Both the position numbers and the translations under genes were made by a program. 62,713 nt of DNA, taken from assembly GCA_012735465.1 (NCBI GenBank), contig JAAYHJ010000025.1, positions 1 to 62,713 on the forward strand. The letters run 5' to 3'. The notes below the pieces were generated by a model. It made no database searches and was not told the origin of the DNA. It worked only from the letters and a program-made list of their open reading frames with translations. The stretch comes from Clostridiaceae bacterium. Lineage in GTDB: Bacteria; Bacillota; Clostridia; SK-Y3. Numbering within the stretch: position 1 is the stretch's first letter; each line of letters begins with the position of its first letter. Positions 1 through 62,713 of this stretch are shown piece by piece.

Positions 1-107
1 GAGTTGATTTGCTTTTGCCCTGTAACATCTTCTGCTGCAAAACTAACTGGGCTTATTAATACCAACATTACAACCGCCAGTAATAATGAAATAGTTTTTT
101 TAATCAT
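1..107 (-). CDS. N-terminus of a secreted protein (cut by window edge)
   Basis: Only the first 35 codons are inside the window. The ATG at 105-107 follows a GGGGTGA ribosome site. The peptide begins MIKKTISLLLAVVMLV and continues into a hydrophobic core ending SPVSFA-AED, a textbook Sec signal peptide with an AxA-like cleavage site, so the product is exported. The mature part (EDVTGQKQIN) is too short to identify. It has its own promoter, directly after the terminator of the SLH gene. Given the neighbours another surface protein is likely, but that is inference. Confidence 0.8.
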   Translation of the reverse strand, partial: MIKKTISLLLAVVMLVLISPVSFAAEDVTGQKQIN

Positions 108-142
108 TTTTTCACCCCGATCTATGTTTTTATCTACATATA

Positions 143-171
143 ATTATACGTAATATTTTAATAACTGTCTA
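143..171 (-). promoter_or_regulatory. Sigma-A-type promoter of the truncated secreted-protein gene
   Basis: On the minus strand TAGACA (166-171) and TATAAT (143-148) are separated by 17 bases, matching the vegetative consensus at 11 of 12 positions. It lies between the upstream gene's terminator and the secreted-protein start, giving a leader of roughly 30 bases. Confidence 0.7.
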
Positions 172-193
172 ATATTTAAAATCATATTTTAAA

Positions 194-223
194 AAAACCC
201 CTGGTTAATTAACCAGGGGTTTT
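194..223 (-). terminator. Rho-independent terminator of the 905-aa SLH gene
   Basis: A perfect 15-bp inverted repeat (AAAACCCCTGGTTAA and its complement) with no unpaired loop bases is followed on the minus strand by a T run. It sits about 36 bases after the SLH stop codon. Confidence 0.9.
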
Positions 224-259
224 CTTACTTGTAAGCATATCCTGAACTGTTTTGCTCAA

Positions 260-2977
260 TTATTTTACAGCTACTCCTACACCTATTACATCATTGTCTG
301 CTATGAAGAGAACAACTTCCATATACTTAACAAGTTCGTCTTTTTCCATTTCTTCAAAGTCGTTGTCTGCATCAAGGTCTTCATTGTAGTATACAACTAC
401 ATTGTCACCAAATCCATATACACTTCCGCCTACTTTGATGTTTCTTGCATCGATACTTTCGATTGATGCAGCTACCAGTTTACCATTAGAAAGTGCCGGC
501 ACGGTTACGATAGCATTTGTCTTGTTCTTATCAATAACAATCTTGCCATCTGCAGTTACAGTATAAGCAATGAATTTTCCAGCAGAATATTCGTCGTCTA
601 TATTAGCATCTTTTGAATCGTATTCTTTAATACCGTCTGCAGTTATAAGAACAAAGTGTGCCTTGTTGTCTTTAATGGCAAGTCTCTCGGTTATTACACC
701 GTACTTCACATCGCTTGCAGCATCAAAGAGCAGAACAGCAACTACAACACCATCATCATCAACAAAGTATGCATGTACATCATTCTTATCCTTCAGGATA
801 TCCCAACTTACTACACTTGCTTCAACTTCTTCAGTATCTTCATTCTCCTTATAATCAGATACATTGAACAGGATGATATCTGATTTAGTAACTTTTCCGT
901 CTACTCTTCTCTTATCGGTATCAGCAGTAACGTTAACTTTAGCAGCAGGATCTAATTCAATTACTTCATTGTCAGAGTTCAGTTTGAACTTAACCAGGCT
1001 ACCTTTTTCAACTGTCTTACCTTGCACTTGGCCATCGAGAACTTTTTGTGCATTGCTGTCATCATCAACTTTATAGTCAACTTTACTACCGTCAGCCTTT
1101 AACAGGGTGAGATTGCTTGTTTCTTTCTTGGTCTTGGAGTCTGTTTCTTTCCACATGTAAAGAACAACAGCATATTCATCGGATACAGCACCATCTTCAA
1201 ATTTCAACTGAAGAACCTTTCCGTCCTTGGTCAGTCTTGCCAATACTGTATCGCCTACCTTTACGTCCCAAGTTGAAAGCTCGGCAGGCTCATATACATC
1301 ATAGGTGGTTGAATCTATTTTTACCTTTACAGCTTTAGAACCACCTTTTTCATAAGTTACACCTTTTAATTCGCCGCTAATGGTATCGTTAACCACCAGG
1401 ATTCTAATTCTGTTATCCTTAGCATTGTCCTTTTTCGTAGCATCTTCTTTTGCAGCTACATAAGCGATATCTTCATCTTCTACTATATCGTCAAGATCAA
1501 TTTCGTCTCCATCTTTGATTATTTCAACAAATTTTGCCCGCTCATCCTTATTTTTGCTGATGTAATAAAAACCATTCTCGGTTTTGATTGACTGTTCACC
1601 GGTAACATTATTATCTCTTACTTGACTTACCAATCCGGGTTTTTCATATTTGAAACCATACAAGAAGTCAATCTTACCGTCATAGATTACTGCAGTTGCT
1701 TCTATAAGGTCAGTCTTATCTCCAAAAGCTCCGCCTGATGCAAAAGCTTTATTATAAGGAGAAACTACTTCTGCTGTATCTTTCTTTCCATCTCCATCTT
1801 TATCTTCGTCTAAAACAACTGTAATTTTATCTCCCTTGGTGGATACGCCAAGCTTAAAGTTAGCAACAAAGGGAAGTATATCGTCTACAGCATCATATTT
1901 CTTTTCATTTCCATCTTCGTCTTTAATCTTGATTGCATTACCGTCTAAGGAGATTTCTGCAACTGCTACTACTGTTGTCTTATCCTTTTGTGTCATCTGG
2001 ATGTCAACAATCTTACCGTCTTCATCTACATAAGCTTCAACACGTGTACCCATTAAGGAATCAAGGTCAAATTCGCCATTTAATTCTTTTTCTATTGCAC
2101 CAGAATCTCTCTTATCAACCGGAACTAATGCAACCTTATTATCATCGGAACCATAATAAGGTATTTGAACAAGGATGAATTCATCTTCATCGCCTGCTTT
2201 AAGCTTTTTATAACCCATTTTTGTCAGGAAGGTTACGTTTGTAAGCTGTGCATAAGTTGGAACTCCACCTTCATAGCTTACAATATCATAGAACGGTGCA
2301 GCCAATGCATTGTCAAACAACTTAGCAATTAAACCTCTCGGTGCCGGAAGATTTACATCTTCAGTTACACCATCCAACAGGTTCAAACCGTAGCTTCTGT
2401 CCTTTGCAACTACAAGGTAACCGGTTGGCCAGCCGCCCTTTTCCTTTGCAAGCACTTCATAACCCATTGCTCTTTCGATGAATGCCAATGCTTCGGTAGT
2501 TGTTACATAATCATCGGGAGCAAAGGAAGTTTCGCTCTTACCAACGGTTACACCAAGCTGTACTGTTACGTTTACGTAACCGGATGCCCAGTGGTCTGCA
2601 GGAACGTCTGCAAACTTAGTAATACCTTTTGCAGCTACTGCTGCTGCTTCATAACCCATTGCTCTTACAAGCATGGTCATGAATTCTGATCTTTTAACAG
2701 GATCATTTGGCCTTAAATCTCCACTTGGATCCCCAATCATAATACCAAATTTTTGTGCTCTTATAACAGAGCTGGCATATTTGCTTCCATCAATAGATAC
2801 AGGCTGTGTAACAGTAGGTTGTTCTTCAACTGTTTCTTCAACTGCTTCCTCAACTGTTTCCTCGGCAGCGGTTGCTTCTTCATCCGTAGCCTCATCAGCA
2901 AACGCTACACCGGTAACAAATGTCAGCATCATAGCAAAGGCTATCATCAATGCTATTAGCTTTTTGAGATTTTTCAT
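260..2977 (-). CDS. S-layer-homology surface protein, N-terminal SLH triplet
   Basis: 905-aa exported surface protein. Residues 1-28 are a signal peptide (MKNLKKLIALMIAFAMM...AFAD). A Glu/Thr-rich spacer (about 29-60) leads into three SLH repeats at roughly 63-110, 120-175 and 178-235; the first two are clear (RSEFMTMLVRAMGYE; FADVPADHWA...TTEALAFIERAMGYE) and the third diverged. SLH repeats bind pyruvylated secondary wall polymer and hold proteins on the cell wall. The remaining 670 residues are acidic and beta-rich with no recognised enzyme signature; one stretch near 395-405 (DEDKDGDGKKD) resembles a calcium-binding loop. The start has an AGGGAGG site. Its consensus promoter, structured leader and strong terminator point to a highly expressed, monocistronic gene, as expected for a major S-layer or cell-envelope protein; that abundance is inferred. 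Confidence 0.9.
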   Translation of the reverse strand: MKNLKKLIALMIAFAMMLTFVTGVAFADEATDEEATAAEETVEEAVEETVEEQPTVTQPVSIDGSKYASSVIRAQKFGIMIGDPSGDLRPNDPVKRSEFMTMLVRAMGYEAAAVAAKGITKFADVPADHWASGYVNVTVQLGVTVGKSETSFAPDDYVTTTEALAFIERAMGYEVLAKEKGGWPTGYLVVAKDRSYGLNLLDGVTEDVNLPAPRGLIAKLFDNALAAPFYDIVSYEGGVPTYAQLTNVTFLTKMGYKKLKAGDEDEFILVQIPYYGSDDNKVALVPVDKRDSGAIEKELNGEFDLDSLMGTRVEAYVDEDGKIVDIQMTQKDKTTVVAVAEISLDGNAIKIKDEDGNEKKYDAVDDILPFVANFKLGVSTKGDKITVVLDEDKDGDGKKDTAEVVSPYNKAFASGGAFGDKTDLIEATAVIYDGKIDFLYGFKYEKPGLVSQVRDNNVTGEQSIKTENGFYYISKNKDERAKFVEIIKDGDEIDLDDIVEDEDIAYVAAKEDATKKDNAKDNRIRILVVNDTISGELKGVTYEKGGSKAVKVKIDSTTYDVYEPAELSTWDVKVGDTVLARLTKDGKVLQLKFEDGAVSDEYAVVLYMWKETDSKTKKETSNLTLLKADGSKVDYKVDDDSNAQKVLDGQVQGKTVEKGSLVKFKLNSDNEVIELDPAAKVNVTADTDKRRVDGKVTKSDIILFNVSDYKENEDTEEVEASVVSWDILKDKNDVHAYFVDDDGVVVAVLLFDAASDVKYGVITERLAIKDNKAHFVLITADGIKEYDSKDANIDDEYSAGKFIAYTVTADGKIVIDKNKTNAIVTVPALSNGKLVAASIESIDARNIKVGGSVYGFGDNVVVYYNEDLDADNDFEEMEKDELVKYMEVVLFIADNDVIGVGVAVK

Positions 2978-3014
2978 ACTCTCAAGTCCTCCCTTATTTT
3001 AAAATATATTTGTT

Positions 3015-3073
3015 GAAAGAGGGGTTTATAATATGTACGTGGTTAGGTTATCCCTCTTTCTCTATAACCTAAC
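3015..3073 (-). promoter_or_regulatory. Predicted H-type pseudoknot in the leader of the SLH gene
   Basis: In the transcript, stem 1 pairs the 10 bases at 3064-3073 with 3042-3051 (perfect). Nine bases of its 12-base loop (3052-3060) are perfectly complementary to 3015-3023, further downstream and about 20 bases before the ribosome site. The resulting pseudoknot has a 3-base loop crossing stem 2, no bases between the stems and an 18-base loop crossing stem 1. No known riboswitch class was recognised. The gene-free stretch 2978-3314 otherwise holds only the promoter at 3136-3164; I see nothing in 3165-3314. Confidence 0.55.
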
Positions 3074-3135
3074 TTAATCCCAGGAAAGGGTTGCGAAAAA
3101 AATAGCAATCATTACCTATCCTGTTTTCATGCTAA

Positions 3136-3164
3136 ATTATATCATTGGAATATTTTAGAGTCAA
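3136..3164 (-). promoter_or_regulatory. Sigma-A promoter of the 905-aa SLH gene
   Basis: TTGACT (3159-3164) and a perfect TATAAT (3136-3141) are spaced by 17 bases on the minus strand. Transcription should begin near 3128-3130, giving a leader of about 150 bases that contains the pseudoknot. Confidence 0.8.
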
Positions 3165-3314
3165 TGGGGGGTATATAGTTGTAACAAAATTGTAAACTAC
3201 ATAAGCACTAAGGAATTGCCACACTCGTCTTCGTGACAGGAGTCAACCCTTATTTATGCTATTATCGTCCTTAAAATATATGCCTTTAAAAATACATTTA
3301 TGATTTTTTTGCAC

Positions 3315-5012
<1,698 letters not shown>

Positions 5013-5016
5013 TTAA

Positions 5017-5065
5017 GGGACAGTCTTTGCACTCACATATCTTTTATGAGCTTAAGATCTGTCCC
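5017..5065. repeat. Short intergenic inverted repeat (GGGACAG/CTGTCCC)
   Basis: GGGACAG (5017-5023) is repeated inverted at 5059-5065 around a 35-base centre that can itself form a small hairpin (CTCA/TGAG). It lies between the pyrG promoter and the stop of the next SLH gene. It lacks a T run, so it is a poor terminator; it resembles the small GGGACAG-ended intergenic elements scattered in many clostridial genomes. That likeness is from memory. Confidence 0.4.
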
Positions 5066-5078
5066 CAAATCCTCTGTT

Positions 5079-6728
5079 TTACTGATTAATCTTTAATTTT
5101 AAAATCCTATACAATAACCGTGTTGCCTCTCCCCGTGTAATGACAGTTGCAGTGCTATCCGGTTTATTGCTCAGTATACCCGATGATACCAGCACATCAA
5201 GATAGTCCTGCTGGAAGTCATCAATCAAGCTCTCACCCTGACTGCTGTATCTTCTCATCTCAAAGGCTACTGCCACTGCCTTCGCTGCAGCCCCATACGT
5301 CAACGCCCCGTCGGGTCGAAAAGTATGATCGCTATACCCGTTCATAATCCTTTTTTCACTGGCAAGCAGTATATTGTTATGATACAAATAATCCGGTTTT
5401 ACATCTTTATAATGGCTTATATACTTTATTGTGGTACTATCCATGCCGGTTGCCCTTATGAGCGCATTTAAAAAGTCGATCCGGCTCATGCTCTTGTTAG
5501 GATAGAAATTCCTTTGAAAAGCACCGTCATAAATGCCCGTGGAGTATAAGTACTGCAACGCCTCATGAAGCTCCTTATCCTCCGCAGGTACATCTTCAAA
5601 GTGGAAAGAAGCATTAATCTTCCGGGGTGGAAGTTGGAAATCCCTTATTGAAATCCCACGGGCTGCATTTGAAATACGACCTGTCGGCTGCTGCGACGTT
5701 TGTCCGCCTGTCTGGGAGGGCGTGGTCTGGGATGAAGATGAACTTTGCTGGCCGGTGGAACGTTTGGGTATATATATGGTCGTTCTTTCCGATTCATCCG
5801 ATTCATTATCCCACTTATCATAAGCTTTTACAAAAGCAGTGACCATTTGGTCGTCCTTTATATTATAAAAAGTGTACCTGGTGGAAGTTGTTAATTCCGA
5901 TGATACCATGGTACCGTTTGCAATAATAAAATACTTAAGGCGGTTGGCATCGGACGGTATCTCGGCAGATACCTCTACCACCTGTCCATAGGGTGAATTA
6001 TATCCATAGTCAATCCACCGCACCTGGGGCTTTGCAGGTGTTGATACTTCCCCATCGTCACCAATATACAGGGTTACCGTCTCTGACTGATACGAATCAT
6101 TACCACTGCTGTCATAGGCCTTAACATAAGCTACCACCATTTGGTTATAATCAACACCGCTAAAGGTATAACTCTCACTGGTAGTCTTGCTTGAAGACCT
6201 GATGTCCCCGTCACAAATCAAAAAGTAACGCAAATACTTGGCACCTTCAGGTATCTCTGCACTTACCTTTACCTTCTGATTGTTATTCTTGCTCTTATTT
6301 GCATCCACCCATTCTATTTCCGGTTCTTCCGGAGTATCCACTTTCTTTGTGCTCTTGCTTTTTTTCCCAATATACTCTGACACAAGCTCAGAACGCTCAG
6401 AGCGGTTGTTATTCTTGTCCAAGGCGACGACGTATCCCCATACTTCCTGCTGTTCATCAAGGGAGTAAAAACTGCAGGATTCCGAAGTGGTGACTTTTGT
6501 TTGTTTCACATCGTTTGCAAACAAAACATATTCCAGCTTATAGGCACCATCAGGCTTTTCTGCATACATTGTCACCTTCTGGGATGTAGCTGAGCTGCTG
6601 TAATCCGAATCCCATTCAATGGTCGGGGGGTCCGGCGTTTCTACATCCTCATCGGCAACGACAGGTATGCAGTCAAAAATTAATAAGATAATGGACAATA
6701 TAATTATGCAAGCAAAGATCTTCCTCAT
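5079..6728 (-). CDS. SLH surface protein with three beta-sandwich repeats
   Basis: 549-aa exported protein. Residues 1-26 are a signal peptide. Three repeats of about 100 residues follow (roughly 30-125, 130-228, 230-323), each starting with P-x-I/V-x-W and ending with an aromatic strand pattern (VVALDKN, VKAYDSS, VKAYDKW), like fibronectin/Ig-type sandwiches. A Ser/Gln/Thr/Gly linker (about 325-355) leads to a C-terminal SLH region (about 375-545) with two clear repeats (LNALIRATGMD; GYSDHTFRPD) and a weaker third. The likely role is a wall-anchored adhesin or structural protein. The start follows AGGGGTG. It lies 87 bases after cphA in the same direction and may be read from the same transcript, separated by the hairpin at 6741-6781. 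Confidence 0.88.
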   Translation of the reverse strand: MRKIFACIIILSIILLIFDCIPVVADEDVETPDPPTIEWDSDYSSSATSQKVTMYAEKPDGAYKLEYVLFANDVKQTKVTTSESCSFYSLDEQQEVWGYVVALDKNNNRSERSELVSEYIGKKSKSTKKVDTPEEPEIEWVDANKSKNNNQKVKVSAEIPEGAKYLRYFLICDGDIRSSSKTTSESYTFSGVDYNQMVVAYVKAYDSSGNDSYQSETVTLYIGDDGEVSTPAKPQVRWIDYGYNSPYGQVVEVSAEIPSDANRLKYFIIANGTMVSSELTTSTRYTFYNIKDDQMVTAFVKAYDKWDNESDESERTTIYIPKRSTGQQSSSSSQTTPSQTGGQTSQQPTGRISNAARGISIRDFQLPPRKINASFHFEDVPAEDKELHEALQYLYSTGIYDGAFQRNFYPNKSMSRIDFLNALIRATGMDSTTIKYISHYKDVKPDYLYHNNILLASEKRIMNGYSDHTFRPDGALTYGAAAKAVAVAFEMRRYSSQGESLIDDFQQDYLDVLVSSGILSNKPDSTATVITRGEATRLLYRILKLKINQ

Positions 6729-6740
6729 AAAAACACCCCT

Positions 6741-6781
6741 GGTACAATTAATATGGATAGATTACCCATATCAATTGTACC
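6741..6781 (-). promoter_or_regulatory. Intercistronic hairpin between cphA and the SLH gene
   Basis: A 16-bp stem (6741-6756 with 6766-6781; its one non-Watson-Crick position can pair as G-U in RNA) with a 9-base loop ends directly before the AGGGGTG ribosome site of the SLH gene. There is no immediate T run, so it may be a leaky terminator or a processing/stability element. Confidence 0.55.
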
Positions 6782-6815
6782 ATTTTGGCAACGGATTGGC
6801 AATTCATTTTTAATT

Positions 6816-9467
6816 TCATCCTGCCGGCTGTTGTACCAGCGATACATCCACCGCTTTACTTTCTTCCACTTCTGCAGACATGTTCCTGATGCACTCAATA
6901 ACCGGTTCAAACTGTTCATAAAATATGACAATCAAATCGCCCGGGCGGGAATCCAGCATTGCCTTTTGTAGAGCCTCCACTTCATTATATATAACCTCTA
7001 TGTTTTCTTTAGAAATGCCTCCTTCCAGTGCGGCATCCTTTAAAAGTGCCGCTACTTCACCCGGCTTCCTTCCCCTCCTGTCCTTGTCTTCCCGTACATA
7101 CAGGAAATCAAAATTTTCTCCGCATAGCCGCCCCACCTGTCGGATGTGCCTGTCCATCCGGTCCCCCGGCATACCTATCACTCCAACCAGCCTTTTAGCT
7201 CCAAGGCGTTTTGCTGACTCTATAACTGTTTTATATCCGGCAATATTGTGTCCATAATCAACCAATACATTAAAATGGCCCAGTTCAAACAAGTTAAACC
7301 TTCCGGGATTAACATGGACATCAGATCTGAAGGACCTTAATCCTTTTTGGATAACACCTATAGGTACTCCCGCACCCCATGTGGCTCCTACGGCCGCAAG
7401 GCTGTTTTCAATATTACATTCCACTCTTCCACCGTAAGTAGCAGGGATTTCCTCAACATTCAAAATCGGCTGTGTCATACCCTTTTCCGCTGCTACTATA
7501 ATACCATCCTTCAGATAGACTGCTTTCCCCCCATTTTTTAAATGCTTTTTTACAATAGGGTTATCGTTGTTTTTTGAAAAGAAAATGATATTGCTTTTCA
7601 CCCGGGGGATTACCTCCAATACCATCGGGTCATCGGCATTTAACACGACATGGCCATCCTTTTTCACCGCTTCCGCCACAAGGGATTTTACATAAGCCAA
7701 ATCCTCCAATGTATAAATGCCATCCAGCCCAAGATGGTCTTCGGTTATGTTGGTTATAACCCCGACATCCGCCAAATCATATCCAAGCCCTTTGCGCAGG
7801 ATTCCGCCGCGGGCCGTTTCCAGCACCGCTGCTTCCACATGCTTGTTTCCCAATACCATCCTTGCACTGTCAGGGCCCGTATTATCACCTTTTAATATAC
7901 AATTATCATTTATATAAATTCCACTGGTAGTGGTCATACCCACGGTTAATCCCTGCATCTTTAAAATATGGGCAATCATCCGCGTTGTGGTTGTTTTACC
8001 ATTTGTCCCGGTAACAGAAAAAATAGGAATGGAGAAGGGGACTCCTTTTGGAAACAGCATGTCCACAATGTCTTTTCCCACATCCCGCGGTTTTCCCTCG
8101 CTGGGGCAAACATGCATCCGTATGCCCGGAGCCGCATTTACTTCAATTATCGCACCTCCGTTTTTATACAAGGGAACCGATATGTCAGCACAGGTGATAT
8201 CAATTCCTGCTATATCAAGACCTATTGCATGGGCAGCTTTTACCGCAAGCTCCGCATTCCATGGATGAATCTCGTCCGTCCTATCCGCAGCCGTACCCCC
8301 CGTGCTTATATTTCCGTTTTCCCTGAGCCGTACAATTTTGCCCTTTGGAGGTACTGATTTCTCCGTATAGTTTTGTTTTGCCAGCACCTGTCTGACCACA
8401 TCATCCACTTTTAAACGGGTGAGGGGAAGTTCATGATCTTCTCCCCGCAAGGGATTACTGTTTTCTTTACATATCAATTCTTCTATGGTGCTGTAACCGT
8501 CCCCCACCACGTAAGCTGCAGAGCGCTCGGCTACCGCACTCACCTTGTCACCTACCACCAGCACGCGGTAGTCTTTACCTTGTATGAGCTGCTCTACCAA
8601 TACCGCACTGCTGTATGAAATCGCCGTCCTGAAGGCTTCCCTTACCTGCTGCTCATTGCAAAGGTTCAGTGATACCCCTTTCCCCTGGTTCCCGTCATAG
8701 GGCTTTACCACAACCGGATAACCAATATACCTTGCCAGTTCTACAGCACTTTCTTCCGTATAAGCAATATCTCCAAAAGGAACCGGAATATCCTGGTCTC
8801 TTAAAATCTGCTTTGTAAGAAACTTATTACATGCAATATCCACCGCTATACAGCTTGTGCTGTCGGTGATGGTGGACTGTATCCTCCTCTGGTATTTTCC
8901 GTAACCCAGCTGAACCAGGCTTTCGTTCCCAAGGCGAGTCACCGGGATACCGCGTCTTACGGCTTCATTTACAATAGCCCGGGTACTTGGCCCCAGTTCA
9001 TATTGAGTTGTAATCAAAGACAACTGCTTTAACTCTTTTTCCATATCAAAGGGCTGTTTGTTTAACAGCGCATTGATCAGCCTTACAGCTAAGCGTGCTG
9101 CTTCCACAGCACATTTTTCATTTTTGTATTCGTAAATAATATGATAAATTGCCGGCTCCTGCCACATCCTTGCTTTTCCAAACCGGACGTCATATCCCAT
9201 AACCGCCTGTATTTCAAGAATAACATGCTCAGTAACATGGGCAAGATAAGTGCCTTCTCTTAGCCTTTCTGCAAAGCCACCTTCATATCCTAAGGAACAG
9301 CAATGCTTCATCAGGCCTGGAAGAAGGCCCAGTATGCACTCATTGAAACCATCTATTTCCGCCGTAGATGTATTATAATGGTTTCCCAGGTCCACAGTAA
9401 GTTTTACTACAGGCCGGTGGCAGTAAATATTCCTGCCTCCCAGGCACTGTATTTTTATTATTTGCAT
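6816..9467 (-). CDS. cphA: Cyanophycin synthetase
   Basis: 883-aa cytosolic enzyme polymerising aspartate with arginine side chains into cyanophycin, a nitrogen and carbon store, using ATP for both additions without a ribosome. Three parts are visible: an N-terminal domain (about 1-160), an ATP-grasp domain (about 210-480, with VVVKPYDGNQGKG and IEVNAAPG) that adds aspartate in the known enzymes, and a Mur-ligase-like domain (about 480-880) with the P-loop GTNGKTTT near 486-493 and NITEDHLG, which adds arginine. Length matches the family (about 870-900). The start follows AAGGAGG. It lies 32 bases after cphB, so the two are co-transcribed. Confidence 0.95.
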   Translation of the reverse strand: MQIIKIQCLGGRNIYCHRPVVKLTVDLGNHYNTSTAEIDGFNECILGLLPGLMKHCCSLGYEGGFAERLREGTYLAHVTEHVILEIQAVMGYDVRFGKARMWQEPAIYHIIYEYKNEKCAVEAARLAVRLINALLNKQPFDMEKELKQLSLITTQYELGPSTRAIVNEAVRRGIPVTRLGNESLVQLGYGKYQRRIQSTITDSTSCIAVDIACNKFLTKQILRDQDIPVPFGDIAYTEESAVELARYIGYPVVVKPYDGNQGKGVSLNLCNEQQVREAFRTAISYSSAVLVEQLIQGKDYRVLVVGDKVSAVAERSAAYVVGDGYSTIEELICKENSNPLRGEDHELPLTRLKVDDVVRQVLAKQNYTEKSVPPKGKIVRLRENGNISTGGTAADRTDEIHPWNAELAVKAAHAIGLDIAGIDITCADISVPLYKNGGAIIEVNAAPGIRMHVCPSEGKPRDVGKDIVDMLFPKGVPFSIPIFSVTGTNGKTTTTRMIAHILKMQGLTVGMTTTSGIYINDNCILKGDNTGPDSARMVLGNKHVEAAVLETARGGILRKGLGYDLADVGVITNITEDHLGLDGIYTLEDLAYVKSLVAEAVKKDGHVVLNADDPMVLEVIPRVKSNIIFFSKNNDNPIVKKHLKNGGKAVYLKDGIIVAAEKGMTQPILNVEEIPATYGGRVECNIENSLAAVGATWGAGVPIGVIQKGLRSFRSDVHVNPGRFNLFELGHFNVLVDYGHNIAGYKTVIESAKRLGAKRLVGVIGMPGDRMDRHIRQVGRLCGENFDFLYVREDKDRRGRKPGEVAALLKDAALEGGISKENIEVIYNEVEALQKAMLDSRPGDLIVIFYEQFEPVIECIRNMSAEVEESKAVDVSLVQQPAG

Positions 9468-9499
9468 TTAATTTTTTCCTCCTTGCTTTTTGTTCAAAC

Positions 9500-10315
9500 T
9501 CAGGGTTTGGGACTCCGATAAACTTTTCGGTCCTTCATATCAAACCTATAACCTTGCGGCACTATATGCAGTGTTACGTTTGAAATGGCAAGCAGTTCAT
9601 CCGGCCTTGTTTCCGAAACATTGGAATGGGAAATTGTGCGACCGTCCAGCACCGTCACCGCATTGGAACCAATCACTTCAAAATAATCATCCGGGAACAC
9701 CCTTATGGCCGTATCCTCATCAATTCCCACTCCCAGCATATACGGATTTTGAGCAATTCCGCATAAAAGCCTACCCAATCTGCCACGCTGGCCAAAATGT
9801 TGGTCTATAATAACTTCATCCAACAGTCCCAGTCCGGGAGCCATCTTAAGAGTGCACTTTCTTGCTGCTTCCTTTTCATTCCCCTCAACAATCATGGTGC
9901 TGCTCATCACCGATGCTCCGGCACTGGTACCAACTATGAGTACACCTTTGCGGTAAGCATTGTGCAGTGACTGATTTACCAGTGTGCCACCCAATATGCT
10001 GGTAATCCGCAGCTGATCCCCACCCGTGAAAAAAATGGTAGTAGCCTGATTGATTATATTTGCATTTTGCGGGTCATTTGCAGTAGCTCTTGAATCAATA
10101 TTCAGCACCGATATACGTTCAACACCCAAACGCCTGAATACATCCCTGTACTGTTGCCCGACCTCTTCGGGCAATTGGGTTGCCGTAGTCAATATTGCAA
10201 GATGTGCTTCCCGCCCTCCTGCAATTGATACAACTTCTTTCAATATACTGCATTCATCTTTTTTATCCTCGGCTCCACCGATAATAATGAGGTTTCCGCG
10301 TACTTTATCTCCCAT
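9500..10315 (-). CDS. cphB: Cyanophycinase (peptidase family S51)
   Basis: 271-aa serine peptidase that cuts cyanophycin to beta-Asp-Arg dipeptides. The S51 nucleophile is Ser131 in GTSAGAS; other family signatures are LIIIGGAEDK at the N-terminus, the FFTGGDQLR turn and DQHFGQRGR. Length is typical and there is no signal peptide, in keeping with intracellular granules. The ATG follows GGAG. It is the first gene of the cphB-cphA pair, so making and breaking the polymer are under one promoter, as in many bacteria with this system. Confidence 0.95.
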   Translation of the reverse strand: MGDKVRGNLIIIGGAEDKKDECSILKEVVSIAGGREAHLAILTTATQLPEEVGQQYRDVFRRLGVERISVLNIDSRATANDPQNANIINQATTIFFTGGDQLRITSILGGTLVNQSLHNAYRKGVLIVGTSAGASVMSSTMIVEGNEKEAARKCTLKMAPGLGLLDEVIIDQHFGQRGRLGRLLCGIAQNPYMLGVGIDEDTAIRVFPDDYFEVIGSNAVTVLDGRTISHSNVSETRPDELLAISNVTLHIVPQGYRFDMKDRKVYRSPKP

Positions 10316-10354
10316 AAAAACTCCTTTTTTGCCAAATAATCATATAAAAAATCA

Positions 10355-10382
10355 GGTATACTGTTTCTTTACAATTTGACAA
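10355..10382 (-). promoter_or_regulatory. Possible promoter of cphBA
   Basis: TTGTCA (10377-10382) and TATACC (10355-10360) are spaced 16 bases apart on the minus strand, 40 bases before cphB. The -10 is imperfect, so this is tentative. Confidence 0.35.
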
Positions 10383-10474
10383 ATAACATTACGTATTTTT
10401 TCCAATTTATCTTATTGTTATTCAATCTTTCTTCCAATACCAAAAAAGCAAAAAAAGAAGGAAAGGGTAGGATA

Positions 10475-10732
10475 CTAATAAATGTTAGTCATTACTTCCA
10501 AATAACTTTGAAAAAAAACAACCATCATTTTCCCCACAAGTAACCCTAATACTGCAAAAAAGGTGCTAAAGAGGATTAGAATATTTCCATGCATCCCTTT
10601 TCGATTTGCAATTAATCCCATTATTATTCCGAGCGGCCCAAACACAAAGGGCAGAAAAAAAACTGAAGCAAACGCAAAAAACCACCCAAGGGCTAAATAT
10701 AATCTATTGCCGTGTTCATTCCTATGCTTCAC
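10475..10732 (-). CDS. Small two-helix membrane protein
   Basis: 85-aa protein with a basic N-terminus (KHRNEHGNR) and two hydrophobic helices, about residues 12-41 and 48-75, separated by a short basic turn (NRKGMHG). This is the general shape of DUF4190-like small membrane proteins, but I do not recognise a family with confidence. It starts with GTG, with GGAG nine bases upstream. It stands alone between the rubredoxin terminator and the cphB promoter. No function can be assigned. Confidence 0.7.
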   Translation of the reverse strand: MKHRNEHGNRLYLALGWFFAFASVFFLPFVFGPLGIIMGLIANRKGMHGNILILFSTFFAVLGLLVGKMMVVFFQSYLEVMTNIY

Positions 10733-10783
10733 CCAATCTCACTCCAACTAAATATTACATCGAAGTTAAATATCCCTTTAAAG

Positions 10784-10822
10784 AAAAAAAATCACTCACA
10801 CATAGTATGAGTGATTTTTTTT
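10784..10822. terminator. Bidirectional terminator after rubredoxin
   Basis: ATCACTCA (10791-10798) pairs with TGAGTGAT (10808-10815) around a 9-base loop, flanked by seven A's on the left and seven T's on the right, so it has a T tail in both directions. On the minus strand it ends the rubredoxin transcript. Confidence 0.85.
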
Positions 10823-10876
10823 CTATTATTCAATCGGGAAAAGTAACTGCTATATCTAAAAGATTAGGGGGAACTA

Positions 10877-11035
10877 TCATATTTTTTCAAAGGCATCTTT
10901 TCCCAGACCACACATGGGGCAAACCCAATCATCGGGGAGATCTTCAAAGGCTGTTCCAGGAGCAATCCCAGCATCGGGGTCTCCTACCTCCGGGTCATAT
11001 ATGTATCCACAAGCTGTGCATTCATATTTGTCCAT
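10877..11035 (-). CDS. Rubredoxin
   Basis: 52-aa cytosolic one-electron carrier binding one iron through four cysteines. Both knuckles are present, CTACGY (residues 6-11) and CPMCGL (39-44), with the usual spacing; the aromatic core residues Tyr4, Tyr11, Tyr13 and Trp37 and the segment [11 protein letters not shown] are standard. In anaerobes rubredoxin feeds electrons to rubrerythrins and superoxide or peroxide reductases. The ATG follows GAGGAG. It is monocistronic, with its own promoter and terminator. A ferritin-like domain occurs in a signalling protein at 26.6-28.2 kb, but the two are not linked. Confidence 0.97.
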
Positions 11036-11063
11036 TGTAATTCTCCTCTCTTTTATTTGCTTT

Positions 11064-11094
11064 ATTATAATATACCCGTATATTGCCTGTTCAA
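11064..11094 (-). promoter_or_regulatory. Probable sigma-A promoter of rubredoxin
   Basis: TTGAAC (11089-11094) precedes TATAAT (11064-11069) on the minus strand. The 19-base spacing is longer than optimal; an overlapping TATTAT gives 16. Confidence 0.5.
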
Positions 11095-11131
11095 AACATA
11101 AAAATGCATTAAAAATATGTATCAGGATTTT

Positions 11132-11869
11132 TTACTGGTAATCCGACTGATCCATTAGTTCCCATTCTATTAACATGGCTTCCTCAGCCGCATCTTCTTC
11201 AGATGTCATAATCGAATCGTCTTTCTTTTCCGCATCCTGGCTGATAGAGCTTTCCTTGGATTTTTCTTCCGCAACTATATCCTTATTTGCTTTAAACGGT
11301 TTGCTTATATCCAGGTGGCCTTTAAATTCTTCTACTTTTTTACCTTCTATCGTAAACTGAACCTGATCAATACCGTTTATAGACACAAGCGTATTAACGA
11401 TGGAATAGATGGTAAGGGTTTCTCCTGTAGAACCTCCGGGATGTTTTTCAACAAATTCTTTAGGAAGGTCCACAATGGCAGTGTTTTTTTCCAATCTCAC
11501 CTTTGGAGCTTTAACACCTTTTGGCAAAGGACTTACAAGATGTCCACTAATAGGACCTTTCATGAGCTCATTTATTGCCATGTTGGCCATTTCAGAGGCA
11601 TTCTTTGCACTGCTCTTCGGCACAAATCTCTTTTCCGCAACTAGTTTGTTAGCCTGTGCATCTGCAAAATACAAAGTTAAAACCACTTTTTCCATTTCTT
11701 TTTGTTTTTGTTCTTCTGTTATCATTATACTGCTGGTCGGCTCAACATCTTCCAATCTTTCACTACCGGATGTTTCTTCCAGGTCATCCTTTGCTTTTTT
11801 CATGGAACAAGCGGAAAACACTCCTACCATTAGCAAAAAGGCTACAAGTATACACAATGATTTTTTCAT
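11132..11869 (-). CDS. GerMN-domain lipoprotein (GerM-like)
   Basis: 245-aa lipoprotein. Residues 1-20 form a lipoprotein signal with the modified Cys in FSAC. After a Glu/Asp-rich spacer comes a GerMN domain (about residues 65-190; ALINELMKGP-like segment, VRLEKNTAIVDLPKEF, TLTIYSIVNTL), then a charged Lys/Glu/Ser tail. GerM in Bacillus is a sigma-E-controlled mother-cell protein needed for spore engulfment/assembly and germination; single-GerMN lipoproteins of clostridia are less well known. The start is the ATG at 11867-11869 with AAGGTGG upstream; a longer in-frame reading has no ribosome site. The promoter at 11907-11936 fits mother-cell expression. Confidence 0.85.
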   Translation of the reverse strand: MKKSLCILVAFLLMVGVFSACSMKKAKDDLEETSGSERLEDVEPTSSIMITEEQKQKEMEKVVLTLYFADAQANKLVAEKRFVPKSSAKNASEMANMAINELMKGPISGHLVSPLPKGVKAPKVRLEKNTAIVDLPKEFVEKHPGGSTGETLTIYSIVNTLVSINGIDQVQFTIEGKKVEEFKGHLDISKPFKANKDIVAEEKSKESSISQDAEKKDDSIMTSEEDAAEEAMLIEWELMDQSDYQ

Positions 11870-11900
11870 GATTATTAGCCCACCTTTCAAATTTGTTCCT

Positions 11901-11936
11901 AGCATAATATTATGCTTTCTTTTTATCAGATATGAC
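11901..11936 (-). promoter_or_regulatory. Sigma-E-like promoter overlapping a 16-bp palindrome
   Basis: GTCATATC (11929-11936) and CATAATAT (11907-11914) on the minus strand are spaced 14 bases apart, close to the Bacillus sigma-E pattern (TCATATT, about 14, CATACAAT). The -10 lies in the perfect palindrome AGCATAATATTATGCT (11901-11916), which could also be an operator. Confidence 0.5.
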
Positions 11937-12047
11937 CAATGCAAAATGCAAAAATACATAAATTGCCTAAGCAAAACCTGCCATATTTAATACTTTTGTA
12001 ATAAATTTATTATATCATTATAGGATATTATTTAAGGAGGATTGAGC

Positions 12048-12164
12048 ATGGAAGAAAACAAGAAAAAGCCCTCAACGATAGTAAATAATGAAGCAAAGGA
12101 AAAAGGAGACCTTGACGATTTCATATTTGCCGAACAGGATAATAAAAAATGTTCTGAAAAATAA
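12048..12164 (+). CDS. 38-residue hydrophilic protein
   Basis: A plus-strand reading frame with an excellent ribosome site (AAGGAGG, 7 bases before ATG) encodes 38 residues: a Lys/Glu-rich start (MEENKKKPSTIVNNEA), a short central segment (KGDLDDFIFAEQD) and a Lys tail with one Cys. It is followed by a GC-rich hairpin. It is alone on the plus strand, divergent from the GerMN gene and convergent with ctpA. No family recognised; small acidic/basic proteins of this kind are often sporulation products, but nothing here proves it. Confidence 0.6.
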   Translation: MEENKKKPSTIVNNEAKEKGDLDDFIFAEQDNKKCSEK

Positions 12165-12179
12165 AAAAAATGTAATAAT

Positions 12180-12201
12180 GGGCGGCCACAAAGGTCCGCC
12201 C
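12180..12201. terminator. GC-rich hairpin between convergent genes
   Basis: GGGCGG (12180-12185) pairs with CCGCCC (12196-12201), with further pairing inside. TTATATTAGTT follows on the plus strand and a T-rich stretch lies beyond on the minus strand, so it can end the 38-codon gene and possibly ctpA. Confidence 0.6.
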
Positions 12202-12214
12202 TTATATTAGTTAC

Positions 12215-12257
12215 CCTTAAATATTGTTTACCTTAAATTACCTTAAAATATTGTTTA
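12215..12257. repeat. Short tandem duplication at the ctpA stop
   Basis: CCTTAAATATTGTTTA (12215-12230) recurs as CCTTAAAATATTGTTTA (12241-12257), 26 bases further on, with CCTTAAATTA between. The second copy overlaps the ctpA stop codon. It is probably a recent slippage or duplication. Confidence 0.6.
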
Positions 12258-13676
12258 TTGGTTGAGCAATTCTATTGCTTTTTCTAATTGCCTGTCCACT
12301 TCTATCTCCAGGTCCCAAACTGCATTATTTAATTCGATTTGCGTATTTATATCCAGTACACCATAGGGATACAAGTTGCGGCTCTTTTGAAAGTCCATTA
12401 TGGCTTTCTGGGTTTTTTCATCGAACACTTCATCGGGAGTACCCACGTCATAGCCCAGCAGTTGGAGCCTTTGTTCTGCAGCCAGTACATCTTTACCTTT
12501 ATCCCCCAAAGAAGGCTTCCGCTTATAAGGCATCTCTTCCAAGGTACTCATATCTATCCTCTGCCAGGTATTGCTTACCTCCACATCGGGATAAATACCT
12601 ATTCCATCAATGGACCGGCCGCTGGGTGTAAGATACCTGGCGGTTGTCATTTTTATTGCTCCACCGATTCCCAGGGGTATGACATCCTGTACCGAGCCCT
12701 TGCCAAAGGATTTTTCCCCCACAATAATACCGGCTTTGGAATCCTGAATAGCGCCTGCCAGTATTTCCGAAGCACTGGCACTGCTTCCGTTAATCAATAC
12801 AGCAATTTTGTATTTTGCCTTTGTAAGGGTTGATTTATAGGTCTTCCTGGTACCATCTTTGAATTCAATATGCACAATGGCACCCCTGTTTGGTACAAAG
12901 TATTTTGCCACTTCTACTACCTGCTGCAATGCCCCTCCCGGATTATACCTTAAATCAATGATTACTTTTTTCACATTATTTTTGTCAAAGGTATCGATGG
13001 CTTTTTTGGTAAACTCTGCCGTATTTATATTAAAATCCGATATTTTAATATATCCTACATTGCCGTCAAGTATTTTAAAGGTGATGGGATTTATTTTTAT
13101 TACATCCCGTACCACATTAAAGGTCAGTATTCCTTCATACCCTTCCCTTATTACGCCTATTTTAACCGATGTACCGGCTTCCCCCCTCAATAGAGGCAAA
13201 ACCATGTCCACATCATAATCCGATACGTCCACATCATCCACGGATACAATTTTGTCCCCTGCTTTCAATCCTGCCCTTAATGCAGGAGAATTTTCAAGGA
13301 CCGACATGATGACAATATGTCCTTCCCTGTTTTGCACCGTTATACCAATTCCGCCATATTGTCCATCCACTTGCTGCGTAAACTGCTCATATTCTTCATC
13401 AGTAAAATATACGCTGTACTGGTCAAGGGGTTCAAACATTCCCTTCAGCGCCTGCTCTAAAAGTTCGGGGTTTTTCCTGATAACATTTTTAAGTGCCCCC
13501 TCCAATATGGCCTCATCGGTTACTTCACCCATGTAATAATTCATTATGAACTGTTTTATTAAATCAAGGTAATCAATCGCATCCTTTGGGCTTATATTCC
13601 CTTCTGCAAAGGCTGTCATGGTAAATAAATTGACAAAAATAACTGCAAAAACAACCAGCTTCTTTATTCTTTTCAT
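12255..13676 (-). CDS. Secreted C-terminal processing peptidase with peptidoglycan-binding domain
   Basis: 473-aa S41 serine peptidase of the CtpA/CtpB type. Signal peptide about 1-24; PDZ domain about 90-175 (GIGITVQNR, ALRAGLKAGDKI) that selects C-termini; S41 core about 180-360 with the catalytic Ser301 (SSAS), Lys326 (FGKG) and Gln330 (SVQ) at the expected spacing; C-terminal peptidoglycan-binding domain about 385-455. It acts outside the membrane, probably held in the wall. In Bacillus, CtpB cuts SpoIVFA in sporulation; other CtpA proteins trim wall enzymes. The start is the ATG at 13674-13676, nearest the GAGAGG site. It lies 31 bases after an SLH gene and is the last gene of the three-gene operon. 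Confidence 0.92.
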   Translation of the reverse strand: MKRIKKLVVFAVIFVNLFTMTAFAEGNISPKDAIDYLDLIKQFIMNYYMGEVTDEAILEGALKNVIRKNPELLEQALKGMFEPLDQYSVYFTDEEYEQFTQQVDGQYGGIGITVQNREGHIVIMSVLENSPALRAGLKAGDKIVSVDDVDVSDYDVDMVLPLLRGEAGTSVKIGVIREGYEGILTFNVVRDVIKINPITFKILDGNVGYIKISDFNINTAEFTKKAIDTFDKNNVKKVIIDLRYNPGGALQQVVEVAKYFVPNRGAIVHIEFKDGTRKTYKSTLTKAKYKIAVLINGSSASASEILAGAIQDSKAGIIVGEKSFGKGSVQDVIPLGIGGAIKMTTARYLTPSGRSIDGIGIYPDVEVSNTWQRIDMSTLEEMPYKRKPSLGDKGKDVLAAEQRLQLLGYDVGTPDEVFDEKTQKAIMDFQKSRNLYPYGVLDINTQIELNNAVWDLEIEVDRQLEKAIELLNQ

Positions 13677-13707
13677 ATTCCTCTCTCCCATCCGTTAAAA
13701 ACCATGT

Positions 13708-15210
13708 TTAATACGTCATCACCCGGTCACGATAATCCTTTATAATATCATAGCGCATATAGTTTATAAAGCGGTTTAAAAATGCTGCTGCCTCAGCTTT
13801 CGTCATAGGCTGGTTGGGATTCAGGTATCCATAATCATCTCCCTTTACAAGACCTATATAGGAAGCTACTGCAACCGAATTCCTCCCCCAATCGGGAATG
13901 GAATCATTATCCCTAAAAAGGGTCACTGCCGTGGGGTTAGGAGCAATGCTTTCAAAGCCCATCAACCTTATGAATATGGTCAGCGCTTCAACCCGCGTTA
14001 TAATGCCATCGGGATTGAAATTATTGTTCCCTGTACCTGTCATTGTACCGTTGTCGTACAAAGTGCGTATATAGGGATAATAAGCATGATTCGTAGGTAC
14101 ATCCAAATAGGGTGAAACTTCCTGTTCCTTTCTATTGTTCCTCCTCCCCTGCTGCCTGTTGTTATTTTCTTCCACCGGCATCTTTGCTGCCTTTACCACT
14201 GCCTTGGCAAATTCCGCCCTTGTCATATACTGGTTTGGCACAAACTCATTGTCGTCCAATACTTCAAGGCTGTATAATTCCTTTACGTCCTTTTCATACC
14301 AGTGCCCTTTTATTTTCTTTAAATCAGGCACGGGAAGCCTTTCCTGCCGCGGGAAACTTTGCAGGCTTAACTCATCCTTGTACTTAACAATACGGTCGGT
14401 GGAAATGCCCCTGGAATCAAATTCCGGCAAATAGGCGGTATACTGCAAAATACTGTTATTTTGCTGCTTTTGAAGGTATCCTCCCTCAAAGCTTATTTCT
14501 TCAGGACGGTTGTTCATATAAATTAATTGTTTTGAAGTGGAAGAAGAAATCTTTATGTCCACCATACCGGTCCAATGATCCTGCTCATTACCTATCTGAC
14601 CGGTACTTTCAATAGACATGCTGATTTCCTGCACCTCCGCACTGCCCCAGTACTGGTCATACCCATAGTTTTTGCCTGTGGTTGTAACGGTAACAAGTCG
14701 TCCGTTCCCACCGGAGTAGGTTTTTTTGCTGTTCCAGTTTCCGGCAAAATAATCACAGGCAGGGCGCCTGTCGGTAATGGTGCTCATGGAAAAATCCACT
14801 GTGCTCAGCGTATCCAATGTATACACAACATCACCAATGGTGATCCTTTCAACCGGCCTCGATTTTAATATAGTTTTACGTACGGTCTGGTTGCTTTTTT
14901 CTTCTATCTTCGTTTCCAGAACAACTGTCCGAGTAAGCCTATTGTTTTCCCCCGATGTTAAATTATACCGGTAGGTGGTGGTTTCCGTATCTGTTTTGGT
15001 GGACCGCACGACTACCAGCTGCCCCGAATAAACTACCGGTTCACCGGTAATAAATACAACTTCCTTATAATCATAGGTTTGCACTCCTTCCACTTCTCCG
15101 GAAGAAATGCCACCTTGATAACCGTTTACTCCCGGCATACCATAGGCAGGAAAAGAAGTATTTAATAAAATCATCAGTAATACCAAGAATGAACAAATTT
15201 TCTTTTTCAT
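13708..15210 (-). CDS. SLH surface protein, C-terminal SLH triplet
   Basis: 500-aa exported protein. Residues 1-24 form a signal peptide. The middle (about 30-290) is rich in Thr/Ser beta-strand patterns (TDTETTTYRYNL, VTVTTTGKNYGYDQYW) without a known fold. Three SLH repeats end the protein at about 297-345, 363-415 and 425-478 (RAEFAKAVVKAAKMP; YYPYIRTLYDNGTMTG; KAEAAAFLNRFINYM), with a Gln/Asn/Arg linker (NNNRQQGRRNNRKEQ) between the first two. They should bind the protein to secondary wall polymer. It is the second gene of the SLH-SLH-ctpA operon, with gaps of 40 and 31 bases. ATG with GGAGGGGG upstream. Confidence 0.88.
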   Translation of the reverse strand: MKKKICSFLVLLMILLNTSFPAYGMPGVNGYQGGISSGEVEGVQTYDYKEVVFITGEPVVYSGQLVVVRSTKTDTETTTYRYNLTSGENNRLTRTVVLETKIEEKSNQTVRKTILKSRPVERITIGDVVYTLDTLSTVDFSMSTITDRRPACDYFAGNWNSKKTYSGGNGRLVTVTTTGKNYGYDQYWGSAEVQEISMSIESTGQIGNEQDHWTGMVDIKISSSTSKQLIYMNNRPEEISFEGGYLQKQQNNSILQYTAYLPEFDSRGISTDRIVKYKDELSLQSFPRQERLPVPDLKKIKGHWYEKDVKELYSLEVLDDNEFVPNQYMTRAEFAKAVVKAAKMPVEENNNRQQGRRNNRKEQEVSPYLDVPTNHAYYPYIRTLYDNGTMTGTGNNNFNPDGIITRVEALTIFIRLMGFESIAPNPTAVTLFRDNDSIPDWGRNSVAVASYIGLVKGDDYGYLNPNQPMTKAEAAAFLNRFINYMRYDIIKDYRDRVMTY

Positions 15211-15250
15211 TGTCCCCCTCCATGTACCTAACCGTTTAGTTTATACACCC

Positions 15251-18082
15251 TCACTTTTCAATAATAACAATAAACGCTTCTCCGGTGGGCTGGGGATCTG
15301 CCTTAATTATACGAACTACGCTTCCTCTCTTTAGGTCAGAAACTTTTGCAAGTCTTCCGTCTTTCATGATAATGGTATCTGCCCTAAGATTAATTTCCGC
15401 ATCATTTGCCTGATCCCACAAACCTGTCTGGCGATTGTAAACGGTTACTTTTTTAAGGGAAAGGCTATTGCCTGCTGTTTGTCCATAACCAAGATAGACT
15501 TCGCCCCTCAAAGAATACACACCATAGGGTGCCTCACTGATCAGGATTGCTTTTACGCCGTCGGATACCACGGTTACAACCTTGCCTATGTAATTTCGAT
15601 CAGAGTACTCGTTGAACTCGCGGTTATTGACCACCCCGTCCTGGTCCACAATTTTTGTTTCATTGGACAATAAAAATGTCTTAGGCGTATTGTAATACTC
15701 CCAATTGACTCCGTCCAACTGGGAGAAAGACTGCAGCGTAAAATCACTGTTTTCCTGGATGGACTGGATTCTTCCCCTGTATATGGCATAAGCACCATCC
15801 GAGGGCATATCCAACACTTGTATAACGTCCGCCTCGTATCTCCCCGAGGTATAATCCCGGCTGGCTACCACATATACCTGGTCGTTAGCGGATAGGTTAT
15901 TCCCTCCGACCAGCTTGCCGTTCTTGACTATGATGGAACCCGAAGCATATCGAACCACATCCTGCTGCTGAGCAAGACGCATTTCGCCTGTTCCGGTCTT
16001 TAAAGAAACTATGCTGTCCGTATACACCCTCTCTATGTCAGACTCGTCTCTTATCCGCACTTGCACCGCTCTTTCCACACCGCCTAGACCTGATTCTACG
16101 GCAACATATACCTCCTTATCCACATAACGCTCATTAATATCCTGTGCATTTATCCTTCTGTTGCCGGCATAAATCAAGGCCGTATCCTTAACAGGTATTT
16201 CTTTAAATCCTTTCTGACCGGTAAGCGTCCACCTGCCTAATTCTAATTTCTTTAAATTTTGTAAAATCAAACTGGAGTTGTATTCGTCAAAAAAGTATAC
16301 GTTTGCCTTATAAATGGCATTTATATTATAGCTCGTCGATTCAACAACCAGCTCTTTCAGGCGGGTAAAATTGTCCGTCCTGTGAAGCACCACTTTTACC
16401 TGGCTCCCCGGAAGGACATCCGTGTAATTCGCTTCTTTTTTATCCTTCGTGATAAGGGTATCCTGCTCTATATCCAGCAATTCCTGGGTACCGTCATCAT
16501 ATTGTACAATGACCGAGGTTGGATTTTTTGTAAGAACCTTCCCATATTTCACCGTATAATTTTGTGAGCAGGCAATTTCGGTGACATACCCTTGTTCATC
16601 CAGCTTAAGGAACGCGGAATCTCCCGGTTGAACGTCCTGAATCTCAGCTTCACGCCCATTTCTTATTACTTTAACCAGGGAAGGATTTAAAAAATTATAT
16701 ACTCTTAACAGGTTAAAACTCTTTTTCCCGCTTTCATCATATAAGGATATGTATCCAAGGTCCGTATTTATATCTTCAACAATACCGGTAACTTCCTTAT
16801 CATCCAATCCTTGCTCATCCGCCATGGTTCGTATTTTAATCGCTATATTGCCCTTCAGGGTTAACTGCACGGTTAATCCTACCTTTAACTGTTCAAAGGT
16901 ACCAAATTTACCGTCAATTATTATTTCTGCGCTCCTGGCTACTGCGTACTCCGATATACTATCACCGTTATTTTTAATGCTTATCTTAAACGCTTCGGGG
17001 TCGATGGAAACAATAGCCCCTGCCCTTACAGCATCCTGTGAATCACCCAGCACACGCACCAATTTAACTACACCGTTTGCATCCACGATATAAGCAATCG
17101 AATCTCCATCTTTTAACAATGCACTTGTACCCGGTGCCCCTCTGCCCAACACAATTATATCATCATAAGAAGTAATTAAAATATGGTCAAGGCTTCCATC
17201 GCTATTGCGCACTTTAAATATGGTCGTTTCCAACTGTCCGTCAATCTGAGGACTTATATTCCTGGCGATTTTTTCTATGTATCCCTTTTTTTCTGTCCAG
17301 TTTTGCCGGTTTAAAATGAATTTTTGGGCGTTTTTTAGTACCTGTGCCATTTGTTCCCGCGGTATGCTGCTCTTAGGATACAAAAACCCCTGGGGCGTAC
17401 CATTCATAATTTTTTCACGAAGCACTGCTTCAATATAGGGTATTTTTAAGGGGTCCGCATCCCTCCAATCCCTGAAGCTATTAAAAAGCGCCTGCTGATC
17501 ATAAACCGGAGTAAGCTGTAATATCTTTGCTATCCATTCGGCTACTTCCTGCCTCTGGGCAGGAGCATTCTTGATAAAATCGGTCTGAGGGTTCAGGGAC
17601 CGCTGATCCTCTGCCAGGGCATTCTCCAACTGCTCAGGGGTAATCAATCCGTCATCGGCAGCCAGCTTCAAATACCCGTCACCCCATACATCAATTGCAT
17701 TTGTCCTTTTGTTTTCCTGGCCCCTCTGAAGCTCAATAGCCTCGGCCGCAAGCTGTGCTTCTTCTTCCCTCCCGGCAGCACGGTAAATAAGGGCCAATGC
17801 CTGTACCTTGGTTACAGGTCCCTGGCGGTTAAAGTTTTTATCGCCATAACCCTTAATAATTGAAAGCGCTGCCATATCATATATGGCATCCCTGGCCCAA
17901 TAATCTTGGCCCTGGGCTTCCACATCCTGAAAATCCATATTTTTTAAAATAACCTCTGCTTCCTTACTACCCATATAAACATTAGCGGGTACTTCTTCAG
18001 CCGCCAACACGGTCATAAGGTTAAATAAATAGATAAACAGCAATAGGACAGAAATACTAATTTTTTTTCGTGTATAATCCAT
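15251..18082 (-). CDS. SLH surface protein, N-terminal SLH triplet
   Basis: 943-aa exported protein. Residues 1-28 form a signal peptide. Three SLH repeats follow: about 48-105 (YWARDAIYDMAALSIIKGYG), 130-190 and 205-255 (YIEAVLREKIMNGTPQGFLYP). The remaining 690 residues are a succession of small beta units with a repeated V-x-V/L-x-x-G-x-x-x-x-L style (e.g. GLTVQLTLKGN, GSQVKVVLHRT, GSVVRIIKAD), similar in style to the body of the 905-aa SLH protein. No catalytic motif seen. First gene of the SLH-SLH-ctpA operon; ATG with AAAGGGTG upstream. Structural wall protein is the most likely role. Confidence 0.87.
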   Translation of the reverse strand: MDYTRKKISISVLLLFIYLFNLMTVLAAEEVPANVYMGSKEAEVILKNMDFQDVEAQGQDYWARDAIYDMAALSIIKGYGDKNFNRQGPVTKVQALALIYRAAGREEEAQLAAEAIELQRGQENKRTNAIDVWGDGYLKLAADDGLITPEQLENALAEDQRSLNPQTDFIKNAPAQRQEVAEWIAKILQLTPVYDQQALFNSFRDWRDADPLKIPYIEAVLREKIMNGTPQGFLYPKSSIPREQMAQVLKNAQKFILNRQNWTEKKGYIEKIARNISPQIDGQLETTIFKVRNSDGSLDHILITSYDDIIVLGRGAPGTSALLKDGDSIAYIVDANGVVKLVRVLGDSQDAVRAGAIVSIDPEAFKISIKNNGDSISEYAVARSAEIIIDGKFGTFEQLKVGLTVQLTLKGNIAIKIRTMADEQGLDDKEVTGIVEDINTDLGYISLYDESGKKSFNLLRVYNFLNPSLVKVIRNGREAEIQDVQPGDSAFLKLDEQGYVTEIACSQNYTVKYGKVLTKNPTSVIVQYDDGTQELLDIEQDTLITKDKKEANYTDVLPGSQVKVVLHRTDNFTRLKELVVESTSYNINAIYKANVYFFDEYNSSLILQNLKKLELGRWTLTGQKGFKEIPVKDTALIYAGNRRINAQDINERYVDKEVYVAVESGLGGVERAVQVRIRDESDIERVYTDSIVSLKTGTGEMRLAQQQDVVRYASGSIIVKNGKLVGGNNLSANDQVYVVASRDYTSGRYEADVIQVLDMPSDGAYAIYRGRIQSIQENSDFTLQSFSQLDGVNWEYYNTPKTFLLSNETKIVDQDGVVNNREFNEYSDRNYIGKVVTVVSDGVKAILISEAPYGVYSLRGEVYLGYGQTAGNSLSLKKVTVYNRQTGLWDQANDAEINLRADTIIMKDGRLAKVSDLKRGSVVRIIKADPQPTGEAFIVIIEK

Positions 18083-18178
18083 GTATTATATACACCCTTT
18101 CCCGTGTAAATATATGTTGTCATAATTCTACACATATCCTCAAAATTCCTGCATTGTAAAACAAATTTAAAGAATAAA

Positions 18179-18202
18179 GACATGGGTATATGTACCCATG
18201 TC
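18179..18202 (-). terminator. Terminator of the ddl-murI-ywiB-argS operon
   Basis: GACATGGGTA (18179-18188) pairs perfectly with TACCCATGTC (18193-18202) around a 4-base loop, followed on the minus strand by a T-rich tail. It lies 7 bases after the argS stop. Confidence 0.85.
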
Positions 18203-18208
18203 CCTAAA

Positions 18209-19909
18209 CTACATCCTTTCAGGGGCCGAAACGCCCAGCAAATGCAGCACATTGCTTAAAACTATTCGCACACAATCAATTAGCTTTAATCGTGCTGCCA
18301 TAAGCTCCACATCTTCCGTTTTTACCCGGCAGGCATTATAAAAAGTATGAAATAATGCTGCAAGGTCCAGGACATATCGGGTCATGCGGCTGGGCTCCAT
18401 GGTAAGGGCAGCTATCGTTATTTCTTCGGGAAGCTCCACCAGCTTTTTTAACAGCTCTACTTCTTCCGGCTGGTTTAAAAGAGAAACATCAATGGAATCC
18501 GCTCCCTTTACCTGTATACCCTCTTCAGACAAAAGACGTAATATGCTGCAAATACGTGCATGGGCATACTGCACATAAAAAACAGGATTTTCATTGGACT
18601 GCTTCACCGCCAGGTCCAGGTCAAAATCCAGGTGGCTTCCCGACTGCCTCATGTTAAAGAAGAAGCGTGCCGCATCCACACCGGTTTCGTCTAAAAGGTC
18701 GCTCAAAGTAACCGTCCGGCCCGTACGCTTGGACATTCGTGCTACCTCTCCGTTTTTCAATAACCGTACCAACTGTATAATGATAACATCCAGCTTATCC
18801 GGGTCACATCCAATTGCCTTCATGGCTCCCTTCATACGCGTCACATGTCCGTGATGGTCAGCACCCCATATGTCAATTACCCTGTCAAAGCCCCTGGTGA
18901 TAAATTTATTGCGGTGATATGCAATATCCGCTGCAAAATATGTCGGAACACCGTTATTTCTTACGAGCACCTCATCCTTTTCTGCCCCAAACTCAGTTGC
19001 TTTAAACCATATAGCACCTTCCTTTTCGTACGTATATCCCTTTTGGGTTAATTCGTCAATGGTTTGCTGCACTTCATTGTTTTCATAAAGCCAGCTTTCA
19101 TGGAACCAGACATCGTATTCAATCCCATACCGCTTCAGGTCCGCTTTAATCTTTTCAATATTTTTATTAAGGGCATATTCAACAAACACTTTCCTCCGTT
19201 CTTCCGAATCCACATCCAAATACTTGTCCCCTTCTGACGAAATAAATTCCCTCATATGGTCTGTTATGTCTTCACCGTGATACCCGTCTTCCGGGAACGG
19301 GAAAGCATCCTCCCCTTTAAGAAGCTGCACGTACCTTGCTTCCAGGGACCTGCCAAACTTTTCTATCTGGTTTCCGGCATCATTAATGTAAAACTCCCGG
19401 GTAACATCATATCCCGCCCATTCCAGGATACTGGCAAGGCAATCTCCCAGGGCTCCCCCGCGGGCATTGCCCATGTGCATGGGTCCGGTCGGGTTAGCGC
19501 TTACAAATTCAACCATCACCTTTTGCCCATTACCTATATTAACCCGTCCATAATCGTTTCCCATCCACTCAATTGCATGAATCACCTGGTAAAGCCATTC
19601 TTTCTTTAAATAAAAGTTTATAAAACCGGGGCCTGCCACTTCAACCTTTTCGATATAGGTACCTTCCAGAGCCATATTGCTTACCAAAATATCCGCAATC
19701 TTTCTCGGAGGCATCTTAGCCTGCCGTGCCATCTGCATTGCAACATTGGTTGCAAAGTCCCCATGCTGCTTTTCCCGCGGAATTTCCAAAACAATTTCAT
19801 CTATATGAAGTTCCGGCAAACTATCCTGCTGTACTGCTTTTTCTGCCGCCTTTTTAATTGTCCGCCTAATTTGCTCTCTTGCAATCTCCATAAGGTTGAT
19901 CGTTTCCAT
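18209..19909 (-). CDS. argS: Arginyl-tRNA synthetase
   Basis: 566-aa cytosolic class-I synthetase charging tRNA-Arg. N-terminal additional domain about 1-110; catalytic domain with the HIGH-type motif HMGN (in ANPTGPMHMGNARGG, about residues 130-144) and the KMSKS-type MSKR (about 398-401); C-terminal DALR anticodon-binding domain (about 445-566). The ATG at 19909 has GGGAGG seven bases upstream and lies inside the end of the preceding gene (44-base overlap), suggesting coupled translation. Last gene of the operon ddl-murI-ywiB-argS. The ywiB-argS order also occurs in Bacillus. Confidence 0.97.
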   Translation of the reverse strand: METINLMEIAREQIRRTIKKAAEKAVQQDSLPELHIDEIVLEIPREKQHGDFATNVAMQMARQAKMPPRKIADILVSNMALEGTYIEKVEVAGPGFINFYLKKEWLYQVIHAIEWMGNDYGRVNIGNGQKVMVEFVSANPTGPMHMGNARGGALGDCLASILEWAGYDVTREFYINDAGNQIEKFGRSLEARYVQLLKGEDAFPFPEDGYHGEDITDHMREFISSEGDKYLDVDSEERRKVFVEYALNKNIEKIKADLKRYGIEYDVWFHESWLYENNEVQQTIDELTQKGYTYEKEGAIWFKATEFGAEKDEVLVRNNGVPTYFAADIAYHRNKFITRGFDRVIDIWGADHHGHVTRMKGAMKAIGCDPDKLDVIIIQLVRLLKNGEVARMSKRTGRTVTLSDLLDETGVDAARFFFNMRQSGSHLDFDLDLAVKQSNENPVFYVQYAHARICSILRLLSEEGIQVKGADSIDVSLLNQPEEVELLKKLVELPEEITIAALTMEPSRMTRYVLDLAALFHTFYNACRVKTEDVELMAARLKLIDCVRIVLSNVLHLLGVSAPERM

Positions 19910-20333
19910 TATTTACCTCCCTTATCTGTACGTAAAAATCATTTGCTCCTGCTTCCACACCATCTATCTGAAATATATAATCCACCAATATATCTCCGCC
20001 GCTGTCATCAATTCGTATGTCCACCTCATTTGAAAATATCCCAATGGTAAAGGCACCATAGGCTGTTTCGTAATAGCACAAGTGCCTTTGACCCTTCTCA
20101 AATACCATATGGGAACTATTTTGGCCAAACCGCATTAAAACTACTTTTCCTTCCCCAATCTTTAAGGTTGTGGTGGTGTTTTCCAGGCCGGTAATTTCCG
20201 TCTCTTTATAGGTTACGTAATAGTAATTGCCTTTTTTGTAGTATTTCCCCTGCGTCACCATCTCAATACTGTTTATCTCATCATTTTCATCATGCTGATT
20301 CCCTTTTACCGATATGATTACATTTTTGTTCAT
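19866..20333 (-). CDS. ywiB: DUF1934 / YwiB-family beta-barrel protein
   Basis: 155-aa cytosolic protein of the DUF1934 (YwiB) family, a calycin-like beta barrel of unknown biochemical role. Typical signs are the start MNKNVIISVKGNQ, the pattern GKYYKKGNYYYVTYKETEITGLENTTTTLKI and the late KGQRHLCYYET. Length is normal. It overlaps argS by 44 bases and follows murI by 23, so it belongs to the same transcript. Ribosome site GGGGAG. Function unknown; the association with argS is conserved in Firmicutes. Confidence 0.88.
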   Translation of the reverse strand: MNKNVIISVKGNQHDENDEINSIEMVTQGKYYKKGNYYYVTYKETEITGLENTTTTLKIGEGKVVLMRFGQNSSHMVFEKGQRHLCYYETAYGAFTIGIFSNEVDIRIDDSGGDILVDYIFQIDGVEAGANDFYVQIREVNNGNDQPYGDCKRAN

Positions 20334-20356
20334 TATCTCCCCTCATCCAATATTAT

Positions 20357-21166
20357 TTAGTATTTTTCTATATCAATTTTTTCTACGGAATTAGTAATTT
20401 CTTTTTCAAGAAACAGGCTTCCCAATCGACTAAAGCTTTCTGTGCTGTCACTTACAAAATACTTATACTGTGGTATCCTGTTATCATCTGTCAATTGGTT
20501 GCGCCGGGCCAGAAAATCCCGCACATACCGGGCAGTTTCAGCCCCCGGGTCAATAAGCTCCACCTGGGGCCCCATCACCTCCGCAATAATTTTTCTCAGC
20601 AAAGGATAATGGGTGCATCCCATTATTACCGTGTCCACACCCTGTTGCCTGAAAAGCTCAAGGTACTCTTTTGCAATTATTCGCGATACTTCATGGTCTA
20701 TATATCCGTTTTCCACCAGAGGCACAAAAAGAGGGCACGCCTGAGAATAAGTTATGATTTCCGGGTCCTTTTCCCGTATCTTATTTTCGTAGGAACGGCT
20801 CTGAATTGTACCCTGCGTACCAATTATTCCGACTTTTTTTCTTTTACTTTTTTTTACTGCTGCTTCAACAGCAGGTTCAACCACTCCTATAATGGGAATA
20901 TCAAAAAATTTCTGAACTTTCTCCAATGCAACGGAACTTGCTGTACCACATGCTATTATAATTAGTTTTAAATCAAAATTCAACAAAAAACGTATATCCT
21001 GGAACACATACTTTGTAATGGTTTCATTTGAACGGGTGCCATAAGGCACCCTTCCTGTATCCCCAAAATATATAATGCTTTCCTGGGGAAGTTGATGCAT
21101 GAGCTCTTTTACCGCAGTCAGCCCCCCAAGTCCAGAATCAAAAACCCCAATCGGCCTATTATCCAC
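20357..21166 (-). CDS. murI: Glutamate racemase
   Basis: 269-aa cytosolic enzyme turning L-glutamate into D-glutamate for peptidoglycan. Family signatures are present: FDSGLGGLTAV near the N-terminus, the first catalytic Cys in ACGTAS (about residue 74) and the second in GCTHYP (about 185), plus FGDTGRVPYG. The start is a GTG at 21164-21166 with GGAGG seven bases upstream. Lies 15 bases after ddl, so two cell-wall D-amino-acid enzymes are coupled. Confidence 0.96.
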   Translation of the reverse strand: MDNRPIGVFDSGLGGLTAVKELMHQLPQESIIYFGDTGRVPYGTRSNETITKYVFQDIRFLLNFDLKLIIIACGTASSVALEKVQKFFDIPIIGVVEPAVEAAVKKSKRKKVGIIGTQGTIQSRSYENKIREKDPEIITYSQACPLFVPLVENGYIDHEVSRIIAKEYLELFRQQGVDTVIMGCTHYPLLRKIIAEVMGPQVELIDPGAETARYVRDFLARRNQLTDDNRIPQYKYFVSDSTESFSRLGSLFLEKEITNSVEKIDIEKY

Positions 21167-21181
21167 AACTCGACCTCCAAA

Positions 21182-22255
21182 TCAATAATTCTTCTTTTTA
21201 TCCAATGCCAGCTCTATCAGACGGTCCAACAAGGATGTATAGGAAAGACCGGACGCTTCCCACAACTTAGGATACATGCTTATATTCGTAAATCCGGGTA
21301 TGGTATTAACCTCATTAATATATATTTCCCCTGTTTCTTTATGTACAAAGAAATCAACCCTTGAAAAACCTGAACAATCCAAAGCTTTAAACGCCTTTAC
21401 TGCGTATTCCCGTATTTTATCAGCTGTTTCTTCCGGTAAACTTGCAGGTATTATAAGCTCAGATGTATCATCATTGTATTTGGCATCATAGTCGTAAAAT
21501 TCCCGGCTGGGTATGATTTCTCCCAATACGGAAGCTTCCGGTTCATCATTTCCCAATACGGAACATTCAATCTCCCTGCCGTTAATAAATTCTTCTACAA
21601 TAATTTTACGGTCATGTTGTGCAGCAATTAAAAGACCCTCTTCCAGTTCCCTGCGGTTATGGGCCTTGGTAATACCCACCGATGAACCCGCATTGGAAGG
21701 CTTAATAAAACACGGATAGCCAAAACGTGCTTCCACCCTGTCAACAACCTGAGCCATTTCCTTCAGTTCATTGCGGTAAAAAACCTCCCAATCGGCCTGC
21801 GGTATACCGACATGTTTGAAAACCAGTTTAGCATATGCCTTATCCATCGCCAGCGATGACGCCAATACGCCCGAACCTACATATGGAATATTGGCCAGTT
21901 CCAAAAGCCCCTGTACAGTCCCGTCTTCCCCGTACAATCCATGCAAAACAGGAAAAACGACGTCAATCCTGGCCATGGTAGTTTCCCCATCGGTTATCTT
22001 TATGATTCCACCGGTCCTGGCATCGGGCGAAAGAACAGCCCTTGGATTATTAACCTTTTCCCATTCCCCGGAAGCAATTTTTTCTACAGGGCCGCGGTAC
22101 ATGAACCACTCCCCGTCTTTGGTAATACCTATTGTAACAATCTCATATTTTTCTTTATCCAAATTTTTTATAACCGATGCTGCGGACACCCTTGATACCT
22201 CATGTTCCGATGACTGGCCACCAAATAATACGCATAATGTTATTTTATGTGCCAT
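21182..22255 (-). CDS. ddl: D-alanine--D-alanine ligase
   Basis: 357-aa cytosolic ATP-grasp enzyme joining two D-alanines for the peptidoglycan stem. N-terminal GGQSSEHEVS, central VGSGVLASSLAMDK, omega-loop DYDAKYND and C-terminal RVDFF...INEVNTIPG are all present. The Lys-Tyr pair in the omega loop is that of D-Ala-D-Ala ligases; VanA-type D-lactate ligases have His there, so no vancomycin-type function is suggested. The start is the ATG at 22253-22255, after AGGGGGAG; an in-frame TTG six codons upstream lacks a ribosome site. First gene of the operon. Confidence 0.95.
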   Translation of the reverse strand: MAHKITLCVLFGGQSSEHEVSRVSAASVIKNLDKEKYEIVTIGITKDGEWFMYRGPVEKIASGEWEKVNNPRAVLSPDARTGGIIKITDGETTMARIDVVFPVLHGLYGEDGTVQGLLELANIPYVGSGVLASSLAMDKAYAKLVFKHVGIPQADWEVFYRNELKEMAQVVDRVEARFGYPCFIKPSNAGSSVGITKAHNRRELEEGLLIAAQHDRKIIVEEFINGREIECSVLGNDEPEASVLGEIIPSREFYDYDAKYNDDTSELIIPASLPEETADKIREYAVKAFKALDCSGFSRVDFFVHKETGEIYINEVNTIPGFTNISMYPKLWEASGLSYTSLLDRLIELALDKKKNY

Positions 22256-22405
22256 ACATACTCCCCCTAACAAAAGGACAAAAGCCTTAAAAAATAAAAA
22301 TTTTATCGTTAATAGAAAAATTACACTATTTCTTTATAAAATATTATATTGATAATTTTACTCTTTATGATATCATAGTTCAACGGTTTTTTATAGAAAA
22401 GAAAT

Positions 22406-22434
22406 AAAAAGGTGGGAAATTTCCCCACCTTTTT
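22406..22434 (-). terminator. Terminator of sleB-ypeB
   Basis: AAAAAGGTGGG (22406-22416) pairs with CCCACCTTTTT (22424-22434) around a 7-base loop, two bases after the ypeB stop, followed on the minus strand by ATTTCTTTTC. Confidence 0.85.
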
Positions 22435-22435
22435 A

Positions 22436-23842
22436 TTACATGGTCAAAACTCCATTAGGTGTTTCCATCAACATGAGTATTTCTTCCTCTTTTCCTGTTT
22501 CTGCATTAATGTAAATCAAAAAATCTCGATCGTTAAACTTGCCCTGGAACTCATAGCACAGTACTTCCCTCTTGGATTCAAGGGGAATCACTGCCAAACG
22601 GGTTGATTCAATTTTGAGCCGCGGATTAATTTTTTCCCTTGCTTCTTCCTCGCTTATTTTAATGGCAGGCAGTTCCCTTTTATCCTGGTGAGTCATAAGG
22701 TATCCCTGGCTTTCAAAACCTACAATTTCACCGTTATCCAGCGCCACCTTAACCTTTATAAGATCAGGATACATTACAATTTCATCTTGCACGTAGGCAT
22801 AGTTAATGGTAGCCACACCGTTATTACGCAGGTAATAGCTTTCCTTCATATTGGGAAACCCTTTGGAATCAAGAAATTCCTTGACTCGCTGCTTTGCCTG
22901 GTCAATATCAAGGTTTGTATCGGTAACATTTTTATTATCCAGCATCCAAAGTATATATCCGTTTACCTTTGTAACCGCAAGGGTGATTGAGCGTTCACTC
23001 CCTTTTTTCCCGCTTTCCGTATCTGTTTTGACGGTAAAAGTGTAGGCAGGAATACTCCCATTGCTTTCGCCCGTATATTCAATATTTTTTGCTTTTTCCT
23101 TACCCAAAAAGGCTATTGCCTTTTCCTTCGCCTGTTCCTCGGTCAGTTCCTTACCTCCCTTTAGCATCCGCGGTTCTATTCTATCAATATGGTCGGAAAA
23201 GGGGCCGTCATAAATCAGGGACGGGTATTCCTGGAATTCCTTTTCTATATTTTCCATATGGGTGACAGCAATGTTTTTTGCTTCTTTCTGAAAAAATCTA
23301 TTTCCTTTCTGTTTCAACTCTCCAAAACGAATTGTTCCGTTATACAATTCCTTTTGCATGTTGGCAAGCCCTTCACTTAAGCTCTTGGAGTACTTTTGCA
23401 GTTTCTCCAATTGGGCATATTCTTTATCCGTAATCTCTATACCGTCCATTGCCTTTTTTGAAAGGCTGTAAGTATAATCACCCACCTGTGCTAAAAACTT
23501 AGATGTCTTGTCCAGTTGCACGTGGGAAATGGGCAACTGTCCTAAATTTGCCTGGGCAAAAGCTGCTTTTCTCCATATTTCAGAAGACAGGACTGCCATC
23601 TGCCGGGGACTGTTTACCAGCATTCCTTTTTCCAGCGACACTTCAATATCTTCCACATAACCTACCAATTCATGAAAGGGCCTGTTATACTGGTTTTCCA
23701 CATAGTTCCTGTATTCCAATGCCCGCTTGTACTGATAAATACCGGCCCCTGCAATAACAGCAGCCGTTACCAGCACAATGCTGTACATGTGCCTGTCGCT
23801 TAACCGGCGTTTAAAGTCCAGTAATTTATCCCTTATACTCAT
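22436..23842 (-). CDS. ypeB: Germination protein YpeB
   Basis: 468-aa spore protein required, in Bacillus, for stable assembly of the cortex-lytic enzyme SleB. One N-terminal membrane segment (about 19-36) anchors it; the region about 40-210 is helical (many Leu/Glu/Lys/Gln), and the C-terminal half holds two to three PepSY-like units (KGGKELTEEQAKEKAIAFLG; NLDIDQAKQRVKEFLDSKG; KISEEEAREKINPRL). Length matches the family. It lies 11 bases after sleB, the conserved pair. ATG with AAGGAGG upstream; its own terminator follows. Confidence 0.93.
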   Translation of the reverse strand: MSIRDKLLDFKRRLSDRHMYSIVLVTAAVIAGAGIYQYKRALEYRNYVENQYNRPFHELVGYVEDIEVSLEKGMLVNSPRQMAVLSSEIWRKAAFAQANLGQLPISHVQLDKTSKFLAQVGDYTYSLSKKAMDGIEITDKEYAQLEKLQKYSKSLSEGLANMQKELYNGTIRFGELKQKGNRFFQKEAKNIAVTHMENIEKEFQEYPSLIYDGPFSDHIDRIEPRMLKGGKELTEEQAKEKAIAFLGKEKAKNIEYTGESNGSIPAYTFTVKTDTESGKKGSERSITLAVTKVNGYILWMLDNKNVTDTNLDIDQAKQRVKEFLDSKGFPNMKESYYLRNNGVATINYAYVQDEIVMYPDLIKVKVALDNGEIVGFESQGYLMTHQDKRELPAIKISEEEAREKINPRLKIESTRLAVIPLESKREVLCYEFQGKFNDRDFLIYINAETGKEEEILMLMETPNGVLTM

Positions 23843-23853
23843 TATTTACCTCC

Positions 23854-24360
23854 TTATTTTGCAAATTTATGTTTCCCAATAGTCTTTACAACTTGTCGGC
23901 TATAAATCCACTTATTAGTAGTCTTGGCAGGATTGTAATAATAAATAGCTCCCCCGGTTGGGTCCCATCCGTTCATAGCATCTTCACATGCCTTATATAC
24001 GGTACTTTTTGGGTCAATAGGTACATTTATCTGCCCGTCGGATACGGCGGTAAATGCTCCGGGCTGGTATATGACACCGGCTAATGTATTTGGAAAGGAT
24101 GGATGCTTTACCCTGTTTAATATAACGGCCGCTACAGCCACCTGTCCTTCATAAGGTTCACCCCTTGCTTCACCGTTTACACACCGGGCTAATAGCTGCA
24201 CATCATCAATTTTTCCCCTTTCCTGGGCATAAGCTGCCCCAGGTGTATTCATGCCTCCATCCCTATTGGACTGAAAGTTTTTGCTTATACCGTAATACAA
24301 TAATGCTACACCTATGCAGATTATAAAGGCAATCATTGCAATATACGGGTATTTTTTCAC
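23854..24360 (-). CDS. sleB: Spore cortex-lytic enzyme, SleB-type hydrolase domain only
   Basis: 168-aa protein with an N-terminal membrane segment (about 6-25) and a single Hydrolase_2 domain (about 50-168): LARCVNGEARGEPYEGQ with the catalytic Glu of this family, AVILNRVKHPSFP, GAIYYYNPAKT. SleB proteins are lytic transglycosylases that open the spore cortex at germination. Bacillus SleB is about 300 aa with an N-terminal peptidoglycan-binding domain; that domain is missing here, making it closer in size to CwlJ, but the pairing with ypeB argues for SleB. Starts with GTG after AAGGAGGGG. First gene of the pair. Confidence 0.9.
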   Translation of the reverse strand: MKKYPYIAMIAFIICIGVALLYYGISKNFQSNRDGGMNTPGAAYAQERGKIDDVQLLARCVNGEARGEPYEGQVAVAAVILNRVKHPSFPNTLAGVIYQPGAFTAVSDGQINVPIDPKSTVYKACEDAMNGWDPTGGAIYYYNPAKTTNKWIYSRQVVKTIGKHKFAK

Positions 24361-24459
24361 AAATATATCCCCTCCTTCATATAACTATTCCTATTTTTCT
24401 TCAATATAAAAAAATATGCAAAACGAAGTTTCTTAAGGAACCGGCAAAACTGCAACAAA

Positions 24460-24487
24460 AAAAAGAAGGCTGTATGTCCTTCTTTTT
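24460..24487 (-). terminator. Terminator of the SipL-like gene
   Basis: AAAAAGAAGG (24460-24469) pairs with CCTTCTTTTT (24478-24487) around an 8-base loop; the minus strand continues with T's (TTTGTTG). Confidence 0.85.
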
Positions 24488-24525
24488 CGTTCCATGCCCG
24501 GTCCTAATCATATCAATGCTTAACC

Positions 24526-26097
24526 TTATTTTCTCTGCCTTCTTGGAATAATCAGTTGCTTGCCCGGAGGTAAAATATCATTTTCTTTTATTTCATTGAC
24601 CCTGGTAATTTCATCCATGGTCACATAGTACTGTTTTGCTATATCCCAAAGGGTGTCTCCCTTTTGCACAAAATATATGGTAATGCTGGGCCAGGACTTA
24701 ATGCTATCCACGCTAAAAGGTGCAAATTCGGCATTGGTAATCAATTCCACCGGTGTTGCCTTGACAAGTCTTGATTCTACCCCAACGATGCACCTCACTT
24801 CCACTTCCGAAGCCGTATTCATGCTATAACTGCAATGGGTTACGTCTGCCTTCACATCACAGGTCATGTCCGGTGTCGCATCCTTAGCATCAATGATGTG
24901 CCTGAAGGGAATTTCCTGCTTGTAGCTGTATACCGGGTTTTCCTCGCTATCGGCCAGATATAAAATATATGCATCTATAACCCCTTCAACTATCACCCGG
25001 TTGTTTTCCACTATGGTTTCCGTTACATAAGGCTTCGTGATTACATTATATATCTGGGCAATCTCAGGAACATCGGAAGGCAAATCAATAATCTGTTTTA
25101 TGGTTGTCTGGGACCTGCTGTCATCTATAATCTCGTCAATATTAAACGTCTTCTTTTCGAGTTTTATGTTACCCTCAGGACTATAGGAATCCACTACCAC
25201 ATCAAGAAACACTTCCTGGCTTGCCCTGGTATAGGCATCCATTGTAGCCTCCAGGCTCAAAATCCTGGTGTCACCGTCACTGTCTTCTTTTACGTCATAA
25301 TATACATCTTTGATATCAACCTCAAGGTCGCAGTACATGCCTTCCCTGACTTCTTCCACATCAAATATTTCCGTAAAGGGAATCTCATGTTCCATGAACT
25401 GGATAGAATCATTGTCCGTTTCAGCTACATATAATGTGCATACATTCAATTCACCTTTTACAACCACCTTATTATCGATAACCTTAACATCTTTACCGGT
25501 AACCTTGGTATCAATTTTTAACAAATCCTTAATAGATGGTTTTCCGGCAGGAATCTCCAAATCTTCACGTATAATAAATGGGTTATTGGTTTCAGCAACA
25601 ATACTGTATGTCTTTATATTTTTTTTGCGTACTTGAACATCCCCTTCTCCGGCAATACCTGTAATCATATCGAGGCTGAGCAGGTTTTCAACTTTGCAAT
25701 CAATGCTCACCACTGCTTTAACGTTAATTTTTCTGCTGTTTAACATGTTAAATTCGATATGCTCGATATCGCTTCCAATTTTAGCCTTCATATCCGGACG
25801 GGCATTTTTAATATCCACCTGGTGGGTAAAACTGGAGCTTGCATTAATGCTTTTTACCGATTTATCCGGACCTTCCGGGGCATACAAAATTTTAAAATGT
25901 ACGCTGCCATTGACCAAAACCTTATCCTGTTGCACTTCCTTGTCATTTATAACGGCAATCCCGTCGACCTGAAGTATCCTTGCAATATCCGGCTTTACAT
26001 CGGGTACAATAATATCTCCTTCAACCAATGTTTGTGAAAAATCTACACCTACTACTTGATTTATATTGATAAGTTCCTTCGTCAGCTCAAGAGTCAT
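24526..26097 (-). CDS. SPOCS-LysM spore morphogenesis protein (SipL-like)
   Basis: 523-aa protein with three SPOCS (DUF3794) domains at about 30-160, 185-315 and 330-460, each with the V-E/K-G-x-V/L-N/D/H and P-F...DV/DA patterns, then a LysM domain at about 473-520 (YFVQKGDTLWDIAKQYYV...PPGKQLIIP). This is the architecture of Clostridioides difficile SipL, which binds SpoIVA and ties the basement coat layer to the forespore. The start is the ATG at 26095-26097 with AAGGGAGG upstream; a ten-codon extension lacks a site. Apparently monocistronic, with its own terminator. No signal peptide, consistent with mother-cell cytosol. Confidence 0.88.
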   Translation of the reverse strand: MTLELTKELININQVVGVDFSQTLVEGDIIVPDVKPDIARILQVDGIAVINDKEVQQDKVLVNGSVHFKILYAPEGPDKSVKSINASSSFTHQVDIKNARPDMKAKIGSDIEHIEFNMLNSRKINVKAVVSIDCKVENLLSLDMITGIAGEGDVQVRKKNIKTYSIVAETNNPFIIREDLEIPAGKPSIKDLLKIDTKVTGKDVKVIDNKVVVKGELNVCTLYVAETDNDSIQFMEHEIPFTEIFDVEEVREGMYCDLEVDIKDVYYDVKEDSDGDTRILSLEATMDAYTRASQEVFLDVVVDSYSPEGNIKLEKKTFNIDEIIDDSRSQTTIKQIIDLPSDVPEIAQIYNVITKPYVTETIVENNRVIVEGVIDAYILYLADSEENPVYSYKQEIPFRHIIDAKDATPDMTCDVKADVTHCSYSMNTASEVEVRCIVGVESRLVKATPVELITNAEFAPFSVDSIKSWPSITIYFVQKGDTLWDIAKQYYVTMDEITRVNEIKENDILPPGKQLIIPRRQRK

Positions 26098-26193
26098 TCT
26101 AATCCTCCCTTTCAAAGTATAATCCATTGTACACGTTCTACTATGTAATATATATTAAAGGGGATATCCAATTATGCCTAAAAAAGTACAAAT

Positions 26194-26231
26194 AAAAGGC
26201 GACAAGCATTCATACATGCTTGTCGCCTTTT
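26194..26231 (-). terminator. Terminator of veg
   Basis: A perfect 16-bp stem (26194-26209 with 26216-26231) with a 6-base loop directly follows the veg stop codon; the T's at the end of the stem and ATTTG beyond form the tail. Confidence 0.85.
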
Positions 26232-26232
26232 A

Positions 26233-26499
26233 TTAACTGCACTGTGTTATCTCATTGCCACCACACACTACCAATTCGACTGTCTTTGTTAGTACATCCG
26301 TATAACTATAGGAAACCCGCCGTGTAATTTCACTGTCATTGTCAAGCTTAATTACAAATATACTGGGATATGTGCTTTCGATAATACCCTGACGAATTAC
26401 AGATTTTTTACGACCCTTTTTCGCAGTTAGTCGGACCCGCTTGCCAATATTACTTTCAAGGCTTTTCTTAATCCTAAAAAGATCATCTTTCTCAATCAT
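26233..26499 (-). CDS. veg: Veg protein
   Basis: 88-aa cytosolic protein of the Veg family, conserved in Firmicutes. Signs: N-terminal IKKSLESNIGKRVRLTAKKGRKKSV, then GIIESTYPSIFVIKL and SYSYTDVLTKTVEL. In Bacillus subtilis veg is very strongly transcribed in growing cells and influences biofilm-matrix genes; the exact biochemical role is unclear. Tandem consensus promoters and a strong terminator here fit high expression of a single gene. ATG with AGAGGTGAT upstream. Confidence 0.93.
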   Translation of the reverse strand: MIEKDDLFRIKKSLESNIGKRVRLTAKKGRKKSVIRQGIIESTYPSIFVIKLDNDSEITRRVSYSYTDVLTKTVELVVCGGNEITQCS

Positions 26500-26536
26500 A
26501 AATAATCACCTCTTTTGTATTGTGGTCCCAGGGTAC

Positions 26537-26565
26537 ATTATAGCATAAAAAAAAGCTGTTGTCAA
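26537..26565 (-). promoter_or_regulatory. Perfect-consensus sigma-A promoter of veg (proximal)
   Basis: TTGACA (26560-26565), 17 bases, TATAAT (26537-26542) on the minus strand: all twelve positions match consensus with ideal spacing, 37 bases before the start codon. Confidence 0.9.
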
Positions 26566-26578
26566 AGTAAAAACATAT

Positions 26579-26607
26579 ATTATAGCAGAGGTCAATATAA
26601 AATTCAA
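26579..26607 (-). promoter_or_regulatory. Second sigma-A promoter of veg (distal)
   Basis: TTGAAT (26602-26607), 17 bases, TATAAT (26579-26584), exactly 42 bases upstream of the proximal promoter. Spacing and -10 are ideal; the -35 has two departures. Confidence 0.75.
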
Positions 26608-26646
26608 GTCCTAAATGTTAGTAAATGTATAAAGCAACAAAACATA

Positions 26647-28248
26647 TTATTCCCGCACCTCTAAAATAAGCAGTGTCATATCGTCCAGCATCTCAACATG
26701 TTGAGATTCTTCCCCATATTTAAAATTATATGTATCCCTTAATATAATATTTTTTAATTCATCAATATCCTTATCCATATTACTTAGAACCATCGTTTCA
26801 AGCCTGTGACCCCAATACATTTCACCGGATTCATCGCATATCTCCGCCACTCCGTCGGTAGCAAGCACTAACCGGTCCCCGGGTTTGAATATGCCTACAT
26901 GCTCCAAATATTCGGTTTTATCCACCCAATTGCTGATGGGAATACCGGAAGCCATCAGGTAATTGCATCCCTTTTCATTGAAAAGAATCGGCACCACATT
27001 GTGCCCTGCATTGGCATAGCAAATTTCCTTAGTATCCACGTTTATAATGGCATAAAACATGGTTATGTACATATCTATTCCAAAGTCAATTTCATTAAAT
27101 TTTTTATATAAATGCTCCAAAACCTTAGCCGGTGAAAGCTCGTCCTTCTTTATCGTCTGGCGTAAAAATAAGGTAAGCATGGAAGCGGGAACACCATGAC
27201 CCGAAACATCTGCAATATATACCCCAACGTGGCAGGAATCAATGGAAAACACATCAAAAAAATCTCCACCAATGGCTTCACAGGGCCTATAGACATAGCT
27301 GTAGTTAACCTTCCCCTCGTGCATCTTTTTAGGAAGCAAGCTGTACTGCATTTTTCTTGCAATACGCAAATCTTCATTATGCTTCTTATTTTGAGCCTTA
27401 ATCTTTTCCTCAAGTTTTTTTGCTTCGGTCACATCCCTTAATACTTCCACTATTGCTTCTACTTCCCCATCCAGATTTTTTAATGGAGAGCTGACAACAG
27501 AATAAATCCTTCCTTTTATCACTTCTTCCTTATGTACAGAAAAGGATTGAGAAGCTGCCTGTTTTGATACGCATTGGCTGCATGCCTCGGTTCTACCTAT
27601 GACTTCAAAGCACTTCCGACCTACCAGGTAATACCCCAGTTCCTTTCTCATCTTATCATTCACGTAAATAATATTATCGTCCATGTCAATTACCCGCACC
27701 CAATCCTGCATACCATTTATGATGTTTTCTATAAAGTGAACATGTTCTTCAATTGATATGCTGGTCTTTTTATAATAAATCATTTCTTTCAGCTTTATTA
27801 CATGTTGCTCTTCTTCCCGTATAATTGAATACAGGCTCTTTTTTATATCCTCATCATTTATATTGCGCACAAGCTCCGAGTAAAACTTTATTGATTTATA
27901 TTCTTGGTCCAGTGCATCGCCTATTATTTCTTTAAAACCCTTTCCTTCAACAGTATAACTTTCTTCCTTTGGCAATATAAAATCAATTGCCGATGATATG
28001 AGCTTTCTAACCCCATGATTATCAATAATATCGTATTTATGGTTTTGTCCCCTGCGCTCCAAAGCCTCTTTATAGTGCTTATTAAATGTTGCCGCATGAT
28101 CCCCTTCTTCTTTTGCAAGGGCAAGAAAGATTTGTTTCTTTTCTTCGTCACCTTCCATGCTTTTCAATAACTGATTATAGAGGTTTGCACCACATTCTTC
28201 CAATGAAATTGCAATTTTAAATATATCCAGTTCAGAAAGGTATTCCAT
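26647..28248 (-). CDS. Ferritin-like diiron / PAS / SpoIIE-type phosphatase fusion
   Basis: 533-aa soluble signalling protein. Residues 1-155 form a rubrerythrin/ferritin-like four-helix unit with a full set of candidate iron ligands: Glu17/18, Glu48-x-x-His51, Glu116, Glu146-x-x-His149. Residues about 165-285 are a PAS domain with Cys213, Cys223 and Cys226 (KCFE...CSQC). A short coiled coil leads to a PP2C-like SpoIIE/RsbU phosphatase (about 305-533) with the metal-binding motifs GGDFFD, DVSGHG, ATDGV and DDMTL. RsbU-type phosphatases dephosphorylate anti-anti-sigma proteins; the front end suggests oxygen, peroxide or iron as the input, which is inference. The start is the ATG after GGGGGAG. 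No anti-sigma gene adjoins it; monocistronic, divergent from yyaC. Confidence 0.88.
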   Translation of the reverse strand: MEYLSELDIFKIAISLEECGANLYNQLLKSMEGDEEKKQIFLALAKEEGDHAATFNKHYKEALERRGQNHKYDIIDNHGVRKLISSAIDFILPKEESYTVEGKGFKEIIGDALDQEYKSIKFYSELVRNINDEDIKKSLYSIIREEEQHVIKLKEMIYYKKTSISIEEHVHFIENIINGMQDWVRVIDMDDNIIYVNDKMRKELGYYLVGRKCFEVIGRTEACSQCVSKQAASQSFSVHKEEVIKGRIYSVVSSPLKNLDGEVEAIVEVLRDVTEAKKLEEKIKAQNKKHNEDLRIARKMQYSLLPKKMHEGKVNYSYVYRPCEAIGGDFFDVFSIDSCHVGVYIADVSGHGVPASMLTLFLRQTIKKDELSPAKVLEHLYKKFNEIDFGIDMYITMFYAIINVDTKEICYANAGHNVVPILFNEKGCNYLMASGIPISNWVDKTEYLEHVGIFKPGDRLVLATDGVAEICDESGEMYWGHRLETMVLSNMDKDIDELKNIILRDTYNFKYGEESQHVEMLDDMTLLILEVRE

Positions 28249-28314
28249 TTCAGCTCCCCCTTCATTCAATTATTTAATGAAGCAAATACGCCAACCGGAG
28301 AATATCTTTTGCCT

Positions 28315-28343
28315 ATTATAACACAATGAACTACATATTTGAA
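28315..28343 (-). promoter_or_regulatory. Sigma-A promoter of the diiron/PAS/phosphatase gene
   Basis: TTCAAA (28338-28343), 17 bases, perfect TATAAT (28315-28320) on the minus strand, giving a leader of roughly 60 bases. Confidence 0.65.
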
Positions 28344-28429
28344 ACTTTTTGCACCGGATGTATACATAGGCATTTAACATGGTGAAACTATATATAAATT
28401 AGTATAGAAATGATTTTGGAGGAAAAAAA

Positions 28430-29053
28430 GTGACTGTTAATGATTTACCACACACAATATATGTTAATAGTACCCAACCCAGTGCAGCCAAGGAGCTTTC
28501 ACAGGCCATTTTGTCCTTTTTTAGCTCACCTTCCATCCCCTTTTACGATACGATTATAATATTATGTATTGGAACCGACCGCTGTACCGGAGACTGCTTA
28601 GGCCCTCTTGTGGGGTACAAGCTTAAAAACCTGCCGTACAATAATGTGCATGTGATAGGTACCTTGGAAGAACCGGTACATGCCAAAAATTTAGCCGTGT
28701 ACACTGCCCAAATAAAAAAAGCCTTCCGCCACCCGCTCATAATAGCAGTGGATGCCTGCCTGGGAAAAGCTGAACACGTCGGGTTTATTGCCATATCCAA
28801 TAAACCCATCAAGCCCGGCGCAGGCTTAAACAAGGATTTACCTGAAATAGGGGACATATCCATCGCCGGGATTGTTAATTCCTATGGGCTTATGGATTAT
28901 GTCATACTGCAAAATACCCGCCTGAATACGGTTATGAAGATGTCCGATTTAATTGCTTCAGGAATTAAATATGTACTCTGGAAGCAAAGCCAGCATCTCA
29001 TCTGCGTGCCAGATAATAAAAACGATGTGCTGGATAACCTGTCAACCGGTTAA
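28430..29053 (+). CDS. yyaC: Spore protease-like protein YyaC (DUF1256)
   Basis: 207-aa protein of the YyaC family, related in fold to the germination protease GPR and to hydrogenase-maturation peptidases. Signs: IILCIGTDRCTGDCLGPLVG (about 43-62), GTLEEPVHAKNL, IIAVDACLG and KPGAGLNKDLPEIGDISIAGIVN. YyaC is conserved in endospore formers and expressed in sporulation; substrate unknown. The start is a GTG eight bases after TTTGGAGG. Single gene on the plus strand, convergent with the RND operon. Confidence 0.9.
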   Translation: MTVNDLPHTIYVNSTQPSAAKELSQAILSFFSSPSIPFYDTIIILCIGTDRCTGDCLGPLVGYKLKNLPYNNVHVIGTLEEPVHAKNLAVYTAQIKKAFRHPLIIAVDACLGKAEHVGFIAISNKPIKPGAGLNKDLPEIGDISIAGIVNSYGLMDYVILQNTRLNTVMKMSDLIASGIKYVLWKQSQHLICVPDNKNDVLDNLSTG

Positions 29054-29087
29054 GTTTTTGTTTAAAATTTTTGTATCAATACATTTT

Positions 29088-29117
29088 AACGAGGCGTTGG
29101 ATTCCTACCGCCTCGTT
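29088..29117. terminator. Hairpin terminator between yyaC and the RND gene
   Basis: AACGAGGCG (29088-29096) pairs with CGCCTCGTT (29109-29117) around a 12-base loop, followed by ATTTCATTATT on the plus strand. Best as the yyaC terminator; it could serve both directions. Confidence 0.7.
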
Positions 29118-29123
29118 ATTTCA

Positions 29124-29234
29124 TTATTGCAAACTGTTCTTATATATTTGTATCTCATCTTCCAAAGTTACTTTCCCTGGATTACTTGCCACCTTTTTGC
29201 CTTTATTGCAATACCTGCAAACTTTTCTATGCAT
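29124..29234 (-). CDS. Doubtful 36-codon reading frame with a CxxC pair
   Basis: Just after the RND stop codon the minus strand reads 36 codons from ATG: MHRKVCRYCNKGKKVA, then a Glu/Lys-rich end (VTLEDEIQIYKNSLQ). The composition looks protein-like, with a CRYC knuckle, and it is in a different frame from the pump. There is no ribosome site before the ATG, and upstream the frame runs into the pump gene. It may be a relic of a longer gene or chance. Confidence 0.22.
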   Translation of the reverse strand: MHRKVCRYCNKGKKVASNPGKVTLEDEIQIYKNSLQ

Positions 29235-29244
29235 GATTAAAAAT

Positions 29245-32200
29245 TTAAACTGCCTGGGACGGGATGCTCTTTTCTTTGCGTCCAAACAATCTTTTAACCC
29301 ATCTGCCAAAATCATCAAATAAAGTATATAGCACAGGTATAAACACAAGGGTTAACAAGGTCGAAAAGGTCAGTCCTCCCATTACCGTAACAGCCATTGG
29401 AGCCTGCAACTCTGAGCCTTCACCGATCCCTAAAGAAAGGGGTACCAATCCCAGCACGGTGGTAAGAGTAGTCATAAGTATGGGGCGCAGTCTTACCGGT
29501 CCTGCCTTATAGATGGCTTCGTCCCTTTCCATTCCCCTGCTTCTCAATACATTAATATAGTCTACCAGTACAATACCGTTATTTACAACAACACCTGCCA
29601 ACATAACTATACCTATAAAGGACGGGACACTAAAGGGCATCCGGGCAGCGGACATGGCAAACGCCACTCCTATGACAGCCAGCGGTACCGTAAACATTAT
29701 TGTAAAGGGGTGCAGCAGGGACTCAAATTGGGATGCCATTATCATGTATATCAATATAATTGACAGCAGCAATATGAGCCCAAAACCTTCTATAGCCTCT
29801 CTAAGGTCTTCGTTTTCACCGGCCAGTTCTATAGTATACCCTTGCGGCACTTTTATTTCATCCAGCTTATTTCGTATATCAACAAATACACTGTTTGAAT
29901 CCCTTCCGCTTATATCACCGGTGACACTAACCTGCCGTACCTGGTCGCTCCTTGAAATACTTGCCGGTGCATCTTTAATGATAATATCCGCCAGTTCATA
30001 AAGAGGCACCTGCTGACCCGTAGGACTCATTATAAGTATTTCTTCCAGGTCTTTTAAATCCTTTCTTGAGCCGGATTCAAAGCGTACCTTTACATCAATT
30101 TCATCCCCGGATACCTTGTACCGGGTAGCAGTCTGGCCCATCACTGCCGTTTGTACCGTACTGGCAATGGTATAGGCAGAAATGCCATACTGGGAAGCTT
30201 TATTGCGGTTTATTTTTACCTGGGCTTCAGGAACCGTATCTGCAATAGAGGAAGAAACCTCCCGTGTACCCTCTACTCTTTTCACTGCATCCGTTACCTG
30301 TTCCGCCAGCTGTTCCAATACGTCCAAATCATCCCCATTAATATTTATTGTAATGGGCTTGGATGAGCCTATCACAGACATATAGCTTATTTTTTCCACA
30401 GCGATTTTTGCACCGGGAATAACTTGCACTTTGCTGCGTAGCTCATCTAAAATCTCATCAATACCTCTTTCACGGTTCTCTTTTTTGCCCACTGATGCAT
30501 AAATGGTACCTGTGCTTGAATCACCGTCACTTCCATGCATAACAAATATATATTCAAGCTCTTTTATTCCTTCAACTTCTTTTGCAACGGCATCAACGGT
30601 TTTTGCTGTTTCTTCCAGCACCGTACCCTTTGGCATTTCTATTGTTACCGTAAACATTCCCATATCCATATTAGGGAAAAATTGCACTCCTGTAAACAGT
30701 GAAGCACTAACAAGGCTCAATACCAACAACAATACCGTACCCGTTATTACCGTCTTGCGATGGCCCAGGGCCCAGCGCAACAGTTTTTTGTAGCTTTCTT
30801 CCACTCCTTTAAAAAACCTGTTAAACCAACGGTCGATAACTGCAATGGGAGTACGCTTCCTTTGCAAGTCTTCCATTGTCTCAACTTTTAACATTTTGGA
30901 TGCCATCATAGGAACCAGTGTCAATGCAATAACCAGCGAAGAAACCAGGGAATAGGTAACGGTAAGCCCCAGCTCCTTAAACATTTCAATTGCCATATTA
31001 TCCCTTACAAAGGCAATGGGCAGAAAAACAGCAATTGTGGTTAAAGTTGAAGCAGTTACTGCCATGGCAACCTCGTTACTTCCTTCCCTGGCGGCATCAA
31101 TTCGGCTAAAGCCTTCTTCCCGGTAGCGGTATATACTTTCAAGCACTACAATGGAATTGTCTACCAGCATTCCAATCCCCAGGGCCAATCCTCCAAGGGA
31201 CATGATATTGAGCGTAATACCGCTGAAATAAATCATTATAAATGTAGCAATTATTGAAATCGGTATGGAAGTACCTATTATAAAGGTGGTCCTTATATTT
31301 TTTAAAAACACAAAAAGAATAAGGATTGCAAGTACACCGCCCACCATTGCATTATTGGCTACGTTTCCAAGGGACTGTTTTACATATGTCGACTGGTCAA
31401 AAATGGTCTCAAATTTAACATCGCTTAACTCTTTTTTTATTTTATCTATCTCCGCATTAACCTTGTCAGCCACTTTTACGGTATTAGCACCGGATTCCTT
31501 GCTCACTGCCAGCAAAATACACGGTTTATCATTCATGTACGACCTGCTGGTCACATCCTTATAACTTTGCCGTACCTCCGCAATATCTTTTAAATGTATT
31601 ATACCTCTGGCGGTTGCAATGGGAAGATTCTTTATTTCTTCAACATCCGAAAACTCTCCTATTGTTCTTACGGTAAACTCGGTCTTCCCCTCTTCAAGCT
31701 GTCCGCCGGGCAAATTCAAATTTTCAGCCTGCAGCGCCTGTTTTACCTGAGTTAAAGACAAACCATAACCTTCCAGCTTTTGAGGCAGTATATCTATCTT
31801 TATTTCTTCCTCCACGCCCCCTGTGATATCCACCGCTGCAACCCCTTCAAGCCTTTCCAGCCGGCTCTTTACCTTGTCCTCCACCAGGGTCTTCAAACCG
31901 GCAAGATCGTCTCCGTAGGAAACAGCAAGTTGCATAACAGGTATCATGTTTACATCATATTTTAAAATTATGGGGTCCTGTACATCATCCGGGAATGCAG
32001 ATTTTATCATATCCACCTTTTCACGCATCTGCAGTGCGGCATAATCCATATTGGTACCCTGGGTAAATTCCACCATTACCATGGATACCCCATTGGAAGA
32101 AGTGGAGGTCACCTTTTTAAAATTTTCCACCGTACCCATCACTTCTTCAATAGGCTTTGTGATAATGGACTCAATTTCCTGGGGACCGGCTCCCTGATAA

Positions 32201-32349
32201 TTAGTAATAACCACCGCCGCCGGAAAGGTTATATCCGGAAAAAGGTCCAGGTTGAGGCTGCGCAGTGAAACCACTCCGAGAACCAAAATCATCATGACAA
32301 GCATAAGAACGGTAACAGGCCTCTTAATAGCTAAATCTGAAATCTTCAT
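29245..32349 (-). CDS. RND efflux transporter (AcrB/MexB-like, HAE1 family)
   Basis: 1034-aa inner-membrane proton-driven exporter with the usual twelve helices: helix 1 at about 10-30, a large outer loop, helices 2-6 at about 335-480, helix 7 near 535, a second outer loop, and helices 8-12 at about 855-1010. The proton-relay Asp motif GMLVDNSIVVLES in helix 4 is intact, as is the N-terminal RPVTVLMLVMM. It starts immediately after the adaptor's stop codon (ATG adjoining TAA) with AGGAGGG inside the adaptor gene. Gram-positive RND pumps such as SwrC export lipopeptides or drugs without an outer-membrane channel; none is encoded here either. Substrate unknown. Confidence 0.95.
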   Translation of the reverse strand: MKISDLAIKRPVTVLMLVMMILVLGVVSLRSLNLDLFPDITFPAAVVITNYQGAGPQEIESIITKPIEEVMGTVENFKKVTSTSSNGVSMVMVEFTQGTNMDYAALQMREKVDMIKSAFPDDVQDPIILKYDVNMIPVMQLAVSYGDDLAGLKTLVEDKVKSRLERLEGVAAVDITGGVEEEIKIDILPQKLEGYGLSLTQVKQALQAENLNLPGGQLEEGKTEFTVRTIGEFSDVEEIKNLPIATARGIIHLKDIAEVRQSYKDVTSRSYMNDKPCILLAVSKESGANTVKVADKVNAEIDKIKKELSDVKFETIFDQSTYVKQSLGNVANNAMVGGVLAILILFVFLKNIRTTFIIGTSIPISIIATFIMIYFSGITLNIMSLGGLALGIGMLVDNSIVVLESIYRYREEGFSRIDAAREGSNEVAMAVTASTLTTIAVFLPIAFVRDNMAIEMFKELGLTVTYSLVSSLVIALTLVPMMASKMLKVETMEDLQRKRTPIAVIDRWFNRFFKGVEESYKKLLRWALGHRKTVITGTVLLLVLSLVSASLFTGVQFFPNMDMGMFTVTIEMPKGTVLEETAKTVDAVAKEVEGIKELEYIFVMHGSDGDSSTGTIYASVGKKENRERGIDEILDELRSKVQVIPGAKIAVEKISYMSVIGSSKPITININGDDLDVLEQLAEQVTDAVKRVEGTREVSSSIADTVPEAQVKINRNKASQYGISAYTIASTVQTAVMGQTATRYKVSGDEIDVKVRFESGSRKDLKDLEEILIMSPTGQQVPLYELADIIIKDAPASISRSDQVRQVSVTGDISGRDSNSVFVDIRNKLDEIKVPQGYTIELAGENEDLREAIEGFGLILLLSIILIYMIMASQFESLLHPFTIMFTVPLAVIGVAFAMSAARMPFSVPSFIGIVMLAGVVVNNGIVLVDYINVLRSRGMERDEAIYKAGPVRLRPILMTTLTTVLGLVPLSLGIGEGSELQAPMAVTVMGGLTFSTLLTLVFIPVLYTLFDDFGRWVKRLFGRKEKSIPSQAV

Positions 32350-33636
32350 TTAATTGTTCCCTCCTACCACTTGTACCTTTTCCCCATCTACAATAAAGCT
32401 CTGGCCTTTTAATATGACCCTTTCTCCTTCTTTAAGCCCGTTTACTATTTCATAGTTCTTTTCATCCTTCAGGCCTGTTGTGATTTCTCTCTTTTTAGCA
32501 ATATCCCCCTCAAGTACGTATACATAATTTTTTCCGTCTTCTGTTAACACCGTCTCAATGGGAACTAGGAGCACATCGTCTTTTTGCTCAATAACAATAC
32601 TTATTTCTGCAAACATACCCGGTTTTATTTCATGATTCTCGTTTGGAATAGTCACTTTTAACGGGTATCCCACACTGTTTCCCGTAGCGGAAGGGCTGAG
32701 CGCATCTACAGTGCCTTTGAACGTTTTGCCTCCCAGGGCATCTATCTTTACAATAACGTCCTGTCCCTTTGCAATACTGTTTATAACCCGTTCGGTTACG
32801 GTGGTCTCTACTACCACATTGTCCATATCTACAATGGTATATGCCGGGGCCTGGGGAGAAACCAGGGCTCCCACTTCCACATTTTTAAAGGCAATAATAC
32901 CTGAAATAGGCGCTTTTACATCCGAATCTTCCAGGGCATCCTGCGCCTGCTTACGCTGTATTTCAGTTGCTTCAATGGCTGCCACCGCCTGTTCCGCTCT
33001 TAACTGGGCACTTTGCACCGACTCGGATAAGATTTTTTCTTTCAGTAGATTATAAGAATCTTTTAATCTGTTATAATTAATCTCCGCATTTGAAAGGGCA
33101 TCTTTCAAATTGTTCATATCCTTTTCGGAAAGCGCTCCGGCTTCATATAACACCTTATTTTTTTCATAATTATCTTTTGCATTGTTATAGGCAATCTCTG
33201 CCTGTTTTAAGGCTGCTTCCATTTCCATAAGCTGCTGTTCCTGGGCACTGCCCTTTGCCTGTTCCAGGGCAAGAACCGCCATCTCATAATTTGTTTTGTC
33301 AGTTTTTAGTTTGATGTCCAGTTGTTCTATCTGGCGGATTAAATCTTTTTTATCCAGTGAAAAAAGCACTTCGTCTTTTTGTACCTCATCACCAATTTCC
33401 TTTAGCACGCGTTCGGCTTTACCTGCTGCCATGGCATATACCGTCACTTCCTTTGACGGCTTTATTTGTCCCGATACGGTATATGTAGACTGAATCCCCC
33501 CTTTTACCACATTGCAGACTTCTACAGGAGTCAGCGGTATGGAAACTTCTTCCTGTGTTTTTTGCGCACATCCCTGCAGAAGCCCTGCTATCATAAATAC
33601 TGCAAGAACAAATACTGCAAATTTTCTACCTCTCAT
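32350..33636 (-). CDS. Lipoprotein periplasmic-adaptor (membrane fusion) subunit of the RND pump
   Basis: 428-aa adaptor of the HlyD/AcrA type. Lipoprotein signal 1-22 with lipobox LLQGC. Order: beta-strand half (about 40-85), biotinyl-lipoyl-like first half, a long helical hairpin (about 90-240; Gln/Glu/Ala/Lys-rich), second lipoyl half (VKAPISGIIAFKNVEVGALV), beta barrel (about 270-350) and membrane-proximal domain to the end. The lipid anchor holds it at the outer face of the membrane beside the transporter. It shares an operon with the pump with no gap. ATG after GGAGGG. Confidence 0.93.
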   Translation of the reverse strand: MRGRKFAVFVLAVFMIAGLLQGCAQKTQEEVSIPLTPVEVCNVVKGGIQSTYTVSGQIKPSKEVTVYAMAAGKAERVLKEIGDEVQKDEVLFSLDKKDLIRQIEQLDIKLKTDKTNYEMAVLALEQAKGSAQEQQLMEMEAALKQAEIAYNNAKDNYEKNKVLYEAGALSEKDMNNLKDALSNAEINYNRLKDSYNLLKEKILSESVQSAQLRAEQAVAAIEATEIQRKQAQDALEDSDVKAPISGIIAFKNVEVGALVSPQAPAYTIVDMDNVVVETTVTERVINSIAKGQDVIVKIDALGGKTFKGTVDALSPSATGNSVGYPLKVTIPNENHEIKPGMFAEISIVIEQKDDVLLVPIETVLTEDGKNYVYVLEGDIAKKREITTGLKDEKNYEIVNGLKEGERVILKGQSFIVDGEKVQVVGGNN

Positions 33637-33662
33637 ACTTCACCCTCCAGATTCTTACTCCC

Positions 33663-33691
33663 AATATGTAAAGTAATTTTTTCTCGTTCAA
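33663..33691 (-). promoter_or_regulatory. Probable promoter of the RND operon
   Basis: TTGAAC (33686-33691), 17 bases, CATATT (33663-33668) on the minus strand, about 27 bases before the start codon. Confidence 0.45.
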
Positions 33692-33710
33692 TTTATACGT
33701 AAATGGAAAT

Positions 33711-33751
33711 AAAATGTCTGTAAAAAGAAAAATCCTTTTTACAGACATTTT
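33711..33751 (-). terminator. Terminator of the HAD phosphatase gene
   Basis: A perfect 17-bp stem (33711-33727 with 33735-33751) with a 7-base loop lies 3 bases after the stop codon; TTTTATTTCC forms the tail. Confidence 0.85.
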
Positions 33752-33754
33752 ATC

Positions 33755-34558
33755 TTATACTAAAATAAATTTTTCAATAGCATGGGCAACTCCATCCTCA
33801 TCATTTGATAAGGTAACATAATCCGCAACCTTTTTTACATCGTCGGGACCGTTGGCCATGCACACGCCAAGGCCTGCATATTTTATCATGCTTACATCAT
33901 TATAGGTGTCTCCAATGACCATTATTTGTTCCCTGGGTATACCGAAATATTCTCCCAAAAACTTTACCGCTTCTCCTTTTGTACCATACTTATTTGTCAG
34001 TTCGAGAAAGAAAGGCTTGGAATAAAACACGTGGGCGCTTTCCCCCGCAAGCTTTTCCACTTCTTCCCTTATTTCCTCCAACCTTTCATGCTCATCAATA
34101 AGAATCATCTTGGTGGTAGGCTTGTCCAAAAATTCACTAAGCTTTCCCACCGCCTCCATGGGAACTTTTACAGAATACTTTTGATACAGTTTAGCCCATT
34201 CAGTCATTTCTTCCACATAAATTACATCATCCACATAAACATTGCAATGTATCCCTACCTTTTCGGCAAACTTAACAATGGGCATTGCCTGCTCCAGGCT
34301 GAGTTCTTTCTTATACATTACCTCCCCCGTAGATGTGTCCACCACACGGGCTCCCTGGTAGGTGATAATGGGTATCTCCAATCCAAGCATATTAAGATAA
34401 TACTGTACCGATTGGGTCGCTCTGCCCGATGCCAGGGTCACCCGCACACCCTTTTTTACCGCTTCATGTATTGCACGAATATTCCTTTCACTAATCTGAA
34501 GGTCACGACCTAAAAGAGTATCGTCCAGGTCAATGGCCAGTAACTTATATTTCATCAT
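33755..34558 (-). CDS. Cof-type HAD-IIB sugar-phosphate phosphatase
   Basis: 267-aa cytosolic HAD hydrolase of the Cof/YidA class. Motif I is LLAIDLDDTLL (nucleophile and acid/base Asp at about 11 and 13), motif II LASGRAT, motif III Lys in KGEAV, motif IV VIGDTYNDVSMIKYAG. The cap between motifs II and III is the IIB type. Members dephosphorylate sugar phosphates, flavin or pyridoxal phosphates; specificity cannot be read from sequence. Two adjoining ATGs follow GGAGGC; I took the first. Monocistronic. Confidence 0.9.
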   Translation of the reverse strand: MMKYKLLAIDLDDTLLGRDLQISERNIRAIHEAVKKGVRVTLASGRATQSVQYYLNMLGLEIPIITYQGARVVDTSTGEVMYKKELSLEQAMPIVKFAEKVGIHCNVYVDDVIYVEEMTEWAKLYQKYSVKVPMEAVGKLSEFLDKPTTKMILIDEHERLEEIREEVEKLAGESAHVFYSKPFFLELTNKYGTKGEAVKFLGEYFGIPREQIMVIGDTYNDVSMIKYAGLGVCMANGPDDVKKVADYVTLSNDEDGVAHAIEKFILV

Positions 34559-34607
34559 TTCTGCCTCCGTATTTATTTTATTTTTTGTCTTTTATGTATA
34601 CTTTAAA

Positions 34608-36851
34608 TTATAACAGTATAACGGTATGCTGTCCAAGCGACTCCAACATTTCCAACTCCCTTTTATGACATGTAAACAGGATTACCTGCCTGTTTTGCGA
34701 CTCTTTAATCAAAAAGGATAATGTACTCTTCAACCTTTCATCATCGTACTGGGAAAACGGTTCGTCAAGTATGAGGGGCAGTGTTTCCCTGCCTGATAAC
34801 AGGCGCATAAGTGCCAGCCTAAAGGCAAAATAAATCTGATCCAACGTCCCACTGCTAAATACTTCCGCCTCCTTTATACCCTGGCTACCATGGCGTACCA
34901 CAAGATTCAACTGCGTGTCCATGTCCATGGACTGATACCTGCCTGCGGTTACTTCCTCCAAAATGCTGCCGGCATATCGGTTAAGCAAGGGAATATAATC
35001 CTTTTGCATTTCAGCAAGGGCCCGGCTAAGGAAATCCTTTGCAATATCTACGGCTTCGAGAGTTTGCTCATATTCCTTTTTCTCTTTTAAAGCTTCTTCC
35101 AACTGTTCCTCTATATCACCCGGATGACGGTATTCCCGGGATATTATCTCCATTTCCTTTGCTTTTGCAGAAATGTCCAATTCAACTTCTTTCTGTTGCT
35201 GCCTTTTCTCTTCCAACCATTTTTCTATTTCAGCGATACCGGTTTTATCGATTACTCCGTATTTTTGTGCAATCTTTTCATAACATGCATCATCCATGGG
35301 TTGCAGGTTATTCCACTCCCCGCTGCTAATTGTTTTTTCTGCAACCTCCAGGCTTTGCTGAGCTGCCTTTATTTCCCGTTCATTGTTTTCCATATTATTA
35401 AGGCATTGCTTGTAACGGTTCAGGTCTTGCCTTAAACCAAAAACAATATCCGGGAGCTCATCCTTTCGTACATTTAAAATTCCCATGTTTTCCAGCTTTT
35501 CGACCACTGACTTTATGCAGCTTTCCTTTTCATCCGCAAGCAGATTTAGCTCCTTTTCAAAATTGTATATCAAAGCCTCCAATACCTGCAGTCTTTCCCT
35601 TGATTTTGATTCCTGCTCCAGGGTATCCTTCTGTTTTATTTGCAATTGGCCAATCCTGTTGCTTATCTTTTTTGTCCACAACCCCATTATAACCGCTATT
35701 ACCGGAATCAACAGCATCAACATATATGCCGGCTTGAAACTTTTCCCAAGTACAAGCCCAGCCGATAAACACAGCCCTCCAAGTATCAACCCGGCAGCAG
35801 TAATCCGTTTGCATCGGTTCTGCAGATCCTTTATTTGATTATTTATAAAACCCTTTTCTTCATCGGTAACGGATTTTCCCAGTTTTTCTTTTTGGTCTAT
35901 GTTCAATTTAATTTTATTTTTCACCTCTTCTATACGGATGTCCAGAAGGCTTATCTTATCAACCTTTCTTTCCATATCGACCAAATCCTGTTCATTAATT
36001 GCAGCAACATAACCATATTCATTCATTTGTCGCGCAAGCTCACTTTTCTTCTCCAAGAGCCTTTTAAGCTTATGCTTTAAATCCATGCAGTGCTGCACAA
36101 TTTTATGGGTCCTATGTTGCTTAAGCAGAAGCAATTCCTCTATTTCCTTCTTTATGGCCTGCAATCTGTCATTTAGCTCATTTAACCGTTTCTGCAAGCA
36201 TTGTATGGCTTTAACGTTTTCCAGCGCTTTATCCCTCTGTACCTCCAAATCATATATGATTTGATTTACCTGTACAAGCTTTTTATTCTTTCCGGTAATC
36301 CCTAAACCTATGGCTTCTTTAATCTTATCCAGCTCTTTTATTGCACGGCTGTAATCAATGTCTTCATCTCCATATTGACTTAGCCGCAATAAACGTTCTC
36401 CCGTATCCTTACGATTCTTTTTTTCAATTACCGCTCCCATCTGACGAACAAATATGGACGATTCAAACAGGGTTTTGTTTAATCCCGTCTGTTCTTCCAT
36501 AAACATAACCCTTCCTTTTTGAACAGGAAACTGTCCGGTAATTTCTTTATAAGGTTCCAATGAGTAAATATGCGTCCTTTTTTTATTAAAATCCTTTTCC
36601 ACCGTATAGGTCTGCCCGTTGTCAAGGGTATAGGTAATTTCATTGGATGAACCAAACCCCTTCGCACCCCACGGCAGATATTTTATCTCTTCCTTTTTAT
36701 CAAGATCATATAAAATTGCTTTTATGAACGCCTGAATTGTGGATTTGCCCGATTCATTCATGCCATATATGATATTTAATCCCTTGTTCAGCTTTAGCTC
36801 TTTTTTATCAAATTTACCAAACTGATTAATACGTATTCTTTCAATAATCAC
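34608..36851 (-). CDS. YhaN-type SMC/Rad50-like ATPase with membrane hairpin
   Basis: 747-aa ABC-type ATPase of the YhaN/SbcC group. Walker A is GMNESGKST (about residues 30-38); the C-terminal part has SSGTLDQIYFAFRLAL (signature-like) and LPLILDEPFSQYDD (Walker B). Two long coiled coils flank a hydrophobic hairpin (about 352-395), so it is probably membrane-associated. There is no CxxC zinc hook, unlike SbcC/Rad50. With its partner YhaO it should form an SbcCD-like complex that handles DNA ends or hairpins; in Bacillus YhaO-YhaN's exact role is little known. Starts with GTG after AAAGGATGAG, 14 bases after yhaO. Confidence 0.85.
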   Translation of the reverse strand: MIIERIRINQFGKFDKKELKLNKGLNIIYGMNESGKSTIQAFIKAILYDLDKKEEIKYLPWGAKGFGSSNEITYTLDNGQTYTVEKDFNKKRTHIYSLEPYKEITGQFPVQKGRVMFMEEQTGLNKTLFESSIFVRQMGAVIEKKNRKDTGERLLRLSQYGDEDIDYSRAIKELDKIKEAIGLGITGKNKKLVQVNQIIYDLEVQRDKALENVKAIQCLQKRLNELNDRLQAIKKEIEELLLLKQHRTHKIVQHCMDLKHKLKRLLEKKSELARQMNEYGYVAAINEQDLVDMERKVDKISLLDIRIEEVKNKIKLNIDQKEKLGKSVTDEEKGFINNQIKDLQNRCKRITAAGLILGGLCLSAGLVLGKSFKPAYMLMLLIPVIAVIMGLWTKKISNRIGQLQIKQKDTLEQESKSRERLQVLEALIYNFEKELNLLADEKESCIKSVVEKLENMGILNVRKDELPDIVFGLRQDLNRYKQCLNNMENNEREIKAAQQSLEVAEKTISSGEWNNLQPMDDACYEKIAQKYGVIDKTGIAEIEKWLEEKRQQQKEVELDISAKAKEMEIISREYRHPGDIEEQLEEALKEKKEYEQTLEAVDIAKDFLSRALAEMQKDYIPLLNRYAGSILEEVTAGRYQSMDMDTQLNLVVRHGSQGIKEAEVFSSGTLDQIYFAFRLALMRLLSGRETLPLILDEPFSQYDDERLKSTLSFLIKESQNRQVILFTCHKRELEMLESLGQHTVILL

Positions 36852-36865
36852 CCATGCTCATCCTT

Positions 36866-37999
36866 TCATACTGCAGTCGGTATCCTGCCGTCCATAGCCT
36901 CCAGTCCCATATACAGTGCTTTAAGAAGTATCTCTTTTTTATTGGCATCCTCCGTTTGTTCAATCTCCTGTAACATATTGCGTACAAAAATACCTTTTAA
37001 ATTGCACTGATTTTTTAAATCGTCCAGGTGAATATCAGGGCAAGTCCGGTCAATAAGCATAAGGTGGTAACAATGATGCCTGTTTCTTGCCAGCATAAGT
37101 ACCGTATCAATCTCCAGGTCTTTGTTTTTTCTACCTGTAAAAATCACTCTTACCAGGTGTTCCTTCATGATTTCAAGTTTTTGTTTTAACAATCCTTCTG
37201 CTTCTTCCATGCTCACGATTCCCGAAACATCTATTTCAACGGTTATACACTTTCTTCTGCCAATAGGTATAAACTTAGTCTTTGTGCCCTTTTGCCCAAT
37301 GCTACCCAGTATAATGCCGTGCTCACCCGGCTCATCAAAGCCCAGAGGTTCGGGGCTGCCGCAGTACAATATTTTGGGACTGTCCCTTTCCTCATCTAAT
37401 TTACAGTGCTTATGAATATGGCCCAAAGCTATATAATCAAAATCCAAAGCTTTTAAATACTGGCTGTTTATTGGATGATATGGACAATCGTCTTGGCCGC
37501 CGTCCACCGTTCCATGGGTAACCAATATATTAATACCATCCTTTTTAATGCCATTTAAACCTTCCAGCATGGACCGGTACTGTTGCTTATTTATAAAGCC
37601 CGTACCATAAACAGTAGTATCCAGCTCTTTTATATGTACTCCTTCCACTGTACCCTTAAATATATGTACATTGTCCGGCCATCTCAAGGTAGCATAATAG
37701 GAGTTGGCAACATACGGATCATGATTACCCGGAGATATGAACACTTTCACATCCGGAATACGGCTTAATTGCTGAAGTATAAACAAGGCCGTACTGCGGC
37801 TCATGTACTCATGTTCAAATAAATCGCCGCATATAAAAAGCATGTGCACTCCATAACTGATTGCTTTGTCAATTATGGCTGAAAAGGCATCCCTCAGCTC
37901 CTGCCTCCTGTTCTTTGCCTGTTCATCATTCATGCCTGTTGATGTAAAACGGGCATCAAGATGAATGTCCCCACAATGTATAAAGGTAATGTCCCTCAT
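36866..37999 (-). CDS. YhaO-type DNA repair metallophosphoesterase
   Basis: 377-aa SbcD/Mre11-like nuclease subunit. Calcineurin-like metal motifs are all present: GDIHLD (about 10-15), CGDLFE (about 56-61), SPGNHDP (about 88-94), VTHGT and LGHIHKH (near 195). These bind two metals for phosphodiester cleavage. A C-terminal capping region (about 270-377) follows. It pairs with the adjacent YhaN-like ATPase. ATG with GGGGGA upstream; divergent from ugd. Confidence 0.9.
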   Translation of the reverse strand: MRDITFIHCGDIHLDARFTSTGMNDEQAKNRRQELRDAFSAIIDKAISYGVHMLFICGDLFEHEYMSRSTALFILQQLSRIPDVKVFISPGNHDPYVANSYYATLRWPDNVHIFKGTVEGVHIKELDTTVYGTGFINKQQYRSMLEGLNGIKKDGINILVTHGTVDGGQDDCPYHPINSQYLKALDFDYIALGHIHKHCKLDEERDSPKILYCGSPEPLGFDEPGEHGIILGSIGQKGTKTKFIPIGRRKCITVEIDVSGIVSMEEAEGLLKQKLEIMKEHLVRVIFTGRKNKDLEIDTVLMLARNRHHCYHLMLIDRTCPDIHLDDLKNQCNLKGIFVRNMLQEIEQTEDANKKEILLKALYMGLEAMDGRIPTAV

Positions 38000-38065
38000 A
38001 CCCAGTCCCCCAAAAATATGTTTTATATATTATACATTATCATACAAGAATCAAACAACAATAAT

Positions 38066-38107
38066 AAAACAGGATAATAAACATGGGCTATGTTTTTATC
38101 CTGTTTT
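38066..38107. other. Long orphan hairpin in the yhaO-ugd intergenic region
   Basis: An 18-bp stem with one bulge (38066-38084 with 38090-38107) and a 5-base loop (GGGCT) sits in the 341-base gap 38000-38340. It looks like a terminator, yet no gene ends here on either strand. A weaker hairpin (AACAGGG 38244-38250 with CCCTGTT 38267-38273) lies nearer ugd. The flanking genes are divergent, so the gap must also hold two promoters; none is convincing. No small gene with a ribosome site was found. Confidence 0.5.
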
Positions 38108-38340
38108 ATGTTTTTATCATCCTCTATTCAAACTTCATAGATTTCTAAATATTATCCGGCATCTTTAAATTCTTTTCACTGCAATAATTTATTCGACGCA
38201 AAACAAGAAAAATCCTTCAAATAAATATTTTTATTATCCAGGAAACAGGGCCAGGACCTCATAGAACCCTGTTCAACAATAACATTTCGGCCACTGCAAT
38301 CATATTATGATAATATAAAAACTTTTTTGGAGGATTAACT

Positions 38341-39630
38341 ATGGATATTTGTATACTAGGTACAGGATATGTGGGCCTGGCTACGGGCGCATGTCTGGCC
38401 GATATAGGTAATAATGTTATATGTGCGGACATTGATGAAGGGAAAATAATGCATCTTAACAATGGACGGATTCCAATATATGAGCCGGGACTCGAGGATT
38501 TAATCCGTAAAAATCAAGGTAATAATAAGATTACCTTTACAACGGATATTCATAAAGCAATACATAATTCAAAAATTGTGTTTATTGCCGTTGGTACGCC
38601 CCCCGATAAGGATGGAAGTGCGGATTTAACCTTTGTTTTACAAGCGGCACGGGATATTGCCGCATCCTTAAATGATTATAAAATTATTGTGGCTAAAAGC
38701 ACCGTCCCTGTCGGGACAACTAATAAAATTAAAGAAATCATAACTCAAAACAAAAAAAATGATATTTCTTTCTCCATAGTTTCAAATCCTGAATTTTTAA
38801 AAGAAGGTTCAGCAATTAAAGATATTTTTGAAGGAGACCGTATAATAATTGGGGCAGAGGACCCAAAAGCCATTGAACTCATGAAAAAATTATACGAGCC
38901 ATTAAACATACCCATTCATGTAACCGATATTGTCAGCGCCGAATTAATAAAATATGCTTCAAATGCCTTTTTAGCAACAAAAATATCCTTCATAAATGAA
39001 ATTGCAAACATTTGTGAAAAGGTTGGGGCAGATGTGGTTGAAGTAGCCAAGGGAATGGGAATGGACAAGAGAATTGGTCTGGACTTCTTAAAAGCAGGTA
39101 TAGGCTATGGAGGCTCATGTTTCCCGAAGGATGTAAAAGCAATAGCTGCCACCGCAAGGCAGCATGGATATAAATTCAGGATTATTGAAGCAGTGATGGA
39201 AGTCAACCAAATACAAAGGGAACGGATTACAGAAAAAATACTGGCCCTGATTGATACTATTGAAAAACCCACAGTAGGTTTACTGGGCCTTGCATTCAAA
39301 CCCAACACGGACGACCTAAGAGAAGCCCCTTCCTTATACGTTATAGAAAAATTAATTGAAAAGGGGATTACCGTTAAAGCCTACGATCCCATTGCCAACG
39401 AAAAAGCAAAAGAAATATTCCCCCAAATTGAGTACTGTCAAAATGCCTATGATGCATGCAAAGATGCCGATGTTCTTTCAATTATCACCGATTGGGAGGA
39501 ATTTGCAAGCCTGGACCTCAATAAAGTACGCAGCTTAATGAAAACCCCGGCTATAGTGGATGCAAGAAATATTTTTGAGCCAGAACAAATAACCGGTATG
39601 GGGTTTAATTATGTATCCGTTGGCAGATAA
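38341..39630 (+). CDS. ugd: UDP-glucose 6-dehydrogenase
   Basis: 429-aa cytosolic enzyme oxidising UDP-glucose to UDP-glucuronate with two NAD+. N-terminal Rossmann motif GTGYVGLATGACLAD (about 7-21), central helix, and the catalytic Cys260 in GGSCFPKD; C-terminal LGLAFKPNTDDLREAPS. Length is normal. ATG after TTTGGAGG. It opens the polysaccharide locus; its product can be the substrate of the epimerase at 45.8 kb, giving UDP-galacturonate, which is inference from gene order. Single gene, convergent with the glycosyltransferases. Confidence 0.95.
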   Translation: MDICILGTGYVGLATGACLADIGNNVICADIDEGKIMHLNNGRIPIYEPGLEDLIRKNQGNNKITFTTDIHKAIHNSKIVFIAVGTPPDKDGSADLTFVLQAARDIAASLNDYKIIVAKSTVPVGTTNKIKEIITQNKKNDISFSIVSNPEFLKEGSAIKDIFEGDRIIIGAEDPKAIELMKKLYEPLNIPIHVTDIVSAELIKYASNAFLATKISFINEIANICEKVGADVVEVAKGMGMDKRIGLDFLKAGIGYGGSCFPKDVKAIAATARQHGYKFRIIEAVMEVNQIQRERITEKILALIDTIEKPTVGLLGLAFKPNTDDLREAPSLYVIEKLIEKGITVKAYDPIANEKAKEIFPQIEYCQNAYDACKDADVLSIITDWEEFASLDLNKVRSLMKTPAIVDARNIFEPEQITGMGFNYVSVGR

Positions 39631-39636
39631 AGCACA

Positions 39637-39655
39637 GGGGCAAGTTCTTTGCCCC
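39637..39655. terminator. Bidirectional terminator after ugd
   Basis: GGGGCAA (39637-39643) pairs with TTGCCCC (39649-39655) around a 5-base loop between two convergent stop codons; flanking ACA/TGT can extend the stem. T-rich sequence follows on the plus strand. Confidence 0.7.
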
Positions 39656-39662
39656 TATGTTA

Positions 39663-40742
39663 TTATTCTATAAAACTTGAATAAAGATGTTCAAGCTTTT
39701 TTGCTTGCGTATACTTATTAAAGTTTTCTTCCACATTCTTTCTGCCGAATAAACCCATATCTTCCCACACCTCGGGATGGTCAACCAGGTAGATTAACTT
39801 ATCAGCCAATTGAGCCACATCTCTTTCAGGAACCAGGAAGCCGTTTTTCCCGTTCTTAACCACACAGGGTATTCCCGAATGGTATGTAGAAACCACCGGC
39901 ATTCCCGTTGCACACGCCTCTTTTAAAACATTGGGTATCCCTTCCTCATTACCCGAGGAAGAAACAACCGACGGCAAGCAAAATATATGATGTTTATGCA
40001 TTACATCAACAATTTTGTCATGGGGTATAAAATTAATCATCCTTATTTTATGGGTAAGGTTTAAATTGGCAATCATTTTTGCTAAATTACGTTTTAAAGG
40101 GCCTTCGCCTACAATTGACAGCTCTGTATAAGGCCTTACCTTTACAACCCTGTGGAAAGCTTTTATAAGATACTCAAGTCCCTTTTTTTCCGTTAAACGG
40201 GCAACGCAAAGGATTTTTACATTTTCATTATTTTTTATTGTCCTGGGCTTATACCAAAACTTTTCTACATTTACGCCGCTCCACAAAACAGTGATTTTAT
40301 GCGGAGGGCATCCGGCACCTATAAGGTTTTCCTTAAGCTTTGGTGATACGGTTATTATATGGTCCGTATTGGGAAACAGTATTCTTTTATACTTTGATAA
40401 AATTAAAGGTTGTTTCAAGTTCTGGGAAGCATCATATCCGTGAAAGGATACGATGCACGGTAACTGAATTGATTTTATCAATTCAAAATATTTAAGAAAG
40501 GAAGTGCCAAATTTAACGTGAATCAAACGTACATTCTTTCTTTTAATGATTCTTGAAAAATAATTATTTATTCTATATATATTGGTGCAGGTATACACAT
40601 TTTTAAAGGGAAACAGTTCTTCATTTTCCCTTTTTGCAGTCAATACAATAACATTGTACTCTTTTATACCTGTAATTTCTTCATAAATAAAGGTTTGGGT
40701 AACAGGAAGAAATTCATCGACCAATACTGCTACCGTGTCCAA
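39663..40742 (-). CDS. Family-4-type glycosyltransferase, paralogue C
   Basis: 359-aa GT-B retaining glycosyltransferase. N-terminal domain from residue 1 (DTVAVLVDEFLPVTQTFIYEEIT) with the acceptor-side motif SFHGYDAS; C-terminal donor domain with CVARLTEKKGLEYLI and the Glu-rich sugar-nucleotide motif EGIPNVLKEACATGMPVV. No signal or membrane segment, so it acts at the cytosolic face. It is closely similar throughout to the genes at 41873-43030 and 43058-44140. The start is TTG with AGGAGATG seven bases upstream. Last gene of the minus-strand cluster. Donor and acceptor unknown. Confidence 0.88.
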   Translation of the reverse strand: MDTVAVLVDEFLPVTQTFIYEEITGIKEYNVIVLTAKRENEELFPFKNVYTCTNIYRINNYFSRIIKRKNVRLIHVKFGTSFLKYFELIKSIQLPCIVSFHGYDASQNLKQPLILSKYKRILFPNTDHIITVSPKLKENLIGAGCPPHKITVLWSGVNVEKFWYKPRTIKNNENVKILCVARLTEKKGLEYLIKAFHRVVKVRPYTELSIVGEGPLKRNLAKMIANLNLTHKIRMINFIPHDKIVDVMHKHHIFCLPSVVSSSGNEEGIPNVLKEACATGMPVVSTYHSGIPCVVKNGKNGFLVPERDVAQLADKLIYLVDHPEVWEDMGLFGRKNVEENFNKYTQAKKLEHLYSSFIE

Positions 40743-40753
40743 TTTAACATCTC

Positions 40754-41871
40754 CTATCTGTTAAGCGGTTCGAGTACCTTTCTGGCCCGCTTTGTCCATG
40801 TATAGTTTTTGATAAAATCCTTATAAGCTTTTTTTTCTATGCGGGTTTTAAGTTCAGCATTATTTATTAATTCCCCTATGGCTTTCTGCCACTTCCCCAC
40901 ATCATCAGGGGGGCAAAGCAAACAGTTTACCCTGTCATAAAGTACATCTTTCAGTATAATGTCTGAAGCAATAATTGCTTTTGAATGTGCCATATAATCA
41001 AATATCTTCAGGGGACATATCCACCGGCTGTTATCAATACCTCCTCCGAAGGTTTTTACTTTCTTCTGATAGGGTGCAAGCACTATATCAAAATATTTGT
41101 AGTATTTACTTAAGGAGCCGGGGGGAATAAAACCATAAAAAATTATGTTTTTATTATTTATAACCTTCTTCCAATGCCGTATATCTTCTTTGGTCCCTCC
41201 AATTACGTGGAAGTCTATATCCGGAAAACGGTCGGCCAACTTTTGTATCATCTCCATCCCTTTGCCGGGATACAAATGGCCTATATATCCAATCTTTATT
41301 TTAGTATTGCGGCCCGGAAGCTCGGGTACATCACCCTTATCCCTTGACGGAACAGGCAAGCTGCTGCCGTTATGGGCAACCAATATCCTGTCCCTGGCCC
41401 TGGGGAATATCTTTATATATTCTCTGCGCAATGCGTTGGAGGTTGCTACAATGTACTTTAAATTTTTGCTTTTCAAAAGCTTTGCTATATCCCTTGCGGT
41501 ATCGGAGTCCTTTGGGGGTTCATGTACTTCTAATATCATGGGTATTCCTATCCTTGCAGCTCTTATAAAATTTTTATAATCATCCCTCCCATAAAACAGG
41601 TCAGGCAACTCTTCCTGGGAGCTAATCTTATACCTGTTTCCCTTATAAAGCCATTTTCGTTCTTTTAGCTCTGAAAAAATTTGTTTCTTAATCTGAAATT
41701 TTTTTCAACACCATAATATGCAAAGACCTTTTTTAGGTATTCATTGGAGGTACGGCAGTACAATACCACCTCGTGACCTATTTGAGTAAAAGCTTCACAC
41801 ATTTTCATTACCTGATAACTGTTTGCAGATTTACTGGGGATTATGGATTTTGAAATATAGGCAATTTTCAT
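40754..41871 (-). pseudogene. Frameshifted family-4-type glycosyltransferase
   Basis: Two reading frames make one protein. From the ATG at 41869-41871 (GGAGAAGGGG upstream) the sequence MKIAYISKSIIPSKSANSY runs 68 codons to a stop at 41665; the rest (ELPDLFYGRDDY onward, GHLYPGKGMEMI, ending at 40754) is in another frame. Adding one base to the six-T run (A's at 41674-41679 on the plus strand) joins them into 372 uninterrupted codons, a normal length. So it is a single-base loss in a homopolymer: a real mutation, a phase-variable tract, a sequencing error or, less likely, programmed slippage. It starts one base after the stop of the upstream paralogue. It is not a copy of the three paralogues around it. 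Confidence 0.82.
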
Positions 41872-41872
41872 C

Positions 41873-43030
41873 TTATCCCCTTCTCCTCTCCCTATCCGCC
41901 AATTTGTAAACAACATACTTTCCAGCCCTTGCACCCTTATTTCGTCTGGGATTCTTGAGCAATTGATAATAAATATTTTCAAGTTTTTCCGACTGTTTGT
42001 CCTTGCTAAAATTCTCTACCACATATTTTCTTCCATGCTGTCCCATTTCTTCCCAGATCTCAGGATGGTCAATTAAATATATAAGCCTATCGGTCAAATT
42101 TTTTACATCCCTTTCTGCAACAAGAAAACCGCTCTTACCATCCTGAACCAGTTCCGGGATACCTGAATGATATGTAGATACCACCGGCATTCCCGTTGCC
42201 AGGGCTTCTTTTAATACGGTAGGAAGGCCTTCTTCATCTCCCTGGGAAGAGGTAACCGACGGAAGGCAAAATATATGGTGCTTATGCATTATATTGGGTA
42301 TTTCATCATGGGGCACGTAATCCATTATTCTTGCTTTATCCTTAAGCCCCAGTTCTGATATTTTATACTCCAGTTTTTCTTTTAACTCACCCTGCCCCAC
42401 AATCAGAAGCTCAGTATCAGGCCTTTCTTTTGCCACCATTGCAAAGGATTCAATAAGGTATTCAAGCCCCTTTTTTTCAGTCAATCGTGCAACACATAAA
42501 ATTTTCACCGGTTCCTTTTCATTTAACTTACGGGGCATGTAGCTAAATTTCTCCACATCTATGCCACCGGACAAAACGGTTATCTTATGTTCGGGACATC
42601 CTGCATTTACGAGATTATTCTTTAGCTTTTGGGAAACCGTTATCACATGGTCCACTTTCGGAAAAAGCTTTTCCCTATATTTATTCAGGGTATAGTTGTT
42701 TTTTAATTCATAGGAAGCATCAAAACCATGGAAAGTTACCACAACAGGCAGATTGGAAATCATTTTTAAGCCCAGCAAGTAAAGGGCGGACGTACCAAAT
42801 TGAAAGTGTAAAAGCTTAATTTTTTCCTTTTTAATAATATGTGAAAACTCCCTGATTGCTGTTATATCACTCTTGGCAACATATAGCTTTTTATATGGAA
42901 AACAGGATTCATTTTGTCTATTAAGAGTTAAAGCAATAACATTATAGTTCTTTATTGCAGTGATTTCATCATAAATAAAGGTTTGGGTAATGGGTAGAAA
43001 TATCAACGTTATAACTCCTATGGTATCCAT
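41873..43030 (-). CDS. Family-4-type glycosyltransferase, paralogue B
   Basis: 385-aa GT-B glycosyltransferase closely related to its neighbours: N-terminal IFLPITQTFIYDEIT, central TFHGFDAS and HVITVSQKLKNNL, donor domain CVARLTEKKGLEYLI and EGLPTVLKEALATGMPVVS. It has about 25 extra basic residues at the C-terminus (RRNKGARAGKY...RERRRG), perhaps a membrane-surface contact. ATG with AAAGGA ten bases upstream. The frameshifted gene starts one base after its stop, so they are translationally coupled. Confidence 0.88.
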   Translation of the reverse strand: MDTIGVITLIFLPITQTFIYDEITAIKNYNVIALTLNRQNESCFPYKKLYVAKSDITAIREFSHIIKKEKIKLLHFQFGTSALYLLGLKMISNLPVVVTFHGFDASYELKNNYTLNKYREKLFPKVDHVITVSQKLKNNLVNAGCPEHKITVLSGGIDVEKFSYMPRKLNEKEPVKILCVARLTEKKGLEYLIESFAMVAKERPDTELLIVGQGELKEKLEYKISELGLKDKARIMDYVPHDEIPNIMHKHHIFCLPSVTSSQGDEEGLPTVLKEALATGMPVVSTYHSGIPELVQDGKSGFLVAERDVKNLTDRLIYLIDHPEIWEEMGQHGRKYVVENFSKDKQSEKLENIYYQLLKNPRRNKGARAGKYVVYKLADRERRRG

Positions 43031-43057
43031 AAAGCATGTATCCTTTCCTAATAATAT

Positions 43058-44140
43058 TTATTCTTTTATTATATTGGAATACAATTCTTCAACCTTTCTG
43101 GCTTGCTTATACTTATCAAAATTCTTTTCTGCATGCTCTCTCCCACGCCTCCCCATTTCAAGCCAGGTATCCGGATTATCAATCAGGTAAATTAGCTTTT
43201 CTGCCAGTTGGACGGGGTTTCTTTCTTCTACAAGAAAGCCGTTTATACCGTCCTGAATTACATGAGGTATGCCGGAATGGTACGTAGAAACAATGGGCAT
43301 TCCGGTAGCCTGGGCCTCTTTTAACACATTAGGGGTTCCTTCTTCCGTACCGTCTGCCTTAACGACGGACGGAAGACAAAATATATGGTGTTTGTGCAAT
43401 ATATCAGGAATCTTATAATGGGGAACAAATCCTTTAATTTTTACTTTTTTGCCAAGGCCCAGTTTATAAATTTGCTCATTAAGCTTTACTTTAAGCTCAC
43501 CTTCCCCAACAATTAAAAGCTCCGTATTAGGCCTTTCTTTTACAACTTTTGCAAAGGATTCAATAAGATATTTGAGTCCTTTTGCACTTGTAAGACGGGC
43601 AATGGAAAGGATTTTAACCGTTTCACCGTCTTTAATTTTTCTTGGTTTATAATAAAATTTTTCTAAATCTATACCACTCCATAAAACAGTTATCTTATCC
43701 TTTGGGCATCCTGCATTAACCAGGTTATCCTTAAGCTTTTGGGATACGGTTATTATATGGTCCGCCTTAGGAAATAATTTCTTCTGATACTCATTTAAAA
43801 CCAATGGATTATTTAAAACACCGGAAGCATCATAACCATGGAAGGATACTATAAGGGGTAATCCGGTCATCTTTTTTAAATCCAAGTATCTAAGGGCAGA
43901 TGTACCAAATTTTATATGTATCAGCTTAACATCATTTTTTTTGATGGTTCTTGAAAATTCTGTCAAAGGATTCAAGAAGTTTTTACATGTGTATACGTTT
44001 TTGTAAGGATACAAATTTGCATTTTCCCTTTTCCTGGTAAGTACCAAAATGTTGTATTTTTTAATGGCAGTAATTTCTTCGTATATATAAGTTCTTATAT
44101 CAAGAAGAAACCTATCCACTACTACGGCTATGGTTTGCAT
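43058..44140 (-). CDS. Family-4-type glycosyltransferase, paralogue A
   Basis: 360-aa GT-B glycosyltransferase of the same subfamily: VVDRFLLDIRTYIYEEIT at the N-terminus, SFHGYDAS, HIITVSQKLKDNL, IARLTSAKGLKYLI and EGTPNVLKEAQATGMPIVS. It lies 27 bases before paralogue B. The three copies share length, order of motifs and direction, pointing to tandem duplication followed by divergence, probably to give different linkages in one polymer. ATG after GAGAGGATG. Confidence 0.88.
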   Translation of the reverse strand: MQTIAVVVDRFLLDIRTYIYEEITAIKKYNILVLTRKRENANLYPYKNVYTCKNFLNPLTEFSRTIKKNDVKLIHIKFGTSALRYLDLKKMTGLPLIVSFHGYDASGVLNNPLVLNEYQKKLFPKADHIITVSQKLKDNLVNAGCPKDKITVLWSGIDLEKFYYKPRKIKDGETVKILSIARLTSAKGLKYLIESFAKVVKERPNTELLIVGEGELKVKLNEQIYKLGLGKKVKIKGFVPHYKIPDILHKHHIFCLPSVVKADGTEEGTPNVLKEAQATGMPIVSTYHSGIPHVIQDGINGFLVEERNPVQLAEKLIYLIDNPDTWLEMGRRGREHAEKNFDKYKQARKVEELYSNIIKE

Positions 44141-44221
44141 GTCAGGGTCATCCTCTCACTAGCTGTGTTAAATATGCCATTCTCAAAATATGATATTCTA
44201 AAAATATATCAATGGTTACAG

Positions 44222-45028
44222 TTAAACCGTTAAATGCCTGCGGGAGTTTTTGGAGTAGCCGGACATGAGTCTTCGAATATATCTTCTGACATTGTCATTC
44301 ATATCCCGGCGAACAGGATGAAGTAAATAACAAGGAGCATTGGATTTTATATACCTTGATACTTCAAATAATGTAAAGTAATGGCGGGACCGAATAAAAC
44401 CAGCTACATCCTCAGGATAGGATTTTATTTTAACACCCAATGTATGGGCCAAGGTCACATACAATATTTCTTCAAGGGCAAAGGTACCGTTTTCAATAAT
44501 ATTTTTTTGTATTTTATCTATGTCATCAGAGGAAAGGATTTTCTTTACCAGATCTTTGCTAAATACCTGGCCTACATTAAAACATCCTAAAAACTGTTCC
44601 GTCTTAAGAAGAGGTTGCCATTTTGACCATCTTCTTTTCATTTCTCGCCCAGGGTACCATTTATCTCCATATACCCTGGCTCTTACGGCCATGTAGTCTG
44701 CATCTTTCATCTGCGAAATGATAAAGGATTCAAAACCTTTTCTGGCAAATAAAGCATCCGAATCCAGGTTGATTAAATAATCGTACTGGTATCCTGTATC
44801 GTCCAACCATTTCATTATATCCAGCATGAACTGAGCAAGGTTACCCCATTGCATCTTTTTGCTGTACGGGCAAACGGGATACCCAAGATTCCTGCACAAC
44901 TGCGGATTGCTACCCCCATTGTATAGCACAATAGAGCTGTTGGGACAAAAATATCTGATATTTGCAAGCATATCTTTTAAAATTCTTCTTTTTTCATGGG
45001 CCAATACGGCAAAGCATATCCTTTCCAT
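44222..45028 (-). CDS. Probable GT-A-fold glycosyltransferase
   Basis: 268-aa protein with an N-terminal CFAVLAHEKRRIL strand-helix and a DxD motif, LDSDALF (about residues 94-101), which binds the metal and nucleotide sugar in GT-A enzymes. YLINLDSDALF and the later EEILYVTLAH recall family-14-like (core-2 branching-type) enzymes, but the match is loose. No signal peptide or membrane helix. The start is the ATG at 45026-45028 with GGAGG six bases upstream; a nine-codon extension has no site. First gene of the minus-strand cluster. Confidence 0.72.
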   Translation of the reverse strand: MERICFAVLAHEKRRILKDMLANIRYFCPNSSIVLYNGGSNPQLCRNLGYPVCPYSKKMQWGNLAQFMLDIMKWLDDTGYQYDYLINLDSDALFARKGFESFIISQMKDADYMAVRARVYGDKWYPGREMKRRWSKWQPLLKTEQFLGCFNVGQVFSKDLVKKILSSDDIDKIQKNIIENGTFALEEILYVTLAHTLGVKIKSYPEDVAGFIRSRHYFTLFEVSRYIKSNAPCYLLHPVRRDMNDNVRRYIRRLMSGYSKNSRRHLTV

Positions 45029-45202
45029 CCCATACCTCCGCACACTTTTTTCCACTAATTAATATATGATTATCAATTATATTGGTTCATCACCCTTGTA
45101 ACACTTTCTTTTATCTTTCATATTATGCAGTATAAATCATTATAAGAATCCTTGCGGGACTTGCAAAATAAAATTACACATCCAAAATGTGAGGGGTAAA
45201 AA

Positions 45203-45790
45203 ATGAAACATTTACAATCCATTTTTGTGAAAAAAAATCCAGGTAGAGAGGTTGCGGTTTACAATCCCACCAATTATCCCCTTATAGGTAGGGGAAAGCA
45301 AGGAGCGGTATTTAAGCTCTCAAAAACGCATTGCGTAAAAATATTTGCAACCAGAAGGGATTTTGAAAGAGAATCCGCCGCTTATTTGAATGCAAAAGGG
45401 TCACCTATTATTCCAAAATTATATAAAATCGGGCCGAATTATATAATCATGGAATATATTGACGGCATATCTTTACAAGAATACCTTAGAAAGAAAAGAA
45501 TGTTACCCGAAATGCTAACAAAGCAAATCCTATTTATGTTTCATGAAATGAAACGATTAAAATTTAAACGCATGAACATTAGATTAAAACATATTATTCT
45601 AACAAAGAAATATGTTCCCAAAGTAGTGGATCATGTAAATACCTTTCTTCTAAAAGATAAAAAACCCATATTCTTGTTTGACGAATTAGACAGATTAGGA
45701 TTATTACGAACTTTTTTAAAACAAGTAAAAAAATTGGATAGGGATACCTATCGGGAATGGAAGAAATCCATGTCTGAGTATTTTGAATAA
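45203..45790 (+). CDS. Small protein-kinase-fold protein with degenerate catalytic loop
   Basis: 195-aa cytosolic protein with the N-lobe of a protein kinase: glycine-rich loop IGRGKQGAVF (28-37), Lys46 in CVKIF, a Glu in the next helix (55 or 57) and the hinge MEYIDG (83-88). Where kinases have HxD and Asn, it reads NIRLKHIIL (125-133), so the catalytic Asp is missing; VVDH (141-144) may keep the metal-binding Asp143. The C-lobe is short. It is probably a pseudokinase or an atypical ATP-binding regulator, of the kind seen in YrzF-like Bacillus proteins. It sits 17 bases before the epimerase in the polysaccharide locus. ATG after GAGGGG. Confidence 0.7.
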   Translation: MKHLQSIFVKKNPGREVAVYNPTNYPLIGRGKQGAVFKLSKTHCVKIFATRRDFERESAAYLNAKGSPIIPKLYKIGPNYIIMEYIDGISLQEYLRKKRMLPEMLTKQILFMFHEMKRLKFKRMNIRLKHIILTKKYVPKVVDHVNTFLLKDKKPIFLFDELDRLGLLRTFLKQVKKLDRDTYREWKKSMSEYFE

Positions 45791-45807
45791 AACATGGAGG
45801 CATAATT

Positions 45808-46764
45808 ATGGAGACTGTACTGGTTACCGGCGGTGCCGGGTTTATAGGCTCCCATCTATGCGAAAGGCTTGTAAAAGTCGGGTACAATGTGGTAAACCTG
45901 GATAATTTTAATGATTTTTATGACCCGACAATCAAGTATTCTAATATACAAAGCGTAATCAACGACAGCCATTATAAACTGGTTAAGGGTGATATCAGAG
46001 ATACAAACACGCTTAGAAAGATATTTGATAACTATAAAATCGGCAAAATTGTTCATCTGGCTGCATTGGCAGGTGTTAGAGGATCAATTGAAAAGCCTTG
46101 CCAATATGCGGATGTGGATATTATCGGAACAGTAAACCTGCTTAACTTTGCTGCAAAACATAGGGTTGACAAGTTTATTTTTGCTTCATCTTCTTCCGTT
46201 TACGGCAATAGCCCTAACATACCTTTCAAGGAAGATGACCCTCTCCTCCTGCAGGTATCCCCTTATGCTGCATCCAAGCGTTCCGCCGAATTGTTTTGCG
46301 GAACCTACAGCAGTCTATATAATATACCCATGGTTATATTAAGGTTTTTTACCGTTTATGGGCCAAGGCAAAGACCTGAAATGGCCATAAGCCTATATAC
46401 CCGTCTTATTGATGAAGGCATGGAAGTGCCGGTGTACGGTGACGGTACCAGTAAGAGAGATTATACCTATATTGATGATATACTGGATGGAATTATGGCT
46501 GCCCTGAATATAAAATGCAAATATGAAATTTTCAACCTCGGCAACGGGCACCCCGTCCAATTGAATGAGATGCTGGGAATAATAGAGCAAAAGCTTGGGA
46601 AAAAAGCTATGCGAAAATACCTTCCCATGCAGTTGGGAGATGTGGACATTACCTGTGCGGACATAAGCAAGTCCAGGGATATGCTTTCATACTACCCAAA
46701 AGTCAGTCTGGAAGAGGGAATAGAAAGGTATGTTAAATGGTATAAAAACAATAAGCAAGGTTAA
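45808..46764 (+). CDS. Nucleotide-sugar 4-epimerase (UDP-glucuronate epimerase-like)
   Basis: 318-aa extended short-chain dehydrogenase. NAD-binding TGGAGFIGSHL (about 7-17), catalytic Ser/Tyr/Lys in SSSVYG and YAASK, and RFFTVYGPRQRP. The segment LDNFNDFYD after the second strand is characteristic of UDP-glucuronate 4-epimerases more than of GalE, and ugd nearby supplies the substrate, so UDP-galacturonate is the best guess; GalE-type activity cannot be excluded. ATG after TGGAGG. Last gene of a two-gene plus-strand operon, followed by a terminator. Confidence 0.85.
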   Translation: METVLVTGGAGFIGSHLCERLVKVGYNVVNLDNFNDFYDPTIKYSNIQSVINDSHYKLVKGDIRDTNTLRKIFDNYKIGKIVHLAALAGVRGSIEKPCQYADVDIIGTVNLLNFAAKHRVDKFIFASSSSVYGNSPNIPFKEDDPLLLQVSPYAASKRSAELFCGTYSSLYNIPMVILRFFTVYGPRQRPEMAISLYTRLIDEGMEVPVYGDGTSKRDYTYIDDILDGIMAALNIKCKYEIFNLGNGHPVQLNEMLGIIEQKLGKKAMRKYLPMQLGDVDITCADISKSRDMLSYYPKVSLEEGIERYVKWYKNNKQG

Positions 46765-46769
46765 ATAAT

Positions 46770-46805
46770 AACGGGGCGTGCTTCATACAAAAGCTTCACC
46801 CCGTT
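46770..46805. terminator. Terminator between convergent genes
   Basis: AACGGGG (46770-46776) pairs with CCCCGTT (46799-46805) with partial pairing inside; it ends the epimerase operon on the plus strand (TTTGCTATTCC follows) and may also serve the minus-strand SLH gene. Confidence 0.7.
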
Positions 46806-46816
46806 TTGCTATTCCT

Positions 46817-49138
46817 TTATTTTACATATGGCAATGCATTATACAATGCCTTTGCGGCTTCAGCATAGGTCAATACAGCTTTTCCGTCCAGTACCCCTCC
46901 GTCTTTGACCGGTAAAGTGCCTAATGCTCTGCATATAGCCACATATCCTCTCGCGCTATTGCTTATATTGCGCTCATTTCCCGTTTTAAATATTTCATTT
47001 TTCTGTGCAATATCCTGGTATCCCATAAGGTTTACAAGCATTTTCATAAATTCTTCTTTTGTGATTTTTTCATCACCTTTAAACTCATCACCGGTTACAT
47101 ATATGAGCTTATTACGTATTGCATTTTCTATATATGCATAATTTTCATCTTCCAATGGAACGTCTTTAAAGGGAAAGGCATCCCCCGCATATCCGCCGTA
47201 ATACATCATGCCCTTGGCCAGGCTCACCATCTTTACGGCTTCTGCCCTTGTGACAGGTGCATCATATTTTATGTTAGTACCTTTCAATATACCCTGGGCT
47301 ATTAACAATTCTACACTTCTCTTGGCCCAGTGGTCAGGCAAAACCGAATCATCCATAACCATTTCCGGTGCATATTCATTTCCTGACCAATCAATAAACT
47401 TTCCGGTTACCGCATCGAACATCAATCCGCTATACGTAAATCCGCTCATCTGGAATGTATAGCTAAGCTTTATATTTTCCGTAAAATCATGGTCACCGGA
47501 CGTTTGGTCATAAGGCATGAACAACTGGTACACCAGTTTAGGTTCCACCCTTCTAAAGTACTCTTTTACTGCCGTTTCACGGTCAATAATATTGTCGATG
47601 GGCGGGAAGTCCACATCGGTCCAGTAAAAATACATATTGCGAATATCTCCCGTTTCCCTGTCAATACCGATGTTTATACTGTTATCTATAAAGGGCAATC
47701 CGTTTACAACCCTGACAAAGTTATAGTTATGTTCTCTTACCGTTTTTGCAATTTCTTCGGTATATTCAGGAGCCTGTTTGTTTTGATCAGCAAAAAAGCC
47801 ATATTGTTCAGGCAAAAGTTGTTTTAACAGTGTAACGGCCTTTTCCTTGCCCTTCTCCCAACTTATATTTTCAACAACTTCCTTGGGGGTTCCGTCCTCC
47901 TTCATAGGCATAATATAAGCACTGTTTCCCAGGCCCATACTTGTAATATGCCCTGTATTTTCATTTATGGAAATGCTAAAATATGCTTCCCCGTTTTCCT
48001 TCATGGCATGCCAGTTAAAGTCCCATACATTGTTATTGCCTCCATAGTAAGTATAATTACGGCCGTCATTGTTTTCAAAGCTTACCCCTAATATCTGTTC
48101 CGCTGTTTTTTTAGCTTTTTCCGCCTTAGCTTTTATTTCTTCTTCGGTTAGTGCCTTGCTTGAAATTACGGCATCAGGGTTAAGAGGGGTAATCTTCTCC
48201 GAAGTATTTGTTGATGAAATACCCAGTTCTTTCATCACAGAACCATCATAATTTAAACTTTCTCCTGTTAAAGCATCCACCGTGCTGATACTCGTTAACG
48301 GCACATAAGCCAATTTTACGCTTTGTTTTGGCATGCCATAAAGCTGCCCCTTGCTCCATACAATATACTGGAGTGCCATATCGGTGTACTTTTTACATCT
48401 CTCCAACGCTTCTTCCGGTGTAATTGCTTTATCCGGTGACGGCAGTTTTTGCTTGTTAATGTCCATACTGTTTAAATAGTAGCTCATAATTTTCCCGTCA
48501 GTTCCGTCCACTCCAATGTTAATGGAAGAATTTGTGAAAGGTATGCCATTTATTTTTTCTATAAAATTAAAATAATATATTAATTTCTCTCTTACGCCGC
48601 TGGTCTTATAGTAGCTGGCATAAGGAGATTCATCCTGCAGTTCATAGTTTTTTATATCTACACCAAGAGTCTTTTTCAAATACTCTTCAGCCTTCTTCCT
48701 TGCTTCCGCACGTGTAAATTTGGCTACATAATTCCGGCTGTCATCATAAGCATCCCATCGGTTAAATCCTACAATTTTACCGCTATCCCCATCCACGTTT
48801 ACATTAAATCCGCCGCCTGATCCTTTTTTAACGCGGAATTCAATGTTCCAAATACTTCCTCCGGCAGGCCATTTGGGCGATAAATAAATGGAACCTAATT
48901 CATAGTTCTTCGGATCTTCCAACATGGTCTTTGCAATTTCCACAGCCTTATCCTTTTTGATCTTTACACTGCTTTCATCCACCATTTTATCCGGCATATA
49001 TTCTACTGTCCCTGCTACGGCTGTAATTTTTTCATTTTTTTCAGGAACAATTTCATCCGCAAAAGCCACGTTACCTGCCAGCAATGAAAATATCAGCACA
49101 GCCGTTGTCCCCAAAATGAACACTTTTCTCGTTTTCAC
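46817..49138 (-). CDS. SLH surface protein with YcdB/PepSY-like repeats
   Basis: 773-aa exported protein. Signal peptide 1-28. Two large repeats (about 55-300 and 335-585) each contain PepSY-like strands and helices (DKAVEIAKTML; RAEARKKAEEYL; KEKAVTLLKQLLP) and the near-identical NGIPFTNSSINIGVD / NGLPFIDNSINIGID, the pattern of YcdB/YcdC-type proteins. C-terminal SLH region about 595-773 (VLPDHWAKRSVELLIAQGILKG; YAYIENAIRNKLIYVTG; GYVAICRALGTLP). The repeats may inhibit or chaperone peptidases, as PepSY domains do; this is inference. ATG with a G-rich site (GGGGGG). Lies 116 bases after capA without an obvious terminator. Confidence 0.85.
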   Translation of the reverse strand: MKTRKVFILGTTAVLIFSLLAGNVAFADEIVPEKNEKITAVAGTVEYMPDKMVDESSVKIKKDKAVEIAKTMLEDPKNYELGSIYLSPKWPAGGSIWNIEFRVKKGSGGGFNVNVDGDSGKIVGFNRWDAYDDSRNYVAKFTRAEARKKAEEYLKKTLGVDIKNYELQDESPYASYYKTSGVREKLIYYFNFIEKINGIPFTNSSINIGVDGTDGKIMSYYLNSMDINKQKLPSPDKAITPEEALERCKKYTDMALQYIVWSKGQLYGMPKQSVKLAYVPLTSISTVDALTGESLNYDGSVMKELGISSTNTSEKITPLNPDAVISSKALTEEEIKAKAEKAKKTAEQILGVSFENNDGRNYTYYGGNNNVWDFNWHAMKENGEAYFSISINENTGHITSMGLGNSAYIMPMKEDGTPKEVVENISWEKGKEKAVTLLKQLLPEQYGFFADQNKQAPEYTEEIAKTVREHNYNFVRVVNGLPFIDNSINIGIDRETGDIRNMYFYWTDVDFPPIDNIIDRETAVKEYFRRVEPKLVYQLFMPYDQTSGDHDFTENIKLSYTFQMSGFTYSGLMFDAVTGKFIDWSGNEYAPEMVMDDSVLPDHWAKRSVELLIAQGILKGTNIKYDAPVTRAEAVKMVSLAKGMMYYGGYAGDAFPFKDVPLEDENYAYIENAIRNKLIYVTGDEFKGDEKITKEEFMKMLVNLMGYQDIAQKNEIFKTGNERNISNSARGYVAICRALGTLPVKDGGVLDGKAVLTYAEAAKALYNALPYVK

Positions 49139-49254
49139 ATTATTACCCCCCAGCCTTATTAATTTTCAATAGTATGAGTATTGTGTTCCCAGGTTTTTAT
49201 TCCTGTTATTTATTGACGCATAAAAATAAAAAAAGTTCCATAAAGATGAATTTT

Positions 49255-50457
49255 TTACAATTCAAACACTAAAGTACCTTCCTCGGTTATGCGGGCTTTT
49301 GTATCCAATTCATCGCACAGCTTTTGCAAATATCCTAAGATATGCGCCGCATCCTCATCCTTTGCACGTATTGTTTGCTTTTGCCCTATTATTTGCAGCG
49401 GGATTACTTCCAATCGGGACAGTTTATCCCCTTCAAATTCCATATCAACCAGCATGCTCTCATTATTTGGTTTTTTATTTTGATCAAAAACAAAATTACC
49501 CATGCTGTATATAATCGGCTTGCCCTTGTATATTTCAATGCCTTGCAATACATGGGGATGATGTCCTAAAATCATATCCGCTCCGTCGTCTATAATATTA
49601 TGAGCCATTTCCCGCTGTTCCTGAGTAATATAATGGGAATCTTCCACGCCCCAGTGAAGGGATACAGCCAGTATATCCACCTTCCCCCGCAATGCATGAA
49701 TATCTTCTTTAATCATTTCATACTTTAACGGAGCAATACCCGAAACATCTTCTTTAGCTTCAAAAAAGCGAAGCTTATTTGTGCCCGGTATCCCAAATCC
49801 ATACTGGTATAAATCGGAATACCCTAAAAAACCGACCGTCCTGTTTTTAACTTCTACAATGGCCGGCTTTCTGGCATCGCTCAAGTTTACACCCGCACCG
49901 ATGTGCTTTATATAGTTCTTTTCCAGAATTTCAATAGTATCCAACAGGGCAGGTTCATTATAATCCAAAATATGATTGTTCCCGATATTTACCACATCAA
50001 TTCCCGCATACCTGATACCTTCAACTGCCTTTGGCTCCGCTCTCAGCCATACCCCTTTGTGCGTGAGCTTCTCACCTCTGTCCGAAAGGCTGCATTCAAG
50101 GTTTGCAAAAGTAATATCACTGTTTCTTAAAAGGTCCGCCGTTTCTTTGAACGGAACAGTATAATCCCCCTGCGCATAAAAAGCTACGCCCCTGGCCAGC
50201 ATGACATCCCCTATTGCTTTAATGTTAATGGTTGGAATTGGCTCCGGGATGAGCTGTTCTTCTTCCTGCCAGGTTTCCTGCTCTGAATCCGACCCTTTAT
50301 TTTCATCCTCTGGAATTGCCTGTTCCTCAAAAGTTTGCTGATTAGCTTCATCAATATTAGTCCTGTCTTGTACCATGTTGCTTTTGCTGCACGAAGTAAT
50401 ACTCAGGGTGCAAAAAAAACATAATATTAGTGCAAAAATCCTTGTGTTTATATACAT
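49255..50457 (-). CDS. CapA-family (poly-gamma-glutamate type) lipoprotein
   Basis: 400-aa extracytoplasmic lipoprotein. Signal with lipobox SITSC (Cys23), an acidic spacer (about 28-70), then a metallophosphatase-like CapA domain (about 75-395): GDVMLARG, NLECSLSD, NIGNNHILD, SLHWGVE, GHHPHVLQG and YSMGNFVFD carry the metal ligands. CapA proteins work in poly-gamma-glutamate capsule export, but many clostridial members occur, as here, without capB/capC, so the substrate is open. ATG after GAGGGGG. Confidence 0.9.
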   Translation of the reverse strand: MYINTRIFALILCFFCTLSITSCSKSNMVQDRTNIDEANQQTFEEQAIPEDENKGSDSEQETWQEEEQLIPEPIPTINIKAIGDVMLARGVAFYAQGDYTVPFKETADLLRNSDITFANLECSLSDRGEKLTHKGVWLRAEPKAVEGIRYAGIDVVNIGNNHILDYNEPALLDTIEILEKNYIKHIGAGVNLSDARKPAIVEVKNRTVGFLGYSDLYQYGFGIPGTNKLRFFEAKEDVSGIAPLKYEMIKEDIHALRGKVDILAVSLHWGVEDSHYITQEQREMAHNIIDDGADMILGHHPHVLQGIEIYKGKPIIYSMGNFVFDQNKKPNNESMLVDMEFEGDKLSRLEVIPLQIIGQKQTIRAKDEDAAHILGYLQKLCDELDTKARITEEGTLVFEL

Positions 50458-50537
50458 TTTATCCCCCTCATCCGTATTTTTTTAATACATATATTTGATT
50501 CTATAATATGTAATAAAAATATACAATAAAAAAACAA

Positions 50538-50571
50538 AAAGCAGGGGACAAATTGTCCTCCTGCCTGCTTT
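50538..50571 (-). terminator. Terminator of the first SPOCS gene
   Basis: AAAGCAGG (50538-50545) pairs with CCTGCTTT (50564-50571), enclosing a second stem (GGACAA/TTGTCC); T's follow on the minus strand. It lies 5 bases after the stop. Confidence 0.8.
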
Positions 50572-50576
50572 AAGAC

Positions 50577-51422
50577 TTAATCACATGGCCTCCATTCACC
50601 GTTTTTGCTTACCCATTTCCTTCCTTCTTTTAGGTCTTTGCGGTATACAGGAATGCATTTTTTATCCATGCAGCTACAAGCTTTTGGTACATATACTTGC
50701 TGATTTTGTAATACTTTTATCTTGATGAATAGTACCATTTTTTCAACAAATTCCTGGAATATCTGTTCATTCGCGAATTCACAACCTAAGGAGTCCGGAT
50801 TCTGGTGAATATCTTTTTCGAATATCTTTACATCAACCAGTTCACAGAAGATTTTTTCGCTGAAGCATTCAAAATGAACGAAGTCTTGTTCGCATGGATT
50901 ACGTCCCATGACATTTTGTGCACATGGGTCACAGCCATACAGTTTATCGGTATAGGTTTCTATTTCTTTGGTGAAACCTTTTTCACAGAATTCCGGTGGA
51001 TTAATATAGTCTACCTTTGTAACACATTGGAAAGGAATTCTTGCGGTAGTATGACGGATATCACCACTTATAACTCCATTCTTGGCACTATAGCATTTTG
51101 CTGTTGCATATTCTATATTCTTCCTCACAAAGCCGCTTATGAACAATTTACCGCTTTTCGGCCCAAAAGTATCCAGCAGTTTACACTGGGTTATATATAC
51201 GTTCTTTTTAACACGTTTTATCTCCAGTGCAGGTTCTTCTAGGCGAATGGTGGATTCCACATCTACTTGTATAACAGGTTCTGCAATTACAACCGGTATT
51301 TTTGCTACAAAAGGACCATGATTACCAACAGGGATGGTTTTTTCATTGCTGCATTCATGTAACGTAATTGATTCCAATACATCCGCCTGGGGACATCTGT
51401 CAAAACAATCATCTCTTGACAT
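50577..51422 (-). CDS. Cys-rich SPOCS-domain spore protein A
   Basis: 281-aa protein with one SPOCS (DUF3794) domain, about residues 28-240, and 17 cysteines, several in pairs (CDPC, CSC). Signature segments: PFVAKIPVVIAEP, LEIKRVKKNVYITQC, SGKLFISGFVRKNIEYA, DIRHTTARIPFQCVTKVDYINPP. It is a clear paralogue of the next gene upstream. SPOCS proteins build spore coat or exosporium, and Cys-rich members of the CsxC type occur in clostridial exosporium. No signal peptide; expected in the mother cell. ATG after CAGGAGG. A sigma-K-like promoter lies upstream. Confidence 0.85.
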   Translation of the reverse strand: MSRDDCFDRCPQADVLESITLHECSNEKTIPVGNHGPFVAKIPVVIAEPVIQVDVESTIRLEEPALEIKRVKKNVYITQCKLLDTFGPKSGKLFISGFVRKNIEYATAKCYSAKNGVISGDIRHTTARIPFQCVTKVDYINPPEFCEKGFTKEIETYTDKLYGCDPCAQNVMGRNPCEQDFVHFECFSEKIFCELVDVKIFEKDIHQNPDSLGCEFANEQIFQEFVEKMVLFIKIKVLQNQQVYVPKACSCMDKKCIPVYRKDLKEGRKWVSKNGEWRPCD

Positions 51423-51499
51423 ATAATAACCTCCTGTTCTATTATTATTGCTGGGATTGCGCCTTAATCTTCCTTTATAGCCAGCGCTTACTTCTAATA

Positions 51500-51527
51500 T
51501 AGATTATGCACGGTTTACCATAAATGT
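51500..51527 (-). promoter_or_regulatory. Sigma-K-like promoter of SPOCS gene A
   Basis: ACA (51525-51527), 16 bases, CATAATCTA (51500-51508) on the minus strand; the -10 fits the mother-cell consensus CATAnnnTA exactly and is preceded by G. Confidence 0.55.
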
Positions 51528-51570
51528 AATTATGTAAATTTCTTTTGTTAACTATTTTTTTAGCATAATT

Positions 51571-51612
51571 AAAACAGATTTCAGCTACCCACCGGTAGCT
51601 TTAATCTGTTTT
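51571..51612 (-). terminator. Terminator of the second SPOCS gene
   Basis: Outer stem AAAACAGATT (51571-51580) with 51603-51612 and inner stem AGCTACC/GGTAGCT around a CACC loop. It lies 6 bases after the stop and separates the two paralogues. Confidence 0.85.
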
Positions 51613-51617
51613 TACTA

Positions 51618-52508
51618 TTATTTTTTCTTCTTTTTGAAAATATTGCTATATACACGAGGAACCGATACTATTTTCCAGCCATGATTAAGATCCTTGCTGT
51701 TATCCTCAAAGGCTTTATTATCTTCTTTAATGTATTTATAATCTTTGTCCTTGCTGTGGCTACATGTTCCTGGGATATTTACCTGTTGTCTTTGTAAAAC
51801 TTTTATCCTTAAGAATAAAACCGTTTTTTCCGAGATGCTCTTGAATAATTGTTCGTTAGGAAAGGCACACCCTATAGAGTAAGGATCTAAATGTACGTCC
51901 TCCTCAAATATTTGTACGTCTTCCAATTCACAAAACACCTTTTCAGCAAGGTATTCGTAATGCTTAAGCTGACCACCGCAAGGATCACGTCCAATGCTAT
52001 TCTGAACACAAGGATCGCAACCGGTCATATCGTCACGGAGTATTTCTATTTCCGCCATATAATCTTTCTTACATTCAACAGGAGGATTTATATAATCAAC
52101 TTTTGTCACACATTGAAACGGAATACGGGCAGTTGTGTGACGGATATCACCGCTGATTGTTCCATTTTCAGGGCATTCACTGTCAACCGTTGCATATTCA
52201 ATATTTTTTCTTACAAAACCACTTATGAAAAGCTTTCCGCTTTTTCCCGGGTCAGTATTTATTAATTTACATTGGGTCAAATATACATTTTTTTTAATGC
52301 GTTTTATCTCCAAGGCAGGCTGTTCAAGCTTTATAACTGATTCAATATTCACCTGTACCCTGGGTTCTGCAATAACCACGGGTACTTTGGCAACTATTGG
52401 ACCATTAACCCCCTTTGGCATCATTTGTTCACTGCTGCATTCATACAATATCTTTGATGAAACAGTATTTACAAAATCACTTTTATCGGGGCATAAATTT
52501 TCATCCAT
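51618..52508 (-). CDS. Cys-rich SPOCS-domain spore protein B
   Basis: 296-aa paralogue of the preceding protein in the same direction: PIVAKVPVVIAEP, LEIKRIKKNVYLTQC, SGKLFISGFVRKNIEYA and DIRHTTARIPFQCVTKVDYINPP are almost the same. It has 12 cysteines, fewer than protein A, and a C-terminal Lys-rich tail ending KKKK in place of A's Cys-rich end. Likely a second coat or exosporium component made at the same stage. Each copy has its own promoter and terminator, so they can be produced in different amounts. ATG after GAGGAGGA. Confidence 0.85.
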   Translation of the reverse strand: MDENLCPDKSDFVNTVSSKILYECSSEQMMPKGVNGPIVAKVPVVIAEPRVQVNIESVIKLEQPALEIKRIKKNVYLTQCKLINTDPGKSGKLFISGFVRKNIEYATVDSECPENGTISGDIRHTTARIPFQCVTKVDYINPPVECKKDYMAEIEILRDDMTGCDPCVQNSIGRDPCGGQLKHYEYLAEKVFCELEDVQIFEEDVHLDPYSIGCAFPNEQLFKSISEKTVLFLRIKVLQRQQVNIPGTCSHSKDKDYKYIKEDNKAFEDNSKDLNHGWKIVSVPRVYSNIFKKKKK

Positions 52509-52552
52509 CCCAGTCCTCCTCCTCGTCTGAAACAGCTAATACCTCCCGTATT

Positions 52553-52580
52553 CATTATATGTTCAACAATATAAATTGTG
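52553..52580 (-). promoter_or_regulatory. Possible sigma-K-like promoter of SPOCS gene B
   Basis: CACA (52577-52580), 15 bases, CATATAATG (52553-52561) on the minus strand, one base off CATAnnnTA. A sigma-A -10 (TATAAT) overlaps, so the assignment is uncertain. Confidence 0.4.
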
Positions 52581-52581
52581 C

Positions 52582-53307
52582 TTATGTATACTTTTTAAGA
52601 GAGTCGATCTCCTCTCCAGATAATTCTCTGCAATCTCCCGGCTTTAAATCAGGCTCCAATTCCAGGTCACCCATCTTTATTCTTTTTAAGTATTTGACCT
52701 TTTTCCCCACCGCTTCAAACATCCTTTTCACCTGATGAAATTTTCCTTCCATTATGGTAAGCTGTATTTCTGACCGCTCGCCGGACCTAATGATATCCAA
52801 ATGGGCCGGTAAAGTCGTATAACCATCATCAAGCGTAACACCGTCCTTAAAAACCTTTGCATCTTCCTGCGTTACCCTTCCGTCTATTATTGCATAATAG
52901 GTTTTAGGTACATGTTTTTTAGGGGACAGCAAGTTGTGGGCTAGTTGCCCGTCATTGGTCAAAAGAAGCAACCCTTCCGTATCCCTGTCCAGCCTGCCTA
53001 CAGGAAATACATTAAAATGCTTGTACTCTTCCGGGACAAGGTCCACCACTGTGCTATACCTGTTATCCCAGGTAGCTGATACTACCCCTGCCGGTTTATT
53101 CATCAACAGATAAATGTATTTTTTATATTCCAATTTTTCTCCTTCCACCATTATTTCATTTTTCTCCGGGTCCACATGCATACTGCTGTCTTTTACAATT
53201 TCACCGTCTACCATTACCCTGCCGGCCTTTACCAATTTTTTTATTTCCTTGCGCGTACCAAATCCGCTGTTAGCCAGCACTTTATCCAACCTTTGAATAT
53301 CTGCCAT
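52582..53307 (-). CDS. RsuA/RluB-family pseudouridine synthase
   Basis: 241-aa rRNA-modifying enzyme. N-terminal S4 RNA-binding domain (about 5-55: RLDKVLANSGFGTRKEIKKLVKAGRVMVDG), then the catalytic domain with the nucleophile Asp in GRLDRDTEGLLLLTND (about 104-119) and the late KFHQVKRMFEAVG. It turns uridine into pseudouridine in 16S or 23S rRNA; whether it is RsuA (16S U516) or RluB-like cannot be settled from sequence. ATG after GGGAGTG. Not obviously in an operon; a SPOCS gene with its own promoter follows. Confidence 0.93.
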   Translation of the reverse strand: MADIQRLDKVLANSGFGTRKEIKKLVKAGRVMVDGEIVKDSSMHVDPEKNEIMVEGEKLEYKKYIYLLMNKPAGVVSATWDNRYSTVVDLVPEEYKHFNVFPVGRLDRDTEGLLLLTNDGQLAHNLLSPKKHVPKTYYAIIDGRVTQEDAKVFKDGVTLDDGYTTLPAHLDIIRSGERSEIQLTIMEGKFHQVKRMFEAVGKKVKYLKRIKMGDLELEPDLKPGDCRELSGEEIDSLKKYT

Positions 53308-53359
53308 TATTTATACACTCCCAACCTTAATATATATTCCTTTCCTGTGTATCATATCA

Positions 53360-53470
53360 GTCGCCGTGGGCAGCTAAAACGTGTCGCCATGGGCGGCGCC
53401 CCCTCCAACAATGGTGCCTGTCCACATTTTATGTTGCCGGATTTTATAACAATAAAAAAAGGGTCAGACC
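53360..53470. repeat. GC-rich intergenic patch with direct and inverted repeats
   Basis: GTCGCCGTGGGC (53360-53371) recurs as GTCGCCATGGGC (53383-53394), followed by GGCGGCGCC-type palindromic sequence and, at 53462-53470, the small palindrome GGTCAGACC after an A run. The GC content is far above the surrounding intergenic DNA. It looks like the remnant of a small mobile or REP-like element; there is no transposase. Confidence 0.4.
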
Positions 53471-53482
53471 TATATTTCATAT

Positions 53483-53974
53483 TCATATTTTATACAATAA
53501 TGAGTTCATGAATCCATCAATTGCTGTGGTCATAATATCTCCTGCTATAACCCGGTTCTTATAAATCAATATATTTGCCCTTACTTCAACATCTTTGCCG
53601 GACGGATGATTTAGTACTCTATAAGTATACCTTTTTACCCGCTTACCTTTATATTTCTCCAAATCCAATCCAACTTCCTTTTGAATTTCATTATAATTTT
53701 TGTATACTTCATCAAATTCCTGGGGAATTTGCACTTCCATGATTTCAATCGGCTGTTCTTCCACATCCCATCCAAATTGTTTTAAAAAATTCACCCGGTC
53801 CTTATTTGTCTTAATGTTAGTAAAATTGTATAAATTGCTCTTATCGGACACATTAAAAATATTTACTTCTCTTGTATCTTCCATTAAAGAAATGCCAAGG
53901 AAAAGTACAAGCACAATAATTGATAAGAACAAAATTGCTTTTTTATAGTTAAATTTGAAGGAGAAGATAAACAT
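53483..53974 (-). CDS. Membrane-anchored DUF4830-like protein
   Basis: 163-aa protein with one N-terminal membrane segment (about 12-30) and an outside domain with the pattern TNKDRVNFLKQFGWDVEEQPIEIMEVQIP...FDEVYKNYNEIQKEVGLDLEKYKGKRVKRYTY, typical of DUF4830 proteins of clostridia, whose function is unknown. The last part (VEVRANILIYKNRVIAGDI) is a beta end. The start is the ATG at 53972-53974; a GTG three codons upstream overlaps the AAGGA site and is less likely. Monocistronic. Confidence 0.75.
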   Translation of the reverse strand: MFIFSFKFNYKKAILFLSIIVLVLFLGISLMEDTREVNIFNVSDKSNLYNFTNIKTNKDRVNFLKQFGWDVEEQPIEIMEVQIPQEFDEVYKNYNEIQKEVGLDLEKYKGKRVKRYTYRVLNHPSGKDVEVRANILIYKNRVIAGDIMTTAIDGFMNSLLYKI

Positions 53975-54072
53975 GCTATTCACTTCCTTTATTTTAATCT
54001 TATTACATCATATTTAAAATAAAGGAAAATTATGCTTAAGGCAGATAAATTCAATGGGGTTAAGATAATCAA

Positions 54073-54108
54073 GAAAAAAGAAGGGCAAACAATTACCCTT
54101 CTTTTTTC
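54073..54108 (-). terminator. Terminator of the giant dockerin protein gene
   Basis: A perfect 13-bp stem (54073-54085 with 54096-54108) with a 10-base loop and T's in its distal arm, 13 bases after the stop codon. Confidence 0.85.
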
Positions 54109-54121
54109 TCAATTAATTGGT

Positions 54122-57100
54122 TTATTTTGTTTCTACAGGGAACTTATCAATCAATCCTACCGTATACCTTAATATAAGTATTGCATCCCCTGCCGAAATT
54201 TCTCCGTCGCCGCTGACATCGGCAACTTCTTTTTGCTTATCGCTAAATTGTACCAAACCTACTGTGTTTCTTAATATAAGTACTGCATCCCCAGCTGTAA
54301 TTTCTTTATCCCCATTCACATCACCATACAGGACATCGGCAACATCTACAGCATAAATTGTTGTACTGACGGACCAGAGGTTTTGCGGGTGGTGGGCTGT
54401 CACCAGGATTTCACCTGCCGTAAGCGGGCGAATGGTTATTCTTGCCTGGCCGTTTTCATCCAATACGATGCCCGAAGCATAATCCCCTATATCCACTGTT
54501 CCGCCCGCTACCGGATATCCTTTATAATTCACGGTAATCCAAAGCTCCGTATCACACCCTACCGGTATTTCTTTTGGATTAACCGTAATTACCGGTTCAT
54601 CGGCTCCTCCGCACCAGGAAAGGCCCGTCACCGCATGGCGCATCACTTCTTTATCGCCAAACAAGGCAGTAATGATATAATCCTTTTGTCCCTGGGGTTC
54701 CTGCAATGTAACGGTATTTTCATCCGGTCCTGCCTCGTATACCATTTCTTCGGGGCCTGACATGTAAAGGTCATCACGTACATAATATATGCGGTATCCC
54801 GTAGCATTTTCCACACTGTCCCAACGCAGTGTAACCGTCCCATCGGCATTATGGGTTTCGTTTAATACCGGAGCCACGCCCGGTGTATTTTCAATAACCG
54901 TATGACTGGTGATAACCTCGGGTATTGCCGCATCTCCGCCCGTTTTAAGGGTATAGGAGTAGGATAAGATCAAATCTCCGTCAATGCACGGAACCAGTAT
55001 ATAGTCCGCCCATAAGGTTTCTCCTGCAGGTAGTTCTCTTGTGAACACTTCCAGCTGTTGATTAGGTGCATAAATATAGTTTTGTTTCCCCTGTTCCAAT
55101 AATTTAAAAGATGCATTGTATACGGGTATATCTGATATGTTTTCAATTCCAAACCGCACATGGTAAGGATAGCCCTTGTCGGACCGGTCCTGGGCATCTA
55201 TATGCATCTTTATCGCATCATCGCCCCATACGCGGAACGGTTCTTTTGTCATAAAGGTGGCGTACACCGCATCTCCAAAGGGCTGCAGTATTCCTGTGAA
55301 ATCTGCCTCCAGGGAATACCAACCTTTTTTATCACCGCGTATAATCCATTTAACTTCCCTTGACTCACCCCCGGCAATATCCCCCAGGTCAACTTCCAGG
55401 CTCTGCCTTTCCTGGGTAGGTGCCAGGCTCAAACCATCCTGCAGTTTCAACACTGCCAGGGAATCGGTAATAACAAATTCCGGATCAGCAGTATTTTCCA
55501 GCACTAATCCTACTTCAAAAAATTCCTTTAACCATCGTGCTTCTCCGGGAATTACCAGATAAGCAATGGTAGGCCTTACTTCCGGACGTCCCGGGTGAGG
55601 TACTGCAATGGGATAAACCTTATCAACCTTTGTCGGCTTGCCGGGTTCACCGGGATGTTCAATAATGATGGGTTTCCATGAGTCGCCTATAAATGTACCA
55701 CCTCCGGTTACGGTATGAACTACAGGAGGCAGCGGCGTATTATTAAATGCCAAATGTACTTCAAACTGATAAACCCATTGGTTTTCAGGCGCAGTTACAT
55801 CTATTCCGGCCGCTTCTATCTCATCAATGGTCAAACGCCTTACCGTCAGTTCTCCTACTACCAATTCGCCCTTCTTCAGTCGGACAATTTGAGAAGTGGA
55901 TTGATTTAGCAGGACGGTCGCATCCACGGAAGTTGGTTTATAATCCGTCTTGTATGCATACACCTTGTACTCCCCGGCCTCTGCCACAATATTTGCCATA
56001 CCCTGGCTGTTTGCAATGACCTTCTGCATTGTTCCGTCAGGATACTGTATGACAATACTGGCTCCCGGCAAAGGTGCACCGCTTGAATCATCTATTACCC
56101 TGACTTCAAGGGTTCCAACCTGTTGAGGCTCACGTACCACCACTTGTAAAGTATCCGTATCATGATTACCTGCCGGGTCATATACCGTTAAGCTAACCGT
56201 GTATGTGCCCACGCTGTTGTAAACATGCACCGGCTGAGCTGTCATTGCGGTACTTCCGTCCCCAAAATCCCATACGAACCTTTCGATCCTGTCATTATCG
56301 GAGGACTGGGTACCGTCAAATACTACTTCCATGCCAACGGTAACAATTTGCTCATCCCCTGCTACAGCCACCGGCAAATACGGATCATCGGTTGTAGGCT
56401 GTACGGCAACTTCTTCACTCCAAACCCCATTATTGTATATATCCAGTGCTTCTACCTTATAATAATAGATTTTATCCGGTGCCAGCGGTGCATCAGTGTA
56501 ACTGGTATAAGGAGTTTCTCCTATCTTTTTGTACCCGCTGCCCGAGGTGGTGCTTCTGTAAATACGGAAGCCTGCAAGGTCTTCTTCATCTTGTGAAGTC
56601 CACGACAAATCAACTCTCCATCCACCGGCAACAGCCGTAAGCTCCGGTTTTGCAGGCGGCTGTAAATTAAGAGTATAGGAAACTATCGTGGAATCACTCC
56701 TGTTTCCTGACTTATCAACGGCAGTTAAGCGGACCTTATAAGTACCGTCACCTAAGCCCTGGGTATCCCAATTAAATATTGCTACCTGAGGATCAGGGGC
56801 CTGGGTACCGATAAGATGCCATACATCTTCCTGTCCCCCATCCAATTGATATTCTGCAGTAATACTTTTAACTCCATAGTCATCCTTTGCCAGAACATAA
56901 ATTCGCGGATTAGCCGGCAAAGAAGACCCGGTTATTGGTGAAACGCTTAATATGGTAGGTGCAATAGTATCCGGCATGGTACTTACAATAATCCAATCGG
57001 TCGCCGGCCCTTCATTTCCTGCCATATCCACTGCAGATACGCGATAGCGGTACTCGGTTTCCGGCTCAATTTCAAAATCGCGGTAACCAAGCGTATTCAC

Positions 57101-60100
57101 CGTAATGGTTTTTGTGTTTTCAGCATCAAGCCATTTATATACATTGTAAGACTTAACAGCATCCTCCGGAGGATTTGCATCCCATGTCAATTCCACATAT
57201 CCATCTTTAGCGACAGCATTGGCTCCTGTTACAGTCGGTCCCGTATGGTCTACAATGTACTCTACATAATTGCTGCCGGAATAGGTAGCGCTTTCATTGC
57301 CTGCAGTGTCCGTAGCCTTACCCCTGACATAGTAGCTTCCTTCTTCCAGGGATGATACGTCCCAACTATAGGTTGCTGTGGCAATCCTTGAAGGACTTGT
57401 AAACACTATTGTCGCCAGATCCAGCCAGGTATTAAGGTCCCTGGAATACTGGAATGTAAAGGTTGATATACCAACATTATCACTGGCGGTACCCCTCAGC
57501 CTGATTTCATTTGCATAATATCCCGGCGCAGGGCTGATATTGGTAACCACCGGTACTTCCGTATCCGGAAGGGTTGTAACAATTACTTCATCGGATGCTA
57601 TGCCCCTGTTTCCTACCCGGTCATAAGCTACCACCCTAAAAATATAGGTGGTTTCCGGTTCCAAGCCCGTGACATTATACCCCAGTTCTGTGGAAACGGT
57701 TCCTATGCTTTGGAAATTACCTTCTGAATCCCTTTTTTCTACCTGGAAGTAACTAAAGTCCAGGTCGGGCACATCATTCCATCTTAACAACACACTGGTG
57801 GTACGTGGAGTGGCATTTAACCCTGTTATCTTGCTGGGTCCCTGATTATCAATCTCATAGGTACGTACAGGGGTACCGTCACTGGTATTTCCTGCAGGGT
57901 CTAAAGCAATTGCCCTGACATATACATTCCCGCCCAGGGGTGCCGTATTCCACTGGAAAATTGCTATGCTCTTGTTTTCAACAGTGCCTATATCCTGCCA
58001 TACATTGCCGTCGGTGCTATATTGCAGCGTAATGCTTGCAACTTTTACATTATCCTCTGCTCTGACCGTGATCTTTGCACTAGGTCCAAGGACAGTGCCC
58101 TTTGGTGGGTCTATGCCAAGGATTACAGGTGCAGTAGTATCCGTAACGGCTGTTACAGAAATGGTGTTGGAAAAATCACCTTCCTGGTTAAATTTATCTA
58201 CCGCCGTAACTTTATACTGATACTCCACTCCTGCCTGGACATTTGTATCCACATAGGATACGTTTTCCCTGCCGGTTACTTTTACATATTGCAAGAAAGA
58301 GCCTTGGTTTACTGCCCTGTAAACCTGGTAGTAAGCAATATCCGAATCAAAGGGTGCCTGCCATGACAGCCTGATGCTTCCTCCTTCTGCCGTACCGTTC
58401 AGGGACTGGGGTGCTGCAGGAGGAGTTCTGTCTATTTTATAAACCACCGTTTGCTGCCCCTTATTCCCCGCCTCATCATAAACCGTATACCTTACGAAAT
58501 ATTCACCGCTAACCAATGGCTCCAGTTCCCAATCAATGTAGAAATAGTGGGGTGCACTTCCATAGGGTCCATGAATTATTCCTTCTATTGGTAACCATTC
58601 AACACCGTTTAATGAATACTCAAATTCAGCCCTTGTTCTTGAGTATCCTTTATTATCCGTAAAGTATACAAACAACTGCTTGCTTTGGGCACCACCCATG
58701 GTCGCTCCGTTGGACGGAATAATGTTTGTGATATAAGGGGGCTCCGTATCGGAAACCACGGTAACGGTGCATTCTGCCGTATAACCTCCGTCTTCGGTAG
58801 TAACCGTGATGACTGCTATACCGGCAGCAATCGCCGTAATATTTCCGTTTTGGTCCACTACTGCCACATCTTCATTAGCGGAATTCCAGGTAACATTTTT
58901 ATTGGAAGCGTTATACGGTAATACCGTGGCAACCAGTTTTTGTACTTCACCTTCAAATAATGTTACTGCATCCTTATCTAAAGTAACACCCGTTACCGGC
59001 ACATTGGGCTGGAATACCGTAACAATACAAGTATCCGAATAATTACCTTCTTCTGTGGTCACGGTAACCGTTGCGGTTCCGGGGCTGATGCCTGTCACAC
59101 GGCCATTTTGGTCAACTATAACAATATTGGTGTTATTGGATTTCCAAATCACCTTTTTGTTTTCGGCATCCTCCGGTACCACGGTTGCAGTAAGTATATC
59201 GCTTGCCCCCAGTTCAAGGGTCAGGCTATCCTTATCCAGGTATACCCCTGTTACCGCCACTTTTACATTTACGGTAGCCGTAGCAGTTGAAATTCTGTCT
59301 TTGCTATCTTTAACCCTTAATCCTATGGTATACTGGCCTGCCGTATTGAATGTATGGCTTACTTCTACTCCGTAGGCATCATCATACTCTCCGTCGCCGT
59401 CCAAGTCCCATTCGTAAGTTAGCGGAGGATCGGCAGTATAGGAATTGCGGGCACTAAAGGTAAAAGGTTCGCCCCGTACAACTTCGTAACTTGGCTCCAG
59501 TACGGCCATAATCATATGCTCCGCTGTTTCGGCATATACTTCCTGGGATACAGCAGACTCATTTCCTAAAGCATCTACCGCAGTAACCACATAATAGTAA
59601 CGGGTGCTTAAGTTCAGGCCTGTATGCACAAAACCGGATTGAACAAGCCCTGCCAAATTTGCCTTTTGCCAGTCATATACCTCATAACGGTAATAAACAT
59701 TGTAGCCAATAATATCAGGATATTGGGCCGTATCAAGTTTATCCCATGTCAGCTGTACTTTATTGACCAGGGAATTTGCCTTGACATTGCCTGGAGGTAC
59801 TGGTACGGCGATATCCGCATCCACTACCTTAAATGCATCAACATTGATACTTGATGAAGATGATTTGATATTTCTTCCATGATACGTTATTTCTAAAGTA
59901 TGCAATCCCAATGGCAGATTTCTTACCCTGTAAACCGCTTGCTGGTATTGGGCTGTGCCACTATATAAGTCTACTAATACGGGCTGGCCATCGTCCATTA
60001 CAACCTTTGCAATACCTGAAGATGGAGTCTTTGCTGCAATCCAGTCCATACCCGTCCCGTACCATACATAACGGACCTTCAAACCTTCATCGGTGCTCGT

Positions 60101-62713
60101 CATGTGATAGCCTTCACTGGCGCTGCTACTGGCGGTTCGATTCCAAACACCCGAATAATTTATAGCCTTGTTGTCTTCTTGTATCATCGCATTGCTTTCT
60201 TCAGCCAAGATGTCGGATATGACCATGGAATATTCAGACTCATTGCCCGATTCATCTATTGCGGTAACGCAATAATATACCGGGGATTCATCTATCACAT
60301 CCGTAAAAGTAGTGCCATAGCGGATAGCATCGGTATTTATTCGGCTAAAACTTCCCGGCTGCCCTGTTTCACTTCTGTAAACGTAATAACCATATAAATC
60401 TTCTTCCGTGCCCCAGTACCACTGTATGTGGTTTTTATTCCCTTCGCGCAGCACCGTTAACCCCGATGGTGCGGCCGGCGCTATGGTATCCGATGAAACT
60501 ACCACTTCAAAGGCATCAATATTCACATGCTTATTGCTGATATTTTTTATCGTGATTTGATGAAGTTCCAGGGAAAGAACCCTGCTCTGCCATACAATTA
60601 CCCCATATTCGGTCTGTGGTCTGTACAGGTCAACTGTATCGGCAAGCACTCCATCCACATAAACCTCAGCAATACCTCCATTTGTATCAGGACGACCAAT
60701 CCACCTGATACCTGTGCCTTCAAAGACAAACGAAACCGTATCTCCTTCAGTATTACTTCTCATATAATTGCTTCCGCTGCAATTGCTGTCCCATAACCGG
60801 CTCCAAGCACCGCTGTATACTATCCCCAGGTCATTTTCTTCGTAGAAACCTGCCGGGGCACAGGGAATTACGCTTACTACCGGTGCCGTGACAGACTCAT
60901 TCCCTGCTTCATCTATTGCCGTCACTGTATAGTAATATACCTTTCCGTTTACCAGGCCGGTATCATTATAAGAAGGCTGCGGCAATATGTTCAGCATTTT
61001 GTTCCCAACGGGTACAAACCCACCGTCTTCCCTGTCAGACCGGTACAGCCGGTAGCCAATGATATCTTCTTCGCTTCCTGCCGTCCAGGTTATTTCTGCC
61101 GTGGTGTTCCCTTTTTGTGCCGTCAGCCCTTGTGGTACTTCCGGCGCACTCAGGTCTTCCATATTATCCAGTACAATAAACCCGTCAATATTTATCTGCC
61201 CTGTAAACACTTTTATCTCAAGGGTATGCTGACCCCTTGCCAGGTGAGTCCTTTGATATAGTACCTGCTGATATTCCGTTACGTTTTTATTTAAGTTAAC
61301 AATGGCTTCCTGCCTGCCGTCAATCCATACTTCTGCAATACCGCCGCTGCTTGATGTATGGCCTATCCACTTGACCGCTGTTCCTACAAATGTAAATACG
61401 GCCCCTGCTCCTTCCTGGCTGCTCCGCCTGTAATAATTACCACTGGCGGAATCCGACCATGGGCGATCCCAAGTGCCCATATAGGTTATGGCACTGTCGT
61501 TTTCTTCATAAAATCCCGGTGTGCCGGTTAAGGTTGTATCATGTACCAGGGCCCCTGCCGCTGCAGTTGCAGGCAATGATAAATCCGACTTATCTCCCAA
61601 TGCCCCTACTGCCGCTACCCTGTACGTATATTCCTTACCGGGTACAAGCCCATAATCGGTATAGCTTTCTCCCCGCACAAGACCCCTGTTGATTAGACCG
61701 TCTTCAAGGATTCCCCTGTAGCGGTATACTTCATAGCCCACCACTTCGGGCCCTGCCGAACCCCAGCTTATGGTTATGCTTCCTTCACCCGATGCGGATG
61801 AAATATTTGCAGGTACTGACGGTTTTTCAGTTACAGGGTCGACCACGTTAAAAGCATCGATATTGACATACACATTACCGGACGAAGCATTCTTCCTGCC
61901 GGTAACTTCTATACGTATTGTATGCTTACCAAGCTCCAGGCCATAACGCCTGTATACCACCTGCTGACGGCTTGCAGACGGCCGGTAAAGGTCCACCAAT
62001 ACGGGTGCTTCCCCGTCTATGGATACCTCTGCAATACCTTTACTATTGCCCACCTCCGCCAGCCATTCAATACCCGTCCCATAAAATACATAGGTTAATG
62101 CTGCCCCTGCACGGCCGGTTTCCATCATCCGCCCGCCGCTGTGGGCATTATCGGACCGGGTATTCCATATACCGCTGTAGTCCATGACAACAGAATTTTC
62201 TTCCACACGCCCTGTTTTTAGTACGTCCCCTGTTACTTCTATGGCATCTATATAAACATATGCTCCGCTTGATGCCGCATTTCTATTTCCCGTTACACGA
62301 ATGGTTAGATTATGAATCCCATTGCTTAACCCCGTCTTTTCATAAACAGTAACCTGATATTGGCTGCTGGCATTGTACAAATCCACCTGTTCTGCTTCTC
62401 CGTCAAAGGTTACTTCTGCAATACCCCCGGATCTGTCATATGCTCCTATCCACCTTATTCCTGTTCCGTAAAAGCTTACGGTTAGCGTAGCATCGGCCTC
62501 TGCGCTTCTGTTATAGTAGCTGCCGCTTGCATTACCACTATATTGCCTGCTCCAACTGCCCGTATAATCCAAACCGGTTGCCGTTTCTTCATAATATCCA
62601 TTATATACTGCAGGAAGCGCGGAAACAGTATCTGAGGGTATCGACTCATTACCCACTCTATCCACCGATGTAACGTGATAATAGTACACCGTACCATTAT
62701 TTGGTGTCACATC
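54122..62713 (-). CDS. Giant modular secreted protein with C-terminal dockerin (5' end outside window)
   Basis: At least 2,863 codons with no stop; the reading frame is still open at the right edge, inside a fibronectin type III (FN3) module, so the start and signal peptide are outside. Order seen, with approximate residues counted from the edge: FN3 end; five copies of a 110-130-residue beta module with GTGI-x-W and Y-V-x-I-D-A/G-F (36-297, 391-520, 621-742, 839-970) alternating with FN3; PKD (about 1070-1156); two BIG2 Ig-like domains (to 1326); four Ig-FN3 pairs (to 2118); a second PKD (to 2210); a carboxypeptidase-regulatory-like domain; a unique region (about 2290-2620); FN3; an Ig-like domain; and a type-I-like dockerin (about 2795-2862) with two calcium loops, DVNGDKEITAGD and DVSGDGEISAGD. 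The dockerin should dock to a cohesin-bearing scaffold. No catalytic domain is visible; a binding or structural role is likely. Confidence 0.9.
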   Translation of the reverse strand, partial: DVTPNNGTVYYYHVTSVDRVGNESIPSDTVSALPAVYNGYYEETATGLDYTGSWSRQYSGNASGSYYNRSAEADATLTVSFYGTGIRWIGAYDRSGGIAEVTFDGEAEQVDLYNASSQYQVTVYEKTGLSNGIHNLTIRVTGNRNAASSGAYVYIDAIEVTGDVLKTGRVEENSVVMDYSGIWNTRSDNAHSGGRMMETGRAGAALTYVFYGTGIEWLAEVGNSKGIAEVSIDGEAPVLVDLYRPSASRQQVVYRRYGLELGKHTIRIEVTGRKNASSGNVYVNIDAFNVVDPVTEKPSVPANISSASGEGSITISWGSAGPEVVGYEVYRYRGILEDGLINRGLVRGESYTDYGLVPGKEYTYRVAAVGALGDKSDLSLPATAAAGALVHDTTLTGTPGFYEENDSAITYMGTWDRPWSDSASGNYYRRSSQEGAGAVFTFVGTAVKWIGHTSSSGGIAEVWIDGRQEAIVNLNKNVTEYQQVLYQRTHLARGQHTLEIKVFTGQINIDGFIVLDNMEDLSAPEVPQGLTAQKGNTTAEITWTAGSEEDIIGYRLYRSDREDGGFVPVGNKMLNILPQPSYNDTGLVNGKVYYYTVTAIDEAGNESVTAPVVSVIPCAPAGFYEENDLGIVYSGAWSRLWDSNCSGSNYMRSNTEGDTVSFVFEGTGIRWIGRPDTNGGIAEVYVDGVLADTVDLYRPQTEYGVIVWQSRVLSLELHQITIKNISNKHVNIDAFEVVVSSDTIAPAAPSGLTVLREGNKNHIQWYWGTEEDLYGYYVYRSETGQPGSFSRINTDAIRYGTTFTDVIDESPVYYCVTAIDESGNESEYSMVISDILAEESNAMIQEDNKAINYSGVWNRTASSSASEGYHMTSTDEGLKVRYVWYGTGMDWIAAKTPSSGIAKVVMDDGQPVLVDLYSGTAQYQQAVYRVRNLPLGLHTLEITYHGRNIKSSSSSINVDAFKVVDADIAVPVPPGNVKANSLVNKVQLTWDKLDTAQYPDIIGYNVYYRYEVYDWQKANLAGLVQSGFVHTGLNLSTRYYYVVTAVDALGNESAVSQEVYAETAEHMIMAVLEPSYEVVRGEPFTFSARNSYTADPPLTYEWDLDGDGEYDDAYGVEVSHTFNTAGQYTIGLRVKDSKDRISTATATVNVKVAVTGVYLDKDSLTLELGASDILTATVVPEDAENKKVIWKSNNTNIVIVDQNGRVTGISPGTATVTVTTEEGNYSDTCIVTVFQPNVPVTGVTLDKDAVTLFEGEVQKLVATVLPYNASNKNVTWNSANEDVAVVDQNGNITAIAAGIAVITVTTEDGGYTAECTVTVVSDTEPPYITNIIPSNGATMGGAQSKQLFVYFTDNKGYSRTRAEFEYSLNGVEWLPIEGIIHGPYGSAPHYFYIDWELEPLVSGEYFVRYTVYDEAGNKGQQTVVYKIDRTPPAAPQSLNGTAEGGSIRLSWQAPFDSDIAYYQVYRAVNQGSFLQYVKVTGRENVSYVDTNVQAGVEYQYKVTAVDKFNQEGDFSNTISVTAVTDTTAPVILGIDPPKGTVLGPSAKITVRAEDNVKVASITLQYSTDGNVWQDIGTVENKSIAIFQWNTAPLGGNVYVRAIALDPAGNTSDGTPVRTYEIDNQGPSKITGLNATPRTTSVLLRWNDVPDLDFSYFQVEKRDSEGNFQSIGTVSTELGYNVTGLEPETTYIFRVVAYDRVGNRGIASDEVIVTTLPDTEVPVVTNISPAPGYYANEIRLRGTASDNVGISTFTFQYSRDLNTWLDLATIVFTSPSRIATATYSWDVSSLEEGSYYVRGKATDTAGNESATYSGSNYVEYIVDHTGPTVTGANAVAKDGYVELTWDANPPEDAVKSYNVYKWLDAENTKTITVNTLGYRDFEIEPETEYRYRVSAVDMAGNEGPATDWIIVSTMPDTIAPTILSVSPITGSSLPANPRIYVLAKDDYGVKSITAEYQLDGGQEDVWHLIGTQAPDPQVAIFNWDTQGLGDGTYKVRLTAVDKSGNRSDSTIVSYTLNLQPPAKPELTAVAGGWRVDLSWTSQDEEDLAGFRIYRSTTSGSGYKKIGETPYTSYTDAPLAPDKIYYYKVEALDIYNNGVWSEEVAVQPTTDDPYLPVAVAGDEQIVTVGMEVVFDGTQSSDNDRIERFVWDFGDGSTAMTAQPVHVYNSVGTYTVSLTVYDPAGNHDTDTLQVVVREPQQVGTLEVRVIDDSSGAPLPGASIVIQYPDGTMQKVIANSQGMANIVAEAGEYKVYAYKTDYKPTSVDATVLLNQSTSQIVRLKKGELVVGELTVRRLTIDEIEAAGIDVTAPENQWVYQFEVHLAFNNTPLPPVVHTVTGGGTFIGDSWKPIIIEHPGEPGKPTKVDKVYPIAVPHPGRPEVRPTIAYLVIPGEARWLKEFFEVGLVLENTADPEFVITDSLAVLKLQDGLSLAPTQERQSLEVDLGDIAGGESREVKWIIRGDKKGWYSLEADFTGILQPFGDAVYATFMTKEPFRVWGDDAIKMHIDAQDRSDKGYPYHVRFGIENISDIPVYNASFKLLEQGKQNYIYAPNQQLEVFTRELPAGETLWADYILVPCIDGDLILSYSYTLKTGGDAAIPEVITSHTVIENTPGVAPVLNETHNADGTVTLRWDSVENATGYRIYYVRDDLYMSGPEEMVYEAGPDENTVTLQEPQGQKDYIITALFGDKEVMRHAVTGLSWCGGADEPVITVNPKEIPVGCDTELWITVNYKGYPVAGGTVDIGDYASGIVLDENGQARITIRPLTAGEILVTAHHPQNLWSVSTTIYAVDVADVLYGDVNGDKEITAGDAVLILRNTVGLVQFSDKQKEVADVSGDGEISAGDAILILRYTVGLIDKFPVETK

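Follow-up and report, generated by a model that had tools for sequence, protein, structure and literature searches.

The window analysed here (the whole stretch of 62,713 nucleotides) contains, at positions 26647..28248 of the minus strand, a gene for a protein of 533 amino acids, in which translation and Pfam searches identify a ferritin-like domain, a PAS domain, a helical linker and a PPM (SpoIIE/RsbU-type) phosphatase. The coordinates given in the original prediction are correct and the strand is minus; the start codon is the ATG at 28248, with a ribosome-binding site just 5' of it (AGGGGGAG, graded good), and the stop lies at 26647. To one side the gene is flanked by the divergent yyaC (spore protease-like), which marks the locus (28430..29053, plus strand; TIGR02841, 2e-61), and to the other by a small Veg-like gene. 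With these as its neighbours, the gene has no adjacent partner kinase or STAS gene within the window, as had been stated from the outset; a search of the window for a SigB-like promoter pattern (GTTTN{12,16}GGGTAA; 1.2 matches expected by chance) likewise finds no match, an outcome that chance alone could also give. Nearby, and judged by eye, are genes resembling the ypeB/sleB spore-germination pair (22436-24360) and, beyond yyaC, genes for an RND-type efflux pump and a membrane-fusion protein (29245-33636); a similar efflux/membrane-fusion gene pair is found near the orthologue in genome G002.

Domain searches place Rubrerythrin, PAS and SpoIIE all above their curated Pfam cut-offs, both in the window protein and in 4/4 orthologues (genomes G001-G004; 53-63% identity, full length), bearing out the predicted layout of four-helix unit, PAS domain and phosphatase. 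The Pfam E-values, and the occurrence of the same layout in five genera, exclude a chance origin for the three-domain protein. A full-length AlphaFold2 model, calculated from a shallow alignment of four sequences, has a mean pLDDT of 52.6 and is poor outside the ferritin domain.

Residues 1-160 (27769..28248, minus strand) make up a rubrerythrin/ferritin-like four-helix domain; PF02915 matches residues 8-156 (E 5.7e-10; 40.1 bits against a cut-off of 22.8), thus covering the full four-helix unit. The AlphaFold2 model of residues 1-164 is fairly confident (mean pLDDT 80.8, pTM 0.80), with helices at 6-30, 35-67, 105-129 and 133-157. On re-examination of the Foldseek matches to the full-length model, the top structural match is TM1526 (PDB: 1vjx), a solved ferritin-like diiron-carboxylate protein, with 147 residues aligned (Z 17.7, rmsd 2.5); with the ferritin domain alone as query, TM1526 is the sole match with E <0.001. 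Six candidate ligand positions align with the same residues of this structure: Glu17 (28198..28200), Glu48-x-x-His51 (28096..28107), Glu116 (27901..27903) and Glu146-x-x-His149 (27802..27813), all encoded on the minus strand. Each is invariant in all five proteins compared, window protein and orthologues alike, as is Glu18, adjacent to Glu17. Family match, predicted helices, invariance and structural match all agree with the N-terminal four-helix unit that had been proposed, and, judged by sequence, its set of candidate diiron ligands is complete. Classical rubrerythrins also carry a rubredoxin [Fe(SCys)4] domain; a Pfam scan taken up to E = 1 finds no rubredoxin match in the 533-residue protein, which, judged by its sequence, is not a classical rubrerythrin.

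The PAS domain follows at approximately residues 172-285 (27394..27735, minus strand), with PAS_4, PAS_9 and PAS_8 above cut-off and the matches to PAS_4/PAS_9 spanning residues 179-277. It contains three cysteines at exactly the positions predicted (Cys213, Cys223 and Cys226; C-x9-C-x2-C; 27571..27612, minus strand), the triad being present in 36/38 family members, ferritin-less forms included. PAS domain and phosphatase are joined by a helical linker (approximately residues 278-310; 27319..27417, minus strand), similar in position to the coiled-coil linkers already described (PMC12143880) and modelled as part of a long helix (262-302) in the full-length prediction, at low pLDDT. The PPM/SpoIIE-type phosphatase domain itself (26650..27318, minus strand) matches PF07228 at residues 340-531 (E 2.4e-31, 109.6 bits) and, in a Foldseek match, B. 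subtilis SpoIIE (PDB: 5mqh; Z 14.0, rmsd 4.1, 172 residues); D329, D347, G352, D465, G466, D522 and D523 are invariant in 38/38 relatives. With both the Pfam match and the metal-binding aspartates in place, the description of a full PP2C/SpoIIE phosphatase was apt, and this RsbU-type domain looks to be active. SpoIIE proper has a length of about 800 amino acids and its own long N-terminal region; the 533-residue protein is not SpoIIE, having ferritin and PAS domains at its N-terminus, and a separate 802-residue SpoIIE-domain frame is present in the genome. No GAF domain is matched in the protein by Pfam.

Surveying genomes for the same domain order, we find the full fusion in five, all of the window's family (5/6 members); the order as a whole is sampled by seven genomes, six from this family plus one other, and the fusion was not found in the family's sixth genome nor in that one other, both 61% complete. 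A profile of the ferritin domain run against 391 Clostridia genomes (E <= 1e-9) gives 42 matches, namely the 5 fusions, in frames of 532-559 amino acids, and 37 frames of 134-236 amino acids, with no other fusion of this ferritin subfamily among them. The fold (147 residues) and the E...ExxH...E...ExxH set are common to the window domain and to TM1526-type proteins (PF02915; 1vjx), but those of the Clostridia survey stand alone, whereas the window domain is part of a signalling protein. A protein search of 391 Clostridia and 398 phylum genomes reveals only ferritin-less forms outside the family at E <= 1e-40, and a search of viral contigs with the ferritin alignment found no relative; a scan of named genomes returns three full-length orthologues, one in Petroclostridium sp. 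X23.

A PAS-phosphatase of ~370 amino acids without the ferritin domain (the ‘short form’) is widely distributed among Clostridia, its gene often being divergent to yyaC; in this arrangement yyaC adjoins 5/5 fused loci and, of the short-form loci closer to them, the majority (flanks of ~1.5 kb, some ended by contig ends). The short form looks ancestral. The topology of a 38-member PAS-phosphatase tree allows for the ferritin domain to have been gained just once (support 64/90), and the ferritin domains of the fusions group as a single clade (support 100/99); the core of cysteine-bearing PAS and phosphatase is the older, widespread protein, with the ferritin domain alone particular to the window's family. 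We considered and rejected a local origin for that domain, as the tree does not unite it with the family's stand-alone proteins (two sampled). In two genera a stand-alone ferritin-like gene lies ~29 kb from the fusion gene (G002:C18:177880 and G003:C1:3438522).

A PF01740 search of the window's genome identifies two STAS proteins, both within sigma operons. The first, SpoIIAA, is encoded on contig C11, 5' of genes for a kinase and for a sigma factor scoring above the equivalog cut-off for SigF. The second, on C53, is RsbV-like and carries a YIDSTGLG motif; its operon lies downstream of lysS and runs STAS, RsbW-like kinase, sigma factor and second HATPase, the sigma factor passing the SigB/SigF/SigG subfamily cut-off and failing the SigB equivalog cut-off. 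A similar rsbV-rsbW-sigma module adjoins lysS in G002, G003 and G311, and gyrA in G036, G068 and G296. The second HATPase gene (RsbW/RsbT-like; L116 8908-9348) is positioned 3' of the sigma gene, and likewise in G002 and G003. Whilst the original prediction left the target of the phosphatase open, there is here a candidate, in the form of an operon that co-occurs with the phosphatase family.

Three lines of evidence point towards RsbV: co-occurrence, elimination and replacement. As the operon is on a separate contig, the case for a partnership is built from elimination and co-occurrence. Across the 391 Clostridia genomes, the sigma factor is found in 55/59 with the PAS-phosphatase versus 86/332 without (Fisher p 1.6e-23, a value inflated by the relatedness of the genomes); counted by family, which is the safer figure, it is found in 16/17 versus 18/69 (p 2.9e-7). 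Among the 59 are five genomes of family f40 that match our query (P0001) mainly in the phosphatase domain and can be counted with less certainty as having the PAS form, and four exceptions in which a renewed search gave no close match, G018 and G167 being incomplete genomes. G036, G068 and G296 (99-100% complete) are without SpoIIE; the short form is the only RsbU-type phosphatase in each, and RsbV the only STAS protein. Besides the fusion, the SpoIIE-domain proteins encoded by G001, G002 and G004 comprise SpoIIE and a phosphatase of ~390 amino acids, so that no rival RsbV phosphatase was found there, barring a weak 266-residue match in G004. Finally, in seven examined SigB-positive genomes without the PAS form, another RsbU-type phosphatase, MASE3-PPM, is seen in its place; nine genomes with MASE3-PPM also have the sigma factor, seven of these nine being without the PAS form, and it is possibly an alternative RsbV phosphatase in SigB-positive Clostridia. 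Examples of this fusion of a MASE3 membrane-sensor domain to an RsbU-type phosphatase are at L117 3823-5253 (contig C42 of the window's genome), L012-L018 and L035. Taking these lines together, we infer with good support that the phosphatase acts on RsbV, and the short form is likely to be the RsbV phosphatase of many Clostridia.

B. subtilis RsbP is a PAS-PPM phosphatase of RsbV that serves the energy-stress arm of SigB (PMC12143880, PMC7522486). The window protein shows the same order of PAS domain, helical linker and PPM domain, has RsbV as its proposed substrate and has an RsbV-RsbW-SigB-type circuit in the same genome; it differs in its additional N-terminal diiron ferritin-like domain and in the C-x9-C-x2-C of its PAS domain. 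Our preferred reading, to which we give a little under an even chance, is that an RsbP-like phosphatase in the RsbV-RsbW-SigB switch has here gained an N-terminal diiron (ferritin/rubrerythrin-type) sensor; against this, the MASE3-phosphatase, which the window's genome has alongside the PAS form, could serve RsbV instead.

For RsbU, RsbP and RsbZ, activation has been shown or modelled to proceed via ordering of a helical linker that dimerises the phosphatase domains, with exchangeable sensors at the front (PMC12143880); by analogy, the window protein fits this linker-driven plan, ferritin and PAS forming its front end. Rubrerythrins are mainly peroxidases with a lower O2-reductase activity (PMC11481553), such that a redox- or iron-dependent change in the helical bundle would be a reasonable input, and the diiron centre may plausibly sense O2, peroxide or iron. 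While the anaerobic cell is at rest, the phosphatase would be off and its diiron site reduced (or, should iron be the signal, at one particular state of occupancy), with RsbW keeping RsbV phosphorylated and sequestering the sigma factor. Reaction of O2 or peroxide at the site, or loss of iron, would alter the packing of the ferritin domain, a change relayed through the PAS domain to a dimeric helical linker so that the two phosphatase domains engage; phosphorylated RsbV would be dephosphorylated at the serine of its DSTG motif and capture RsbW, leaving the sigma factor free to switch on stress genes. That the ferritin-type diiron domain gates the PPM phosphatase directly, coupling O2, peroxide or iron state to SigB-type activity within one protein of an anaerobe, is a proposal we hold a little more tentatively. 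The original idea, of a link from oxidative or iron state to a partner-switching sigma factor, is better supported for having a specific target, the RsbV-RsbW-SigB-type operon, in the same genome.

The protein could instead be an RsbV phosphatase for SigB in which the older PAS domain reads the signal, for instance through Cys213/223/226, and the ferritin domain serves as a dimerisation module or as a local peroxidase/iron-binding domain. The presence of the cysteine-bearing PAS-phosphatase without ferritin in many Clostridia, and the near-complete retention of its three cysteines, are in keeping with this, as is the N-terminal four-helix domain that dimerises B. subtilis RsbU (PMC12143880); a role in dimerisation only, however, would not readily explain why six metal ligands are invariant among orthologues, and we regard this arrangement as unlikely, if worth serious attention. 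We consider it improbable that the substrate is some other STAS protein with a non-sigma effector: family f54 has five genomes in which the PAS-phosphatase locus includes, ~1 kb past yyaC, a STAS gene whose NSAG motif is of the phosphoserine type, and one of these genomes, G114, has the short form and this STAS gene nearby but no SigB-type sigma factor, indicating that the substrate may not always be RsbV, yet the only two PF01740 STAS proteins of the window's genome are both in sigma operons. The NSAG-containing genes are at L134 6223-6558, L135 3867-4202, L136 8672-9007, L137 3242-3595 and L138 9317-9655. Least probable is action on SpoIIAA, tying oxidative or iron state to sporulation (SigF), since the conservation of yyaC, a spore gene, as divergent neighbour of the phosphatase gene, and the place of SpoIIAA as one of the genome's two STAS proteins, are set against a SpoIIE already present for SpoIIAA, the co-occurrence of the phosphatase with a SigB-type sigma factor and the persistence of the short form in genomes without SpoIIE, where no yyaC was found in the flanks (~1.5 kb). 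This persistence favours general stress control over sporulation; of the two outputs first suggested, sigma-factor control gains from the presence and co-occurrence of the SigB-type operon, and sporulation is weakened.

The role we prefer, that of an RsbP-like phosphatase with a ferritin-type front end, resembles that of RsbZ, which in the anaerobe C. difficile activates an rsbV-rsbW-sigB circuit; RsbZ, however, has tandem GAF domains in place of ferritin-PAS, and so the window protein is not RsbZ (PMC12143880). Hemerythrin-domain sensors such as DcrH likewise employ a non-haem diiron helical bundle, in DcrH as the O2/redox input of a bacterial signalling protein, but hemerythrin ligands are five His, a Glu and an Asp, and the output of DcrH is a chemotaxis receptor (PMC9388753). 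The exchangeable sensor domains named for such phosphatases are RsbU-N, PAS, GAF, receiver and HAMP (PMC12143880), a list beyond which ferritin would be a further type. The switch is thus a known, SigB-type one, and the candidate ferritin sensor domain is without an earlier report that we could find, a literature search of partial coverage yielding none that joins rubrerythrin, SpoIIE and PAS domains.

Reverse rubrerythrins and flavodiiron O2 reductases are among the targets of SigB in C. difficile, and a 2024 paper describes both the signal that reaches the SigB phosphatase of this species and the receptor for it as still unidentified (PMC11481553). With a candidate O2/peroxide/iron sensor and a phosphatase output in one chain, the question of how SigB of an anaerobe responds to oxygen becomes testable on purified protein, and the short form, as likely RsbV phosphatase, can be tested in a laboratory strain. 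Within a sample of draft, partly incomplete genomes, a structure prediction from a shallow alignment and a substrate assigned by inference, it is well supported by the sequence comparisons, as regards both the parts and the likely target, that a few anaerobic spore-formers have joined a ferritin-type domain to a widespread stress phosphatase. A different pairing is seen in G002, where the 390-residue SpoIIE-type phosphatase adjoins a protein that combines PAS, Fe-S and Fe-only hydrogenase domains (L149 3540-6430); the pair, in appearance a hydrogenase-type sensor and a phosphatase dedicated to it, has similar-looking counterparts, with phosphatases of ~390 residues, in G001 and G004.
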